From Saitoella complicata NRRL Y-17804 (taxonomy: Eukaryota > Ascomycota > Saitoellomycetes > Saitoellales > Saitoellaceae), in the NCBI RefSeq assembly GCF_001661265.1, contig NW_017566995.1, forward strand, positions 372,001 to 436,000: a stretch of DNA of 64,000 bases. The letters run 5' to 3'. The translations under genes and the position numbers were made by a program. The notes beneath the pieces are model-generated. The model worked only from the letters and a program-made list of their open reading frames with translations, was not told the DNA's origin and did no database searches. Numbering within the stretch: the first letter of the stretch is position 1; every line of letters starts with the position of its first letter. Of this stretch, positions 1 through 64,000 are shown one piece after another.

Positions 1-1533
1 CTCGACAGTCGTCAAACTCTTACACAGAACCATGTTCCTCTTCATCGCATTCGCAATGATGGTCAAGGACAACGTGACAGAAACCGGCAATCCCTCGGGA
101 ATGAAAGCGACAGCGACAGTGATGATATCGATGAGGATAGCAGAAGTGTTGAGGTAATTGGGGTAATCCCTCTTCAACCACGCACCCCAAAGAATCGCAA
201 CAAGAGCTGCTGTGAACACGGCCAACGAAGCGATGATGATAACGAACCGCAGAATTTCCTTCTGGAGCGTAGTCATGGCACCGCCACCAGACGAAGACAA
301 CTTGGCAATACGTCCAAAGACGGTCATATCACCAGTCTGAATGACGACACCGAGACCAGAACCAGAAACACAGTGCGTACCCTGCATCCCAACGTTCTTC
401 GTCTCCATAAAGTTCGGATCAGTACACTCAACAGTCCCCGCAATCGCATCCGATTCACCCGTTAGCACAGACCGATCGAACTTCAAATCAGACGAAACCT
501 CGAGCATCCTAATATCAGCCGGAATCTTGTTTCCAAGGTTGACATAAATCAAATCACCGACGACCAACTCCGCCGCAGCGATACGAGTCTGCTGACCATC
601 ACGCAAGACAAGAGCTTCAGCCGGCAAGAGGTTTCCGATGGACGACATAACACGCGTCGTACTCCAATCCTGATAAGCGTTAAACCCAGCCTGGATACAA
701 ATAACAACCAACAAAATCACACCCAACGCCAAATTGGGCACCTCAGGCGGATCACCCAACGGCCTCCACGAGATAATGGAGACGATGGCAGCGATGAACA
801 ACAAGGACCCAAAGCCTCCGAAGAAATACTCGAGCCATTTCTTGACGAGGTTGGGGCGGTGAGGGGTGATTTCGTTACGGCCGCCTTCCTTGAGACGGGT
901 AGCAGCGGAGGAGGCGGAGAGACCGGTGGGGCGGGAAGCGAGGCCGACGCGGGCGAGGAGTTCGGGTTCGGGGATTGTGTGCCAGTCGAGGGAGGCGACG
1001 TCGCCGGCGGCTTTGGTGGGGGGTTTTACCTCGGGGCGGGCGACAGAGTTGGAGACTTGGATGGAGAGGGTGCGGTAGACTATGTAATGTTAGCAGAGGT
1101 GGCATGGAGGAAAGAGCACAAGGAACATACTGGGAGGAATTCTAAGTTCCGCCGGAACCTCCTCACGTCCGAAACTTCCACGACGAGAGATCCTCGCACT
1201 TATTCCACTCGCCGTAGACATCCCACTCATAGACGTCCTGGTCCTACTCAACGGAATCCCAGGCTCGGCGAACTTGATCATACGGATGTAATCATCTTCA
1301 TCGCGGCCACCACCACGGGCGGAAGAACCAACAGGCTCGACCTCGGTGGTGAGGGTGCGGGAGAATGCGACACCGGGGATGGGGACACCGCTGATGGGAG
1401 GGGGAAGAGTGAATTGACGACGAACGGGGCCGGCATCGCGGTCAGGAGAGCCAGCACGGATTTCTGCGCCATGAATGCGGATGCGGCGGGCTTCCTTCTT
1501 AGGAGTTTCGATGTCAATGGAGGAGTCCGACAT
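1..1533 (-). CDS. P2C (Na+/K+-ATPase-like) P-type cation ATPase, 5' part only
   Basis: ATP-driven cation pump of the plasma or internal membrane. Two exons are visible (1131-1533 and 1-1079), joined across a 51-bp GTATGT...TAG intron at 1080-1130 with a GCTAAC branch site; the join reads LRIPPIYRTLSI. The first ~150 residues are a hydrophilic, serine- and arginine-rich cytosolic tail. Next come the cation-ATPase N domain (GGRNEITPHRP), the first transmembrane pair (FGSLLFIAAIVSII), the actuator domain with SVLTGESDA, and the M4 signature FIPEGLPVSV. PEGL, and the overall match to Na+/K+-ATPase alpha rather than to SERCA, PMR1 or PMA1, suggest subclass IIC as found in many filamentous fungi. 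The window ends at CKSLTTVE, just before the expected DKTGT phosphorylation site, so about 494 residues are seen and the remainder lies outside. The transported ion is not known from sequence. Confidence 0.88.
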
Positions 1534-2249
1534 TGTTGACGCGTGCGATATTCGACGACAACGAGACGAGCTCTTTTTAAGACGATCGACTCGAATAAAT
1601 GCTGAGACAACAGACGGCTGAAACGGACCGAGAGAAGGTGAGGACGGGAAACGGACCGCGATGAGATGAGATGAGCTCGATGGGGCGAAGGGTATAGGAC
1701 CCTGTAACAGAGAAGCGACGATTGTCTACCCGAAGGTATTGACGAATCAAGCGGGATGTATGCGCAGGCTGGGAGTGGACGGTACGGCGATGGACGAACG
1801 AGGAGCAGAAAGCATTGTTGGATGATTTATATCCTACTCAACCCAACCGCAACCCCTACCCCTATCGATCAAACCGGGATCGCCTCTGCCCAATGGCAAC
1901 CCTGGGCGCAAAGACGGCGGCCAGCCCTTGCCCTCTTTTTTTCTCGCTTCCCATGGTTAAGTGGAGTGTTGACGTTTCAGGCAGCGGCGTCCAATCCCAT
2001 GGCCAAGTTGCCAAGCTCGGTGCCTGTCTCATCCAGCAGACAGTTAGAGCGGCAGAGGTAACGTTCTGGCTAGGGCTATGAGCTTTGGGTTTGGGTTTGG
2101 GTTCAAGCAGGCACGCGTCCCTTAGCTCCGGCAAAACCACGAAGGGGGCAAATTAAGCCGACAAGAGGGCGATCTCCCTAGTGACATCACGGCGTTTACC
2201 ATTGACCTATTGCTGGGCGAGGTCTCGAACGCGTGGGAAGCGCAAAAAG
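1534..2249. other. Intergenic: 5' region of the P-type ATPase
   Basis: No supportable gene. It holds the leader and promoter of the ATPase gene, a short GATGA repeat near 1660, and three tandem TTTGGG units at 2084-2101. Open frames here lack conserved content. Confidence 0.6.
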
Positions 2250-2321
2250 TGAGGGACACCTGACTTGAACAGATAACCTTACGATCTGGAGTCGTACGCG
2301 CTACCATTGCGCCAGCCCCCC
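2250..2321 (-). tRNA. tRNA-Trp (anticodon CCA)
   Basis: On the minus strand the 72 nt fold into a full cloverleaf. The acceptor stem is GGGGGGC against GTCCCTC (two G-U pairs) with discriminator A. The D stem is GCGC/GCGC, the anticodon stem TACGA/TCGTA carries loop CTCCAGA (anticodon CCA), the variable loop is 5 nt, and the T stem is ATCTG/CAGGT with loop TTCAAGT. No intron is present. The D-arm sequence GCGCAATGGTAGCGC is typical of eukaryotic nuclear tRNA-Trp. The A-box and B-box needed for RNA polymerase III are internal. Confidence 0.93.
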
Positions 2322-2703
2322 AAGTTGGTGTTTGATGTTTTTCATTTGTGGTTTATGTACTCAAACATGACATCCGACGTTGTTCGAGCTCTCTACACTT
2401 TGATGCTGATCTATATCGAGGACGACATTATCAACACTGCCTCGGTCATGTTACATTGTGGTGCAGTCATATACTTGCTGAGCCACGCCGTCGTGCACTG
2501 CCCGTTTTCATTCTACAAAATCAATGAATAATTCACAAAGGATATCCTGATCGACTAGGTACCCAGAATTGTAATTGACGCGGAAAAACAGTGGCATCTG
2601 GGCCCTGGGCGCTGACGTCCTGGCAGGTTTTTGCGCAGTGGGCGTGGGAAACCCTTATTGGAGGATACGTATATCGAACCACGACTATATCCGTTATGCC
2701 GTG
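2322..2703. other. Intergenic between tRNA-Trp and LSC2
   Basis: No gene is seen. This is AT-richer DNA covering the upstream flank of the tRNA and the 3' flank of the succinyl-CoA ligase gene. Confidence 0.6.
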
Positions 2704-4127
2704 CTACGCCTCAATCTTCTGACCCTCCTTCACTGCCAACATAGCCGCCTCATCCAAATCATCCTCAATCAACAGCCTCCCCGCAACCCCCTCTGCATCC
2801 TCAATAATCTTCCTCGCCTCATCAACCTTCGTACCCTGTAACCTAACAACAATCGGCGTATCCAACTTCAACACCTTCTGCGCACTCACAACCGCCTCAG
2901 CAATCGTATCACACCTCATAATCCCACCAAATATATTAACAAAGATACATTTGACTTGTGGGTCGGAGGAGATGATTCGGAATGCTTCGGTTACTTGTTG
3001 GACCGTTGCTGAGCCGCCTACGTCGAGGAAGTTTGCGGGTTTGCCGCCGTGGAGTTGGATGATGTCCATCGTTGCCATGGCCAACCCAGCGCCGTTCACG
3101 AGACACCCGATATTCCCATCCATCCCAATATAATTCAGCCCAACCTTCTTTGCTTTCGTTTCTCGTGGGTCTTCCTCTGCGTCTTCCTCTCCCATCGCGA
3201 ATATCCGTTTTTGTCGAAACGCGGCGGAGTCATCAAACACGATCTTCGCATCGAACGCAACGATCCTTCCGTCGGGCGTCTCTCCGAACGGGTTAATCTC
3301 CAACTGTGTCGCATCAATCGAATGAAACAGCGTCCATAGACTCGCGATCTCGGAAGCAGCGTCATCCAACAAATCTTCTTTGAACCCAAGATTCCTGGCT
3401 AACCGCTCACACTGATCCGGACTTGGTCCATTCTGGATATCATTCACCACCTCTCTAAACATCTGCTCTGGATGTTCCTCCGCAACACCCTCAATATCCA
3501 TCCCACCTATCGGGCTCCCGATAATCACTGGTCGCTGCGTCGTTGGATCGAGAATAATACAAATGTACGTTTCCCGTGCGATATCCAGCGCTTCGGCAAT
3601 CATGACTTTCTGTACGGACACTCCAGATGGGGGAGTCTGCTTCGTGACGAGTTCGTAGCCGATCATCTGTGATATGAGGCCGGGGAGGGAGGAGTAGTCT
3701 TTTGTCAGGTGTACGCCGGATTCGAGCCCACTTTTCGGAAAATGGCCTTTTCCTCTGCCACCAGCATGAATCTGTGCCTTGACGACAAGTTCTTTCGCAT
3801 CTATGCCAGTCTGTCAGCCATGCCTTCTAGGTTCGAGGATCGAGAGGCATACCCAAGGACCGCGCATGCTCATCCGCTCCCTCAGCTTTATCCACCACAA
3901 TGAACTTTTGCACATTGATACCATGCTCCTCCATCAACCCTTTACTCTGATACTCATGCAAATTCAACCATCTTCTCTGCATTCCCACCAACTTGGCCGG
4001 CTACTCCATCGTCAGTCCCCTGCCCTCGACTTCGAAGCGGTCCAAACGCAAAAGGACATACCTGCCATTGACGAACATACTGCGGTCTCACGAGGCGCTT
4101 AACACTGTGCCGAATACTTCCTGACAT
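2704..4127 (-). CDS. LSC2: Succinyl-CoA ligase (ADP-forming) subunit beta, mitochondrial
   Basis: TCA-cycle enzyme of the mitochondrial matrix: succinyl-CoA + ADP + Pi gives succinate + ATP + CoA, with the alpha subunit encoded elsewhere. Three exons (4062-4127, 3853-4000, 2704-3800) with introns of 61 bp (4001-4061) and 52 bp (3801-3852) give a 436-residue protein. The N terminus is arginine-rich (MSGSIRHSVKRLVRPQ), as expected for a matrix-targeting peptide. The mature protein begins at NLHEYQSKGLMEEHGI, the ATP-grasp start of this family. AQIHAGGRGKGHF, LEINPFGETPDG, CLVNGAGLAMATMD and NFLDVGGSAT follow in the usual order. Length is normal for the family. The start is the first ATG that gives a targeting peptide in frame with exon 2. 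Downstream on the same strand lies tRNA-Trp; no operon-like relation is implied. Confidence 0.96.
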
Positions 4128-4546
4128 ACTGTCGATAACGGACCAAATGGTGTGTCCATGCTCTCTCGTCCATATTGTCGTTATATGCTTCCCTGGGCAG
4201 ATGATCTTCCTTTCCTTGTGACCGCGGGCCGAGCGGAGAATCTGGGGCATAGGGTTTGGGGTGCATGAGCCAGAACGTCATATGTATGATATGATAACCA
4301 ATCCAATTTCCAATTCTTTGCTAATCCATAGTATAATATCGAGGTGATAGATGAACAAAAGAGTAGACCTAGATATAGAGAAGGACAACATCCTCCAACT
4401 TCTTCCCTCGCATCTTGAATGCAAAAAAGACCATCCTCTTCCTCCCCCAGCACCTATTGCAAAGCAAAGAATAAACGCCCCAATCCAAAAGCAAAATAAT
4501 AAACCAAAAATTAAATACCGCTTTGTCCTTCGTTTTGTTTCCTCGC
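4128..4546. other. Intergenic between LSC2 and LDB19
   Basis: Holds the LSC2 promoter side and an AT-rich 3' flank for the LDB19 gene, with several runs of A and T near 4490-4520. No supportable coding sequence. Confidence 0.55.
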
Positions 4547-5881
4547 TCATTGTCCTTCCTCAATCACCCATCTCTGATCAGCAGCAGCAAACGGTCTTCT
4601 GTGTGGAGGCGGCCTCGAAGGGCCCTCGCCATTATCCATCGCAGCAGGAGGACTCGAATATCTCGGTACTTCCGGAAGACCCAGCAATCCCTTTCCAGCA
4701 ACATCCTCGAACTTCGGCGGTCCCTCGTCGGCGACATCCTCATACAATGGCGGACACTCCAAATCCCAACTAACTCCCAGCCCAGGTCGATCAGTGAGAA
4801 CCAACGGGAACTGCAATCGCAATACCCTCGCGGCGCCTGTTGCTGCACCATGTGGTTGACCTGGTGATGGGCGGTTCTCCTCGACTACGACAGCCTCGAA
4901 GATGAACTTGTGAGAGACAGCGATACCAGCTGCAGACTCGACTGCGCAGGCAGGGTGTGCGAGTATATGCGTACCACAGTGGACTTCGGCTTCGACTTTA
5001 CCCTCGGACGTATCCGTCTTCCAACCAGTCTTCATCTCACCGGCACCGACTGTGCGGGTCTCCTCGTACAGGATACCTTTCCCGGCGCCGCCGAGCTTGG
5101 CTTCGTGTTCTTTGCAAGCGGGCGAGATGACCTTCGCATACTCATCGACGCGCCAAGTCATCTTTCGGAGACGCCATCGAGTAGTTGGCGACGAGTTCGT
5201 ACCCGTGAACGTAACTTCGAGGATAAAGTCGGATCCAGGATGGACGACGTTTGGAAGTGTGATGGATGCTGTGAGTGATGTTGGAGGGAAGACACGGATG
5301 TACTGCTTGTCCGGTCCTGGGAGGATTGCTCGCGCGAGGTGAAGTGGTCGGGTAAACTCGAGGGGTTGTTGATGCTTATTCGACGGAGTGCACGATCCGA
5401 CGAGGCAGTAACTGATGCCTGCCAACGCAGAGGTTGTGGATGCTGGCAGATGACCCGGGATGAGATAGGAAAACGGGTACGAATGCGTGCCGTTTCTCAA
5501 GGTAACCGGCGCTTCGAAGAATGTCCAAGTGTGAATGACCGTAGTTCGAGTCGTACAAGCCGCGCAATTAGAAACAACAGGCCTCCGTGTAGTAACCTCG
5601 GCGACCAAACTCAGCTTGAGCGTATCCACACTAATACTCGTCCCCAACACGACCAACTTAAACTGACCACTCAGCAACGCACCCGTCGAGTCCTTCGGCA
5701 ATCCATATGATACGAGCGGCGGACTTTCAATCGTGACATTCAATGCTGCCTCGGGTGGCGCGGCACCTTTCGGCCCCTTCGACGGTGTTCCGGATCGCGA
5801 ACCCGGTTCCGAGCCAGTATGCTGTGTCTTCTTCGAGGAGGAAGAAGTCGGCCGCGAGCCATGAAGTAGCAACGACGGCAT
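4547..5881 (-). CDS. LDB19: LDB19/ART1-type alpha-arrestin, ubiquitin-ligase adaptor
   Basis: Alpha-arrestin of the fungal LDB19/Art1 family. In yeast, Art1 recruits the HECT ligase Rsp5 to plasma-membrane nutrient transporters and drives their endocytosis. Single exon, 444 residues from the first ATG; the open frame continues 75 codons upstream but without another ATG and with leader-like composition. A short serine-rich, basic N terminus precedes the family core, with LVSYGLPKDSTGALLSGQ, VTTRRPVVSNCAACTT, HSYPFSYLIPGHLPA, RWRLRKMTWRVDEYAKVI and TGAARVLRLQFPLV, in the same order as in ascomycete orthologues. CPPLYEDV near the end gives a PPxY motif (PPLY), the expected Rsp5 WW-domain ligand. 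A second arrestin gene lies directly upstream on the same strand. Confidence 0.9.
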   Translation of the reverse strand: MPSLLLHGSRPTSSSSKKTQHTGSEPGSRSGTPSKGPKGAAPPEAALNVTIESPPLVSYGLPKDSTGALLSGQFKLVVLGTSISVDTLKLSLVAEVTTRRPVVSNCAACTTRTTVIHTWTFFEAPVTLRNGTHSYPFSYLIPGHLPASTTSALAGISYCLVGSCTPSNKHQQPLEFTRPLHLARAILPGPDKQYIRVFPPTSLTASITLPNVVHPGSDFILEVTFTGTNSSPTTRWRLRKMTWRVDEYAKVISPACKEHEAKLGGAGKGILYEETRTVGAGEMKTGWKTDTSEGKVEAEVHCGTHILAHPACAVESAAGIAVSHKFIFEAVVVEENRPSPGQPHGAATGAARVLRLQFPLVLTDRPGLGVSWDLECPPLYEDVADEGPPKFEDVAGKGLLGLPEVPRYSSPPAAMDNGEGPSRPPPHRRPFAAADQRWVIEEGQ

Positions 5882-6533
5882 ATGTGATGATTCTCGATTT
5901 GAGGAAAACAGTTTGGGCGATATATGCTGTGCAACCGGCTGTTGGCGTACAGCTGGTCGAGGAAAGGGTTCAGCGTGGTGGAGATGTTGTGATAAGATGA
6001 AAGAAAGGAGGTCGGGTATAGGCGTCGGGAAGCGATGAGGGATGGGATGAGCAGCAGGCGCAGTGACGGCAACGGTATCTCTGGCTGGTCGACGGTCTTG
6101 GTCCACGGGTATCTCTGCTGGGCGTTTGCTCGTTGATAAGAGCTGGTGTGCTCCTCGCGTGCTGGCATGCAGGTGTGGCGGGGTGTCTGAGTGAAGCTGA
6201 CATCAGCAAGCAACTGCTTGGGAGCCAGACCGGTACACTTCGTACTTCTAATAAAGGATATTCCCTAAAGCTAATAAATACGCTGCACAAACAAACCTGT
6301 AGCATAAACAACAAGGCAAGGAAAAAGACAACACCATCTGCTTCGCTTCCGTGCTTGCACTCCTTCACCAACCCATATGCCATAACATACACTCCTTCGT
6401 TCCTTTCCCATACGATGTTCCTGTAATCATACCGTTCTGCTACTGATCGTTTTTGGGTCTCCACTCCTCACTCGATGTGCTTACTTGACAGTCTGATGCA
6501 TCATGCAACGCTCTCAGTTCCCTTTCCCTCAAC
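5882..6533. other. Intergenic between the two arrestin genes
   Basis: Contains the LDB19 5' leader and promoter and the 3' flank of the neighbouring arrestin. The open frames present are unconserved, and some begin only at non-ATG codons. I see no gene. Confidence 0.55.
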
Positions 6534-8914
6534 TTAATGCCCACCAACTCCAACATTCTGCGGCATCTTCAAACTCATACTGGGCCTCCCAGAGCTATCC
6601 GCCCCACTCCCATCCCCACTCCCAGTCCCACTCGACATCTCCTCGCCCGATCCACTCACACCCTTGACTCCCGTCGACGGCCTCGAAAACAACGCACGCT
6701 CCCACTGTCCACGCTCATTCTCACCGAGTTGGAGATGTCTGAATCCAGCGCTGGGGGTAGGGGGTTCAGATCCGCGACGACGACGGCCGAGGTCTTCGGT
6801 TGAGTTGCGGGCTGAGGTGACGGGGGAGAGGAACTCCTCCTCGGAACGACCGACGCGTTGGTCGTCATCGGGCGTAGATGTATGCATAGCAACAAAATAC
6901 CCACCCTCACCACCACGGTCTTCCTCGGGTACGACAGACTCGTACGTCGGAGGAGGGGTCATCATCGGCGGGGGTGCAACATCCGCAAAGAACGACGGAG
7001 GCTGCATACTCGGCGCACGAAGAAGATGCATAGGCCTTCCAGAAGACATATGAGACGGAATCGAGTTTGCCGACTCAGGTGCGAATTCACCGGATCCACC
7101 ACGCATGAGTTCGGCCATCGGATCCACCATCGGGATAACTTCGCCAGTTCCAGCCGAAGATGGGTTGTTCCCATTCAACTGGTTAGTCTGGCACGGACAC
7201 GGCAATCGTGCAGTAACAGTCTTTGGACCGACTTCATATGCCGGCAATGCCGTATTAGCCATCGTGCATCGACAACTCATCAAGTGAATCGGAGAGTCGA
7301 TGCTAATCTCGAAATGCCTGCGACGACCGGAGTTGTTCTCGTCCACCTTCGACAAACGCATCACGATCTTCAACCAGTGATGAACGCGGATGTTGGGATA
7401 TGTCGTATCGAAATGAAGTTTCTCCTTCTTCTCCTTGGGTGTACATCCCGGTATTTGTGCGGAAAACTCCAGTTCCGTGCTGCCGATACTAAGGTTGCCC
7501 TCCAATTGTCCGAGCAAACTGTCACTTCCGTCCTGAACCGGATTCGACGAACTCGATGCAGACGCATTATCGGCACTTTTCTCCAAAAGTAGTATCTTTC
7601 GTGTCGGCTCCAAGCGATGCACCTTCTTGTTTCGACAATAGTACTCCACATTCTCCGTCAAGAAAATCTTGATCCTATGCACACGAACCTTGGCGAGCGG
7701 CGTTAGCTTGAACGCAATAGGAATCTTTTGTCCAATCGGAAACGCTTTGCCGGAAACAACAATATCGTAGTGAAGCTGGTCCTCCCTGTCCAATCACGTT
7801 AGCATATTACAGGAACCGTCGACAACTGGACATACCAATTACGCGAGATCGCAATAGGCTCACTCCCCTCCAAACTTCCCTCCCCAGGACTACGAATCAA
7901 CACAATCTCCGTCTTCCCCTTCAAATCACTCTTAAACGCACCCGCCCTCTCCACGATCGCCTCCAACTCATACTTGACGCTTCCCATATCACACTCGATC
8001 GTTTCAGGTAACTTACTGTCGAGTGGAAGTTCGAAGGTGTATGCGTACTCTCCTGGCGGGAAGATGCGGTAACCGCGCATTTGGGTGGTTGTATGCTCGT
8101 GTTTGGTGAAGGACCGGGAGTTGGTTTTGCCGAGGGACGGGAGTGTGGAGGTTGTGAGGGGTGAGGATTGGATGGGGCCGCCGAAGGGTTTGAAGGCGTC
8201 TGCACCGTGCGTATGCTCGGCCATTGGGAACTGAGCGTTGAAGAATGGCCATGCGTGGGTCATGATCTCTTTCTCTTCGTAAAACTCGGTTTTGCGAGGT
8301 GGGATGCCTTCTGGCCACTCCGTTCGGGCACGACCCTTGAATATCAAAGTGATTGCCTTGACTTTACATGCTTTCTGAATCTTGAGGATCAATGATCCAC
8401 GAAGCATAGCCGGTGCAGTATTAGCAAACTCATTAGGTTCATACCCCGTCAAAAACAAAACTGGCTCAGCAAGTGCAATCGACAAAGTCGTCTGTCCCGT
8501 AGACGCAAGTGCTTTCTTCATCGTAGCGGGTTGCTGAAACGCAGGCTGATGATTAACCTGAAGACTGGCTCTCCTTGACGTAGTCGGGTCAGCGGCAGTC
8601 GCAGGCGATCTTGGCGGACTTGGCGGTGTATTTACACCGGGTGAATGCCTCGCTATATAGGTGTTTGTTGACGATACAGTCGTCCCAGAACTTATCGAGG
8701 AGGCCCTTTGTCGGCCACCGCCGGTGAGCTTCTTCGCGATGGAGGAAATCTTGTGGTGTGACGCAGTATGGGCTGCGTTCGGGAAAGCAAGATGATCCTG
8801 CTCGTCTGAGGTAGCAGATGAGGCGTTGGAAGCAAGTGAACCCCTACGAAGACTCCTGATTGAACTGGAGCGTCGTACTTGGTTTGTAGTTTCTGGTGGT
8901 TGATTGAAGGTCAT
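6534..8914 (-). CDS. Alpha-arrestin (Arrestin_N + Arrestin_C), PPxY adaptor
   Basis: Second alpha-arrestin, probably an adaptor between transporters and an Rsp5-type ubiquitin ligase. Two exons (7836-8914, 6534-7785) with a 50-bp intron at 7786-7835 (ATGCTAACG branch region) give 776 residues; the junction reads AISRNW/EDQLHYDI. A serine-rich N terminus of about 150 residues precedes the arrestin N domain (GSLILKIQKACKVKAITL, FPPGEYAYTFELPLDS, KYELEAIVERAG) and C domain (KIPIAFKLTPLAKVRVHRI, YPNIRVHHWLKIVMRLS, FEISIDSPIHLMSCRC). A long disordered C-terminal tail carries the PPxY motif PPPTYESV and many S/T-P sites. The start is the first ATG. It resembles fungal Rod1/CreD-type arrestins, but I cannot fix the orthologue. 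Adjacent to LDB19 on the same strand; the two arrestins belong to different subfamilies, so recent tandem duplication is unlikely. Confidence 0.88.
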
Positions 8915-9650
8915 CTCCAATCGGATCGCCGGCTATTTCCTGGCACAGCGTGTGTGCGCGCAGCAGGGCGCTATGGGGCTGCACGGGTAAGGCTAAGTGG
9001 CGGATGTAACGGTGAAAACGGCCCGATGAAACCCCCGTATCTGACTGTCGAGGCTGTTTGGCCGAGGGAGCTCGAGGTCGGCCTTGGGATGGTATGGGGG
9101 TACTCGTTAGAGCAGCACCTTCTGGGGAGGGACTTGCTCTTATTCTACTACTGGTCTACTACTGGTCTGAGTATCTGCAACGCTTTCCCGGCTCCATGCA
9201 CACGTTGCAGCTTACCGTTACGACCTAAGACCTCTTTCGCAGCTGTTACGGAACAGCGGAAGTGCTACCAAGCCGATTACCAATCCACGGTAAGGTGACT
9301 CAGGTGACGACTCTTACATCTTACGCTTGGATCATCTGCAGTTCCTCCTTGTACTTGCCGTGCGGTCCGGTCGTTCCGGGACGTTTTTGATCCATCGAAC
9401 GTAGGAAGTCCAGGCTTGGCTGTTTACGCGGAACTGACGACATTTAAAGTTGCAGAGCGGCTGCAGCACGCCCGTCGGCAACTCGCTCCAACCGGTGACG
9501 TCGACACGGCGCTGACGTAAGCAGAGAGATGCAGGGCCAGGCACTGCGCAGAACCCGCGGGAGTGCGTGATGATACAAGTTCTATTACCGTAAAGCGTAA
9601 GTGTCCTTGTCCAGCTGATCATTAAAGCTGCCGTGCACGTGTATCCTTCC
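8915..9650. other. Intergenic between the arrestin gene and LCB2
   Basis: No supportable gene. It carries a short direct repeat (TACTACTGGTC twice near 9149-9172) and the leader of the arrestin gene on one side, the 3' flank of LCB2 on the other. Confidence 0.55.
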
Positions 9651-11648
9651 CTAAAGACCATCCACCTCAATCCGGGCCCTATGTCCAATCGCATCCTCCG
9701 CTCCCTTAGCAATAACCTTCTGAATGGGCCATCGAGGAGGAACAACAAGCTTGTCATCAATCTTGCCGAACTGATCCAAATCTGCTCCCGCAATACCCGT
9801 AGAAAACTTGAGCTGAAGAACGTCGCCAATCTCATCACACGCCTTCAACAACTTGTCCAAATCCTCCTTGTTGTGCGCCGCAGAAACACAGAAACGCGCT
9901 CTGGAAGACACAAGAGGCGTAGCCGGGTATCCGACAATAACGACCGCGATCTTCCTCTTCAACATCTCGTGCGAGAAAGCAGGCATCTTGCCAGGGTTGT
10001 ACAACCTCAATGGAACGATAGGAGAATCATCGTGACCGTCGACAATGAAGCCAAGACGCTTCAATCCGACACGGAGATAACGAGAGTTAAATGCGAGACG
10101 TTGAAGACGCTCTTCGCCCTCGGTACCACCAATCTCGCCCGAGATGATACGAAGCGAAGTCTGGATCTGCTGAAGGACGACAGGAGACATAGCCTCCGAA
10201 TGCAAGAAACCGGCGTTGGTAAGACGAAGCTTATCGAGGATAGGCTTCGTCGCAGCAATGTAACCACCAGCAGCACCAAAAGACTTGGTAAGAGTACCCA
10301 TGAGGATATCAACCTCTGCCGGGTCGATATTGAAGTAATCACAGACACCACGTCCACGAGGACCAAGAGCACCAATAGAGTGAGCCTCGTCAACGTACAA
10401 GAAGAACTTGTAGCGGTGCTTCAACTCAACAAGACCGGGGAGGTTACACATTGTACCCTCCATAGAGTACAACCCCTCGACAGCGACCAAAATCTTCTTC
10501 CAGGGACGGTGAGTACGGGGTTGGCCCTGAGAGATAGCATCACGCAAGACCTTCTCCAAGTGACGCATGTCGTTATGCTTGAACATGCGGATGGAAGAAC
10601 CAGAAAGACGAGCGCCGAAACGGATGGAAGAGTGGTTGAGCTCATCGGAGATGACAAGACATCCCTTGGAGACGAGAGCAGGGAAAGCAGTAGCGTTCGT
10701 ACCGAAACCCATCGAGAAGACCATAGAGGCAGGCTTACCAACGAAACGAGCTATAAGGTCCTCGACCTTGACGTGAAGGTCGAGCGTACCGGCCTCGGAT
10801 CTGGCACCACCACTGCTAGTACCGTACTTCCTCGTAGTCTCCTCAACAGCATCCGCACACGGTCCCTCACTCTGCGCGAAACCAAGATAGTTGTAAGAAC
10901 TCATGTTCAAACATTCAGTTGTGCTTCCAGTCAACTTGAACGTAAGCTTGTTATCCACAGAGTAACGGTCGAGAAGGGTGATGTTACGACCGGGAACACC
11001 AGTCACGGGACGCGAGAAACAGTCGTTGATACGCTGCTTGAGTCGACGGACATAAAAGTTGTCGAAATCGCTGTTGAGAGGCGCATAACCGTCGCGTTCG
11101 CGGAGGTGGTGGTACTTGTCTCTCCTGAACCTCTTACCGAGGAAATCTCGGACATGTCCGAAGACGATGAGGATCAAGTACGACAGGTAGGTCGTGAAGA
11201 GATAGTAGTAAGGAGGCTCATCATCGACTGGGTCGGGTACTGTCATTCCCTTGGGATGAACTGACACATGCTTGTGCGATGGGTCCGAGATGGGGCCATA
11301 TTGAGCAGCGGTACGCTTCGAATACATAGCCGTATCTAGCGAGGTCGAGGTCGCGTGATGCAGTGAATCAGTATCCGGAAGGATGAAAGAAGGCTGCGTA
11401 TTGCTGATCGCCGATGACAGCGAAATAGTCGGTAAGGAGGTTGGGGGGTAGAACGGAGCTGAATGCAGCGAACTATGCGTGACGCTGGACTTTGGCGACG
11501 AAGAAAAGAACTGAACAATCTTGGAACCCTTTGAAATTGACGAGGACCGATTGTGAGGGCTCGGAGTCTTGATGGAGATCGAGCTTGTGGTTGAGGTGAC
11601 GGAGGTGGTCGGTGATGCCGTCGAGGACTTTGAGCTTCTCCGCGCCAT
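9651..11648 (-). CDS. LCB2: Serine palmitoyltransferase subunit 2
   Basis: Catalytic subunit of the ER enzyme that condenses serine with palmitoyl-CoA to 3-ketodihydrosphingosine, the first committed step of sphingolipid synthesis; it works as a heterodimer with LCB1. Single exon, 665 residues. The serine-rich first ~140 residues precede a membrane-anchoring stretch (YYYLFTTYLSYLILIVF). The fold-type I PLP domain follows, with NMSSYNYLGFAQSEGPC, SDELNHSSIRFGARLSG, FLYVDEAHSIGALGPRGRG and GTLTKSFGAAGGY, whose Lys455 should bind PLP. The first ATG has a good context (GCCATGG); the frame is open further upstream but only from a TTG codon. The N-terminal extension is longer than in yeast (561 residues). 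SUR2, a later step of the same pathway, lies about 8 kb away. Confidence 0.96.
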   Translation of the reverse strand: MARRSSKSSTASPTTSVTSTTSSISIKTPSPHNRSSSISKGSKIVQFFSSSPKSSVTHSSLHSAPFYPPTSLPTISLSSAISNTQPSFILPDTDSLHHATSTSLDTAMYSKRTAAQYGPISDPSHKHVSVHPKGMTVPDPVDDEPPYYYLFTTYLSYLILIVFGHVRDFLGKRFRRDKYHHLRERDGYAPLNSDFDNFYVRRLKQRINDCFSRPVTGVPGRNITLLDRYSVDNKLTFKLTGSTTECLNMSSYNYLGFAQSEGPCADAVEETTRKYGTSSGGARSEAGTLDLHVKVEDLIARFVGKPASMVFSMGFGTNATAFPALVSKGCLVISDELNHSSIRFGARLSGSSIRMFKHNDMRHLEKVLRDAISQGQPRTHRPWKKILVAVEGLYSMEGTMCNLPGLVELKHRYKFFLYVDEAHSIGALGPRGRGVCDYFNIDPAEVDILMGTLTKSFGAAGGYIAATKPILDKLRLTNAGFLHSEAMSPVVLQQIQTSLRIISGEIGGTEGEERLQRLAFNSRYLRVGLKRLGFIVDGHDDSPIVPLRLYNPGKMPAFSHEMLKRKIAVVIVGYPATPLVSSRARFCVSAAHNKEDLDKLLKACDEIGDVLQLKFSTGIAGADLDQFGKIDDKLVVPPRWPIQKVIAKGAEDAIGHRARIEVDGL

Positions 11649-12307
11649 GGCCGGCGACTTTGATGATGCTACTGCTCGTTTGTGATGGAAGGACCCCTGT
11701 AAATGCTCCTCTATGGCGTACTGGACTCTATCGGTTTCCCTTCTGGTTGATGTTTTGGTGTACAAGTCCAATTTCGGCGGTGCAGCTCGTTTCGCGCACT
11801 CTCAAGTGGCCCTTGCAGCAAATGGTACACACTCTCGGCTTCAAATGGGGGAGAGCTTCCGATAGGGGAGGTTTGTTGGGAATGGGATATCGTTGTCGAC
11901 GACGTTGGATCTTGTATTATCGACTTTTACTCGAGAATTCCGTAGACGTTTACGGAGTTGGGGCGTCTCGGGCCGTTCGGCCCTTCGTGAATGACTTGCC
12001 TTCGACCCGGATGTTTCATTTGACCGTGAGCCGCCCCGTCACCACCCATCGCTTCCGTAAGCCGAGTAACGTAACCTTTCCGTAATGTTTGTTTCCAAAC
12101 GTGCAGTCACGAAGTTTTACGAGGGGAGTGTCCGGAGCATACTTGGCGACGTCGACGTCGCGATCAGCAATGCTCGCGAACGCGTAAGTATGGACGCGGA
12201 TGGTTGGTCAGCAAAGGCAATGCAAGGTCACAAGCCAATTCAATAGCTAAACTCCGCAGATAACCCGAGAAATCTTCGTCCTTTATCTTATCTTTCCATG
12301 TCCGCAC
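11649..12307. other. Intergenic between LCB2 and CUL4
   Basis: LCB2 5' leader and promoter plus the CUL4 3' flank. No conserved open frame and no repeat is seen. Confidence 0.55.
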
Positions 12308-14877
12308 CTATGCAACGTATTGATATGTGTTGGAATCATCCTCCGCCCTCTCCATGTAATCTCGTTCAATCAAACTCTCAATCCTCTTCTTCAGGTCGGC
12401 TGGTTGGATTGGAAACTTCAAGGTCTCGTAAAGCGCACCGGTCAGGTCCCTGTGACTTATTTTCTTCCTGGCCTTCATGATACGAATGATGGCTGCATCG
12501 ATCTGGAATACACGGTCTTGTGCGACTCCAGCGTGAGTAGCTTTGTTCTCCTCTTGTGTTTCCTTGAGCTGGATCTGGTTGATCTTGATACGAATGAGCT
12601 TGTCGTTGAAACCTAGGTTGACGGAGAACGTATCAGTCTCGTTGACATCGCGGCCCTTGGGCTCTTTCGTAAGAACGCGGTGCTTTCCACACGCCAACGA
12701 TTGCAGCGTTCTCTGCAGCTCCTTGTCGTCGAGATTGGTAGCGGTCTTGATTTCCTTAAACGACAGGGACTGTCCATCCTCGACATCATTGAATAGTAAC
12801 ATAACCACGGCTTGAAACAGCGACACGCTTAGCTGTTTTCTCCCTTTCGGGAACCCTGCCGTCAACTCACAATGACCCAATGCGTGTCTCCAATGCAGCT
12901 TCCTTCCTGTTTGCTTTGACAAGTAAAACAGTTTAAAAGCCTCGAGATCCTTGGCCATGTGCTCGGGAAGAATGACGTTGACATCTGGATATGTTGGCCA
13001 GAATGCCTGTGATAGGACGTTGACGTATAGCTCTGCGGACGATGACTTATCTTGGACGTGCTTGGTTTCCTGTTCCACCTCGTTAGCACGCTTTTAAAAC
13101 TGTCGTGTGTGGGAGATTCAACCTTATAGGACAAGATGAAATCCTTGGACACATCAATATCCTTGAACATCCCCTCCAACTTCTGGGTAAAAGCCGGTCC
13201 ACATTCCGTCTTGAGCTTAGTCAACATGCTCCTCTCAGCATCTGCACTCGCACTCTTGTTCAGCAGCAACCGCTTAGCAAGGTCCTTCTTGTAGAACGCT
13301 TCGAACACGTCCTTTCCGGAGATGAACCTGAATAATAAAAGAGCCTTCTCCATCTCACTCTCCAAATCGTTCTCCGACATGGCACGATTTCCTGACCGGA
13401 GGAGCGCATCTACGTGTTTCGCGATCATTTCAGCTGGCTTGTTGGGGCGTTTGTTGATGAAGTTTTCGAAGGCCTCGCGGAGACCTTGGCTGAGAAGGGT
13501 GTTGTCGTTGAAGCTTGTTTTGACAATCTCGTTCAGCTTAGCCTTGAAGGTTAGTAATGCTCCGACCATCTCTGCATCCCGTGCTGGGTTCTGAACCAGA
13601 GTGAGACCGTGCTTGCGGATGTAGTCCACCCAAGCAGCACGAATCATCGACACCTGATCGATCCTGAAGAACAAGTCATAAAGTAGCTTCAACCCAGGAA
13701 CATCATTGTCATTCACCATATCCTCTAGCGAATCCACGATCTCATCTGCGTTATCATCGATCATGACCTTCTCCATGGCCTCCGTGATTATACGCCTCCT
13801 CGTACGTCTCTCTAGTCCGTACCGAACGCATCTGTCCGACTCGGCATGCAAGCGCTCCGCAACATGACGGATATATTGCGGTACCGTAATCTCTCCGAGC
13901 TTCCGCTGAGCTTCCGCCATATAGTACGTCCGGGAATGAAGAATAAATGCTTCGTGAAAAACGGCACTGTAAAGATTGAGAGCGGTCAACATACGGATGA
14001 TCGACAGCAGAAGAGTCATATTGACAGCTTCGCCATTCCTCTCCCGTTCAAACAAGGAGAAGACGCCGTTCATCATGTCAGCTCGCAGAGCCTCATGATC
14101 CGCAATCCTTTTCTTGAACAGATCAAGACCCGTATCCCAAATCGACAAGAGACCTTGCGTTTGCAGGATATACGTCCGATCCAGGTAGAAGAAGATCTGC
14201 CTGATCATGCCCAACCTTTCGCACCATCTCGACCAGCTCTGCTCAATAGCAGTGACCACTGCTTCGGAACCGCCACCAGCACCAGCAACTCTGCTCCCTA
14301 CTTGCTCTTGCACTTGTTTCGCAAATACCTCAAGACCGTTTCGTAGGACATCGTGTACCTCCTTTGCCTTGCCACCTCGCACGAGGTTTTCGCAACCACG
14401 GTACAGCTCCTCGAGCGAATCACCGATCTTCGTTTCATTTGCCACGCAGTCCAATGCAGTACGTAGCTTGTCGAGCGTAGCGGCGTAGTATTCTGTCTGT
14501 TTAGCTGCCGAGTCGGAGGTGGTTCTAAGATTTTTGATTTGAAGCTTCCTTACACCTGTTGCCGCTGGTCTCGAGCCGTTTGCTGCACGGAGTCTTGCTG
14601 GAAACTTCGAACTCGGTGAAGTTGAGTTGGTAGGGAGCGGAGTACCTTTCGTCGGGAAGTTGTTCAACATGGTGGACGCGGTGATCCTAGGCTCGTCTGT
14701 GCTATTTTGTTTCTGTAGCCGCTTCGTCGGACTTGGGCTGTTCCTGAATAGATCTGGTAAGATTGTTTGTGAGTGTCGCCGCTTATTCAATGCTGCCGGG
14801 TCTTGTGAAGAGGGTCCTGGAGTCGACGTATCCTTCGGCCTTGTACGGTTGGAGACCGTCGATGGGGTCCGCGGCAT
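12308..14877 (-). CDS. CUL4: Cullin 4 scaffold of CRL4 ubiquitin ligase
   Basis: Cullin scaffold that joins the RING protein Rbx1 to a DDB1-type adaptor. CRL4 acts in DNA repair, replication-licensing control and, in fungi, heterochromatin. Two exons (13124-14877, 12308-13070) with a 53-bp intron at 13071-13123 (GCTAACG branch) give 838 residues. The N-terminal ~130 residues are disordered and basic. Cullin repeats follow (SIWDTGLDLFKKRI, RHVAERLHAESDRCVRYG), then the cullin homology domain (RFISGKDVFEAFYKKDLAKR, ILPEHMAKDLEAFKLFYLSK, KLHWRHALGHCEL) and the winged-helix tail. IIRIMKARK contains the expected neddylation lysine, and the protein ends ERDYMERAEDDSNTYQYVA, closest to CUL4 among cullins. 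The start is the first ATG of the frame. Confidence 0.93.
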
Positions 14878-15228
14878 ACAACGAGATGGTTGGAAATGTT
14901 CTCAGGCTTACTCTGGTATACTTGTTGCTCGATCTTCAGTTGCCGGGATGACGGTGGTGCTGGCCTTCAAGTGGGTGCGATTTGTTTGCAGTGCCGGGCC
15001 GGTTGGACGCCGCAACCTGGAAGCTGGGGAAGCTCTACCAAACGACGCACCGTGCGTAATCGCTGTGCAGGTCCGATAGGAATACGATACAGGAGAAAGT
15101 GGGCTTGTCGCTGTCATTTCGTCTTTTCATTGATGCATGAAACGTTGTGTGATATGGAGATGCCCCAACGGCTCTCTCGCTAACTTGCGACCATGATCTC
15201 GTACCTTCCCACACTCTCCGATATCCCT
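14878..15228. other. Intergenic between CUL4 and the DUF7719 gene
   Basis: CUL4 leader and promoter and the 3' flank of the upstream gene on the same strand. Nothing further recognised. Confidence 0.5.
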
Positions 15229-15789
15229 TCACTTATAGAGATTCAGAGATCCACCTTCCCAGAAATACATGTATCCTCCTGCGATACCCAAAGATGCAAT
15301 TGCAAGGCTGAGTTCACTCTCCACCACGCTCCATACCCATAGTGTGCCCAAAGACGGTGCCTTCTTCATGACATGATAGTATCCATGGTTGTTCGTCGAG
15401 TGGATAAGAAACAATCCCGATGCAACCGATGCAAGAAAGAACACAAATTGACGTGGACGGGGCGGAAGACGATGGACTATGCAACGGATTAGACCGAGCA
15501 CTGGGAACCGGCCGTTGTTAGCACTCGTTCATGAGGGACTTGAACACAGGCTTGCTTCACCTGGTATTGCCCTAAGCGTTCTCCAAGCGACTTCCCGCAC
15601 GGTGTACTCCTGTAAGTACTGTTGATGCACAAGAATATCGAGCATGAGGTGCAGAAAAGAGAGAGGGATCAAATAGATCAAGGCGTCGAGAACAGGCATC
15701 TCCAGCTCCTCCGTCGTGGCCGGCTTTCTCTCATCATAGTCGTCTGGCAATTCGGTAATCCGTGAAGACGTTGGCTTTGCTCTCTTCAT
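15229..15789 (-). CDS. DUF7719 family multi-pass membrane protein
   Basis: Fungal membrane protein of unknown function. Two exons (15561-15789, 15229-15500) and a 60-bp intron at 15501-15560 (GAGTGCTAAC branch) encode 166 residues; the junction reads RTLRAIP/VLGLIRC. I chose the ATG giving MKRAKPTSSRITELPDD because orthologues have a similar hydrophilic stretch before the membrane part and the ATG has A at -3. The frame stays open to an upstream ATG at 15984, which would add 65 residues and overlap the divergent neighbour by 14 bp. Four likely transmembrane segments follow: LDALIYLIPLSFLHLMLDIL, a short one around VLGLIRCIV, FVFFLASVASGLFLIHS and LAIASLGIAGGYMYFW. NNHGYYHVMKKAPSLGTLW is the family hallmark. 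Compartment is not evident. Confidence 0.8.
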
Positions 15790-15970
15790 TCTTGTGGTGT
15801 TGGGTGTAACGTCGACATCGGAATCCGGGGAAGGATGCAGCGGCACAGACCTGCCGTCAAACCCAATCACCAGTGTACGAAGAACAGTTCTCGCTCCCTT
15901 GAACAACCCTAGACTGAAAGGCTTAACCGTTTGATTTACTCTTTCGACCTGAGCAAACAGGCCAGACAGA

Positions 15971-17929
15971 ATGCCGATCACCATCAGCTTCAGCGATGTG
16001 AAGAAGGGCTCCGTCAAGGCGTTCCAAGGCACTAAGAAGGGCTTTGCCGCCATCGAACGAGGCAGGCAGGGCCTCAACAAAGGTTTTGATTCTGTGGATA
16101 ACGCAGTTGGCATGGGGAAGAGGAAGAACAATGGGAATGATGAAGACGGTGGAGGATCATCGTCAACTTATGGGAAGCCGAAGCCTTCAGGAGGATATGT
16201 CCCTCCTCCGCCGCCCAAACGATATGATACAGGCTCTCCTGTAGACGGCTCAACACCGCCTCCCCCACCGGTTAGGTCACCGGCTCCTGCTCCACCGGCT
16301 AGAGCAGGAGCACCTCCACCTCCGTCACGAGCGGGATCTGCGTCTTCATCTGTTTCCACGTCCTCAGAGAGACCCGCATATCAGACTCGCCAGTCACCTG
16401 CTCCGCCGCCAGTTCCATCTCGGACCACGGCGGCTGGTGCGATTAGAGATGATGTTGGGTCGAAGACTACCTCTACCGCGCCGCCGGGCCAGAATGCGGC
16501 TGTGGATGACCTTGCATCACGTTTTTCCAAGTCTTTGTCGCCTTCTACGAAATCAAGGTTCCAGACAATGGTCGTGTCGAACGGCTTAGACGCAGCTGCC
16601 AAAAGCCAACCATCTGGAAGTATGCAAGGAAAGGCACTCGGTGCAGTGGGTGGACTCTATAAAAAGAACCCTGAAATGGGCAACAAGCTTATCAACAAGG
16701 GCGTGGAAACGTATCAGAAGAATCCGGAGGCGGCGAACAGGTTCGTGGCGAATGCAACTGGTCAGAAACCGCCATTTCCAGTGAGGACACCATTCAAGGA
16801 GACACCCACTGAGTCGCCTGCACCTGTTCCTCCGCAGAGAAAAATGCCACCTATCCCGCCGAAGCGCAACGACCTCAAAGCACCAGCGCCAGCTCCGAAG
16901 CCAAAGCTCAATATCCCTCTACGTGCACCGCTTCCCACGCCGTCCCCGAGACTAGAAATCCCAGAGCGTACACTGAGCGCATCACCCGCACCTCCAGTCC
17001 CCCATGCCTCCAAACCCCGTCCAAATCTCGCGACAAAGCCCTCTTCCGGGCCTACAACACCCGCCCCAACTCCGGCACCGGCACCCGTCCTCAAACCGGG
17101 CGTGCTCAGCATGTATGCTGGCCACCAATCCGCCCACGATCTCGACCTTCAACTCCACACAGGTTGGTTCGCGTCAAATCCACCCGGCACACCTCCCGTT
17201 TTGCAAAGTATGGCAGGTAAATTCCATCACACGATGGCTGCCTCTGCACAAGGTATGCGCGGCCGCATGGAATGGACACTCGTGATGGCGCTGCAATATA
17301 CGACCGATTTGAGCAGGACTTGGATCAGAGTCAAGTGGCTCGAGAATGATCCCGCCGGTACCGCGAGGGCTGAACAACGACACGAGGGACCACCGCCGTT
17401 GTTGTCGAGGGAGTATCTCGTGCAGAGTTCAGAGTACTACGGCCCACAAGTTGTTGAGTGGTGTCAGAGCAGGATTGGGACGCAAGTCAGTCGAGGTGAA
17501 TGTTGGGATGTCGCGAATGAGGCATTGAAGGCCGTCGCGGCGGAGTGTCCTGAGGCGCCGTGTATGACCTCCGCGGGCACGGTTCATGGACACCCGATTT
17601 ATGAGACGACGGACCGTGGGGAGATTTGGGCTGCGGATAACGTGATTCGTCCGGGTGATGTATTACAATTCCTCACGGCGCAGTTTGAGGTTAGAGAGGG
17701 GAGTGGGAGGGTGGTTATGAGGAGTACGGCGGGAGCACCGGATCATACGAGTGTGGTGACGAGGTATGATCCGAATACTGGAATATGCGAGGTGTTGGAG
17801 CAGAATGTTGGAGGTGTGAGGAAGGTACAGAAAGGGACGGTCCATTTGAGGAGTAGGGTCGCGGGAGAGGTGAGGGCGTACAGACCTATTCGTGCGGATT
17901 GGGCGGGGAGGTTGGAGGCAAAGTGGTAA
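15971..17929 (+). CDS. BBC1/AIM3-family actin-patch protein with cysteine-proteinase-fold C-terminal domain
   Basis: Resembles the Bbc1/Aim3 proteins that act at cortical actin patches with type I myosin. Single exon, 652 residues. The N terminus (FSDVKKGSVKAFQGTKKG) resembles Aim3. Next come proline-rich segments with poly-proline runs suited to SH3 binding (residues ~75-150 and ~270-380), and repeats of the KKNPEMGNKLINKG type around residue 235. The last ~270 residues form the BBC1/AIM3 cysteine-proteinase-fold domain, with RGECWDVANEAL (Cys511) and PDHTSVVTRYD (His592) in the positions of a Cys-His pair. No SH3 domain is seen, unlike yeast Bbc1. Activity as a protease is not established for the family. 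The gene is divergent from the DUF7719 gene with 181 bp between chosen starts. Confidence 0.82.
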   Translation: MPITISFSDVKKGSVKAFQGTKKGFAAIERGRQGLNKGFDSVDNAVGMGKRKNNGNDEDGGGSSSTYGKPKPSGGYVPPPPPKRYDTGSPVDGSTPPPPPVRSPAPAPPARAGAPPPPSRAGSASSSVSTSSERPAYQTRQSPAPPPVPSRTTAAGAIRDDVGSKTTSTAPPGQNAAVDDLASRFSKSLSPSTKSRFQTMVVSNGLDAAAKSQPSGSMQGKALGAVGGLYKKNPEMGNKLINKGVETYQKNPEAANRFVANATGQKPPFPVRTPFKETPTESPAPVPPQRKMPPIPPKRNDLKAPAPAPKPKLNIPLRAPLPTPSPRLEIPERTLSASPAPPVPHASKPRPNLATKPSSGPTTPAPTPAPAPVLKPGVLSMYAGHQSAHDLDLQLHTGWFASNPPGTPPVLQSMAGKFHHTMAASAQGMRGRMEWTLVMALQYTTDLSRTWIRVKWLENDPAGTARAEQRHEGPPPLLSREYLVQSSEYYGPQVVEWCQSRIGTQVSRGECWDVANEALKAVAAECPEAPCMTSAGTVHGHPIYETTDRGEIWAADNVIRPGDVLQFLTAQFEVREGSGRVVMRSTAGAPDHTSVVTRYDPNTGICEVLEQNVGGVRKVQKGTVHLRSRVAGEVRAYRPIRADWAGRLEAKW

Positions 17930-17998
17930 GGACAGTGACAATGCTATGTTACGCCAATATTAAACTACACCTTATCGTACATCCTTCTCATTCCATTT

Positions 17999-19204
17999 CT
18001 AGACCAAGCTGGCGACTTTCCCACCCATCTGCTTGCTCACCCACTCATTTCTCGCCTCACACTTGGCGTTGACACACCCAGGGCACCTCAACGACATCTG
18101 TCTGGATCCACTTCCCCCCTCCTCCAGATGCTTCTTCATCAAATTCGCCATACCCTTAATGAAGCCCATATCACCATTCAAACTCTCAACACGCTTGACG
18201 CCCTTTGCACCCTTCGCATGTGCTTCCTCGATGTACTCCTCGAGCTCGTGGAGAGTCTCGATGTGGTCAGAAGTGAAAGCGATAGGGACGAGAAGGAGGT
18301 TTGGTTGGGATTTAGCGACGTAGCCTTGGATAGCGTCCTGAGTCTGTGGGCCCAGCCATGCAGATGGACCGACTTGTGATTGCCATACGAGACGGTATGG
18401 GTTGCTGAAGTTAAGTTCCTTCATGACTGCGTTCACAGTCGCGGCGACTTCGTGCGGGTATGGGTCACCGCGGTTAATGACGGACATGGGAAGGGAGTGT
18501 GCAGAGAAGAGAATCACGACATCTTTCCGATCGGCTTCGGGATAAGTTGCGAGGGAGTCGCGGATATGCTGGGCGAAAGTCTTGACGAGGCCGGTGTCAG
18601 TTGGCCAGCGGTCGAGGACGGACCATTCGATGGTGTTTTCTGGGTCGAACTTCTTGAGTTGACGGTGGAGTTCGTTGAGAGAGGAGCCGGTTGTTGAGCA
18701 GGACCATTGGGGGTATTGGGTGAATGCGACGGCGCGGGTGATTCCGTCGGTTTTCATTTGGGCGAGGGTGTCTTCGGTGAGGGGAGCGGCGTAGCGGAAT
18801 GCGACGTAGGGTTTGTGAGGACCGGTGGCGGGAGAGATTTCGTCGAGGATTTTGCACATTTCTCTACCTTGCAACTCACTCCACTTTCGGATAGGTGAGC
18901 CACCGCCGATGCTCTCATACGCCTTCTCGATTGAAGGTGTTCGTCTCCTTGCAATTACCGGGCCCATCCACTTTTGCAGGCGACCCAGAGGGATCAGATC
19001 TCCGTCACTGAACAGTCTCCGCAGGAAGTCGTAGACCTCTGGGATTGTTGATGGACCACCCATGTTCATCATGACGACGGCGGTCCCGGCGCCGTTCGTC
19101 TTGCCACTCTGGTGCTCCGGAGTCGCAGAGGCATAGTGTCTTGCGGTAAAGAAGGCGGGGTTGATCTGGCGGCACGATATGGACCTGATCGAGAGCTTCA
19201 ACAT
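17999..19204 (-). CDS. HEM15: Ferrochelatase, mitochondrial, [2Fe-2S] type
   Basis: Last enzyme of haem synthesis: inserts Fe2+ into protoporphyrin IX on the matrix face of the inner mitochondrial membrane. Single exon, 401 residues. A presequence rich in Arg, Ser and Ile (MLKLSIRSISCRQINP) precedes the core: VVMMNMGGPSTIPEV, SPIRKWSELQG, FTQYPQWSCSTTGSS, VLDRWPT, VVILFSAHSLPMSVINRGD (catalytic His) and VPIAFTSDHIETLHE. The C terminus CPGCVNAKC gives the CX2CX4C cysteines and YPQWSCS the fourth, so this enzyme should carry the [2Fe-2S] cluster seen in animal and fission-yeast enzymes but absent in budding yeast. The start is the first ATG; the frame upstream opens only from GTG. The gene is divergent from SUR2. 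Confidence 0.96.
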   Translation of the reverse strand: MLKLSIRSISCRQINPAFFTARHYASATPEHQSGKTNGAGTAVVMMNMGGPSTIPEVYDFLRRLFSDGDLIPLGRLQKWMGPVIARRRTPSIEKAYESIGGGSPIRKWSELQGREMCKILDEISPATGPHKPYVAFRYAAPLTEDTLAQMKTDGITRAVAFTQYPQWSCSTTGSSLNELHRQLKKFDPENTIEWSVLDRWPTDTGLVKTFAQHIRDSLATYPEADRKDVVILFSAHSLPMSVINRGDPYPHEVAATVNAVMKELNFSNPYRLVWQSQVGPSAWLGPQTQDAIQGYVAKSQPNLLLVPIAFTSDHIETLHELEEYIEEAHAKGAKGVKRVESLNGDMGFIKGMANLMKKHLEEGGSGSRQMSLRCPGCVNAKCEARNEWVSKQMGGKVASLV

Positions 19205-19629
19205 GGTGATCAACGGATCAATTGGTGGTGGAGGGTTGGGGGTCGGTCTACGTCGAGGAACCTTTGGAGTCGAATATTCCAGCCGATCGGGCGCCGCCTT
19301 GGAGCCGCCGATGCGCACAACGCAACAATAAGGTTACGCGAATCGACTGGTCAGTGTTCTTCCAGCAGGGAAAGGAGATCGGACAGTGTCCTTCTCCTCT
19401 GTAGACTGAATTAGAAACTCAATTGACTCTCTCACCTCTCTCCCTGTATAACTTGGAACTGCACTCCCCTGATTGCCACCCACCAAAACAGCATTGTACA
19501 GTCATCCGAAGCCGAAGTTCAAGGGATCTGGGACTTCTGAAGGCGAAGGCGACGGCGAACAACAAACAATAAATTCATCCAACTGACACACTCTCCTTCT
19601 ATCTCGTTTCAAATTCGCCGGCAAGAGAC
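19205..19629. promoter_or_regulatory. Shared intergenic promoter of HEM15 and SUR2
   Basis: 425 bp lie between two divergent start codons, so both promoters must fit here. No other gene is seen. Pyrimidine-rich tracts (CTCTCTCACCTCTCTCCC near 19425) are typical of fungal core promoters and leaders; I could not identify a specific factor site. Confidence 0.5.
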
Positions 19630-20649
19630 ATGTTCAACGACTCAATCGTCCACGGCGACCTCTCGCCAGATCCACCGCAATTGCTCCCCTTCATCTCCGA
19701 CAAGCTCCTTTCAATCTACCTCCCAATCATCGTCTACTGGGTATACTCCCTAGTATTCGAAGCCATCTCGTACCTCGAATGGCCATGTTTCGAGAAATAC
19801 AGACTGCATACACCCCTGGAACTGCGGCAACGGAACAAGGCGTCGCCAGGAGCTGTGTTTAGGGATGTGGTGGTACAGCAGCTCGTCCAGACGATCTGTG
19901 GACTGATTCTGATGAAGTTCGAGCCGGATAGGCCGAGTGTGGATGCCGTTGTGGAGAGGGCGCAGCTGGCTGCGAGGATGGTGAGGTACAATGTGGATGT
20001 GAAGAACGCGGCCGTCGCTTCGTTGGTGCTGCACGACTATGTGTTCCCGGCAGCACGGTTCGTGATCGCTATTACCGTTCTCGACACCTGGCAGTACTTT
20101 CTGCACCGCGCAATGCACCTCAACAAGTGGCTCTACCGCACTTTCCACTCTCGCCACCACCGATTGTACGTTCCCTATGCGTACGGTGCGCTTTACAACC
20201 ACCCTATCGAAGGACTCTTGCTCGACACCATCGGCGCTGGACTCGGATTCTTGGTTTCTGGCATGTCCGTCGGCGAGTCCGTCTTCTTCTTCACCTTTTC
20301 GACGCTGAAGACTGTCGACGATCACTGCGGTTATAACTTCCCCTGGGATCCTCTACAGATCTTCTTCCCCAACAACTCCCAATATCACGATATCCACCAC
20401 CAGAGCTACGGTATTAAGCGCAACTTTTCGCAGCCATACTTTACTTTCTGGGACAAGGTGCTAGGGACGCACATGAGCGCCGAGGAGATCCCGAAGAAGT
20501 TGAAGTTGACCAAGACTGGTGTCAAGGTGGAGAGTGAGGTTACTGTCACGGAAGTCGACTCTTCAAGTGAATCAAGTTCAACCGAAAAAGAGGAAACTGT
20601 CACGAGGAGAGTAACGAGGAGGCAAGCCGCTATGGCTGCCGCGTTGTGA
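19630..20649 (+). CDS. SUR2: Sphinganine C4-hydroxylase (fatty acid hydroxylase superfamily)
   Basis: ER membrane di-iron enzyme that hydroxylates dihydrosphingosine at C4 to phytosphingosine. Single exon, 339 residues, close to the family's usual 340-350. Hydrophobic segments lie at residues ~18-45 and ~133-155. The histidine boxes are in order: HRAMH (159-163), HSRHH (173-177) and HDIHH (253-257), with YAYGALYNHPIEG and HCGYNFPWDPLQ between them as in SUR2 orthologues. The last ~50 residues are acidic and serine-rich, ending in an arginine-rich patch. The start is an ATG after a clean leader. It acts two steps after LCB2, which is in this window. Confidence 0.95.
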   Translation: MFNDSIVHGDLSPDPPQLLPFISDKLLSIYLPIIVYWVYSLVFEAISYLEWPCFEKYRLHTPLELRQRNKASPGAVFRDVVVQQLVQTICGLILMKFEPDRPSVDAVVERAQLAARMVRYNVDVKNAAVASLVLHDYVFPAARFVIAITVLDTWQYFLHRAMHLNKWLYRTFHSRHHRLYVPYAYGALYNHPIEGLLLDTIGAGLGFLVSGMSVGESVFFFTFSTLKTVDDHCGYNFPWDPLQIFFPNNSQYHDIHHQSYGIKRNFSQPYFTFWDKVLGTHMSAEEIPKKLKLTKTGVKVESEVTVTEVDSSSESSSTEKEETVTRRVTRRQAAMAAAL

Positions 20650-20941
20650 TTCCGCCTTTTTTTTTATTCAATCATTTATCGTTATGGGCTAATCTTTCGT
20701 ATTGCAATTCGGATTGGGGCATATTCGGGATGGTATTGTTTGGTCGTTTGTTCTGTTGTTTTCTCTTCCCCAACTTTCGTTCAGTCCTTTTATAATTTGT
20801 TCCCACGCGTGCATTGTCCAGGATCAGGATTGCGCAAGAATGATATCACCTTGCTGATCTGTAAAGATATATAAACCTTGATTTGTCCACCGAATCTCCA
20901 ACGATCCCAACTTATTTTCTCATCTACTAACACGATTCATC

Positions 20942-21564
20942 ATGGCCGTCGGAGGTTTGTTTGCCTTCATGTCGCCTTGAATCTCACGCTGAACAATGAG
21001 GTGAACAGGAGCTACCAACGCTGATGCCGTCCAGCCCGGACAACCATTCCACCCATCCAACCAGAGCACAAACAACAACCCTCCTTCTACCCACCAGATC
21101 GGAACTGCCAATGACGGTATCCAGACGAACGCTGTGAAGGTCTTGCCCGCAGGCACTTCTGCCAATGACCCGGTATGTTCACACGCCCCCCAACACTGAT
21201 GTCCGGGACATGGCTGCTGACAAGAGGAACTTTATAGGAACACACCTTCCAACCCAACCCCAACGCAACCGAAACCGGCACCATCCCCCGCGGCGCCGAA
21301 GACACCGACCGCCCCACCTCCACCTCCGCCCTCGACACCTTCCCCGACACCACCTCCAAGGACTTGACATCCGGTCTTGGCCAGCCTGTTCAAGGCCAGA
21401 GTTCTCGCGAGCTTCATACCGCCAAGAACCGACCCACTAACAAGAAGGAGGGAACGGGGTTGGCTGGTGTTGGACGTGGTGAGGCGGCGAGGAATGTGCA
21501 GGAGGTTGTTGGGCCGAATCAGGATGCGCACCATAACTCGGCGAACAAGTTGCACTCCATCTAA
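20942..21564 (+). CDS. Small disordered hydrophilic protein, function unknown
   Basis: Three exons (20942-20954, 21009-21172, 21238-21564) with introns of 54 bp and 65 bp encode 167 residues; both junctions keep the frame. The protein begins MAVGGATNADAVQPGQ and ends QDAHHNSANKLHSI. It has no signal peptide, membrane segment or cysteine, and is rich in Asn, Thr, Pro, Gly and Gln, so it is probably disordered. I do not recognise the family; small hydrophilic stress- or development-related fungal proteins look similar. Evidence for a real gene is the good ATG context (ATCATGGCC) after a pyrimidine-rich leader, consensus splice sites and consistent codon use. Preceding it, near 20865-20880, is an AT-rich stretch (AGATATATAAAC) that could be a TATA box. 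Confidence 0.68.
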
Positions 21565-21701
21565 GTTCAAGGGAGCGTGTATGATATTTAAGGCGTGTAC
21601 GAATATGAAGAAAGGGGATGTTATGTGATGTAGCATTCATTGCATGTAAGTGTTGCGACACCATGTCTGCCTTCGCTAGATATGAATGGAAACGATGAAA
21701 T

Positions 21702-22408
21702 CTATGACTTTTCCTCCTCCGTGTTGAATATCTTGCTAAAGATGATCGCGTCCACCAGCTTGTCCTGCCCTTTTAGACGACCTGCTCCGGGCACGCGACC
21801 GACTCTCTCGAAACCATGTGAATCCCAGATCCTCAAACTTGAAACGTTGGTCTCGAAGACGAGGTTGAAGATGGATTGTCGGTAGCCCTGTAAACGAATG
21901 GTTAGCCAGATCTGTAAGAAGATCGGACGGGATTGCTCACCAGTTTGGGGGCATAGTGCTCAAATGCATCAGCCAACACATGAGCATTGCCCATTCCTCG
22001 TCCAGCATGCGGGACCAAGAATCCGGCATTGCACACATGTGAACATCTCCCAGGATAATTGGGTTTGATGTAAAATGTCCCCAGTACATTGGCCGCCCAA
22101 TCGAATTCCGCCTGGGGGTCCTGAGGAGGAAGGTTCTTGAACAACACCACACAGAATGTACCAAACCAATATGCGCCAAAGGCCTCAGGCGTAAATGGGC
22201 TCTCCATCGGATACGTGTCACCTCGTTCAATCTCGTCGTTCATCTCCCGTGACAGTAATTTGACTAGCGCTTTCGGCGGGACAGGATTGCTGGGGTGGAA
22301 TGGCACAATATACCCCTTCCCTGACACCTCATAACTTTTGATGAGGCTCAGATCCACCGGCTTTGCAGGGATCAATGGCGATGAGGGGTCTTCGAGGATT
22401 GCTGGCAT
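21702..22408 (-). CDS. Mpr1-type GNAT N-acetyltransferase
   Basis: GCN5-related acetyltransferase matching yeast Mpr1, which acetylates the toxic proline analogue azetidine-2-carboxylate and helps limit oxidative stress linked to proline metabolism. Two exons (21941-22408, 21702-21887) with a 53-bp intron at 21888-21940 (GGCTAACC branch) encode 217 residues; the junction reads YAPKL/GYRQSIFNLVFE. The diagnostic stretch LGTFYIKPNYPGRCSHVCN is followed by the acetyl-CoA loop GRGMGNAHVLA, then NVSSLRIWDSHGFERVGRVP and a C-terminal GRLKGQDKLVDAIIFSK. The substrate in this organism is inferred only from similarity. Confidence 0.83.
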
Positions 22409-22654
22409 GGACGGTCGGTATGGAGACGGTCATTCGCGACCCGCGTACGTCAGGCTCAACCTTAACCTTATCGATATCGGGTGACGCGGAAGAAGGTGAA
22501 CATAGTCGAAGTGATCAAATGTAATGTAAAAGCCAAAAAGACTTAGCTATTGTAATAGATAGATGCTTGTAATATGAATGTTAGTATGCTTGTCGAAATG
22601 AACGCCGTGTGAAACCCCACGCCTCCTCCTCATTGCTCATGATCGTGTATGCTA

Positions 22655-24721
22655 TCAAACGCCGATGCTTCCCCGTTCAATCGGGTGTTTCTTCCTTGCG
22701 TCCTGTAAAGCCACGAGTGCTTTTCCAATACCAGGCAAATCTCCCAATAAACCAACATGACCTCGGTCTGACAACACCCGCTCTACAGGCTTGAATCCCT
22801 TTGGCATTTGCGATGATTTTGCGGTGACAACCCCATCACCTCTCGCATAAATATAGTCGCTGAAGTTCCCTTCAAGAATCCCTCGTTCACCATCAACCCT
22901 TGTACCAATAACAGTGGGGAGAGCCTTGCTGTATAAAATTGCGAATGGTGGATATCGACTGGCATTTTCCGGGTTGTACGAACGTACCACCTTCAAGAAC
23001 TCGTGAGTCTCCTCGAGTGTTCTCTTGAGGTAAGGCACAGTTTCCGCGAGGATATGCGAGCAAGGGGGTGCCCGTACATCGTCATCGGAACTCCTTCCAC
23101 CCATCTCCGGTGCAAAGCCCTCGCCCGTCATTTTCGCCGCTGCATTGGACGGTGCAAGGGCGGAAACGTTGGTAGTGGAGGTTGTAACGTTTGATTCTGA
23201 GCTTTCTGGGCCGTCAAAATTGTTTCTCTCTCCGTCAAGCGGAGGGTGACATTCGCAAGCGGCAGGATTCATATCACAATGGAAATTGTCGATGTCTTGC
23301 CGACGGTGGCTCATGTTAACAGAAGGTGCCAAACCGTAATACGCCCAAGTTCTCCAGTCGAAAAAGTTCACACGGATCTCTTTCTCCTCTTCACCAGATT
23401 TGTCCACGAAGCATCGACCGTTCTCTGGCAGGAAGACATACGAGCTCCGGAAGCTAAAGTTGACAGAAGCTCGCAATAAACTCTTGTTGTTCAAGACGAC
23501 GTCTCCATGCCGTAGAGGACCGAGGATGTTGATACAGTGTGAAAAGGGCGTGCCGCAATAGAGAACGCCAGCAAACAGCTCCGGTCTGGTCTGTACAGCA
23601 TAGTGCGTAACGAGGCCACCCATTGAATGACAAATGACAGTTGCTCCCTGTGGATAGCTACCATACCTGTTGTTGCATGGCAGTGACTCGAGAAACGCGA
23701 TGAGCTTCTTTGCTGATCGTAGAGACGACAGTCGCCAGTCATATCCCCATTCATGAACCCGAATATGACCTTTCTTTTCCTGTCGTCTCAACTTTCGCAG
23801 TAACCTTCGACTCATATCCACGGGTCCAATATGGTCGATTGTCCCTTCGGGATGTATGCGGCGCTCTTCTTCATCTTCATCCTCCTCGTGGAGCCCAATG
23901 CCGATATCAACGCCATTATGTTTCTTCGGTCCAAGCAATGCCTCGCCCATAGGCACCCAAACACGTCTGTCAGCCTGGGCATCCCTCAATCTTGATCCTC
24001 TGTAACCGCCCAGGACGACAACATCTCCTCTCAACTCGCTATAAGGATTGTAACTGTTCCGCTGCAGCAAGCCGGCTCCCGGTACCAGTCCATTCAAAGA
24101 TTCCTTGAGCGCCTTTAAGCGGGTATTCACTCGCTTTCCAGGAATAATTTCCAGAATATCGGGTTCGTATCTTTCCGGGTCACTCTCCTCGTGGGGTGGC
24201 ACACTCCACGGATCCACCGGAGCTTCGTCTCCAGCACCGGATATGTTTCTCGAGTTCCTCTCAGATGACGAATCAGACATAGGTGAGTGAGGGCCATTTG
24301 AGTCTTCTCCATAATCTGGCATTCCAAAGCTCCATCTTGAATGATTCTCGACAGCAAGTGGTTGCAAGTTCCAGTAGGACAATGATTGGTGATGTCTCAT
24401 AACATCGTCCTCGCCTTCTTCGTCGTCTGAGAATGCAAGTGGAGAAGACGTCCCGGAATTCATCCTCTTTTGCGATGTTTTTGCTGAATGTGAATCAGAT
24501 AATGGTGAAATCACACTCTCGGTGCGTCGAGGGGGTTTGTGATCTCGGTCGAGGGACGATCGCTGGGAGCGCACACGGTCGGACTCTTCGAATATCGATT
24601 CTGCTTCGGCTCCATCTGGCGACAAGGTAATGTCTTCAACACCGGCGTCCAAGGATTTCCCGGTCGTCTTGCCGCGCCTTACTCGTGGAAAAAGCTTGCG
24701 GAGCGAATCGGTGGAGACCAT
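22655..24721 (-). CDS. Lipase-like alpha/beta hydrolase
   Basis: Single exon, 688 residues. The first ~200 residues are charged, serine-rich and probably disordered. The hydrolase starts near DVVVLGGYRGSRLRDAQ, followed by an acidic insertion (HEEDEDEEERR) and HEWGYDWRLS. The nucleophile elbow is ICHSMGGLVTHYA, with LFAGVLYCGTPFSH after it, as in LCAT-like and other lipases. Near the C terminus ARGDGVVTAKSSQMP and DRGHVGLLGD supply likely Asp and His members of the triad. No signal peptide or transmembrane segment is seen, so a cytosolic or peripheral lipid esterase is plausible. The lipid substrate is not known. It is conserved in appearance with large uncharacterised ascomycete hydrolases. 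Confidence 0.78.
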   Translation of the reverse strand: MVSTDSLRKLFPRVRRGKTTGKSLDAGVEDITLSPDGAEAESIFEESDRVRSQRSSLDRDHKPPRRTESVISPLSDSHSAKTSQKRMNSGTSSPLAFSDDEEGEDDVMRHHQSLSYWNLQPLAVENHSRWSFGMPDYGEDSNGPHSPMSDSSSERNSRNISGAGDEAPVDPWSVPPHEESDPERYEPDILEIIPGKRVNTRLKALKESLNGLVPGAGLLQRNSYNPYSELRGDVVVLGGYRGSRLRDAQADRRVWVPMGEALLGPKKHNGVDIGIGLHEEDEDEEERRIHPEGTIDHIGPVDMSRRLLRKLRRQEKKGHIRVHEWGYDWRLSSLRSAKKLIAFLESLPCNNRYGSYPQGATVICHSMGGLVTHYAVQTRPELFAGVLYCGTPFSHCINILGPLRHGDVVLNNKSLLRASVNFSFRSSYVFLPENGRCFVDKSGEEEKEIRVNFFDWRTWAYYGLAPSVNMSHRRQDIDNFHCDMNPAACECHPPLDGERNNFDGPESSESNVTTSTTNVSALAPSNAAAKMTGEGFAPEMGGRSSDDDVRAPPCSHILAETVPYLKRTLEETHEFLKVVRSYNPENASRYPPFAILYSKALPTVIGTRVDGERGILEGNFSDYIYARGDGVVTAKSSQMPKGFKPVERVLSDRGHVGLLGDLPGIGKALVALQDARKKHPIERGSIGV

Positions 24722-25158
24722 GGTGAATGCTACAGCTCAACGGGATGACGAAAAAAGTCAAAGCAATGGACGTATGCTCTCCCTATGGTGTTCTATGTGG
24801 TGGTAGCATACATTCCCAAGGGTCCAGCCAGTCGGCGTATTCGTACACCCCGTGGACGTTTTCGGCGCGCGGAAGCAACGGCACACCCGGATCTGCAACA
24901 TGACATCTACACTCCTGGCGTCGGGCCGTCGGCAATTCTACCTCGGAACACGAGCACGGGCACTGTGAGAAAAATGATGAACCTTGTAATTGAAATTGCG
25001 ATTGCGATTGGTCTGCACAGCGGACAATATCGTTTTGAGTACACAAGGCAGAAAGTAAATGCTAATAGAATCCGATCCATAGCACATATGCATGCAAATC
25101 AGCCGATGGAAATAAAAAGAAAAGTGCGCCGTAGAGTATCCTTCGAGCATCTGCAACG
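24722..25158. other. Intergenic between the hydrolase gene and BNI4
   Basis: Contains the hydrolase leader and the 3' flank of the Bni4-like gene. AT-rich around 24970-25130. No gene is seen. Confidence 0.5.
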
Positions 25159-27618
25159 TTAGAAGAAGTGCGTGTACACCTAGGCCAGTAGTCGTTAGTA
25201 GCAATTCTGCATAGGTGGTTCTGAAACAAGGCTTACTCTTGATTGCTCGTGAACCATCATCTCATCCATCTTGAAAGCGTTCAACTCCTCCTTGATCCGT
25301 TGTGCCAAAATAGGCGTCAGTCGAGCGCATGTAGCAATCTCACCGCGACGATCATACTCCGTCGCATGCCACGTATCAAACACCGTGATCTGCGGTGCAA
25401 ACTTGATCCTCGCTGATGGACCTCTGTTGCCAGGTGTCATAGGCGCAGCCACAGCGGCGGCATACGAGATGGGAAACTTGGCGGATTTCGCAGGGCTCGA
25501 GGCTGTTGAATTCGTTTCAGATGGCGCGGGCGATCCAAATGCCAGACGTGGACCAGCATCAATGTTTGGAAGTGCACTGAAAGATGTCGGCGGATCCGCG
25601 AGTGTAATCGTCAAATCAGACTCATTCGAATGAGCAGTGAGTGAGGGAGGCACACTCGACGGCGTTGCAGCATGTTGACCAAAAGAAGTCCCCTTCAAGC
25701 CATACGGATCGTCGACATTCTTCAAGATACCCCTTGGTATGGCGCCGTTCCGTTGTCTTGATGCGATGTACCCATTCTCTTCCGCGTTTACGCCAGAGAC
25801 CGTATTCCCAGGCTGCAACTCGGATGGCATTGCTCGTTCTCCCAACATCAAACTCTTTCGTCGATCTGTCGAAGACTCCTCGCCCTCCTCCCCGGCTTCC
25901 TCCGCGAGCGAAGCAAGTCCAGGTCTTCCTTCATCATCGTCAACAAAACTCGGAAAGTGAGTCCCGCCCCCAGTAACATCATGTGGGTCAACATTTACTC
26001 CCTCAAGGTGACCATGACCGACAACCGGTCCCTTCGATGCTTCCGCAACGTATTCATCGATAGCACTCATTTCCTTGTTCTTCTCTTTACTTGATCCCTT
26101 ACGGAAGATGTTCAACCCACGCTTCATTCCCTTCCCCATCTTGCGTAAAACCACCGATGCACTAGACGCGGTGGATGAAATGGAAAGGTTATCGGTAGAC
26201 CCAGACGCACGTCCACCCTGTGCATACAACCCTCGAGAAGGAAGATTTGTTGCGGCACCGAAGTCATCGGTAGTGTATGCAGAGTCTCTAGATGTCTTCA
26301 ACGCTGATGCAGACGAAAACGAAAGCGCTCGCCTCAGGCGAGACTTCAGGGTCTTGGATGAGGCTTTTTCAAACGGCAAAGGGGTTGCAGTGCGAACAAC
26401 CGCTTCAGCAGGCGCTGGTGCAGCAACGGGCGACTCGAGCACAGACAGTGGCGGCGCGGACACTTGAGAAGTAGTGGGTGCGGGGGGACGTGCTGGGGTC
26501 GTTTCCGGTGACCGAACAGGAGAGGATGGAGGCGATGGAAGGTGGTTCTGAGCCAAAGGACTGGGCTTGCGCAAATCCGGTACATTTTGGTTGGGTTGCT
26601 CTTCAAATTTAGCTTCACTCGATCCTTGTTCGGCGGTTTCAGTGATATGATTGGTCGAAGGACTGGACCGTGGCATACTCGGTCCGGGGTTAGGAGCCGG
26701 TGCAGTGCCAGAATCCTGCCTCAATAAGACAGGCGGACGTGCGATGATTGATGCTGTGGCTATCTTCGTTGCCGCCGCCGTCTTCACCTCGCCTTCTGAC
26801 GCTGACCCACGCCGCCCGCCTGTCGTCGGAGGAGCACTTCGATCCATACTTACTCGCTTAATACTACTCGGCGTACCGGGAAGTTGATTGGGTTTCTTCA
26901 TGGGGCTCGGGCTCCTCCTTGTCGGAGAACCGTTTCCAGAAGCAGAAGTTCTGTAGGGCCTTGGTGGATATTGCGGCAACGCATCGAGACTCTGGCTCCG
27001 CGGTGGCAACCCCCTCTGTTTTATATTTGTACTCGCCGATGGAACACCTGCTAAAGCATGCATATCCGTGTTTGTAGCCTGTCTGGGAGGATTCCCAGGA
27101 CGCGGCGACTGCCTCTGAGGAGATCCATCAGCACTCCCAGGGCGAGCAAAGTTCCCTCCGGCATAATCAGGCATAGGAAGCGTAAAGTCGGAAATATTCA
27201 TCGTCGAGAACGGTCTTTGGTTCTGTGACAATCGTCGAGGCTTTAGTGGTAGGTTCTCGATACCATCAAAATCTTCCCAACGACGATTTCCAGAGGGAAC
27301 GTCGTTAGAAGAGTAGTTCCGAGTGAGTGGACGCGGCGGGAGGCCATTTGTACTCGGAACGTTGTTGCTGCCACCGAGGGTGCTTCTCTGGGGTGACGCC
27401 GGACTGTACGGTGATGCTTCACCTGCTGCTTGCCGTACAGCGAATTCGGCGTTCGCTTGTCGTTGCTGAAGAAAACCACCCTGTCTAGGCGGTGTCATGT
27501 TGCCTGATCGAGCGGATGCCGCCGATCCTGGACGTGAAGCTGAAGCTGGGACTTGGAGCGGTGCAGTCGATGCTTGAGCGGCTGTCCAGGTGTGGGCATT
27601 CTGCATTATGGTGGCCAT
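25159..27618 (-). CDS. BNI4: Bni4-like bud-neck/septum scaffold, PP1-binding
   Basis: In yeast Bni4 ties protein phosphatase 1 (Glc7) and chitin synthase III to the septin ring. Two exons: 25237-27618 and a 21-bp terminal exon at 25159-25179, joined across a 57-bp intron (25180-25236, TACTAAC branch). The protein is 800 residues. Most of it is disordered, Ser/Pro-rich and full of basic-proline patches (residues 1-420). The conserved tail starts ARIKFAPQITVFDTWHA, where RIKF fits the PP1 RVxF consensus. EYDRRGEIATCARLTPILA and RIKEELNAFKMDEMMVHEQ follow. Splicing gives the ending SRVYTHFF, the known Bni4 C terminus; reading through the intron would lose it. The start is the first ATG. Confidence 0.85.
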
Positions 27619-28095
27619 GTTGGCAGTGAATGTATGCTAGTTGAATGCAGTACGGAAGGCGTCGGAGAGGTTTGGGAAGAGTGTTACCGTAAAATGTGAC
27701 GACTCAAAGTGCCGTCAGGGATGAATGCTGTGTGATATCGGCAATAAAGTTCACCGGCAAGCCGAAAATCCCGGAAAAGTCAGGGGTGTGACGGGATGAA
27801 CCGTGAATGCCAGTTGTTACGCCGTTGAGTGAGCGACTTCTGGACGGTCTCTCTTAAGCGTTTCCGTCGTCTGTTTTCGTCTGGTCCAACGTCAACAGGG
27901 TCCAGGCAGACTCGTTGGCTCTACTGGGTGGAGGGCCGTAATCGCACACGCCACACTTACAGTACTGTAGTCGCGCTCCAGCGGTTCTATGCAGCGCAGC
28001 ATGCAACATTTGAAGACGGAGAGGACAATTTTTTGAAAAAGAGCAAAGTTCATTCAAGGATCTTTTCTAATTGCAAGGTCAGATACACAGCAAAC
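27619..28095. promoter_or_regulatory. Shared intergenic region of BNI4 and the CCHC gene
   Basis: 477 bp between divergent start codons. The frame of the right-hand gene is open upstream of its ATG, but only from a GTG codon and without conserved residues. No other gene is seen. Confidence 0.5.
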
Positions 28096-28830
28096 ATGAC
28101 TCGCATCACCAAAATGGGCGGTCGCAGGACCCACCTTGAAGCCTCCTCCTTCGTCTCAAAGCCCCTCGTCTCCTCCAAACGAGCCCTACCCGAAGATTCA
28201 ACGACATACGAACAAGCCGTGGGTACTGGAGATGCGGAAGGACCCCGTCCCAAAGGCAAGTCCGAGCATCGAAGAATACGGCGTATCAAGGAAAGACAAA
28301 CAGGCAAGCCATGCTACGCCTGCAGACAATTCGGCCACAAAGCCCAAGACTGCCCAAATACAGCCCTGGAAGGCGAAGCAGGCGTCGCAGTTGCAAAACC
28401 AACCGGAAGTATCTGCTACCGCTGCGGCGCCTCCGACCACTCCCTCTCGGGCTGCCGTAAGCGTGGTCCACTCCAATTCGCCACCTGCTTCATCTGCAAG
28501 AAAACCGGACACCTCACCTCGACATGTCCCGACAACCCGAACGGGCTGTACCCGCGAGGAGGTTGCTGCAAGATTTGTGAAAGTAAGCAGCATTTGGTGA
28601 AGGATTGCCCGCAGAGGGAGGAGGTGCAAAGAGGAGGTGTGGTGGGGATGGTTACGAGTGCGGATGGGGGGGCGGATGAGGATGATTTTCACGAGATGGC
28701 GAGGGCGATGCAGAAACCGAAGAAGAGACATGCACCGGTGGAGAGTACTGGTGCTGGTGCACCTATTCCGGTGGCAAGGCCTGCGGCTGGGGCACCGGCT
28801 GCGAAGAAGAAGAAAGTTGTTGCATTTTGA
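28096..28830 (+). CDS. ZCCHC9-like nucleolar protein with four CCHC zinc knuckles
   Basis: Orthologue-like match to ZCCHC9, a nucleic-acid-binding protein of the nucleolus. Single exon, 244 residues from the first ATG (MTRITKMGGRR). A basic N terminus ends in RRIRRIKERQ. Four CX2CX4HX4C knuckles follow: CYACRQFGHKAQDC, CYRCGASDHSLSGC, CFICKKTGHLTSTC and CKICESKQHLVKDC. CPDNPNGLYPRGGCCK between knuckles 3 and 4 is the stretch most characteristic of ZCCHC9, and the protein ends KKKKVVAF, like the KVVNF end of the animal protein. It is not a retroelement Gag: knuckle number, spacing and the flanking host sequence fit ZCCHC9. Confidence 0.88.
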   Translation: MTRITKMGGRRTHLEASSFVSKPLVSSKRALPEDSTTYEQAVGTGDAEGPRPKGKSEHRRIRRIKERQTGKPCYACRQFGHKAQDCPNTALEGEAGVAVAKPTGSICYRCGASDHSLSGCRKRGPLQFATCFICKKTGHLTSTCPDNPNGLYPRGGCCKICESKQHLVKDCPQREEVQRGGVVGMVTSADGGADEDDFHEMARAMQKPKKRHAPVESTGAGAPIPVARPAAGAPAAKKKKVVAF

Positions 28831-29106
28831 GCTTGAGGGTCTGAACCTGAAATAGGGACGTTAAGGTGAAGGAGTACGGGGTTGCATTTCCGGCATATTT
28901 TACCAGTTGCATACATGCTATGTTTCCATCTATTTGAATTGTAATGTTCGTATTCGTTCCCGTCCCGTCCCGTCTATCTTAAAGAATGTGTAACGCCTAA
29001 CCGTCATAGAACCCAGGCGCCAGGCCAAAAGAATGTGATGTATGCTTAACTCGATCTGTGTGAAAAGAATGTCCCGTAATAATAATAATATCGTGTCATC
29101 GCCCTC

Positions 29107-30030
29107 TCATCCTTCCCGCTCTCGGAAATTACCGGTCCATGAATGGTTACCAGCTGCGGGTTGCGGAACTGTCAAGCTTCGGCCGTGCGTTTCATTTGCA
29201 CCTCTGTATCCTCGACCTCCTTCTCTCAAACCATCACTGTTGTGGATTGGCATCACGCCAACTGAAGGCAACTTGGGCGTTTCTGCATTGAGCCCGCGAT
29301 CCATGAAATCGAACCCCGAGTGCATGAAATTGTTCGAAGTGCCCTGTCTTCCGAACTTCGGCCTGGCGGTAACTGTCGGGTTCCACAGATCTTCACCGGC
29401 CTTTTCATTCTTGAGTGATGAGCTGTTTGAGCGAACTCTCGAAAGACGTTTCCTACGCCAAAGGAAGATTCCGCAACCGATGAGGATCATGGCGACAACC
29501 ACGGCAACGATGGTACCTGCAATGATGGGGGTTTTGTTGGTTGTACTTGAGGAGGTGGACAGTGTCGTCAAGCTGTTTTGCTCCGAGGAGCTGAGTGCGC
29601 CGGAAGAAATGGCGGTCGACGAAGGGAGGTGTGTTGACGTAGATGTAACGGTAACGACGAGGTCCTCTGTAGGCGCACTCGAAGAAGTTGTCGTGGCAGA
29701 AGTGGAAGCCGCTGTAGTCGTAGATATCGTGACAGTGGGCAAATCTAGTGATGATGAAGTAGACGTAAACGCGACAGTGTCAACAGCACTGTCAACAGCA
29801 AGCGCCGTAGCTGTCAAACTGGTGCTGGTTGGCACCGTAATGACGGAGGACAGAGTAGCGTCAACGGTCGGCGTCGTCTCCAATGAGGTGGTTAAAACCG
29901 CTTGCACCAGAGTAGTTGTAGCTGAGGAAGACTTGGCGGTAGTAGTGCTGTTCGACACGGGCATCGCCTGAGGCAACGCAGTCGCCGAAGTCGCGATCAA
30001 CGCGAGAAAACATAGCTGGATGATCCACAT
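29107..30030 (-). CDS. Ser/Thr-rich single-pass membrane protein, sensor- or mucin-like
   Basis: Single exon, 307 residues. A signal peptide (MWIIQLCFLALIATSATAL) is followed by ~145 residues made mostly of Ser, Thr, Ala and Val, expected to be heavily O-mannosylated. One transmembrane helix (IIAGTIVAVVVAMILIGCGI) comes next, then a basic stop-transfer WRRKRLSRVR and a ~115-residue cytosolic tail. This is the architecture of fungal wall-stress sensors (Mid2/Wsc) and related mucins, but there is no WSC or CFEM domain and no cysteine-rich head. Function is therefore only suggested by architecture. Confidence 0.8.
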   Translation of the reverse strand: MWIIQLCFLALIATSATALPQAMPVSNSTTTAKSSSATTTLVQAVLTTSLETTPTVDATLSSVITVPTSTSLTATALAVDSAVDTVAFTSTSSSLDLPTVTISTTTAASTSATTTSSSAPTEDLVVTVTSTSTHLPSSTAISSGALSSSEQNSLTTLSTSSSTTNKTPIIAGTIVAVVVAMILIGCGIFLWRRKRLSRVRSNSSSLKNEKAGEDLWNPTVTARPKFGRQGTSNNFMHSGFDFMDRGLNAETPKLPSVGVMPIHNSDGLREGGRGYRGANETHGRSLTVPQPAAGNHSWTGNFREREG

Positions 30031-31332
30031 CTCAGAACGCGCTTTGTGTATTCGGTCCTGCCGAATAAAGCTGAAGGAAGAACGAGATCAACTGCAATAC
30101 TCGCGATCACAAGTGACAGAGGCTGTTGATAATGAACGGAGTAGCAGCAAGAGCCGAATACATGGAGTGACTGTATCGAAAAGCATGATTTTGGCGCACG
30201 GACCTCCTGGGAACATTTCGTCAACATTCCGATGATTTTGACGCGGCGCGCGGAATTTGGTGTGCTTGGGCGAGCGTTGGCATGCGTCCCGCTAGTGCGA
30301 TCTAAGGTCCGCCTAGACATTGCGTTCCCACGCTGCCCGGTCGTGGTAAATACGATAAGGGGAGATCGGGATGACTACGATGGGTATTTCCCACGATCGA
30401 GTCCATCGATGTTTGCATGATTTGATTGGATAACTCAGGATGCACTCACAGCCTGATTCGCCCTGATTACGATTCATGGCCTTGCTTAAATTTAGCGTGA
30501 TCCTTACGTAATTCTATAGGAGTAATAAAACCTTAACAGATTTCAAGCAGGCCCTATGTCAAAACTGATTTTAGACAAGAAAAGTAAGATTAATCCTTGA
30601 TTTTGTCATGTAAGATTCTTGGGAGATCAGGAAAATTGCTACAAATTGGGGGCAAATGCGCAGCATTATGGGGACAAAAATGCGAGGAAATCAAGCGTAT
30701 CATGAGTAGCCTATCCTAATGGCCATGGTAGCAGTACCATAGGCTCACTAAAAGAGAAGTATCATCTATCATACCTGACTTTGATTTTGTTAATGATGAG
30801 TTAGAAGATCTTCGGAATTTTTCAAGTCTTCCATAATTCATGTCTAATCCTTGTCTAATCCACGATCTTGACATGGATCACACATTTTATTAGGACTGAA
30901 TGGGTTTAATGCTCGACAACTCGCAGCATAGGGAGGATTAGATCATAATCGCAATTATGATTTGTCAAGTTTGACCACACCTACATATGCATGTTCTATC
31001 CCTGACTATTCTTTAGACTTTTCGCTTCTTTGTTACCCAAACCACAGGATCTGCTTATAATGTGACGCATTATTCGTCATACACCCAACTTTGAGGTAAC
31101 AAAAATAATGCATGTTTGGGTCTGATTTATTTAGTGTGGTAACAAGGACAACAAACAACTCTGATTTAAGTCAATTATTTCTCACCAAGTTTTGACTACC
31201 CCTAATAGAAGCCACAATCTTGATACTGTGTAACCCCATGATATGGTTCGATATATATAGTCGATGATGTGCACTTCATCCTCGACATGCAGATCTTTCG
31301 AGCATTATCCCTGTCAACCCTCCGAAGTCAAA

Positions 31333-31566
31333 AACCATGGATCAAGCCCGATTTTTCTTTGGCGCGCGCATAATCCATGTCCGAATCATGGATTACCATC
31401 CGCGCAGAAATCCCAGATCAGATCATGAATTACAATCCATGACGCAACCGTGGATTGAACCCGAAATCCGCACGCGTGTATCATAATCCACAATTTTCAT
31501 GGATTACATCCTCGACAACCGTCATGGATTACCGTCCCCGACGACATCATGGATGGTACTGAATCC
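31333..31566. repeat. Cluster of TCATGGATTAC motif repeats
   Basis: Within about 230 bp, at least eight copies or near copies of (A/T)CATGGATTA or its inverse appear. Two copies stand at a 25-bp step (TCATGGATTACATCC, TCATGGATTACCGTC), followed by a third partial copy. More scattered copies occur to about 34145 and in a few places upstream. This may be a decayed minisatellite or the remains of several related elements. Confidence 0.6.
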
Positions 31567-31907
31567 TCTTCAGGATAACAATTCATGTCCCTGTTTGGGT
31601 TTACATCCGGAATGCCGTCACGTTCCACGTTCCACGATCCCCGATCTCCCGCACCACCATCAAGCCCGGATGAAGCCGGAAGTACAGGCAGAGTATTTTC
31701 GTGGATTGTACCGAGTATCGACATGTATTAAACTGGATTTTGTAATCCGTGAACATCGCGACCGTAGGGCAACGTCCCTACCAACCTGGCGCTCGTGGCT
31801 GTTTGCTCGTGTGAATCACACCCTACGAGTCCCCCGAATTTGACTGTCACGAATACCTGATTCGTGATTGCGCAAATATGGAATAACATATTCCACTTCC
31901 AGGAAAG

Positions 31908-32254
31908 GCACTCGAATAATAATCGTTCCCATAACGGACCCTTAATGGGAGTATGGAATTCATATCCCCCCACCTAAAAAGTATGGAAATTCCATAACGG
32001 GCGACTCCGTAGGGTTGATCCTCGAAGACCCTTAATCATTGATCCTCAATCTCGTTTTTATTGATGTGGGATATCTTATTCTCCTGGAACGAATATCATT
32101 CCAGGTCAAATAAGGTATTCGTGTACCATGAATTGGAATTCCACTCTGCTTGAATACTTTCCCACTTTATTCGCGTTTTTCGTAAAGTCGAATGACTTAT
32201 TTGAGTGCTTTTGCTGAAAGTGGAATATGTTATTCCATATTTGCGCAATCACGA
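31908..32254. repeat. 347-bp sequence, copy 1 (left of gap)
   Basis: From GCACTCGAATAATAATCG to GCGCAATCACGA, read by eye as identical to 32275-32621 and separated from it only by the 20-base N run. Most simply the unmerged overlap of two contig ends. Confidence 0.85.
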
Positions 32255-32274
32255 NNNNNNNNNNNNNNNNNNNN
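32255..32274. other. Assembly gap (20 N)
   Basis: Twenty undetermined bases between two identical 347-bp sequences. The true length is unknown and may be negative, meaning an overlap that was not merged. Confidence 0.98.
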
Positions 32275-32621
32275 GCACTCGAATAATAATCGTTCCCATA
32301 ACGGACCCTTAATGGGAGTATGGAATTCATATCCCCCCACCTAAAAAGTATGGAAATTCCATAACGGGCGACTCCGTAGGGTTGATCCTCGAAGACCCTT
32401 AATCATTGATCCTCAATCTCGTTTTTATTGATGTGGGATATCTTATTCTCCTGGAACGAATATCATTCCAGGTCAAATAAGGTATTCGTGTACCATGAAT
32501 TGGAATTCCACTCTGCTTGAATACTTTCCCACTTTATTCGCGTTTTTCGTAAAGTCGAATGACTTATTTGAGTGCTTTTGCTGAAAGTGGAATATGTTAT
32601 TCCATATTTGCGCAATCACGA
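32275..32621. repeat. 347-bp sequence, copy 2 (right of gap)
   Basis: Second copy of the sequence at 31908-32254. After it the right terminal inverted repeat continues with ATCAGGTATTCGTGACAGT. Confidence 0.85.
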
Positions 32622-34407
32622 ATCAGGTATTCGTGACAGTCGAATTCGGGGGGCCCGTAGGGCCGGCAGGGCTTGCCTTGTCAACTGAATGGCCAACCGA
32701 TAGACGTTGATGACTACATGATCAAGGAGACTGTCGAGGTTGGGGTGACAGAGTGGGTTATCTTCGAAGGGGTCGTGGGGAATACAAAATCCTATCTTGT
32801 ATGAAGCCTGAAGTAAATGCATAGCATTATCGAGCATTTCGCCGAGCTTTGTCGTGGATTATACTGAATCAAAGCATGAGTTTGAGCTCATGGATTCATG
32901 GACCAACGTTAAACCGAGGCCATTGTGCCAGAAATGGGTATGAAATTGCTGGATCGCAGCATGGATTAGGTCCATTGTCGTATCATGGATTACTATCGGC
33001 ACAGATCACTCCTTGATTGTGGATTACGATTCATATGCATTTGCACTGTTCCTACACTTCCTATGACATACTTTGCTTAGAAACTTGCCCTTATGTGTAG
33101 TCATATGCGATACAGATCGAATCATGTGATTACAATAATGTCTATATATGGCAGAAGCCACTGTGGGTTCAATACAACAAGACAGTTGTGTATATCAAGC
33201 CTTCAATATCTCAAGACAAATAGACGTTATTTTGGCAATTTCTCAGGTATTTTGCTGTGACTACTTCTGATCTATGATTTTATCTGGGTTTGTAATCCAT
33301 GACATTCTTAATGGGTTTAATTTTTGATAATGTCAAGGATAGTCGTCCACAATTTCTAGGATTTCTGCCAAGTCCGTAATTCCACAATGAAGTGCGTAAT
33401 CCATGTGTAATTCCCGACTAATCCCCGGTTTGACATGAATTACGTACTCTAGGGCGTACATGTATAGTCGCTACCTGCACATTCCACAAAAACACTGCGG
33501 TCTCAGCTTCCTTGACATCCATCATAGGCCATGTACTTTAGACTTGTCGGCTTGATTCACGCGCGCGGTATGATTTGACATAATCCTCGAAAATATGAGG
33601 TCTTCTCCTTGATGAAATCGGGCTTGATCACATGAAAATCAGGGAACATGCCAGAAATGATTGACAAACGCGCAGTAAAGTTATTAGGCTAGAAGAGTGA
33701 GATTACCAAGTAAAAGAGATAATCGCATTGTGACATAGTGTCCAAATAGCTACAGTAGCAGTCCCTTATGGTCCTGTTATCAAGGATGTTAGCACAAGCT
33801 TAATTGCCAGGAGATCTTATTCACACACGCACGTCATGATTTTAGCATCATTTTTGTTTGCGCTTTGGCACATACCTGTTCTATGACTGTGCAGAAAAGC
33901 GGACGCGTAAGCCACAGGGCACACCGCGTTCAAAATCTTCCCAAATCTTTACATGCATCCATCAAGTATTTTAGGTCAAGGCCAGGTGTGAATGACTTCT
34001 CCTTGCAACTGAGCTTTTGCTAACATCCTGGGCCATGGCACGATATCGATGGCTCATGATCTTTTGGTTGACAAACCGTGGGATTGAGCCCGATCTCATC
34101 ATGGATTATACCAAAGATAGCCATGGATCATGAGGAATTCCGCTGTGGATTATGACAGACTTTCTCAGGCGAATGATGCACGTTGCCATGACAAAATGGG
34201 GTGTAATTGACGACAAAAAATCACGGATAGATGAATCGTTATGGTTCTTTGGGGACGTACGACGTACATACAACTCACTCCTGGCTGGTTGGACAATGGT
34301 CTCTGGGTTGCTCTCGAAGTGCACATTGAAGAATTTGGCGGCATGGGTTGCTGTGCACCTCACCCTAAGAATATCCATACGAGAGCGTTGTACCAAAGCC
34401 CTGCATA

Positions 34408-34436
34408 CTGCTGTGTGCAAAATTCTTGACGCGCAT
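34408..34436 (+). repeat. Left terminal inverted repeat of the transposon
   Basis: 29 bp, CTGCTGTGTG... to ...GACGCGCAT, matching the inverse of 37502-37530 exactly, preceded by TA. Confidence 0.93.
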
Positions 34437-34526
34437 TTTCGTACATGCGCGAGACCCCTGTAACGGTAACATAAAACACCTCCAAACAGCTCGAAAAAGG
34501 GTCTAGGAAACTCAGTAAGGGTCGAA

Positions 34527-35624
34527 ATGCTTGGGAAGATATGTGCCGATGTCGACCGCGACAAGGTAATCAACCAATATGCTTCTGGGAAGGATGTCTA
34601 CGAAATAGCGACCAACATTGAGAGGTCTCCTCGCACAGTTTACCGAATTGTGAAGAGATTTGAGGAGACAGGTCTTACTGAGCGTAAGGGCAACTCAACC
34701 TGCGGGCGCAAATCGGCTGTTGACGAGTTTCTGGGCTCGGTAAGTAGACTATTACTGCTCATGGGTACCACCAAGGGCATGACTAAATGACCGCAGCAAA
34801 TCAAGTACCTGTACGACAAAAACCCTACCCTGTATCAAGACGACTGTGCTGAGTTCCTCAATGATCAATTCGCTACATCTCTATCGCGCTACCATGTCAC
34901 CCGCTACCTGCAAAAGATTGGATATACCCGTAAGGTTTTGACCTTACGGGCAGCCCAGCGCAACCCTATCTTACGCGCAAACCATGCCATTGAAATGGCT
35001 GACTATACTCAAGAGCAGCTGGTATTTCTCGACGAATCAGCCGTGGATGAGCGCACGGGTTCACGGAAATTTGGATACTCACCAATAGGCGCCCGCGCTA
35101 TCCAGGAGAGGGTCTTTGGACATTCGACACGTTGGAGTGTGCTGCCGGCATTGACTATTGAAGGTTTGAAGGCGCTGCGGATCTTTCAGGGGTCCTTCAA
35201 TGCTGACCGATTCGTCGAATTCATCGAAGAGGACCTCCTACCAATCGTTGGGCCATTCCCTGGTCCAAACAGTGTCATTGTGCTTGATAATTGTCGAATT
35301 CATCATGATCCAAGGGTTGCTGAACTCTTAGTGAACCAACATGGCTGCCGCATTGTGTTCTTACCGCCATACTCACCCGACCTCAACCCAATTGAGCTCT
35401 GTTTCAGCATGATGAAGGCCTGGATGAAGCGCAATAACAACGACCCTGACGCCCGTCTCGACCCTGCCTCATTTATTCGCAAAGCGATCGACTATATCAA
35501 TGCAGATCTCGAAAAGATCCGCAATTTGTACACGGGCTGTGGTTATGCGCTGACCGGCATGGATTTGCGCCAATATGTTGATAACAACCGTGAAATGGCC
35601 GCTCGAGCGGCTGAGCGGGTGTAG
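34527..35624 (+). CDS. Tc1/mariner (IS630-type) transposase, DD35E
   Basis: Cut-and-paste transposase of the surrounding element. Two exons (34527-34739, 34797-35624) with a 57-bp intron (GTAAGT...CCGCAG) in phase 0 give 346 residues, the usual length for Tc1 relatives. The N terminus has a helix-turn-helix: VINQYASGKDVYEIATNIER followed by SPRTVYRIVKRFEETG. The DDE_3 domain has Asp150 (LVFLDESAVDERT), Asp235 (VIVLDNCRIHH) and Glu271 in PPYSPDLNPIELCFSMMK; 35 residues separate the last two, hence DD35E. All catalytic residues are present and the frame is intact, so activity is possible. Without splicing, the frame closes inside the intron. Confidence 0.93.
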
Positions 35625-35790
35625 CTATCATTCATTAGTTCTTCTCAGTATTTTCATGAATCAAAGGAACATTTCGTTCATTATTCACGTACTTGCCGTT
35701 CTCACGGGTCCTTTCCCTAACAAAATGGCCGGGAACTGCCCCACCTACGTAGCATGCGAGTGTAGCTCACTAGATTACGCTCCTCTGAGA

Positions 35791-35915
35791 CAAGAATTAG
35801 GCACGCTAAGGCAGGGCATGATGCTTTGTCAAGGATTATGCACGCTCAATACCTGCGTTAGCGTGCACAAACCTTGACAAAACAGCATGCCCTGCCTTAG
35901 CGTGCATAATTCTTG
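35791..35915. repeat. 125-bp palindrome between the two transposon genes
   Basis: Arms 35791-35846 and 35860-35915 (56 nt each) pair with only a handful of mismatches around a 13-nt loop (35847-35859). Each arm contains two copies of a motif close to GTCAAGAATTATGCACGCT, four in all. The motif matches the inner part of the terminal repeat (GTCAAGAATTTTGCACAC) at about 16 of 18 positions. It could be internal transposase-binding sites, a two-way transcription terminator for the converging genes, or a small nested foldback element. Confidence 0.85.
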
Positions 35916-36026
35916 ACAACGTCGTTTCGTGCTCGAGTACAGGTTTGCAAAAGAATCAAGCATTGTGGATTGAAAAGCAGTACAGTACGACAGAGATAAC
36001 TATAAATCAAAGCTTTCGTCAAACTC

Positions 36027-37438
36027 CTAGCTTTCGTAGACCTCGAAGGGTGTCTCCTCGAGGCCTAGGGGACCCCTAGGCTTCGATTGCTGCTCCCGCT
36101 GGATACCTTTCCAAACGGGCCACCATTTGCGCATAATCCTCACCCATCCATGCTTCACAGGCGGTAGGCCATTCGGATCGATGTTCTTGAGATCGTCCAG
36201 CACTACTCCATTGTCGATAATTGCATCTCGAACCGTCTGGCAATCAAAGTCGATGTATTCCGGAACTTTGGTCTTGACATAGGCTAGAAACCCGTCCAAA
36301 TCATCAGCAGCCGGCCCTTGAAGAGGGCTCGAGCCCCTGAGCATTTGCGTGTCAATGGTTGTTGGGGTAGGGGTCGGAGTAGGCTGACTTGAGGGAGTAG
36401 CGGCAGTAGATCGAATCGAGGTGCAGTCACTGGTGTAGGTAGTTGAGGCATACTGGACGAAGAGTGCCTGCTTTCAGGTGTTTCCGACTGATCTGTCGAC
36501 TTGTATGGTTTGAGCAACTCAGCGAAAAGGGGATCATGGATGGGTGGATCCTCAACGGTAACCCCATGTTCTTTCGCGACCAAGTACTTAGACCATAGAT
36601 TGAGGAGATCATTGGATATGTATCGATGATAGCCAGAAAAAGGATGAACATAGCAGTACTGCTGGTGGTGCTTGGCGCATTTGTGCTTAGCCTGTAGGGT
36701 CTGAACAGCAAGGATCCTTTTGTAGCGTTGAGGATCATTCGCAAGTTCATTCGAAATGCCCTGGAGAGCAGTGTTGGTAGCACTGTGCCTAGGTCGAGGG
36801 ATGAGAGGCTTTCGGGCCCTGGACTGAGTCTGAGAGGGGTGCAACGGGGTTTGCTGGTCGAACTCGAATTGAGAAGCAGCCCTTGTAGGGTCGTAGTGTG
36901 TTTCGATTAGGATAAAAGCTGACCATTCGACCTTGGGTGTGTTGCGCTCAGTGTGGACGGCATCAATGAAGCCTTCCCAGTCGTCCTCCGTTCGTAGTCT
37001 GCACCATGGTGCATCCCGGCTCCTTCCACGGCAGACTTTCCAGCTGATATTGGGCTTCAGGGAGTATTTGTTGACGCCTTCGACGACCATATGATCATGA
37101 CGGAGCTCCTCGAGGGCGACATCGATCAAAAGCTGCTCTTGGTCGGCCCAAGACTTGACTGGATTGACCGTCCAGTGTGCTTGAGGATACCTGTGGTTCT
37201 TTTGCCTAGTGACGAGAACGAAGACCTGGAAGTCGTCGAATCTGCTGATAGTATCAACCGGCGCGTCTTCGTCTTCGAGTTCGATGACTGTCTTAGGCCG
37301 TTTTTCCCTCCGGACTGTATTTGTAGGTGGTGGTGAGGCTGCATCTTCGAGGAGACAGGAGGGCGGTTTGGGGGTACGAGACGATGCCCTGCGCTTATAC
37401 GAAGCCTTAGCAGCTCCTTTCAGCTTCCTTGGAGGCAT
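36027..37438 (-). CDS. Accessory protein of the transposon, unknown function
   Basis: Starts MPPRKLKGAAKASYKRR at 37438, 92 bp inside the right end, and ends near 36027; about 450 residues. It has a basic, nuclear-type N terminus; a globular middle (~residues 65-200) containing FQVFVLVTRQKNHRYPQAHW, VCRGRSRDAPWCRLRTEDDW and KVEWSAFILIETHYDP; a region with CAKHHQQYCYVHPFSGYHRY; and a C-terminal helical domain (DDLDGFLAYVKTKVPEYI ... LKNIDPNGLPPVKHGWVRIM) resembling a SAM-like fold. The two halves lie in different frames that overlap in a proline/threonine-rich linker at about 36340-36450. A 61-71 bp intron with weak donor sites would join them; a one-base shift is the alternative. I do not recognise the family. 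Confidence 0.6.
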
Positions 37439-37501
37439 TTTCAAGGTTTGGCGGCGTGTTTGGTGGATTGGTCGTGTCCTGCACGAATATGCGGTAAAAT
37501 G

Positions 37502-37530
37502 ATGCGCGTCAAGAATTTTGCACACAGCAG
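37502..37530 (-). repeat. Right terminal inverted repeat of the transposon
   Basis: 29 bp, the exact inverse of 34408-34436, followed by TA. Confidence 0.93.
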
Positions 37531-37532
37531 TA

Positions 37533-38016
37533 GCACAAGACCATCTTAGTACAGCTTAGACAAGTGCAGTCACCGACTAACCCCTTTACGTATACGACGA
37601 GAGCAAGGTTCACGGCGCGAGCAGAAAAGAGAAGGCCTGGGATCATGGTGAGAAGAGAGCGGTGGAGGATCAGGGCGACCCCGGCAGTAGAGCAGAGATA
37701 ATCGGGACGAGAGCTACTGTTACGGCAATGCACAGCAGAGAAACGGTAACGGTAACTGTGCGTGAAGAGTTAAGTAGAAATCTGTATCCAAATATCTTAC
37801 GCTGTCCCTATGCTCCTCCCCCCTCCTCCTTCTCTGGTGGGCGCGATGCACGCAGTTGCAAACCCAGATTTAAGAGGTTAGATATTCGCCTTGTGCTACA
37901 GTGAGTATTGTGCTGCAGAATAAAAGGTCATACACGCCATCGCGCTGCGGCGCATTGTTTAACGCCTCACAGCGGTCGATACGATAGGTAAGATCGCTTC
38001 GCCCACGCTCAAATAA
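37533..38016. other. Intergenic right of the transposon
   Basis: Unique-looking sequence between the transposon end and the 3' end of the C2orf76-like gene. Contains GGTAACGGTAAC near 37746 and pyrimidine tracts near 37815. No gene is seen. Confidence 0.5.
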
Positions 38017-38597
38017 CTAGAGCCACTTTTCCTCTGGATTGGCCTTGAACTCCTCATATCCAACACGGTTGAAGAACGACACTTCGGTCTCGTTTGCTAA
38101 AGCATCAGGAATCAGCTTTATCCCTAAGTGCTGGATGCTCAAACACTCACCAAAGCCATATTCAACGAGTTTTTTAGATTCGTCATCCAACATCCAATGC
38201 TCGTTATCCATGTTGATAATGAGATTCATAGTTTTTGTTGCGTGAGGCTGAGTGTAGATTTTTAGGGTATCCAGTTCTGCGACACAAGAACGGTACGGTT
38301 TCCAACCTCCCTGTTTTTGCACCTCTAAACAATACATTAGTCGAGCTGTTCCGATGTTCCCCAAAACAGAACAGTTACCAGACCGAACAATCTCCTTCAA
38401 GTCGCCTACGGTCATTGCCGTAAGATCGACATGAGGAAGAATCATGTTCTTCACAGTACGGTGAGGAAACGACTTGATAACGCGGACCGTGACCACGGCA
38501 TCGGTGACTATGCACAGGGTGTGTAAGGTACAGTAGATACACTCTGGACAGAGAGCTCACCTGGTCTTGTTGTAGATGTCAGGGGGTCAGAACTCAT
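38017..38597 (-). CDS. UPF0538 / C2orf76 family protein
   Basis: Small conserved eukaryotic protein of unknown function. Four exons (38561-38597, 38379-38507, 38151-38324, 38017-38096) with introns of 53, 54 and 54 bp encode 139 residues; the human relative has 126. The match runs the whole length: VVTVRVIKSFPHRTVKNMIL, a short helix, DTLKIYTQPHATKTMNLIIN, and after the last junction GFANETEVSFFNRVGYEEF with the end KANPEEKWL. Both internal 54-bp introns are open in frame, so an unspliced reading gives a longer uninterrupted protein with two 18-residue insertions that have no counterpart in the family. Divergent from the PPR gene, 193 bp apart. Confidence 0.87.
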
Positions 38598-38790
38598 GAT
38601 GATGGAAACGTCTGTCTGTTCGAGGTCGGAGATGGAGCCGCTTGTAACGTAGACTCGAATTCGCGCGAAACGGTGGTCACGTGCGCCAGGCACTGCTGAG
38701 ACCCAATTTCGATTCGGAGTACGGGGAACACAAAAAAGTGTAGGAAATCTCAATTACCTTCGAGTCGGGGCTGATCAAGCACAATCCGCC

Positions 38791-40485
38791 ATGATCAAAC
38801 CATCTGGCTGTCCGAGATGTCTGCTTGCTGCTCGCGGAAAGCTGCGGAACCTGCCGATACAGCGGCAATCATTCTCTAAAGCTCGTCCGCTGTTCTTACC
38901 TTTAGGAGGGCTGACTCCGGCGATGCTTGATTCACATTCTCTTGATTTCCCTTACAGTGCTGCTGGAGTAGAATCAAAGCTCAACGACGTATTCACGCAG
39001 CGATCTAATCCAGCACTTCGCCCACTATTACGAGCACTCTCTAACAGAGATAAGGAAGCAGTCTGGCAGGAGTACTGCGAACTTGCGCCAAAACAGTTAT
39101 CGCAGGGCACGGGAACAACACAACTCTCAAAGGGAGGCCTACGACATATGTGGCGTACGGATTTTTCTTTGGTACTGCTGTCATTCCGGCCTAGACAGAT
39201 GCTAGAATGGAGTCCAGACAAGGGAAGGGTCCAAAGTTGGGATGATGAAGGGGAAAAAAAACGCTTCCTGGAGAAAATCCAAGTGGTACGGAGTCATATG
39301 GAGAGTCTTGGATTCACACTCGGTACTCAAGAATGGACACACCTCCTGGATTGTGCTCGTGCTGTGGGTGACGTTGAGCTCGCCCGTCAGTTCTGGCGGG
39401 AATTCAAGCAAAGTGAATGCACACCCAATACATATCTTTACAACGCCTACATCGCTGCTGTGTGCGGCACGGCCCATGGATTCACTACTGACTTGTGGAA
39501 GGCCAGGGACTGGCAGAAGATGAGGGACGCGGCCGAGTCATCGCTCGAGTCATCGCCTGACCCTAGCCCCGGTCACACAGTCGCGAGTCTTGTCCAAGAA
39601 ATGCTGAAGAACAAAGTTGCACCGAACGCAGCAACCTATGATCTGCTGATCCTTGCGAAGGCCAGGGACGGTGACATCGAAGGTATTACGAACATTCTTG
39701 AGGGTATATGGGGCGTTTCTCCTCATAAGAAAACTTCGCATAGTACAGAAACACTCGCCAATAGCGCAGACAGCCGCGTTACGGATGTCCTTCCAGCGTC
39801 GGTCAAGTCCAAACGCGATTTGCAAAAGCGAGGTAAACCCCAGGGTTCCCGCCAGCCATTTTCTCCACTTTGGCCCACGGCTCACACGCTGCTGTCAATT
39901 GCTACTGCATACGGCTACAATGGTAATTTACCAGCAGCAATCTTTGCTGTCGATCTTATGGCGCGCACTTACAATATCAAGATTACGGCTCCCATTTGGT
40001 CGGCACTTTTACGTTGGTCCCATGTTACGTCAGCTCTCTTTGGGGGCCCAACTCCGGCTACCTCGACTCGCGCTCTCTGGGATTCTATGCGATCACCCCC
40101 ATACAACATAACCCCGCAAGGTGGACAATGGACTCTTATGATCATGAATGAACTTTGTAGAGGAAGAACTGATGCGGTGGAGGAGTTGTTGACAGAAATG
40201 CTCTCGAGGAAGTTTCTTGCAGCTGCATATGGCTTGTCAGAGAAAGTGCCGTTGTACGTTGAAGAAATCTGCCGAATTCACGAGAGGAATGCTAGCAATG
40301 CGGAATCGCCGGAAGAGGCGGACGTTCATATGCGAAAGAGCTTTGCGGTTTGGAGGAAGTGGATGAAGAAGGCCCCGAGGCCACCTACTTTGGCTCCTCT
40401 GCTGGAAAACACACAGGTTGATGCGACGTCGTCGGTGAATGAATCTTTGAACGCTGGTACGATCGAGGATGCAGCGAAGCCATAA
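38791..40485 (+). CDS. Pentatricopeptide-repeat-like mitochondrial protein
   Basis: Single exon, 564 residues. The N terminus is basic with few acids (MIKPSGCPRCLLAARGKLRN), consistent with mitochondrial import. Helical repeats of PPR type are visible: LGFTLGTQEWTHLLDCARAV, GDVELARQFWREFKQSECTP and NTYLYNAYIAAV, then KNKVAPNAATYDLLILAKAR, GDIEGITNILEGIWG and GNLPAAIFAVDLMARTYNIK. The segment around TYNIKITAPIWSALLRW recalls the Aep2/ATP13 group of fungal factors needed for ATP9 mRNA expression, but I would not assign it without an alignment. Fungal PPR proteins generally bind organelle transcripts. Confidence 0.72.
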   Translation: MIKPSGCPRCLLAARGKLRNLPIQRQSFSKARPLFLPLGGLTPAMLDSHSLDFPYSAAGVESKLNDVFTQRSNPALRPLLRALSNRDKEAVWQEYCELAPKQLSQGTGTTQLSKGGLRHMWRTDFSLVLLSFRPRQMLEWSPDKGRVQSWDDEGEKKRFLEKIQVVRSHMESLGFTLGTQEWTHLLDCARAVGDVELARQFWREFKQSECTPNTYLYNAYIAAVCGTAHGFTTDLWKARDWQKMRDAAESSLESSPDPSPGHTVASLVQEMLKNKVAPNAATYDLLILAKARDGDIEGITNILEGIWGVSPHKKTSHSTETLANSADSRVTDVLPASVKSKRDLQKRGKPQGSRQPFSPLWPTAHTLLSIATAYGYNGNLPAAIFAVDLMARTYNIKITAPIWSALLRWSHVTSALFGGPTPATSTRALWDSMRSPPYNITPQGGQWTLMIMNELCRGRTDAVEELLTEMLSRKFLAAAYGLSEKVPLYVEEICRIHERNASNAESPEEADVHMRKSFAVWRKWMKKAPRPPTLAPLLENTQVDATSSVNESLNAGTIEDAAKP

Positions 40486-40636
40486 TTATGATAATAAAAC
40501 ATTTCTGTACGGGTGTCAACTTTGACAACCTTTGTGAGCAGGTACTCTACTCTATGCGCACCCCTAACCGGATCATGTTTGCAGCTGTAGGCATGCCCTT
40601 TTGTAAACCATATGTAATCCAACAAGTAGCTAGGGC

Positions 40637-43600
40637 TTACGCTGAGTTCGCGACCAGTTCCAATGCGAAAAGCGATCGCACGAACTCCGAGCATTCCTGG
40701 CCCTTCGACTCATGCTTCAAGAAGAAGCGTATTGCGGATTTGTGGGATGCGGCGAACTCCCGGGCATGCTGAATGAGACCCATGTGTTGCGTGCCAATGC
40801 TGAACAGACAGCAAAGAAGGACCGACAGCATTGGTTCGAATAATTGGCGGTATTTTTGTCGCGCGTCTATGGGAAGTTCTACAGAAGAGATCAGTATATC
40901 ATTCTTGAATCCTAGGAGATAATTACCTTGTATATCAAGCTCCGAATTCAAGAAGGAGGATTGAAGGAGCCGAGCAAAATTCGTCTGAGAAATTTGTATA
41001 GCACCCGCCTTCGTCATCGCGAGCCGTAGTAGCAAGCTCATTTTTGATCTGTACTCGGTCAATTCGTACGCTGAGCCTAACAAGAGTCAGTTGAGCTATT
41101 GGGACAGTAAGGCATAAGGGGTCACCTCACCAAAATCAGGCCTCAACAGCGTACTAAGTTCTTCTTCTGAGTCTTTGATGGACAAGATAAACGCCTGCAG
41201 GTAATTCCGGCGAACCAAAACGTCCAGAACTTGATTGAGTCGGTATCGTGCATCCGCAGCCGCAAGGGCTTCCAGTAGCAAAAAGGCCATGACTCGGCAT
41301 GGCCCGCCGTTTTGCACAGCATCCTGGCACACGACTTCCACGAAACGCTCACCAGCAGCTTTAATGATCCGGACATTCCCTTCCGCAAGTTTGCTTCCTT
41401 CCGGCAAAGTCATGAGGTACTTGATATACTTAACAGCGATGGTGTATAGAGTCTCCCGGGCTTGCTGAGTAGCAGACGGACTCACGATACATTGCGTTAC
41501 AATCCTGAAAGCCGATTGAAGACGTTCATCACTCAGAACAGAAGCTTCGTCGTTGTTTAGGAAGCGGTCTTCTGCAACTGCTACGACCGTAAGGAGAGCC
41601 TCAGAGAAGGCCTCCAGTATGGTTTCATTAGTAGATACGTAATGTGACAATCTCGGTACGATCTCCTGGATGAGCTCCAGCGATGTGCGTTCACGAGCAT
41701 GATCATCCATCGCCGTCAAACAGTCTTGCATGAGGATTTTCACTATTTTCACCCAGTTTTTAACGCAATGCACTTGGGCAGCCCGTATTCCTCGGGCGTA
41801 ATTTTCTTGTATGAGGGCTCTGATATCGTTGTCCCTTTGCGTTTGCATATTGGGTAATTGCGTAGCGAGCGTAGGATCGACATTGATAAGGTCGTTGATC
41901 TTGAGTGAAACGATTGAATAAGCTGCATGGTAGTCAAAAAGCAGTAATCCATCGTCGGAAACCTTTTGACATGCATCCAGAGAAACACTTCCATACCTGT
42001 CTAACGCCGTAAGAGGCGTTGGTGTATCAGATATGTCCACCTCGTGATCTAGAAATTCAAGGAAGTCAAGCAAACGCAAGCCGTTCCCAACATAGCTTCT
42101 GTTCGGAATGAAGTGGTAGTCTTGACCGTGTGGAGTTTCTGAGACGTCTTTCAGTCCGATCAAGGCTCGCAGATAACGGTGCAGCTGCGACAGAGAACCC
42201 TGTTGGGTCGCCGTGTACAGTTCTGCGGCGAGATACTGTAGTAAGTACTGGCGACGTCTTAATAGGGAGCCATACATCGAAAAGAGATCGATTGAATCAT
42301 TTCCATTCGCTTCTGCTGCAGCGGTAAATACCTCCATTGTCATACGGAGTTCACGATCTAATCTCTCCGTGAAGAAGTCTTCGTGAGTACGAAGATAATT
42401 CAGGACGCAGTCAGATGTTGATGATGAACCACACAAATAGGAGACGATCTCCATCGAATGGTCAGACAAATGCATGTAGTGAAGCGAGGAAGGAACTTGT
42501 TCCTCCAACTCACAACCTTTGCGGATGAAATCGAGGAGCAGGTGAAAGACTGACACCCCGGAAGCGATGCCACCCCTGTCGGTAGATAGCTTCAGCAGCC
42601 CGGTGCCCTCGGCAACTTCGAAGCCCAAAATCATATGCCCTACAGTCGCGGACGTTTCCTCTTTTCGCAACGATCCGCTAATAAATTTTAGTATCGACGT
42701 CCGAAGATCCTCACGTTCACCAATGGCCGCGACTGACGCTTCTCTTTCTCCTTTTGGCCGCGGCGCTTCTAATTTGTTCAAGAAGCCGAACACGATCTTC
42801 CGAGATTCGTCCACAGTATCCAAGGCGCTCAATAGCCTGCTCTTCACCCCGTGACCCGGCACTGTAGAGAACATAGGTAGTTCCTCAACCTTCGACAGAA
42901 TTGCAAGAGCAGAGCGAGCAATGTCATCTCGATCCGCACCCACGTATAGCGCAGCATGGACGAGGAAGGGCACGCGGTAAAGAATACTGCTTTCGAAAGT
43001 CGTGATCTGCCCGTGTCGCTTCTGCAATCCCACGGATTGTGTCTGCATTTGAGGAAGAACCGCGTCGATGAAGGGGGTCTCCACATCCAGAGCAAGATTG
43101 ACTACCTTCAAGGAAGCATTGACAAGTTTGACGAGCGACGATGCACGCGGTTCACCCGCGATGGCCTCGACACCAAGGCTTGCAAGATCCAAGATCAACG
43201 AGCAGGTCCTTTCATTCAGAATGTCATACAAGACACGTGCTCCCGGATGCGAAGCGACATAGGTTGTCAACGTGGAGGCTTTCATTGCATTGCTCACGTC
43301 GATAACACGCAGATCAGCAATGCTAACGAGATTGAGATTGTAAGAGTCCAAGCAAGTCTCGATGAAGTTAATGCAAACTTCGTATAACCGTATTTGCTCA
43401 TTCTGCGACAATGCACAAGACGACACGTTCATGAGGATGACATTAATGACGTAGTCGACGTACGGATTAACGTCAGACGTCCTATGTGACCTTCCAAGGC
43501 CCTCAGGGAAAGGGAGGCTGTCGTTTAAAACATCCACCTCAGGGTTGGGCTCCACGAGTTTTGTCAACAGATCAATAAAGGCCATAACCTCATTCGGGAA

Positions 43601-45833
43601 GGTCAAGATTTGCTCAACCCGCGACTTCGGACGGCCAGTGCTTCGCCCAGCCCAGGCGGATGCTGCGGGTAAGTCTGCCAGGAAAACCCAATGTTCCAGT
43701 GCCTGCCAGATCACGTCTTTGATTGCGCGGACTCCACCGAAACAAAATCCGGATACTGCACGTAACAAGGCTGCTTGCAGTTCGCCAGAAGGACGGCACC
43801 CGAGGAAAGTGAATAGCACATCAAATGCCTTCAAATCGAGGTTCTCGTACATAGATATGCGTGCGGTCATAGAATACTGCGTTACACGCTCCAGCAGCTG
43901 TAGATATGCGAGCAGCACGGTCTGCGATTCACTGTCGATTTTCAGGTGTTCGCCTTCGTCTGTCATTGCAATGAAGCCTCGGCTGCTACTCATTTTGGGG
44001 CGAGGCGCCAATCGTTGCGCGTAGTGCTGCAGAGCATCGAATATGTGTTTCCAGGTAAAGTTGAATCGGACACGGGAGGCGGGACCCTTCAAATCTCCAT
44101 CTTCGGAAAGGAACGCAAACAACGCCGAGCTGGCTTCTTCGCCAGTCGCGATGCAAGAAAGCATGTGGGCGAATGCGCATATCATAGATGGAGTCTGACA
44201 CTTCAGGCCCCAATCTAGAAACCCGTAAAGATTGCTGTCGTGATCCACCCAGAACTTCTCTGCAGCATTTTTCCGACCATCGTATAGTTTGGCAATCACG
44301 TAGAAGAATGATTCAAGATCGTGATTGATTGGCTCAAGGGGGGGTGTCGGACTGAGTGGCTCATCCTGCTGCTGACTATGCGCAAGAATGAGGTCTTCCT
44401 CTGCAAACTTGATCTCTTTCAGGACATCTGCAACATTGCCAACGAAAACATCGATGAAGATTTCCAACTCCCGACGGAGAAGACGGCTCATATCTTCGGA
44501 AGACACTAAATCTTCTTCTCTAACATTTGAGACCGCGCCGACGACCTGTTGCCGCATCAGGCCGATCAACTGAACCTCTAGGTAGGACCTGAGGCCCGAG
44601 TTATTCACAAAAGGTAGCACTCGAAGAGCGACCAAATCGAATGCAGCGTTCTTAATGGCCGTTTTTGTAGGTGTCAGAACATCCCGCGCATAGTCGAAGC
44701 TTGTAGCTGTTTCGGCATCGTACTTGCACCGTCCAGTTAGATGCGCAGTCCAATGAATTTGTGCGAAAGATAGTAAAGATGCGGGTGACTGTGCCTCATT
44801 CGCTTGTCGCTTGTTCATAACAGACTCGTGAACCGTACGCAAGTGCCTCCCGGCCAGCTTAGCGTCACGAATCATGTCTGCTCCTTTCAACTCCTCATCA
44901 CCTATGATAACCCTTAGGTAAACCAATACGGGAAGCAATAGATGCAGGACAGTGCTGTTTTGGGCGGTCTCTGCCAGCTCAAATGCGGTTTGCAGTTTCA
45001 CGAAATCTGCCACTGACAAAAGCCCGCCAACTGCTGCGTAACAGAGTATCATCCCGTAAATCTCATGTTCTCGTAGTAAACCCTTCCTGCGTAGCTGTAG
45101 TATGTCTGAAAACCCTTCTTCTGCATTCTGTCCAAGAAACACTCCGCGACGGGTTGCTTCCTCGACCTCGTTCAGTTGGTCTCGTATAGATGCTGCATTA
45201 TCCAGGCATACAGTCGGAAGACTTTCCTTACCGGCGTATAGCTTAGGAATGAAATCATACAATAATTGACGCACTGTCTTGTATGCTGAGCTATCCACTG
45301 CACAAGCCAGAAGCAACCGGATACACTCCAAGCCCACTTCACGCTGAGAATGGAAAATGCAGATAGCGCTCTGGACATAGGAACGGTCGAATCGGTGAGC
45401 ATGTTCGGCGGCGCACAAAATTAAAGCCGCAGCTTCAAGCTCGTCAAGCTTGAGCTTGTCTGATAGCGCAATCGATTCCGTAACGAAAGCATCGGTAATT
45501 CTAGACGTCTTTCCCTGAAGCGTGATTATCTTCCGTGCGCCAGCTATTGACTTCGCATTAACCTCTGGATCAAGGAAACAACATGCCGTGACGTACCTTC
45601 GTGTAGCTTTTTACGACTTTCCTCGCTCTTGGGAGGCTGGTACAGTGTCTTTCTAAGCTCTGCCAAGCAGGCTTCAAGCTGTGTAATGAGATCGCCAGCG
45701 AGAATTCGTTGGCCGTCGGCGAGGCTGAGAAGTGTATGGTGAAGGGTCTGCGAATTGAGCGATTAGCTGTGCCGCCCAGAGCAATTGAGCAGCAGGCACT
45801 CACGGCCACTTCATCTGGCAGGCATATCTCCAT
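40637..45833 (-). CDS. NUP192: Nucleoporin Nup192/Nup205, inner ring of the nuclear pore
   Basis: Large alpha-solenoid scaffold of the inner ring complex. Five exons (45804-45833, 45597-45747, 41131-45543, 40927-41076, 40637-40878) with introns of 56, 53, 54 and 48 bp give 1661 residues, near the 1683 of yeast Nup192. The N terminus contains QLEACLAELRKTLYQPPKSE and ARKIITLQGKTSRITDAFV, then LDELEAAALILCAAE, the family's conserved opening. Predicted content is almost wholly helical. The short first exon has an in-frame ATG with consensus donor GTGAGT. The last exon ends in an FALELVANSA tail. The gene is head-to-head with TEL1; only 237 bp separate the start codons. Confidence 0.92.
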
Positions 45834-46070
45834 GACGATCAGCGACCAGGGTTGACAGGGGCTGGATGCGGGAGTCGTCTTTGTTGTCTCTGCTCGGTGT
45901 AAGCGCTCGCGTCCGCATGGCCCCTGCAGTGTGCCCTGACGTACAACAGGGGTCCAGGTACCGCACCACCCCGTACGTACGCCGAGGAAGCAGGAGCACG
46001 GACAGCCGTGTATGCGTGACGCCCTCTACCGTCAATGCCAATAGCCGCAGCTGGCTGATTCCCGCCACAC

Positions 46071-49000
46071 ATGTCTGGCCAGATAAACCTGTACAACATC
46101 TACAGCTTGCTGAAGAGCGAGAAGCCGAAGGACAGGACTGACGGACTTCAGCATTTACGCAGACTGCTTCGACATGGGAGGAATGCCGAAGCCCTCAATG
46201 ATAAAGGCTATCATAAGCTGTTCGAGGCATTGTTTCACATCGTTGTTCGTGAAAAAGCACAGTACACTCGCGCGAAGGGCACAGCCAAGGCAACCGTCGC
46301 AAACCGCCTGCAACAATGCGGGCAAACATTGCGCGCGGCGGTTGACGTTGGTGTTAGATATTTACGACAAAAGACAGTGGAAGCCATCATCGAGCATATA
46401 TGTTACACTTTGCCGTCTGCTGGGGCTGGTCTGTTTGAACCAGTCAGCCTGGACTACTCTAAGGCCTTAAGATGTATCCTTTCATACCCACCTCATGCCG
46501 AGCACTTTACTACGACACGTTGGACAGATCTGATCGACTTCTGCTGTGGCATCCTGCGGGCTCCCATGGAGGAAGACGGAAATGGTCAAGGAAACCCGGA
46601 TTCTCACGCTAGCGAAGACGACTTTGACAACACCCCCGGAGGTTGGAGAAACAGGTCGTACCACAACAAGATAAGATTTGAAGATACGCAACTCATGCAG
46701 TGTTTACAAGGTCTGTTGGAGACGCCAAATGCTCCTGTTGCGGCTGTCGGTCAGCTGGTGGCCGATTTCCTTCTTCGGTTCTTGAATTTCTACACGACAG
46801 AGACCAGCGCACATATCTTCGCAATGCAAGCCTTGAACAGGACGTTGGCGTCGATCTCGGTGAACAACATTCGTCTGACGGATCGAGTTGCGCAGACGTT
46901 ACTGCCACTGATCGCCAGGCTTTGGACTACCAAAAGCGCAGCACTGAAGGAACAGTTACTGATTACGTTGATGTACACATACCCATACCTTCATCGGCGC
47001 ATTCAATCCCATGCATCATGTAGAGAGGATGCAATGCATTTGTTTGAATCCATGTGGGCAGAGCTGGTGGAGCTCTTGGATCGTGATCGATTACAGTTGC
47101 ACGACCTGGACTACCGTTACGACAGTCTCGAAAGACCGGAAGCACGAGCATTCCACTCGTTACGCAGCCGCTCTTTCAGCTTGCGTGCGTCTGTTGATCC
47201 CATTGCGACTCGAGCTGAGCAGGCCTGGGGATGCTTGCAGACCATAGCGGCTTTGGCAATCGCCATGGACAACGAGGAGGCTTTGGGCCTCCACGACGAA
47301 CGCTCGAGTGCAGGCGACGACGACGCTGCTCAGAAACGCCGCAAAGTCACCGAAAGCCAGTTGAGTTTCCTTGTCTGTCAAACCCGGCATCCCTCAAGTC
47401 GTTTAAGAATTGCCGCACTCCAGGCTATTGTATTCGTCTTCGAAGCTTTGGAACCGACAAAGGCTGGGGTTTTGGACATGGGTAGCTTGATCCACGACCT
47501 AGCATTGTTATGTGGGGATGACGATGTTCAAGTTCAATGCTGGGCTGTGACTTGTGCTGCTAGCATTGCGCGCTACACCACTCTTTTGCGGAGGCTGAAG
47601 TCGCCAAATGCTCTCTCACAGCTAGCTAGTGAGCCAGAGTGGAGAATCATTTGGTCGGTTTGTTGCCGCAAAATCACGGCTACAGCTACTTGCAGAGCAG
47701 CCTGCTACTTTCTATCTACGGCTGTCGAAACTTCAGTATTGGATGACGAATTCGTTGTTCTCGAGATCGAGCAAATACTAAAGACAATTGACTTACAAGG
47801 CCCGGCTCAATTGACGGATACGTCGTGCACCCTCATCGCCAGAGCTCTCGACATCACGATCAAGACGGGCACAGTCCGACGCTTGCGTCCTCAAGAAAAA
47901 ATCTTGCAATGGTTCGGTTCATGGAACCCACTAGATGGCATGGACAAGCGGATGTCGCAGACCTACCCGCGGCTTTTAAACGCGTCTCTGGTACTTGCTT
48001 TACTCGAACGATGTCGCCAAAGTTCCGGGTCTTTGCCGCAAACCCCTGCTGGTGCTAATGACGTCCCTCGTGGTGCTATCGGAAGAGTTTGCTTAGAGTT
48101 GGCTGACCGACAGGATTTGCTGCAGTATTTGCTTCTTGCGTTTGCCGAAGACAATGACAACCAACCGCCGTTGTCACAGGAGCTGATTAGCACGCCCTCG
48201 CATAGTCTTTCGTACAAAGTCGATCCGGAACAAGCAATCTTGTTCGATACAGGCCTAAGGAAGATCCTGATCAAGGACGCCCGTGTCATCAGGGATAATC
48301 TTCGATCTTTCCTCGAGGAGGATCCTAATTCTTTGACACCGGAAATAATGTCCCATGTGCTGGAATTTGCGCTAATTACAGCGATGTTGGCTGTCTCCAT
48401 CGACTCGCCCAATGAGGGTGCTGCAGGCGAGCTAACAGGCCTGGTAACCTGTATTTTCGAAGATGTTGGGTCTTTCTTGAGGCTGGACAATGCGAAACAA
48501 GTGCATATTGATATGTGTTTGCTGTCGCTCAATCAATGCTTCATTCAAGCGAAAGGATCAAGCGTACCTACGGACGGTGCTGCTTTTCGTGCGAGGTTGG
48601 ACAATGTCCATTTTCTTGCGGATGCATTCGCGCATCTGTCGAGTATCATTGAGTCTCGCATGAAAGTGCAATCGGACAACGAGCCTCATAATGGGCTTGA
48701 GCCTGACTACAATGACGGCGAGGATGATGATGACATGGATATGGCAGTGTCTAGCAGCTCGGGGCAGCATTCGGATTTGAAAGACCTTCCCCGGACTGTA
48801 CTCAACGTGCGATGCGCTCTCGAGCGCTGGCGGACCGACATGTGTATACGGCTGCATATGAATTCCTCAGTGGATGTACTCGTGTCTTCGCAATGGAAGG
48901 TAAGCACGTTCATGGATTATATCTCAAAGCTGCCAAAAGGTCGTGTGCTGTGGGCGGAAAGTTCTTTGACAAGCTGTCTCCAGGCGAACGGAGAGCATTT

Positions 49001-52000
49001 ACCCGTCGGCGCGATCCATGAATTCCTTGAATATGCGGCATCGTTGTTCTTGTCAGATTACGATTTTGAGCGCTCGGAAGCAGTCATCGTTTTCTTCATC
49101 AACACGTTGGAGGTCCTGGTCGACATGTGGACGATGGAGGATAACGACGACATCATACACACTGTCTATGAATGGGTGGTTAAGATCACGCTTGATAAGA
49201 ATCTGGCATCTTACGTGGTAAGGCGGAGACTGGCGGCCTTGCTAAGGAAGCTACTCTCTGCTCAACCTCATCACCATGGTACCAGCAATACAGGGTCTAC
49301 GCGCAGTCGTTTCATCGAATTGCTTCGAGACCGCGACGCCAGAGTCACACATGACATGTCCGCCCTAGTGGTTCAGCTTTTCAGATGTTTTCCTCAGGGC
49401 GATCATGTCGTGATATATCAAGATATCATGAAATTCCTCGAAGACAACGAAGAAAACCTTGAGATGTTCTCCATGCGTGTCTTAACACTTTGGCGCATTA
49501 GTATGGCTTCTGAAGCTACGCGTAAAGCTGCAATCTACAACCTCATTGAGCTTGGTAACTTCGGTCTTAGCAGACCTTATGTACAACACGCTTTGCAGGG
49601 TATCGCTGGAGGCTGTGGTGTTGAAAGTTCTCGAGAACTACTGCAGACGTATATTTCCCAAGTGATTTACAGCTGGATCCAGTTAGAGGGCTCCATATCC
49701 GATTTTCCTTACGCCATTTTTGGGTACAAAACCTTGAAAGATTGGAGCACGACCTACAGAGAGGAGTTAGGGGCACAACTGCTGTTGCATGGTGGCATCG
49801 CGGCATTCATTGAGTTGTCTCAAGGAACTCTAAGGGGTACATTTGAGGACCTGCTTCGGGTGTGTTTTCACCGTGCTATGGCTTATGGTAAGCTGCACAA
49901 ACACAGTGAAGCAAGTGCCATTCAACCTGACAAAGCGGAGTCTATATCCATTGAAACGCTTTGTGCGACAAGGCTGCCCGACTTCAATTCGCTTTTGGTT
50001 GAACGTTTTGATGACACGATCGCCGTCATGCTTTATTCACTTCGTGAGGAAGGGTCATCGTCCAAAGCCTTCTATCAATCATCATTGCCTGCGGAAGGTC
50101 AGGTTATGGATAATATCTGTGGCTTAAGTTGTTCAGATTGCGTTCTACCCGAACCTCCACGGCCTCACTACAGGGCACGGGTCGTCATCCGTGCTATTTC
50201 TGATCTATGCCAACAGGCAGCGGTTTCCCCAAATAAACTCTGGACACCTTCACGTTTGGCATATATCCTCCGCTTCTTGATGTCTTCTGCCACAAAGGCG
50301 TCTAGCCCTACCGAGCTGTGTGTGCTAATAAGGAAGCTCCGCTTTCTGGCAAGCATGGCCGGTGGAGCTATTGTTCAAGGTTATCCGCTCGACATGCTCC
50401 TTCACTTTCTCACGGGATACGTGCTTGTTCCACTTTGCAGCAAGGACGCCATCGGAGTTTTACAGTATCTCATCTCTCATTCGGTACATGGAGACATCGT
50501 TACTCCAGTTACCCTCATCAGGGCCACATCCGCGCTGGTTCGTGCATTACGTGTCCTGGAAGCCACGGACGCCGGCACCGAAGTGGTACAAACGTCGAAC
50601 AAGTGGTTGAAACGAATAACACAGATTGTCCAAGAAAATCCTCACTTGGACGAAGTGGTCCCCGCATTTCAGGCCCTCCTGACTCTAAGAGGGTTGGCTG
50701 ACGATAAGAGCGTGGATTGGCGCTCAGCGCTGAAGCTTACATTTTCCTTCTCAGATCGCTCGCCGCTGGACGCAGATTCTAGAAATTTGTTGTTTGAAGC
50801 GTTCACTGATGCTTATGACAGAAGCGGCAACGAAGGCCATGAGTTTGTCGGACAACTCGAAGTGTCCGCATTAGCAAAATCTATCGTATGTCATGCCTCC
50901 CAGCTTGACTTTTCGGACAAGAACCTCAGCAACATAGGAAGGATCTTAGGTATGGCTTTTGCATCAGAGGGTTCTGCGCCTGTTCTCACCGAAGCACGTA
51001 CCGTGCAAGGTCACCCAGGAGAGAATCCGGATCTGATCACCAAAACGGCGGTCTTGCAGCAGATGGCCATTCTTCTGCGGCATCCTTCTCACGTCATCGT
51101 TGGAGAGGTTGAGGCTATAGTAAGCCGTATGTTTGCGCGTGACCCGAATCAGCAGGCATTACAATCGCTTCCTGAACATGTGCGATTAGCGCTGAACCGG
51201 CCTGAATCCCATCCGAGAACGCATCGTCGGACTGCATCAGATGTCGACGATGTCTCCAAAAGCTTTGAGCCTCAAACGTGGATGAACTCCCGAACTCCTT
51301 TCACTGACTGGAGTGTAAGTCTTGTGCTCGCACTTGTGCGTCTTGCTATGGATGACCCGGTAATGGGGTGTTTAGCGCCCTTAGTCCATGCCCTCGACAC
51401 ATTTGGTAAAGACCTCTTTCCCAATCTCGTCCTTTTCGTCTTGTCTAAGTCTACCTCCGATACGGTGTTCAAATCTGCCGGGGCCGCTCTTGCCGCTATC
51501 TTCAACCACAATTTTCGCACCCTGGCTGACAATGTTTCGCACGAGCGACTCGCCCTACTTCTCGATTGCGTTCTATACCTACGCCAGACAGCAATGCCTA
51601 ACTCGAAGGTCGGATTCGATCGGAACTTCTGGCTTCCAATCGACTACTCGGCCGCAGCGGATGCAGCGGTATTGTGTAATATGCCGAAAGCAGCATTGCT
51701 ATTCACAGAGATATATTGGACGAAAGCAGATGCAGTACCACGGCACGACACGTACGAACGGTTGCTCCAAATCTTCCGCCATATTGATGAACCGGATTCC
51801 TATCACGGCGTTAGCAGAACAACCTCGCTTGCGAGTATGATGCAGCAATATGACTATGAGGGCAATGGCTGGAAGAGTTTCTGTTTACGAGGAGCTGAGC
51901 TTGAAGCCGTGTCTCGACTTGGATATATGGACGGTAAAGCTGCTGTTCACAATCGCGGTGTGCGAGAAAGTTTGTCCAAGCTGGGGCTATATGCTACAGC

Positions 52001-54998
52001 GAAGGCAATCACTGCTGCTGATATGGGGTTTAGCGATGTGCACAGTATCGCTTGGCGTCTCGAACAATGGGACCTCCCTTCCGCGAAAGTTCCTAGTGAC
52101 CAAACGGCGCTGTACACAGTTTTGCAGCAGCTCAACTTTGATGCACCGCGACCCGGTTCTGCTGCTTGTTTGAATGCCGCGCTTCTGAGTGTAACGAAGA
52201 AATTGCTGCATCGGGCAGACTCGCCCACTACAGTGAGAGGGCAATGGTGTTCTTTAGCTGCTTTGGTCGAAGTTGACGAGTTGACCCGAATAAACGGCAA
52301 GTCTGAGGACTTGATACATGCTTGGGAGAAACGAGCTGATCACTGGGCTGACCACGCGCAGTTCAGTGATGTCGAGATGTTGTTTGCCTTGCGTTCCGTC
52401 TTGTTCGGTTCAGTTATGAAACGTCCTCATCTTCAACGGGTACAACAACTTAACCCCGAACAAGCTTTCCGTCTACAAGCCCGATACTTGCTGAAGTCCT
52501 GCCGAATGGCACGAGCCCAGGGTCAATATCAGATTGCTTTGAGCAACGCCGCATATTTACAAGAAGCTGCCAACACGTACCTTCCAAATGATGATGCTTT
52601 GATGCACGACGTCTCTGTAAATACGGCAAGCGTTTTCTGGAAGCAAGGCGAGTCTATACCTGCTATCAGGATGTTGCAACAGACCATAGTCGACTGGAAG
52701 CCTAAGACTGCCGGTCCAAATGTGCGACGGGCCAAAACTTTAGCCCAACTAGCTGGATGGATGTCGGAAGCGCGGTTGGAAAGACCTGATGTGATACTAC
52801 AATCGTACCTCGAGGTTGCCGTTCAAGAGCTGCACGGCGTGGTTGAGGGGGATAATGCTGGTCGAGTCTTCAACGAGTTCGCCTCTTTTTGTGAGAAGCA
52901 GCTGAATAGTTCCGCCATTGCTGAAGATTTCGCTCGTATGCAACGCCTGCGAGACCAGAAATCTGCGGAGATATTCGAGCTTCAACAGCTACTTGCCTCG
53001 TCGTTACCCGAAAAGAAGGCACGAGCCGTGAAAAGCCACCTTGGCAAAGCCAAGGCGTTGTACCAGCTCGATAACGCCGAGTACCAAAGACTTTTGGAGA
53101 ACAAGACAACTTTCCTCACGAAGAGTGCGCAGTACTATCTGAGATGCATCGCAGCTTCTGATGCGTATGATTTCCAGGCGTCTAGGTTTTGTGCATTCTG
53201 GCTGGCGAATTGCACTATGGATGCCGTTAACGAGATCGTCCAGGACTATCTTCCAAAAGTTCCTTCAAGGAAGTTCATACCCTTGATGAATCAGTTGTCA
53301 GCCCGATTATCGGGTGTGTCTGCCAGCGATTCATTTCAGGCGCCTCTACGAGCTCTGATTTTCAGGCTTTGTCAAGAGCATCCTTATCACAGTCTTTATC
53401 AGATTATTTCCATGTGCAGTACAACAACCTCGTCCAGAGATATCGCAGCTGAAGCTCGCAAATCAGCTGCGTTGAGTATTTGGAACGATCTTAAAAATCA
53501 GAATGACGCCGAAGCTAGAGCGGTGACGAAGAACGTGGAGTTCGTTGCAGCGGCATACAACGAGCTTGCAAGATACCCTATGACGCGACGGGACTATGGG
53601 TCTGGATCCCTCGACATGAGTAAGGTTTATCCAAAACATAGGGTGTTTCTGAAAGATATACCTCGGTTACGCATACCCCCGCCTACTGCACACGTGCCTG
53701 TCGACTTAAACTGCGATTACACGGATGTGCCCTTGGTCAATAGTTTTGCCGCCAAAATCAGTGTTGCGAATGGACTATCTGCTCCGAAGGTCATAGTTTG
53801 CTATGGTACGGATGGACGTCGTCACAAGCAGCTTGTCAAGGGTGGCAACGATGATCTTCGACAAGATGCTATCATGGAACAAGTTTTTCAACAAGTGGAC
53901 GCACTGTTGCAAAAGAATCAAAACACTCGCCTGCGCAATCTCCGAATTCGCACGTACAAGGTTCTTCCATTGACAGAAAACTCTGGAATTCTGGAGTGGG
54001 TCCAACAGACCATACCCATCAACGAATACCTCATCCCGGCTCATGAAGCGTATCATTCTAAGGATTGGTCAATCAACGGTAAATGTCGTAAACACATCGC
54101 TGAAGTACAAGGCAAAAGCAACTCGACCAGATTACGTGCATACGAAATGGTCACCGAGCATCTGCACCCAGTGATGCGTCATTTCTTCTTCGACAATTAT
54201 GTAAGTCCCGACGAATGGTACTCTAAACGACTGAATTACAGTCGCAGTACGGCAGCCATTTCCATGCTCGGGTACGTTCTGGGGCTTGGCGACCGTCACG
54301 GACACAACATCTTGCTGGACAAGTCCACAGGAGAAATTGTTCATATTGACCTAGGCGTGTCATTTGAACAGGTAAGTCATTCCTCAGCATGCATCACAAA
54401 TGCTCATAATTGACAATGGAATAGGGCAAAACGCTTCCTATACCGGAAACCGTGCCGTTTAGATTAACCCGAGATATTGTGGATGGTTTCGGAATCACTG
54501 GTGTTGAAGGAGTCTTCAGGAAGTGTTGCGAATACACATTGAGCGTGCTTCGCAACGAATCTCCTGCAGTTATCACTATTCTCGATGTCCTCCGACATGA
54601 CCCATTGGTAAGTTGAAACCGATCATTTGACCAGGAGCTTGCTAAGAAGACAAAATAGTATTCATGGACAATCTCGCCTCTCCGTATGAAACGCATCCAG
54701 GAAAAAGAGCCGTTGCAGGACGACGGTTTTGCCCCTGGCGAAGGCCATGGACTGCCTTCTGGGGCTGGGCGTAGAAGCAGTGGCAGTGAAGGAGTAGAAG
54801 CGGAGCGCGCTCTCCTGGTCGTATCACAGAAACTGTCGAAGACCCTGAGCGTTGAAGCCACAGTGAACGAGCTGATCCAACAGGCGACGGATCCACGGAA
54901 CCTGTCATTGATCTTCTGTGGTGAGTATCACTCTGTGCTCCGAATCATTAGCGCTCGTACTAAACGCTTTCGCGCTAGGCTGGGCTGCATATCTCTAG
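46071..54998 (+). CDS. TEL1: Tel1/ATM serine/threonine-protein kinase
   Basis: PI3K-like kinase that signals DNA double-strand breaks with the Mre11 complex and maintains telomeres. Four exons (46071-54371, 54425-54607, 54659-54920, 54979-54998) with introns of 53, 51 and 58 bp give 2921 residues, the usual size. The N-terminal TAN motif is [24 protein letters not shown]-like helices fill residues ~30-1900 and the FAT domain ~1900-2400. The kinase domain has [17 protein letters not shown], the catalytic loop [16 protein letters not shown] and [11 protein letters not shown], directly followed by intron 1. The last exon supplies the final codons of FATC, which reads [20 protein letters not shown] then AAYL. 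The first exon is 8.3 kb without interruption. Confidence 0.96.
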
Positions 54999-55427
54999 CT
55001 CATTGGTTCAACAAAACACGTGGTCATCTATCCAACTTAGAACTGCCACTGACAAGGCAACTGGCTTGTTACATGACAAATATTGGGCATTCCCTGAATA
55101 GGTACGGGAGATATATCTGCCTAAATTTTGGTCTCAATCGCTAGTGAAATCAGAGGCATCAAGATGCTCCTCCTTGATGTAGGCACCTTCAGTATATGCT
55201 ATTAACGCCTGCCATGATTTTCACGAGTCCGGCGCAATAGATAGTCTTCCAAGCGTTTCCAGATACTCCTGGTCCTATGCAGCACTTGCGACCAGGTTAT
55301 ACTTCTCCATTACTTCTCCCTTGACCCTTCCTCTTGCTCGAGTAGCTCCGCTTCACATGATCGAACGCCTGCAGCGTAGCTTCCTAGTGCGGAACTCACC
55401 GGGGAATATATGCTGAGATAGCTATCC
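54999..55427. other. Convergent 3' region between TEL1 and MIP1
   Basis: 3' flanks of two converging genes. No additional gene is seen; open frames continuing from either side are read-through. Confidence 0.55.
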
Positions 55428-58400
55428 TCAGTACCTACGCCCATTGTTCCTACCGTACTCACCGCGTTCTTCGTACCCACGGCATGCACTAGCACTATAC
55501 CCATCGTTCCTACCGTAGCTGTTGCGCCTATTGTATCCATTGTACCCTTCCCGGCTATCGGGATCATCATTTCCATCACGCCCAGGAGATCTGGTCGCTT
55601 TCGCCTGACCAGAGCGTTGTGCGGGTCCTTTAGGATGGAGAGCTTGGCGCAACTCGGTTTCGGTTTTTGCAACTTGCGCCTTGAGTAAACCAAGATCGAG
55701 AGCGTTATTGAGGCTCTCGAACACAGGTTGGCGTGGAGTATACGCCTGTTTCTCAGGATTGATAGGAACCTTCGGGACATCTCTTGGATCGAGTTGATTT
55801 ACTTTATGTAAGAGTTGTTCGATGTTCAAACTTTCCCCTGGAGCAATGGCTTCCGGATGGGACGGTGTTACGCACGACAAATCGACTTCCTTGCGAAGAA
55901 CGTGATCAATGTCAACTGCAGAGAAGAAAGCGACGGACTAATTTTCGAGTGGGTTAGTTTGACAAACTCGCAGACACCGATCGTTATGACTAACCTGCGG
56001 TAAATCATGAATTCCAAGTTGCTCACTAAACATAGCGCGAACCCACAGATTCGAGACCTGCATAGCGAAAGAAGCACGGTATCTGTCTTCGTCAGAGACA
56101 AGGTAACGGATCTCATCGTGTACTGTCAAGCACAACCTTGCGTCAATGTTGTGCCGCTTAATGAGATACTCCATCGCGACGATCAGCAAATGCAGGTAAT
56201 CTACACCAGATGACTGGATGGCCCAGTTGATTCTCGACGTCATAAAGCCATTAGCGCCAAGATATTGCTTCAAAAGCGCCTCCGTAATGGCACATCCCAA
56301 TACTGGCGTCCTTGGCGTATCCAACTCGGCAACCTCTTCGAGCCTGTTGAACACGAAACTTTCTGTACCGCCGCGCCAGAAAGTGCCACGCTCTTTGGTA
56401 CGCGTTTTAACGCCCTTCGTAGCCTTATACAACTCTTCGGCAACCTTTTTTGCATGCACTTCAGTAACGCTAGGGTTGAATTGCTGAAGCAACTGGATCG
56501 CAAACTTCAAACCAGCGCCATAGATACGCCCATAATTGAAAATCTTAGCTTCATTTCGCGAGATGCCCAAGATGTTGGCAGTCTTGGAATGCAGATCTGT
56601 ACCCGCAGCTTTCGTGCCTTCAAGCGTCATCCAGCCCAAGGCTGTCGCACCATGCATGCCAAACTGAGCATCTCCGATCAAACTTGCAATCCACAACTCT
56701 TCCGAGTCCACATCGGCGCCCACAAACATGTAACCTGGTGGGGCGCGAACCATCGCCTTGAGCTCCGACCCAACACGGTTTTTCTTCGCATTAGATGCAG
56801 TCAACCACGTCCGCTCCACAGCTCGACGAGTAATGGTACCCATGGGAATAATTTGAGGGAGAATCACACCAGACTCAGGAGTTAGGCCAAGCTCAGCATC
56901 GTCCGCCCATACGACCATCTGGGTCATGATGCGTTCACGAGCTGAAATCCAGTATGAACAGGCTGCATTCATATCCAGCGCTTCCCGAGCATACTCGAAC
57001 TCCGATCGTAACAAACCATCTTCGAAAGCCTTCAGGTAGGACTTTCCTAACGGGTTAGAGCACCGGGCACTCGGGCCGTCCTTGTGAGGTACTTTGAAAT
57101 ACACACCATCCGTGTCCTCCTGGATGGGCAACTTAGGCTCGTCAGTCATATCACACTTGACAAGGTGTTTAGCTTTATAAAGCTCAACCTTTGCAGGATC
57201 CGTGACGCGGAATGTCCACCGATACTTGTCTGACCATACCAGGGGATGCCCTTCCCAGGACAGTCGCAACAGCAGCGGCGCAACTCGCGTCCGAACTGTG
57301 AGGTTTATTGGCTTGGTTGCGGACGCGAAAAGACCTTTGTACCAGGCTGGCATACCAGGCATCTTCTGCCGTGCCGAGGGTACAGGCGCAGCGTTCTTGC
57401 CTTTTCCTTTAACCATCCGAATCTCCTGACCAGACCAATCAAGTTGCTTCAGCCAAGGATCGTTCTCGTACTTTTCAGGTTCGCCCTTGATCCCTAACGC
57501 CTTTTCAGCGAGCGAGATTAGACGCTCCTGGACAGCGTCTGACAACTTACGATACGTCGCTTCCGCTGTCTCGATGTACTTCTTCCACGACCGATCCACA
57601 GGGAGATACATGGAACTCATGCGGATCATCGCTGCGAAGGTCACGGGGTGCGGACATTTCGTCAAAAAGGTTGGCAAGGTCTTACTGTACACCGTATGCG
57701 TGATTTCGACATCACCAGCACAGTAATTCATGAGGGTTTCAAAGTTATTCATGACCCCCTCTCGGTCGAGCTCACCAAACTGGTCACGGACAGTCTTGTC
57801 AACTTCGATATCACAATGAAACTTGGCGACATCCCTAAGACTATTGATTGAACTTTTTTGCATCCAATCTTCTTCTTCAACGCCACCCTCGAGAGTGATA
57901 TCCTCCAAAAGTTGAGCGAATTCAGCGTTCGTTTTATCCCCGTATTGCTCGATTATGTCTTGCTTCTTCTCCATGAGCTTCTTGTGTTTCATCCACGATG
58001 GTCTTTGCTGGGAAGTCATTCCGTTGGTAGTGATGTGCAGCGACATAGTATCGATGAAACCCGTTTTAGTCCCTCGAATGTGGTATTCCTCCTTGATCTT
58101 TTGGCGGTCGAAATTGATGTTGTGCCCAACAATGACTCTTTCACCAATGTTGCCCATGGGAATGAGTTGTCGGTCATTTTCGGTTTCCTTCAATAACCAG
58201 GGTGAAAGCCATCCATACCAAGCTTCAGTAGATGCTGCACAAGCCATGATGGCAAACGGAGATTCTTTGTAAAGAACTTCCACATCAAAGACAAGGCACT
58301 TTTCTTGCGGGTACTCGACTGCTTCCGTGGTGCCGTCTGGGTTATGTCGAGTCCACCCTGATCTCCTCAACCACGCACCAGGGGAGGGTTTTGGCGGCAA

Positions 58401-58893
58401 GGCCTTGGAGGCGAAGTCTTTGGACAATCTTAACCATGGTTCTGCAAGCTCAGCTCCCAACTTGTGGAAATGCTCGTCTAGTGAATTTCCGACTAGTGGG
58501 GGCAAATCAATGGAGATTTCTGGTTGGCGTTCGGTGTTCTTGCCGAGGAGTTCGTGCTGGCGGAGGTGAGTCTTGGATAGCTCGACAAGATCTTGTGGTG
58601 GAGCTGTGAACTTTTTGGTGAAGACCTGAGAATGGAGGTGAGGAGCAAGTTGCTGTACACCCACGGGGTTGAGACGGAGCGCTGTACCCAGACATCAGCA
58701 TGGTTACGTCTCTCCAGTTCCAAGACATACGTTGTGGCTCCTTCACATCGTCATCTGCATGTGCTACCGCCAACGAATACCCTCGTATTGAACCGCTGAA
58801 CAATGGTGTCGATACTCTCCATAATGCACCACCTTTCGAGAGCCGTGTGACCGGGTACGCTGGAAGGCGACTATGGATGGAAGCAAAGCGCAT
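55428..58893 (-). CDS. MIP1: Mitochondrial DNA polymerase gamma, catalytic subunit
   Basis: Family A polymerase that replicates and proofreads mitochondrial DNA. Three exons (58731-58893, 55995-58681, 55428-55937) with introns of 49 and 57 bp give 1119 residues. The N terminus ([20 protein letters not shown]) is a typical presequence; the junction gives [15 protein letters not shown]. Exonuclease motifs: [13 protein letters not shown] (Exo I), [17 protein letters not shown] (Exo II) and [13 protein letters not shown] (Exo III). Polymerase motifs: [19 protein letters not shown] (A), [16 protein letters not shown] (B) and [12 protein letters not shown] (C). The last exon begins [19 protein letters not shown], as in other fungal enzymes, and ends in a low-complexity tail rich in Gly, Tyr, Asn and Arg ([16 protein letters not shown]), with no counterpart in animal polymerase gamma. 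Confidence 0.96.
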
Positions 58894-59321
58894 AACTCAA
58901 AGCGCCTATTGCGCTTCAATGCTGCCAGCGCTGATGCTTGTTGAAGGCGTGGAAGGCTGTGAGAACGGAAAGATTCAGGAATGGCTGGAACGTTTCACCG
59001 GGACAAGACTTTTCATACGGAAACGAGCGGGTTACGCAACCTTATGCGTCTTCTGCATGCACTCATCGAGCAGCGAAATAGAGACAGTGACCATTCACAG
59101 AGACTTGCATTTACAGCGGTGAATGCCCCTGTTGAGCAGACTTTCGCTACAGGGTATTACCATGAAAAGAGCCATTGTCATCTTGTATACTGGCTGCTCA
59201 GCCGCGTTCACTTGTTCATTCCGCGCAGGCGCCGGCACGTGCACGTACAGCTGCTACTCAGCCGGCGCATCTTGACCTCAACGCACACATCTTCACACAC
59301 ACACACACAATCATATACAAA
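58894..59321. promoter_or_regulatory. Shared intergenic region of MIP1 and the TPI gene
   Basis: 428 bp between divergent start codons. Near the TPI gene are a CACGTG E-box-like site at 59236-59241 and a short CA microsatellite (59293-59309) followed by AATCATATACAAA leading to the ATG. These are typical of strong fungal glycolytic promoters, but the factors are not known. Confidence 0.5.
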
Positions 59322-60118
59322 ATGGCCAGGCAATTCTTCGTCGGTGGTAACTTCAAGATGAACGGCACTTTGTCGTCCATCAAGTCCATTGTCTCTGCTT
59401 TGAACGACGCCAAGCTTGACTCCAACACCGGTAAGCTAAGCCCCATTCAATTTGATTGAATTCTCACTGATCAACTTCCGCAGAGGTCGTCATCGCTCCT
59501 CCTTCCCTCTACCTCATCCCTACCCGCGACCACCTCCGTAAGGACGTCGAGGTTGCCGCCCAGAACGTCTATGACAAGCCCTCCGGTGCCTTCACCGGTG
59601 AGATCGCCGTCGACCAGCTCAAGGATGCCAACGTCAACTGGGCCATCCTGGGTCACTCCGAGCGTCGCACCTTGATGGGCGAGACCGACGAGTTCGTCGC
59701 CTCCAAGACTGCTCACGCTACCGACTCCGGTATCAAGGTCATCTTCTGTTGTGGCGAGTCCCTCGAGGAGCGTGAGGCCAACCAGACCGTCGACGTCGTC
59801 ACCCGTCAGATCGCCGCTGTTACCAAGCAGACCAAGAACTGGGATCAGATCGTCATCGCCTACGAGCCCATCTGGGCCATCGGTACCGGTAAGGTCGCTA
59901 CCTCCGAGCAGGCTCAGGAGGTCCACGCCGCCATCCGCGAGTGGTTGAAGAAGAACGTTTCTGAGGAGGTTGCTGAGAAGGTCCGCGTCATCTACGGTGG
60001 ATCCGTCTCTGCTAAGAACTGCAAGGAGTTGGCTCAGTGCGCTGACATTGACGGTTTCTTGGTCGGTGGTGCTTCCTTGAAGCCCGAGTTCGCCGACATC
60101 ATCAACGCTAAGATCTAA
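59322..60118 (+). CDS. TPI1: Triosephosphate isomerase
   Basis: Cytosolic glycolytic enzyme that interconverts dihydroxyacetone phosphate and glyceraldehyde 3-phosphate. Two exons (59322-59430, 59484-60118) with a 53-bp intron at 59431-59483 give 247 residues, the normal length. Active-site residues are in [15 protein letters not shown] (Lys), [10 protein letters not shown] (electrophilic His) and [17 protein letters not shown] (catalytic Glu and the mobile loop). The phosphate-binding end is IIYGGS-like (VIYGGSVS) and FLVGGASL. Codons ending in C dominate (GTC, ATC, GCC, AAG), far more than in neighbouring genes, as expected for a very highly expressed gene. Confidence 0.98.
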
Positions 60119-60292
60119 GTTGGTCCTCGTGCAATCTGATGATTGTATACTATAAAACCTCTTGAGGGAGATAAGATAAGAGAAAGATAGGGTTATACGA
60201 TATCTTGCTGGGTGTAAAATGCTGTCTATTCATTTTCGGGGGGTATGCTACGCCCTACTCCTACAACTCCGCTCTCGGTCCAGATGATTCGC

Positions 60293-61906
60293 CTACTTCC
60301 CCCCACGCGTGTACCCCTTGTCCGGCGCACCGCGTCCCAAACCGTACTTGTCACAACAAGCAAACACATCACCGATGTTCTCAACATTCGGTCCGTGCAA
60401 AACAACTGTAGGCCTTCCACTGCCCTCACCAACGTTCACGACCGCACCCTTCATCACTCTCTGCGCGACACGCGTGATGTCATCCACACTCAACGCAGAT
60501 ATACTTTCGCACATCTCCTGTACACCAACCTTGCGTCCATGAACCTGCACCTGACGACCAAGGTCCTCAACCTGGATCATCCTAGACTCCAGGTTCATCA
60601 GCAGCGAAGAACGGAGCTGTCTCTTAGCATTATCAACCTCCAGTTGGGTGATTCCTCCGGCTCCAGAGTGCATCGTCAATGCCAGCTCTTGGCAGATGAC
60701 TTCCGCAACAACATTAGCAGCACGGTGTTCAACACTAGCCGAAACACCAAAAAGCCCAGAATCACTGTAAGAGTGGTTAAACGACATGAATGAGTCGATC
60801 CATCTGTAACGGTTCAATACTTTCGTGAATGCGCGCGCAAACATTCCCTTTCCAGGTCCACCAGCGCTGAAAGATGATCCACTACCGATGATGAGCTGTA
60901 GCACGGCCAAAGCGTACACATCTGGGTCACTAATGGGCAGACCTTCGAAAGCGATGAAACAATGCGTGTAATCGGGTACTTTGGCTGTCGTTGGCAGGAC
61001 TATGGAGCCTCCGGTGTAATGCGCAGGAGTGCTGATCAAAGGCGGCTGCCCGCCGGATCCCGCAAAGAGTGATTTGAAGATCCCGTCAAGAGTTCCTGTA
61101 GAGACTGCAGACTCGCCAGGCGTGGCGGATTTCCAGTCGCCAAAGTGCCTCTCCACTATCCGTAGTGCCTCTTCGTGAGCAACACCGGCAAACGCGACCA
61201 CAGTCCGTTCGGGCTGGTAAAACGCGTTGCGGTACTGCTTCATCACATCCGAGTTGATCAGGGGCAATCTCTCTGCTGGGCACAGCAATGCATTTCCGAG
61301 AGTATTATCACGGAAAGCAGCCATATGCGCCAGTTCAGGCAAGATCATATCCGGCTTTCCCCAGATCTGCTCAATCTCGTATTCAGCGGTCAGCTTCTGC
61401 GTTTCGACTTCGTCTTCGGTAATTTGGGGATTGATTATAGTATCCGCGAGAACCTCCGTCATCCTCTCGATGTCCTGGTTAAACGCCGCAGCTTGGTACA
61501 TGACGGCTTCTCGCGAGGATGAACACATGTAAGTGCCACCCATCTCCTGGAGAACGCCCTGCATATCATCAATCGAGCGCGTCTTTGTGCTCTTGAATGC
61601 CAATCGATCCATAATGTGACTGCATCCGCTCAACTCTGGCGGTTCAAATCGCGATCCGCCCTCCACATAAACACCAACAGCCGCGAAATGTCCGGGAAGA
61701 GCCTCCGTGGCTACTCGCAATCCATTTGGCAGCCTTGTAATCTGATCAAGCTCTGCAGGATCCCGTTGACCCGCTGCCAATCCTGACGATCTCCGCAGCG
61801 ACGGCAGTGTCGAGACGGTCCGTAGAGGAGCAAGAGGACGGCGCAGAGCTGTCGAGAATGCCCTGACACCCCCTGCTGAGTTCAGGCGTCGTCCCAATGG
61901 CAGCAT
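60293..61906 (-). CDS. MAS2: Mitochondrial processing peptidase subunit alpha
   Basis: Matrix M16 protein that, with the catalytic beta subunit, removes import presequences. Single exon, 537 residues. Its own presequence is arginine-rich (MLPLGRRLNSAGGVRAFST). Core: TRLPNGLRVATEALPGHFA, VGVYVEGGSRFEPPELSGCS and HIMDRLAFKSTKTRS. In place of the catalytic HXXEH of beta it has SHIMDRLAF-type residues, as usual for alpha. The glycine-rich substrate-binding loop is GSGSSFSAGGPGKGMFAR. NNAKRQL-type residues (VDNAKRQLRSSLLMNLESR) precede the C-terminal helix. Start is the first ATG. Divergent from the FHA-RING gene, 271 bp apart. Confidence 0.95.
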   Translation of the reverse strand: MLPLGRRLNSAGGVRAFSTALRRPLAPLRTVSTLPSLRRSSGLAAGQRDPAELDQITRLPNGLRVATEALPGHFAAVGVYVEGGSRFEPPELSGCSHIMDRLAFKSTKTRSIDDMQGVLQEMGGTYMCSSSREAVMYQAAAFNQDIERMTEVLADTIINPQITEDEVETQKLTAEYEIEQIWGKPDMILPELAHMAAFRDNTLGNALLCPAERLPLINSDVMKQYRNAFYQPERTVVAFAGVAHEEALRIVERHFGDWKSATPGESAVSTGTLDGIFKSLFAGSGGQPPLISTPAHYTGGSIVLPTTAKVPDYTHCFIAFEGLPISDPDVYALAVLQLIIGSGSSFSAGGPGKGMFARAFTKVLNRYRWIDSFMSFNHSYSDSGLFGVSASVEHRAANVVAEVICQELALTMHSGAGGITQLEVDNAKRQLRSSLLMNLESRMIQVEDLGRQVQVHGRKVGVQEMCESISALSVDDITRVAQRVMKGAVVNVGEGSGRPTVVLHGPNVENIGDVFACCDKYGLGRGAPDKGYTRGGK

Positions 61907-62177
61907 TTATTCACGGTGAACTTTTTGTCTGCTCCTTCAGTCCTGCTGGTTGCATTATTGCATTGCGTTGCGTTTTGGCTGCAGTCTGCTGCGGCCTCCT
62001 GAATCACCGTTGCGGCTCGAATCTGGCCGTGGCTGCGAGTGAGCGTTGACTGCCGCAAGCTTAAGATTGCCACAACAATTGCCAAGTACACCTTGACCCC
62101 CCAAGAAGACAAGCATTTATACCCGGAAATATTCCAACCAATCGACTAGGTCAACAGCTGCTGTCCTCTAAATACAC

Positions 62178-63715
62178 ATGTCCCGCGGTGATCCTCAGCG
62201 TCCTCGGCCAGAGCGTTCAGGTTCAGGTTTGTTCAGCCGACGACCACTGCTCTCACTTGGCTCTTTTACGGGTTCATTCTCGACTTCTCCCAGCAACAGT
62301 ACCTCACATATGCTTCCTCCACAACAGCCAGCTTCTTCAAACCGTAACCGGTCCGACTCTGCGTCATCGACAACGCGACCTGTCAATGAAACCATGTCTG
62401 CCGTGACGACTTCCAGCACGAATGTTCCAGCAACCTCTGCGGCCACAGCGCTGTCAAGTAATACGGGAGACATGCCAAGTATCAGGCTCGTTCCGCATGT
62501 CGACCACTCTGGCCGACATTCGCTTCAATTTGAGCCAATCGAGCGCTCAGTGAACGATAAGACCATCATCAAGGTCGGGCGCTTCACAGACAAGCAAAAC
62601 TCCGTCTGCGAAACCCTTATCACCTTCAAATCGAAGGTAGTAAGTCGAAGTCATGCCCATATCTGGTGTGAGGGTGGACAGGTAAGGACTGACGTCATAC
62701 GTTGACTGTGTGCATTTACTGACAATATGGTTGTGTAGTGGTTTGTGAAGGATATCAAGTCGTCTTCCGGTACTTTCTTGAATCATATCCGCCTTTCGCC
62801 ACCGAACACAGAGTCAAGGCCGTTCCCGCTCAAGGACGGTGATGTGCTGCAGCTTGGAATTGACTTCCGTGGTGGTACGGAGGAGGTTTACAGGTGTGTG
62901 AAAGCGCGCGTGGAGGTGAATAAGTCATGGCAGAGGACTTTGAATCAGTTCGAGTAAGTCTATTGACATGGGACATCGGGTGTAAATGCTAACGATCGTA
63001 CAGTGTCGCTGCCCATAAGCACATTCGCAATCTCGCGGCTGGCAAGCCCATCGCTGATAGCGATAATGCTTCTCTCAACAGCTCTGAATGCTGCATTTGT
63101 CTATTCCCCATCGCGCCATGCCAGGCATTATTTGTTGCGCCTTGCTCGCACGTCTGGCATTTCAAGTGTATCAGACCGATGTTAATCCAAGCACACCCCA
63201 ATTTCCTGTGTCCACTATGCCGACAATACGCAGATCTTGAAGCAACCGTGGAGAAAGAGCTTGACGAAGTCTGGGCTGACGTGATCAAATCTTCCGACCC
63301 CAAGACGCCGAAAGGAGAGATCCCAGAGCCGTTAATGCAACCAATCGCTGCTGCTATCGGATCACAAAACCCAACGAGTGGACTTACGCAAGCTATCGAC
63401 AGCATGAATGCGGAAGAAGCGGAAGATACCCAGATTACCGAGCCCACCGATTCGGCTACAGCCGCGATCAACATGTCCGATGATGTCGCCAGCGGTTCCG
63501 GTGGATCTGACAACGACAGCCTATCCGCAATCATGGGCGCTGTTCCCATCCCTGTTAATAGACGTCTGCGTGCATTGACCGAAAACGGTGTCGACGGCAA
63601 CACGCCAAGGATCGATTCCGGACCCTTCGTGTTTGATGAGACATCGGCTAGGCAGGATGGAAACAGCGTCGTTACCTCCGATGTTGCGCAGGCGCAAGGT
63701 GGGAACCAGGCTTAG
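62178..63715 (+). CDS. DMA1: Dma1-type FHA-RING E3 ubiquitin ligase
   Basis: Homologue of fission-yeast Dma1 and budding-yeast Chf1/Chf2, checkpoint ligases acting at mitotic exit, septins and spindle position. Three exons (62178-62681, 62739-62953, 63004-63715) with introns of 57 and 50 bp give 476 residues. A disordered Ser/Pro N terminus (~100 residues) precedes the FHA domain: IKVGRFTDKQ, KVVSRSHAHIWCEGGQ/WFVKDIKSSSGTFLN and PFPLKDGDVLQLGIDF, with Arg, Ser-Arg-His and Asn phosphothreonine-binding residues present. The RING is CCICLFPIAPCQALFVAPCS HVWHFKC then CPLCRQ, with the usual cysteine and histidine ligands. The C-terminal ~170 residues are acidic and disordered. Both junctions fall inside conserved domains and restore them. 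Confidence 0.92.
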
Positions 63716-63879
63716 AGTTTCGTAGTTTGAAGGATCGGGGGCGGGGAGTGAGGTGTTGGGGACATGGCTATTGATACTGTCATTCGGGTTTGGAGTTAGG
63801 ATATACCACACCTCTGGACTGTTTGCATGTCTAGCATGAGTAGCAAATCGTTTATTATGCTATAGATCGCATTTGACAT

Positions 63880-64000
63880 CTAGATGATTTTGCGCTCGTG
63901 GTCGTACTTGTCGAGCCGACCTCCCTCGTTCTCTGGCTCGACATGAGTCAAAGTCAACCCTCCCAGGGCTGACATACCCTCTCCCGATCTAATCCGTGGG
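63880..64000 (-). CDS. C-terminal end of an unidentified gene, cut by the window edge
   Basis: On the minus strand a frame open from the window edge ends at a TAG at 63880-63882 and reads ...GLTLTHVEPENEGGRLDKYD then HERKII. The composition looks like a real protein C terminus and the spacing to the convergent DMA1 gene (about 165 bp) is normal here. Forty residues are too few to name the family, and chance openness is possible. Confidence 0.4.
   Translation of the reverse strand, partial: PRIRSGEGMSALGGLTLTHVEPENEGGRLDKYDHERKII

Follow-up and report, generated by a model that had tools for sequence, protein, structure and literature searches.

A two-gene Tc1/mariner-superfamily element with a convergent second gene in the fungus Saitoella complicata

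Transposons of the Tc1/mariner superfamily normally carry a transposase alone, with a catalytic spacing in the range DD34-41D/E, and they have served both as the model for transposons that require one protein and as a source of widely used tools. The pogo superfamily is marked by a DDE_1 domain, and maize MuDR and the VANDAL elements of Arabidopsis belong to superfamilies other than Tc1/mariner. In the account consulted, the ciliate TBE and Tec elements are Tc1/mariner members with extra genes, the TBE set comprising a transposase, a small gene of unknown function, and a zinc-finger protein (PMC7325037). The description of MuDR available to us gives two convergent genes, mudrA (transposase) and mudrB (function unknown), with promoters in the terminal repeats (PMC3440606).

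This study analyzed a window of 64,000 nucleotides from S. complicata NRRL Y-17804, in which positions 34408-37530 constitute a 3,123-bp element of the Tc1/mariner superfamily. Its features, in window coordinates, are as follows.

34408..34436, plus strand: left terminal inverted repeat, 29 bp (TA at 34406-34407)
34527..35624, plus strand: DD35E transposase gene, 346 aa (exons 34527-34739 and 34797-35624; intron 34740-34796)
35791..35915, no strand: inter-gene palindrome with 56-nt arms, 91% complementary, and cores like the terminal repeat
36000..37438, minus strand: second gene, ORF2 (479 aa in the C9 copy; the window copy is frameshifted near 36396)
36030..36344, minus strand: tentative SAM-like helical region in the C-terminal part of ORF2
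36614..36679, minus strand: Cys/His motif of ORF2 (about residues 254-275), a possible zinc site recognized by eye
36890..37246, minus strand: PB1-like domain of ORF2 (residues 65-183), a predicted fold match
37502..37530, minus strand: right terminal inverted repeat, 29 bp (TA at 37531-37532)

The sequence-only reading of this locus had described perfect 29-bp inverted repeats beside TA, a full DD35E transposase whose gene contains one intron, and, on the opposite strand, a long coding region. The repeats were perfect where that reading had placed them, over 29 bp or over 31 bp counting the flanking TA, and a 23-mer of the repeat (up to 3 mismatches) occurred within the window only at the two element ends and in 0 of 100 shuffles. 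The transposase was likewise complete, encoding 346 aa without an internal stop, with a spacing of 35 residues from the second aspartate to the glutamate and a 57-bp intron (GTAAGT...GCAG). The spacing was taken from a 347-aa translation with a slightly displaced intron, in which this stretch is identical. The description of the opposite-strand region held for its convergent orientation and its start 92 bp from the right end (the ATG begins at the 93rd base counted from that end), but the region was frameshifted rather than full length. Compared with the C9 copy, one base is missing near 36396, and the frame therefore ends at 384 instead of 479 aa; in the alternative frame, a stop lies nine residues ahead of the C9 end. 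The transposase on the plus strand, which starts 119 bp from the left end, and ORF2 on the minus strand face each other across a 375-bp gap.

The transposase matched Pfam DDE_3 (PF13358; E 1.2e-32) and helix-turn-helix families. The DDE_3 domain, the DD35E spacing, the TA target duplication, the short inverted repeats, and the predicted N-terminal helix-turn-helix that characterize Tc1/mariner elements are all present, whereas the second gene and a length of 3.0-3.1 kb set the Saitoella element apart from the usual form. Assignment to the pogo superfamily was ruled out because DDE_1 was absent among 16 Pfam families at E up to 1. Among the best 120 of 1,133 transposase matches, the top one named for another organism came from Agrocybe chaxingu, a mushroom (P0017), at 36% across 88% of the query length. 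In IMG/VR, P0008 used singly found no relatives and an alignment of 15 transposases found 56 loci, among whose six-frame segments of at least 50 residues the ORF2 profile had no match at E up to 10.

By description, TBE and Tec resemble the Saitoella element as Tc1/mariner-superfamily elements with extra genes; they differ, in the account consulted, in having three genes, DD34E, and telomere-like tips or about 700-bp repeats, and in being confined to ciliates (PMC7325037). Membership in that group was ruled out, the Saitoella element having two genes and residing in a fungus. MuDR shares the two convergent genes, an analogy of layout only, and differs in its repeats of about 215 bp, as given in the part of the source consulted (PMC3440606). 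VANDAL elements share the possession of a second protein, and VANC is described in the portions consulted as aiding its element against silencing (PMC10398659, PMC5735166).

We searched the genome of S. complicata NRRL Y-17804 (14.1 Mb, 34 contigs) for further copies. Besides one full-length copy at 99% (C9:253050-256173), the DNA search revealed many that were partial or diverged; its counts are lower bounds. The C9 copy has both genes open (transposase 346 aa, ORF2 479 aa) and differs from the window element at 38 positions. TA was found on both sides, in differing surroundings, for the window element and for 9 of the 9 fetched copies of the same lineage (A) having both ends. Among six lineage A copies with one end found, TA was present in five; the exception, L018:1049 (C10:445248), has its left end beside TG. 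Several elements were interrupted by runs of N, which represent either gaps or stretches withheld from the sequence. The joined window flanks matched just their own two halves in a search for an empty site in this one strain's genome.

Four lineages carry distinct inverted repeats. That of A, the lineage of the window element, is CTGCTGTGTGCAAAA, and that of B, represented by the 3,024-bp C3 copy, is CTGCTGGTTGCAAAA; lineage C (C31) has CAGCCAAACGCAAAA, and lineage E (C13, 2,974 bp; C14, 3,011 bp) has CTCTCAGTTGCAATA. TA flanks both ends of the named copies of B, C, and E, the repeats of A and B resemble each other, and the right TA of the C7 copy of lineage B is common to a 608-bp insertion. 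Further lineages were set apart by protein distance alone, namely D (L029, L033, L038), L032, and L037. The element at L011:976-3538 (C31:114675-117237) has both ends, TA flanks, and an open ORF2 (481 aa), together with an internally deleted transposase.

Lineage E (C1, C7, C13, and C14 copies) was considered as a negative control lacking ORF2 and was rejected, as it contains a much diverged convergent ORF2; it had at first appeared to lack the gene because the first two queries failed to pick up so diverged an ORF2. This ORF2 is open over at least 435 residues in two copies. Among 4,350 six-frame segments, a profile built without lineage E matched the C13 copy at E 2.6e-8 and the C14 piece at E 1.8e-8. 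The profile match spans the Cys/His motif and the linker; hhalign (probability 93%) adds the C-terminus, and neither match reaches the PB1-like part.

To count the two genes across the genome, we used protein searches, with three diverged queries for ORF2, and merged same-strand matches within 2.5 kb into clusters. For ORF2, 82 of 82 matches of the first query, 6 of 47 of the second, and 13 of 14 of the third, those judged to be new places, were entered; for the transposase, 108 of 108 matches of one search, 4 of 53 of another, and 0 of 54 of a third were entered. The results revealed 58 ORF2 clusters, of which 47 lay within 4 kb of a transposase and 45 were convergent with it, against a chance expectation of 0.6 by a rough formula. 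With the first query only and a 6-kb limit, 40 of 46 were convergent. Conversely, 45 of 61 transposase clusters had a convergent ORF2 and 16 had none in the same count. Four of these 16 were accounted for: two stop at runs of N (C1:361394, C16:114399), C3:329105 is a 221-bp fragment, and L034 retains an ORF2 remnant on the opposite strand (profile, E 1.1e-6).

Two ORF2 clusters near a transposase were not convergent (C7:313003 and C16:103030), and 11 of 58 had no transposase within 4 kb. One of these 11 stops at a run of N (C1:1038889), and another (C1:403516) is part of an open frame of 1,241 residues, which hints at a run of N there too. The DNA was read for one of the 11, L045:322-1017 (C26:157651-158268), the other ten being judged by match lengths, stops, and gaps. 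This 5'-truncated ORF2 fragment has a 235-residue open frame and no transposase nearby, and it is a candidate for a relic or for host use.

The sequence-only reading had proposed that the second gene belongs to the mobile unit, and the genome bears this out: there are copies in which the two genes lie between the same ends, next to TA, and the pair recurs in lineages with other inverted repeats. The two patterns that it had named as telling against the proposal, copies without the second gene and a stand-alone host gene, were not seen, the limits being the 16 unpaired transposase clusters and the 11 lone ORF2 clusters. The element is almost certainly a two-gene mobile unit, and ORF2 has travelled with the transposase through several related transposon lineages.

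We estimated dN/dS by using a Nei-Gojobori script. For ORF2, comparison of one A copy with one B copy over 464 codons gave a ratio of 0.28 (dS 1.5; a single stop in the B copy), and the remaining between-lineage comparisons gave 0.24-0.38. The ORF2 ratio was 0.35 within B and 0.34 between the window and C9 copies (7 silent and 8 other changes). Comparison of C9 with seven diverged, mostly damaged A copies gave 0.38-0.60, and higher values were obtained for the C31 copy with the internally deleted transposase against C9 (0.84) and for one D pair (0.68). For the transposase, the window and C9 copies gave 0.18 and the comparison within B gave 0.23, and three between-lineage comparisons were saturated. 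Judged from these codon comparisons, ORF2 looks constrained, at about 0.3 between lineages, near saturation. The distance matrices of the two genes were correlated (r = 0.87 for 17 two-gene elements, damaged ones included; reached by 0 of 2,000 permutations), with ORF2 diverging faster (52% identical versus 66% for the transposase, C9 versus the C3 copy of lineage B). These findings support the view that both genes are constrained and diverge together.

The predicted domains of ORF2 were then considered. Residues 65-183, in the N-terminal part, are predicted to fold like PB1; by sequence, PB1 proteins are marked by an acidic motif or a lysine, but Pfam gave no PB1 match to ORF2, and the acidic motif, checked by eye only, seems absent. 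The Cys/His motif is tentatively a zinc site, matched below threshold by Pfam CoiA_N in a relative, and the C-terminal end is tentatively SAM-like. No enzyme signature was seen. A sequence search of the PDB gave nothing for the ORF2 alignment and two chance-level rows for one relative. PB1 domains mediate protein-protein contacts, and the sole fold-matched domain of ORF2, as modelled, points to such contacts rather than to DNA binding. The window ORF2 matched seven proteins, all from S. complicata NRRL Y-17804, and no homologue beyond the species was found by this protein search of limited sensitivity. Similar Cys/His proteins presumably occur in mushroom-forming fungi.

On the basis of this layout, each gene would be expressed inward from near its own element end. 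As the genes start 119 and 92 bp inside the element, each is probably driven by a promoter in the adjoining end, as reported for MuDR. The transposase would bind the repeats, cut there, and reinsert the element at TA in a cut-and-paste manner. The ORF2 protein, with its PB1-like domain, Cys/His motif, and SAM-like end, may assemble into multimers and act as a partner in transposition, for example in building or targeting the transposase-DNA complex. Such an assembling partner is the likeliest of the roles considered, if not quite probable, and is suggested because PB1 domains mediate protein contacts and no sign of an enzyme is present. The account as a whole, comprising the two-gene element, its expression, cut-and-paste movement, and the ORF2 partner step, we consider reasonably probable.

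ORF2 might instead counter host silencing, whether through DNA methylation or through repeat-induced mutation, in the manner of VANC in VANDAL elements. This is a credible if unlikely rival, because S. complicata is reported, in the part of the source consulted, to have DIM-2 and RID genes (PMC7882544); second genes with such a role are described for another kind of element (PMC10398659, PMC5735166, as far as consulted), and the faster divergence of ORF2 is what a host-facing protein might show. However, 28 of the 38 differences between the window and C9 copies are transitions (10 C-T, 7 A-G, 6 G-A, 5 T-C), with no one-sided bias. A repressor limiting the element's own copy number would fit the modest number of copies (the window element and nine fetched two-ended lineage A copies, plus fragments), and a separate convergent gene would permit independent control. 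Selection among copies would nevertheless be expected to lose such a gene easily, yet ORF2 is present in all lineages compared, and we regard this role as distinctly unlikely.

Two other explanations concern the origin of the pair. The palindrome at 35791-35915 has repeat-like cores placed so that each half of the element would be bounded by a repeat pair, as though a canonical transposase element of 1.4 kb had fused there with an ORF2 element of 1.6 kb. Fusion is very unlikely, as the genome search found the palindrome in lineage A copies only and the gene pair occurs in other lineages too; a feature so confined therefore does not explain the origin of the pair. Moreover, compared with 200 mononucleotide shuffles, the repeat-like sites inside the elements stand out marginally at best: their score was reached by 0-1 shuffles in one orientation and 9-15 in the other for lineage A, by 3 and 6 for the C3 copy of B (at sites not between the genes), and by 10 or more for the C7 copy of B and for lineages C and E. 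That ORF2 is a passenger, a host gene captured by chance in a single element, is consistent with the failure to find a homologue outside the species. This explanation was rejected as scarcely credible because the pair recurs in lineages with different repeats; the constraint and co-divergence of the genes argue against it as well.

In the literature searched, with partial coverage, few subscription journals, and mostly titles and abstract openings, no conserved second gene was encountered in a Tc1/mariner element from fungi. Extra genes in Tc1/mariner are already known from ciliates, and a conserved second gene in a fungal element is apparently new. The element may represent an ancient Saitoella two-gene branch of Tc1/mariner whose mobile unit includes, as a fixed component under selection, a self-assembling PB1/SAM-like partner protein, a reading we hold with slightly more doubt than belief. 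If it is true, we know of no earlier such partner in the superfamily outside ciliates. That a branch has kept its second gene over such deep divergence suggests that a partner is necessary or advantageous for some Tc1/mariner elements. The role of this partner is directly testable because one genome contains two-gene copies, copies in which one of the genes is damaged, and 607-bp derivatives that lack both.

A 24-base piece of the repeat (up to 2 mismatches) occurred 81 times in the genome, compared with 0 for the reversed pattern. The matches make 30 pairs, 19 of which are 596-611 bp long; these look like non-autonomous derivatives moved in trans, and the single one compared had little beyond its ends in common with the element. 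One short derivative of 608 bp (L028:3692-4299) lies precisely at the TA that terminates a lineage B element. The central part of the inner palindrome, compared by eye, is arranged differently among copies. As RNA, the palindrome folds at -84.5 kcal/mol versus -35.9 for shuffles (z -14.6), because a near-perfect palindrome must fold so. Elsewhere in the window, a tRNA-Trp gene lies at 2249-2321 on the minus strand.
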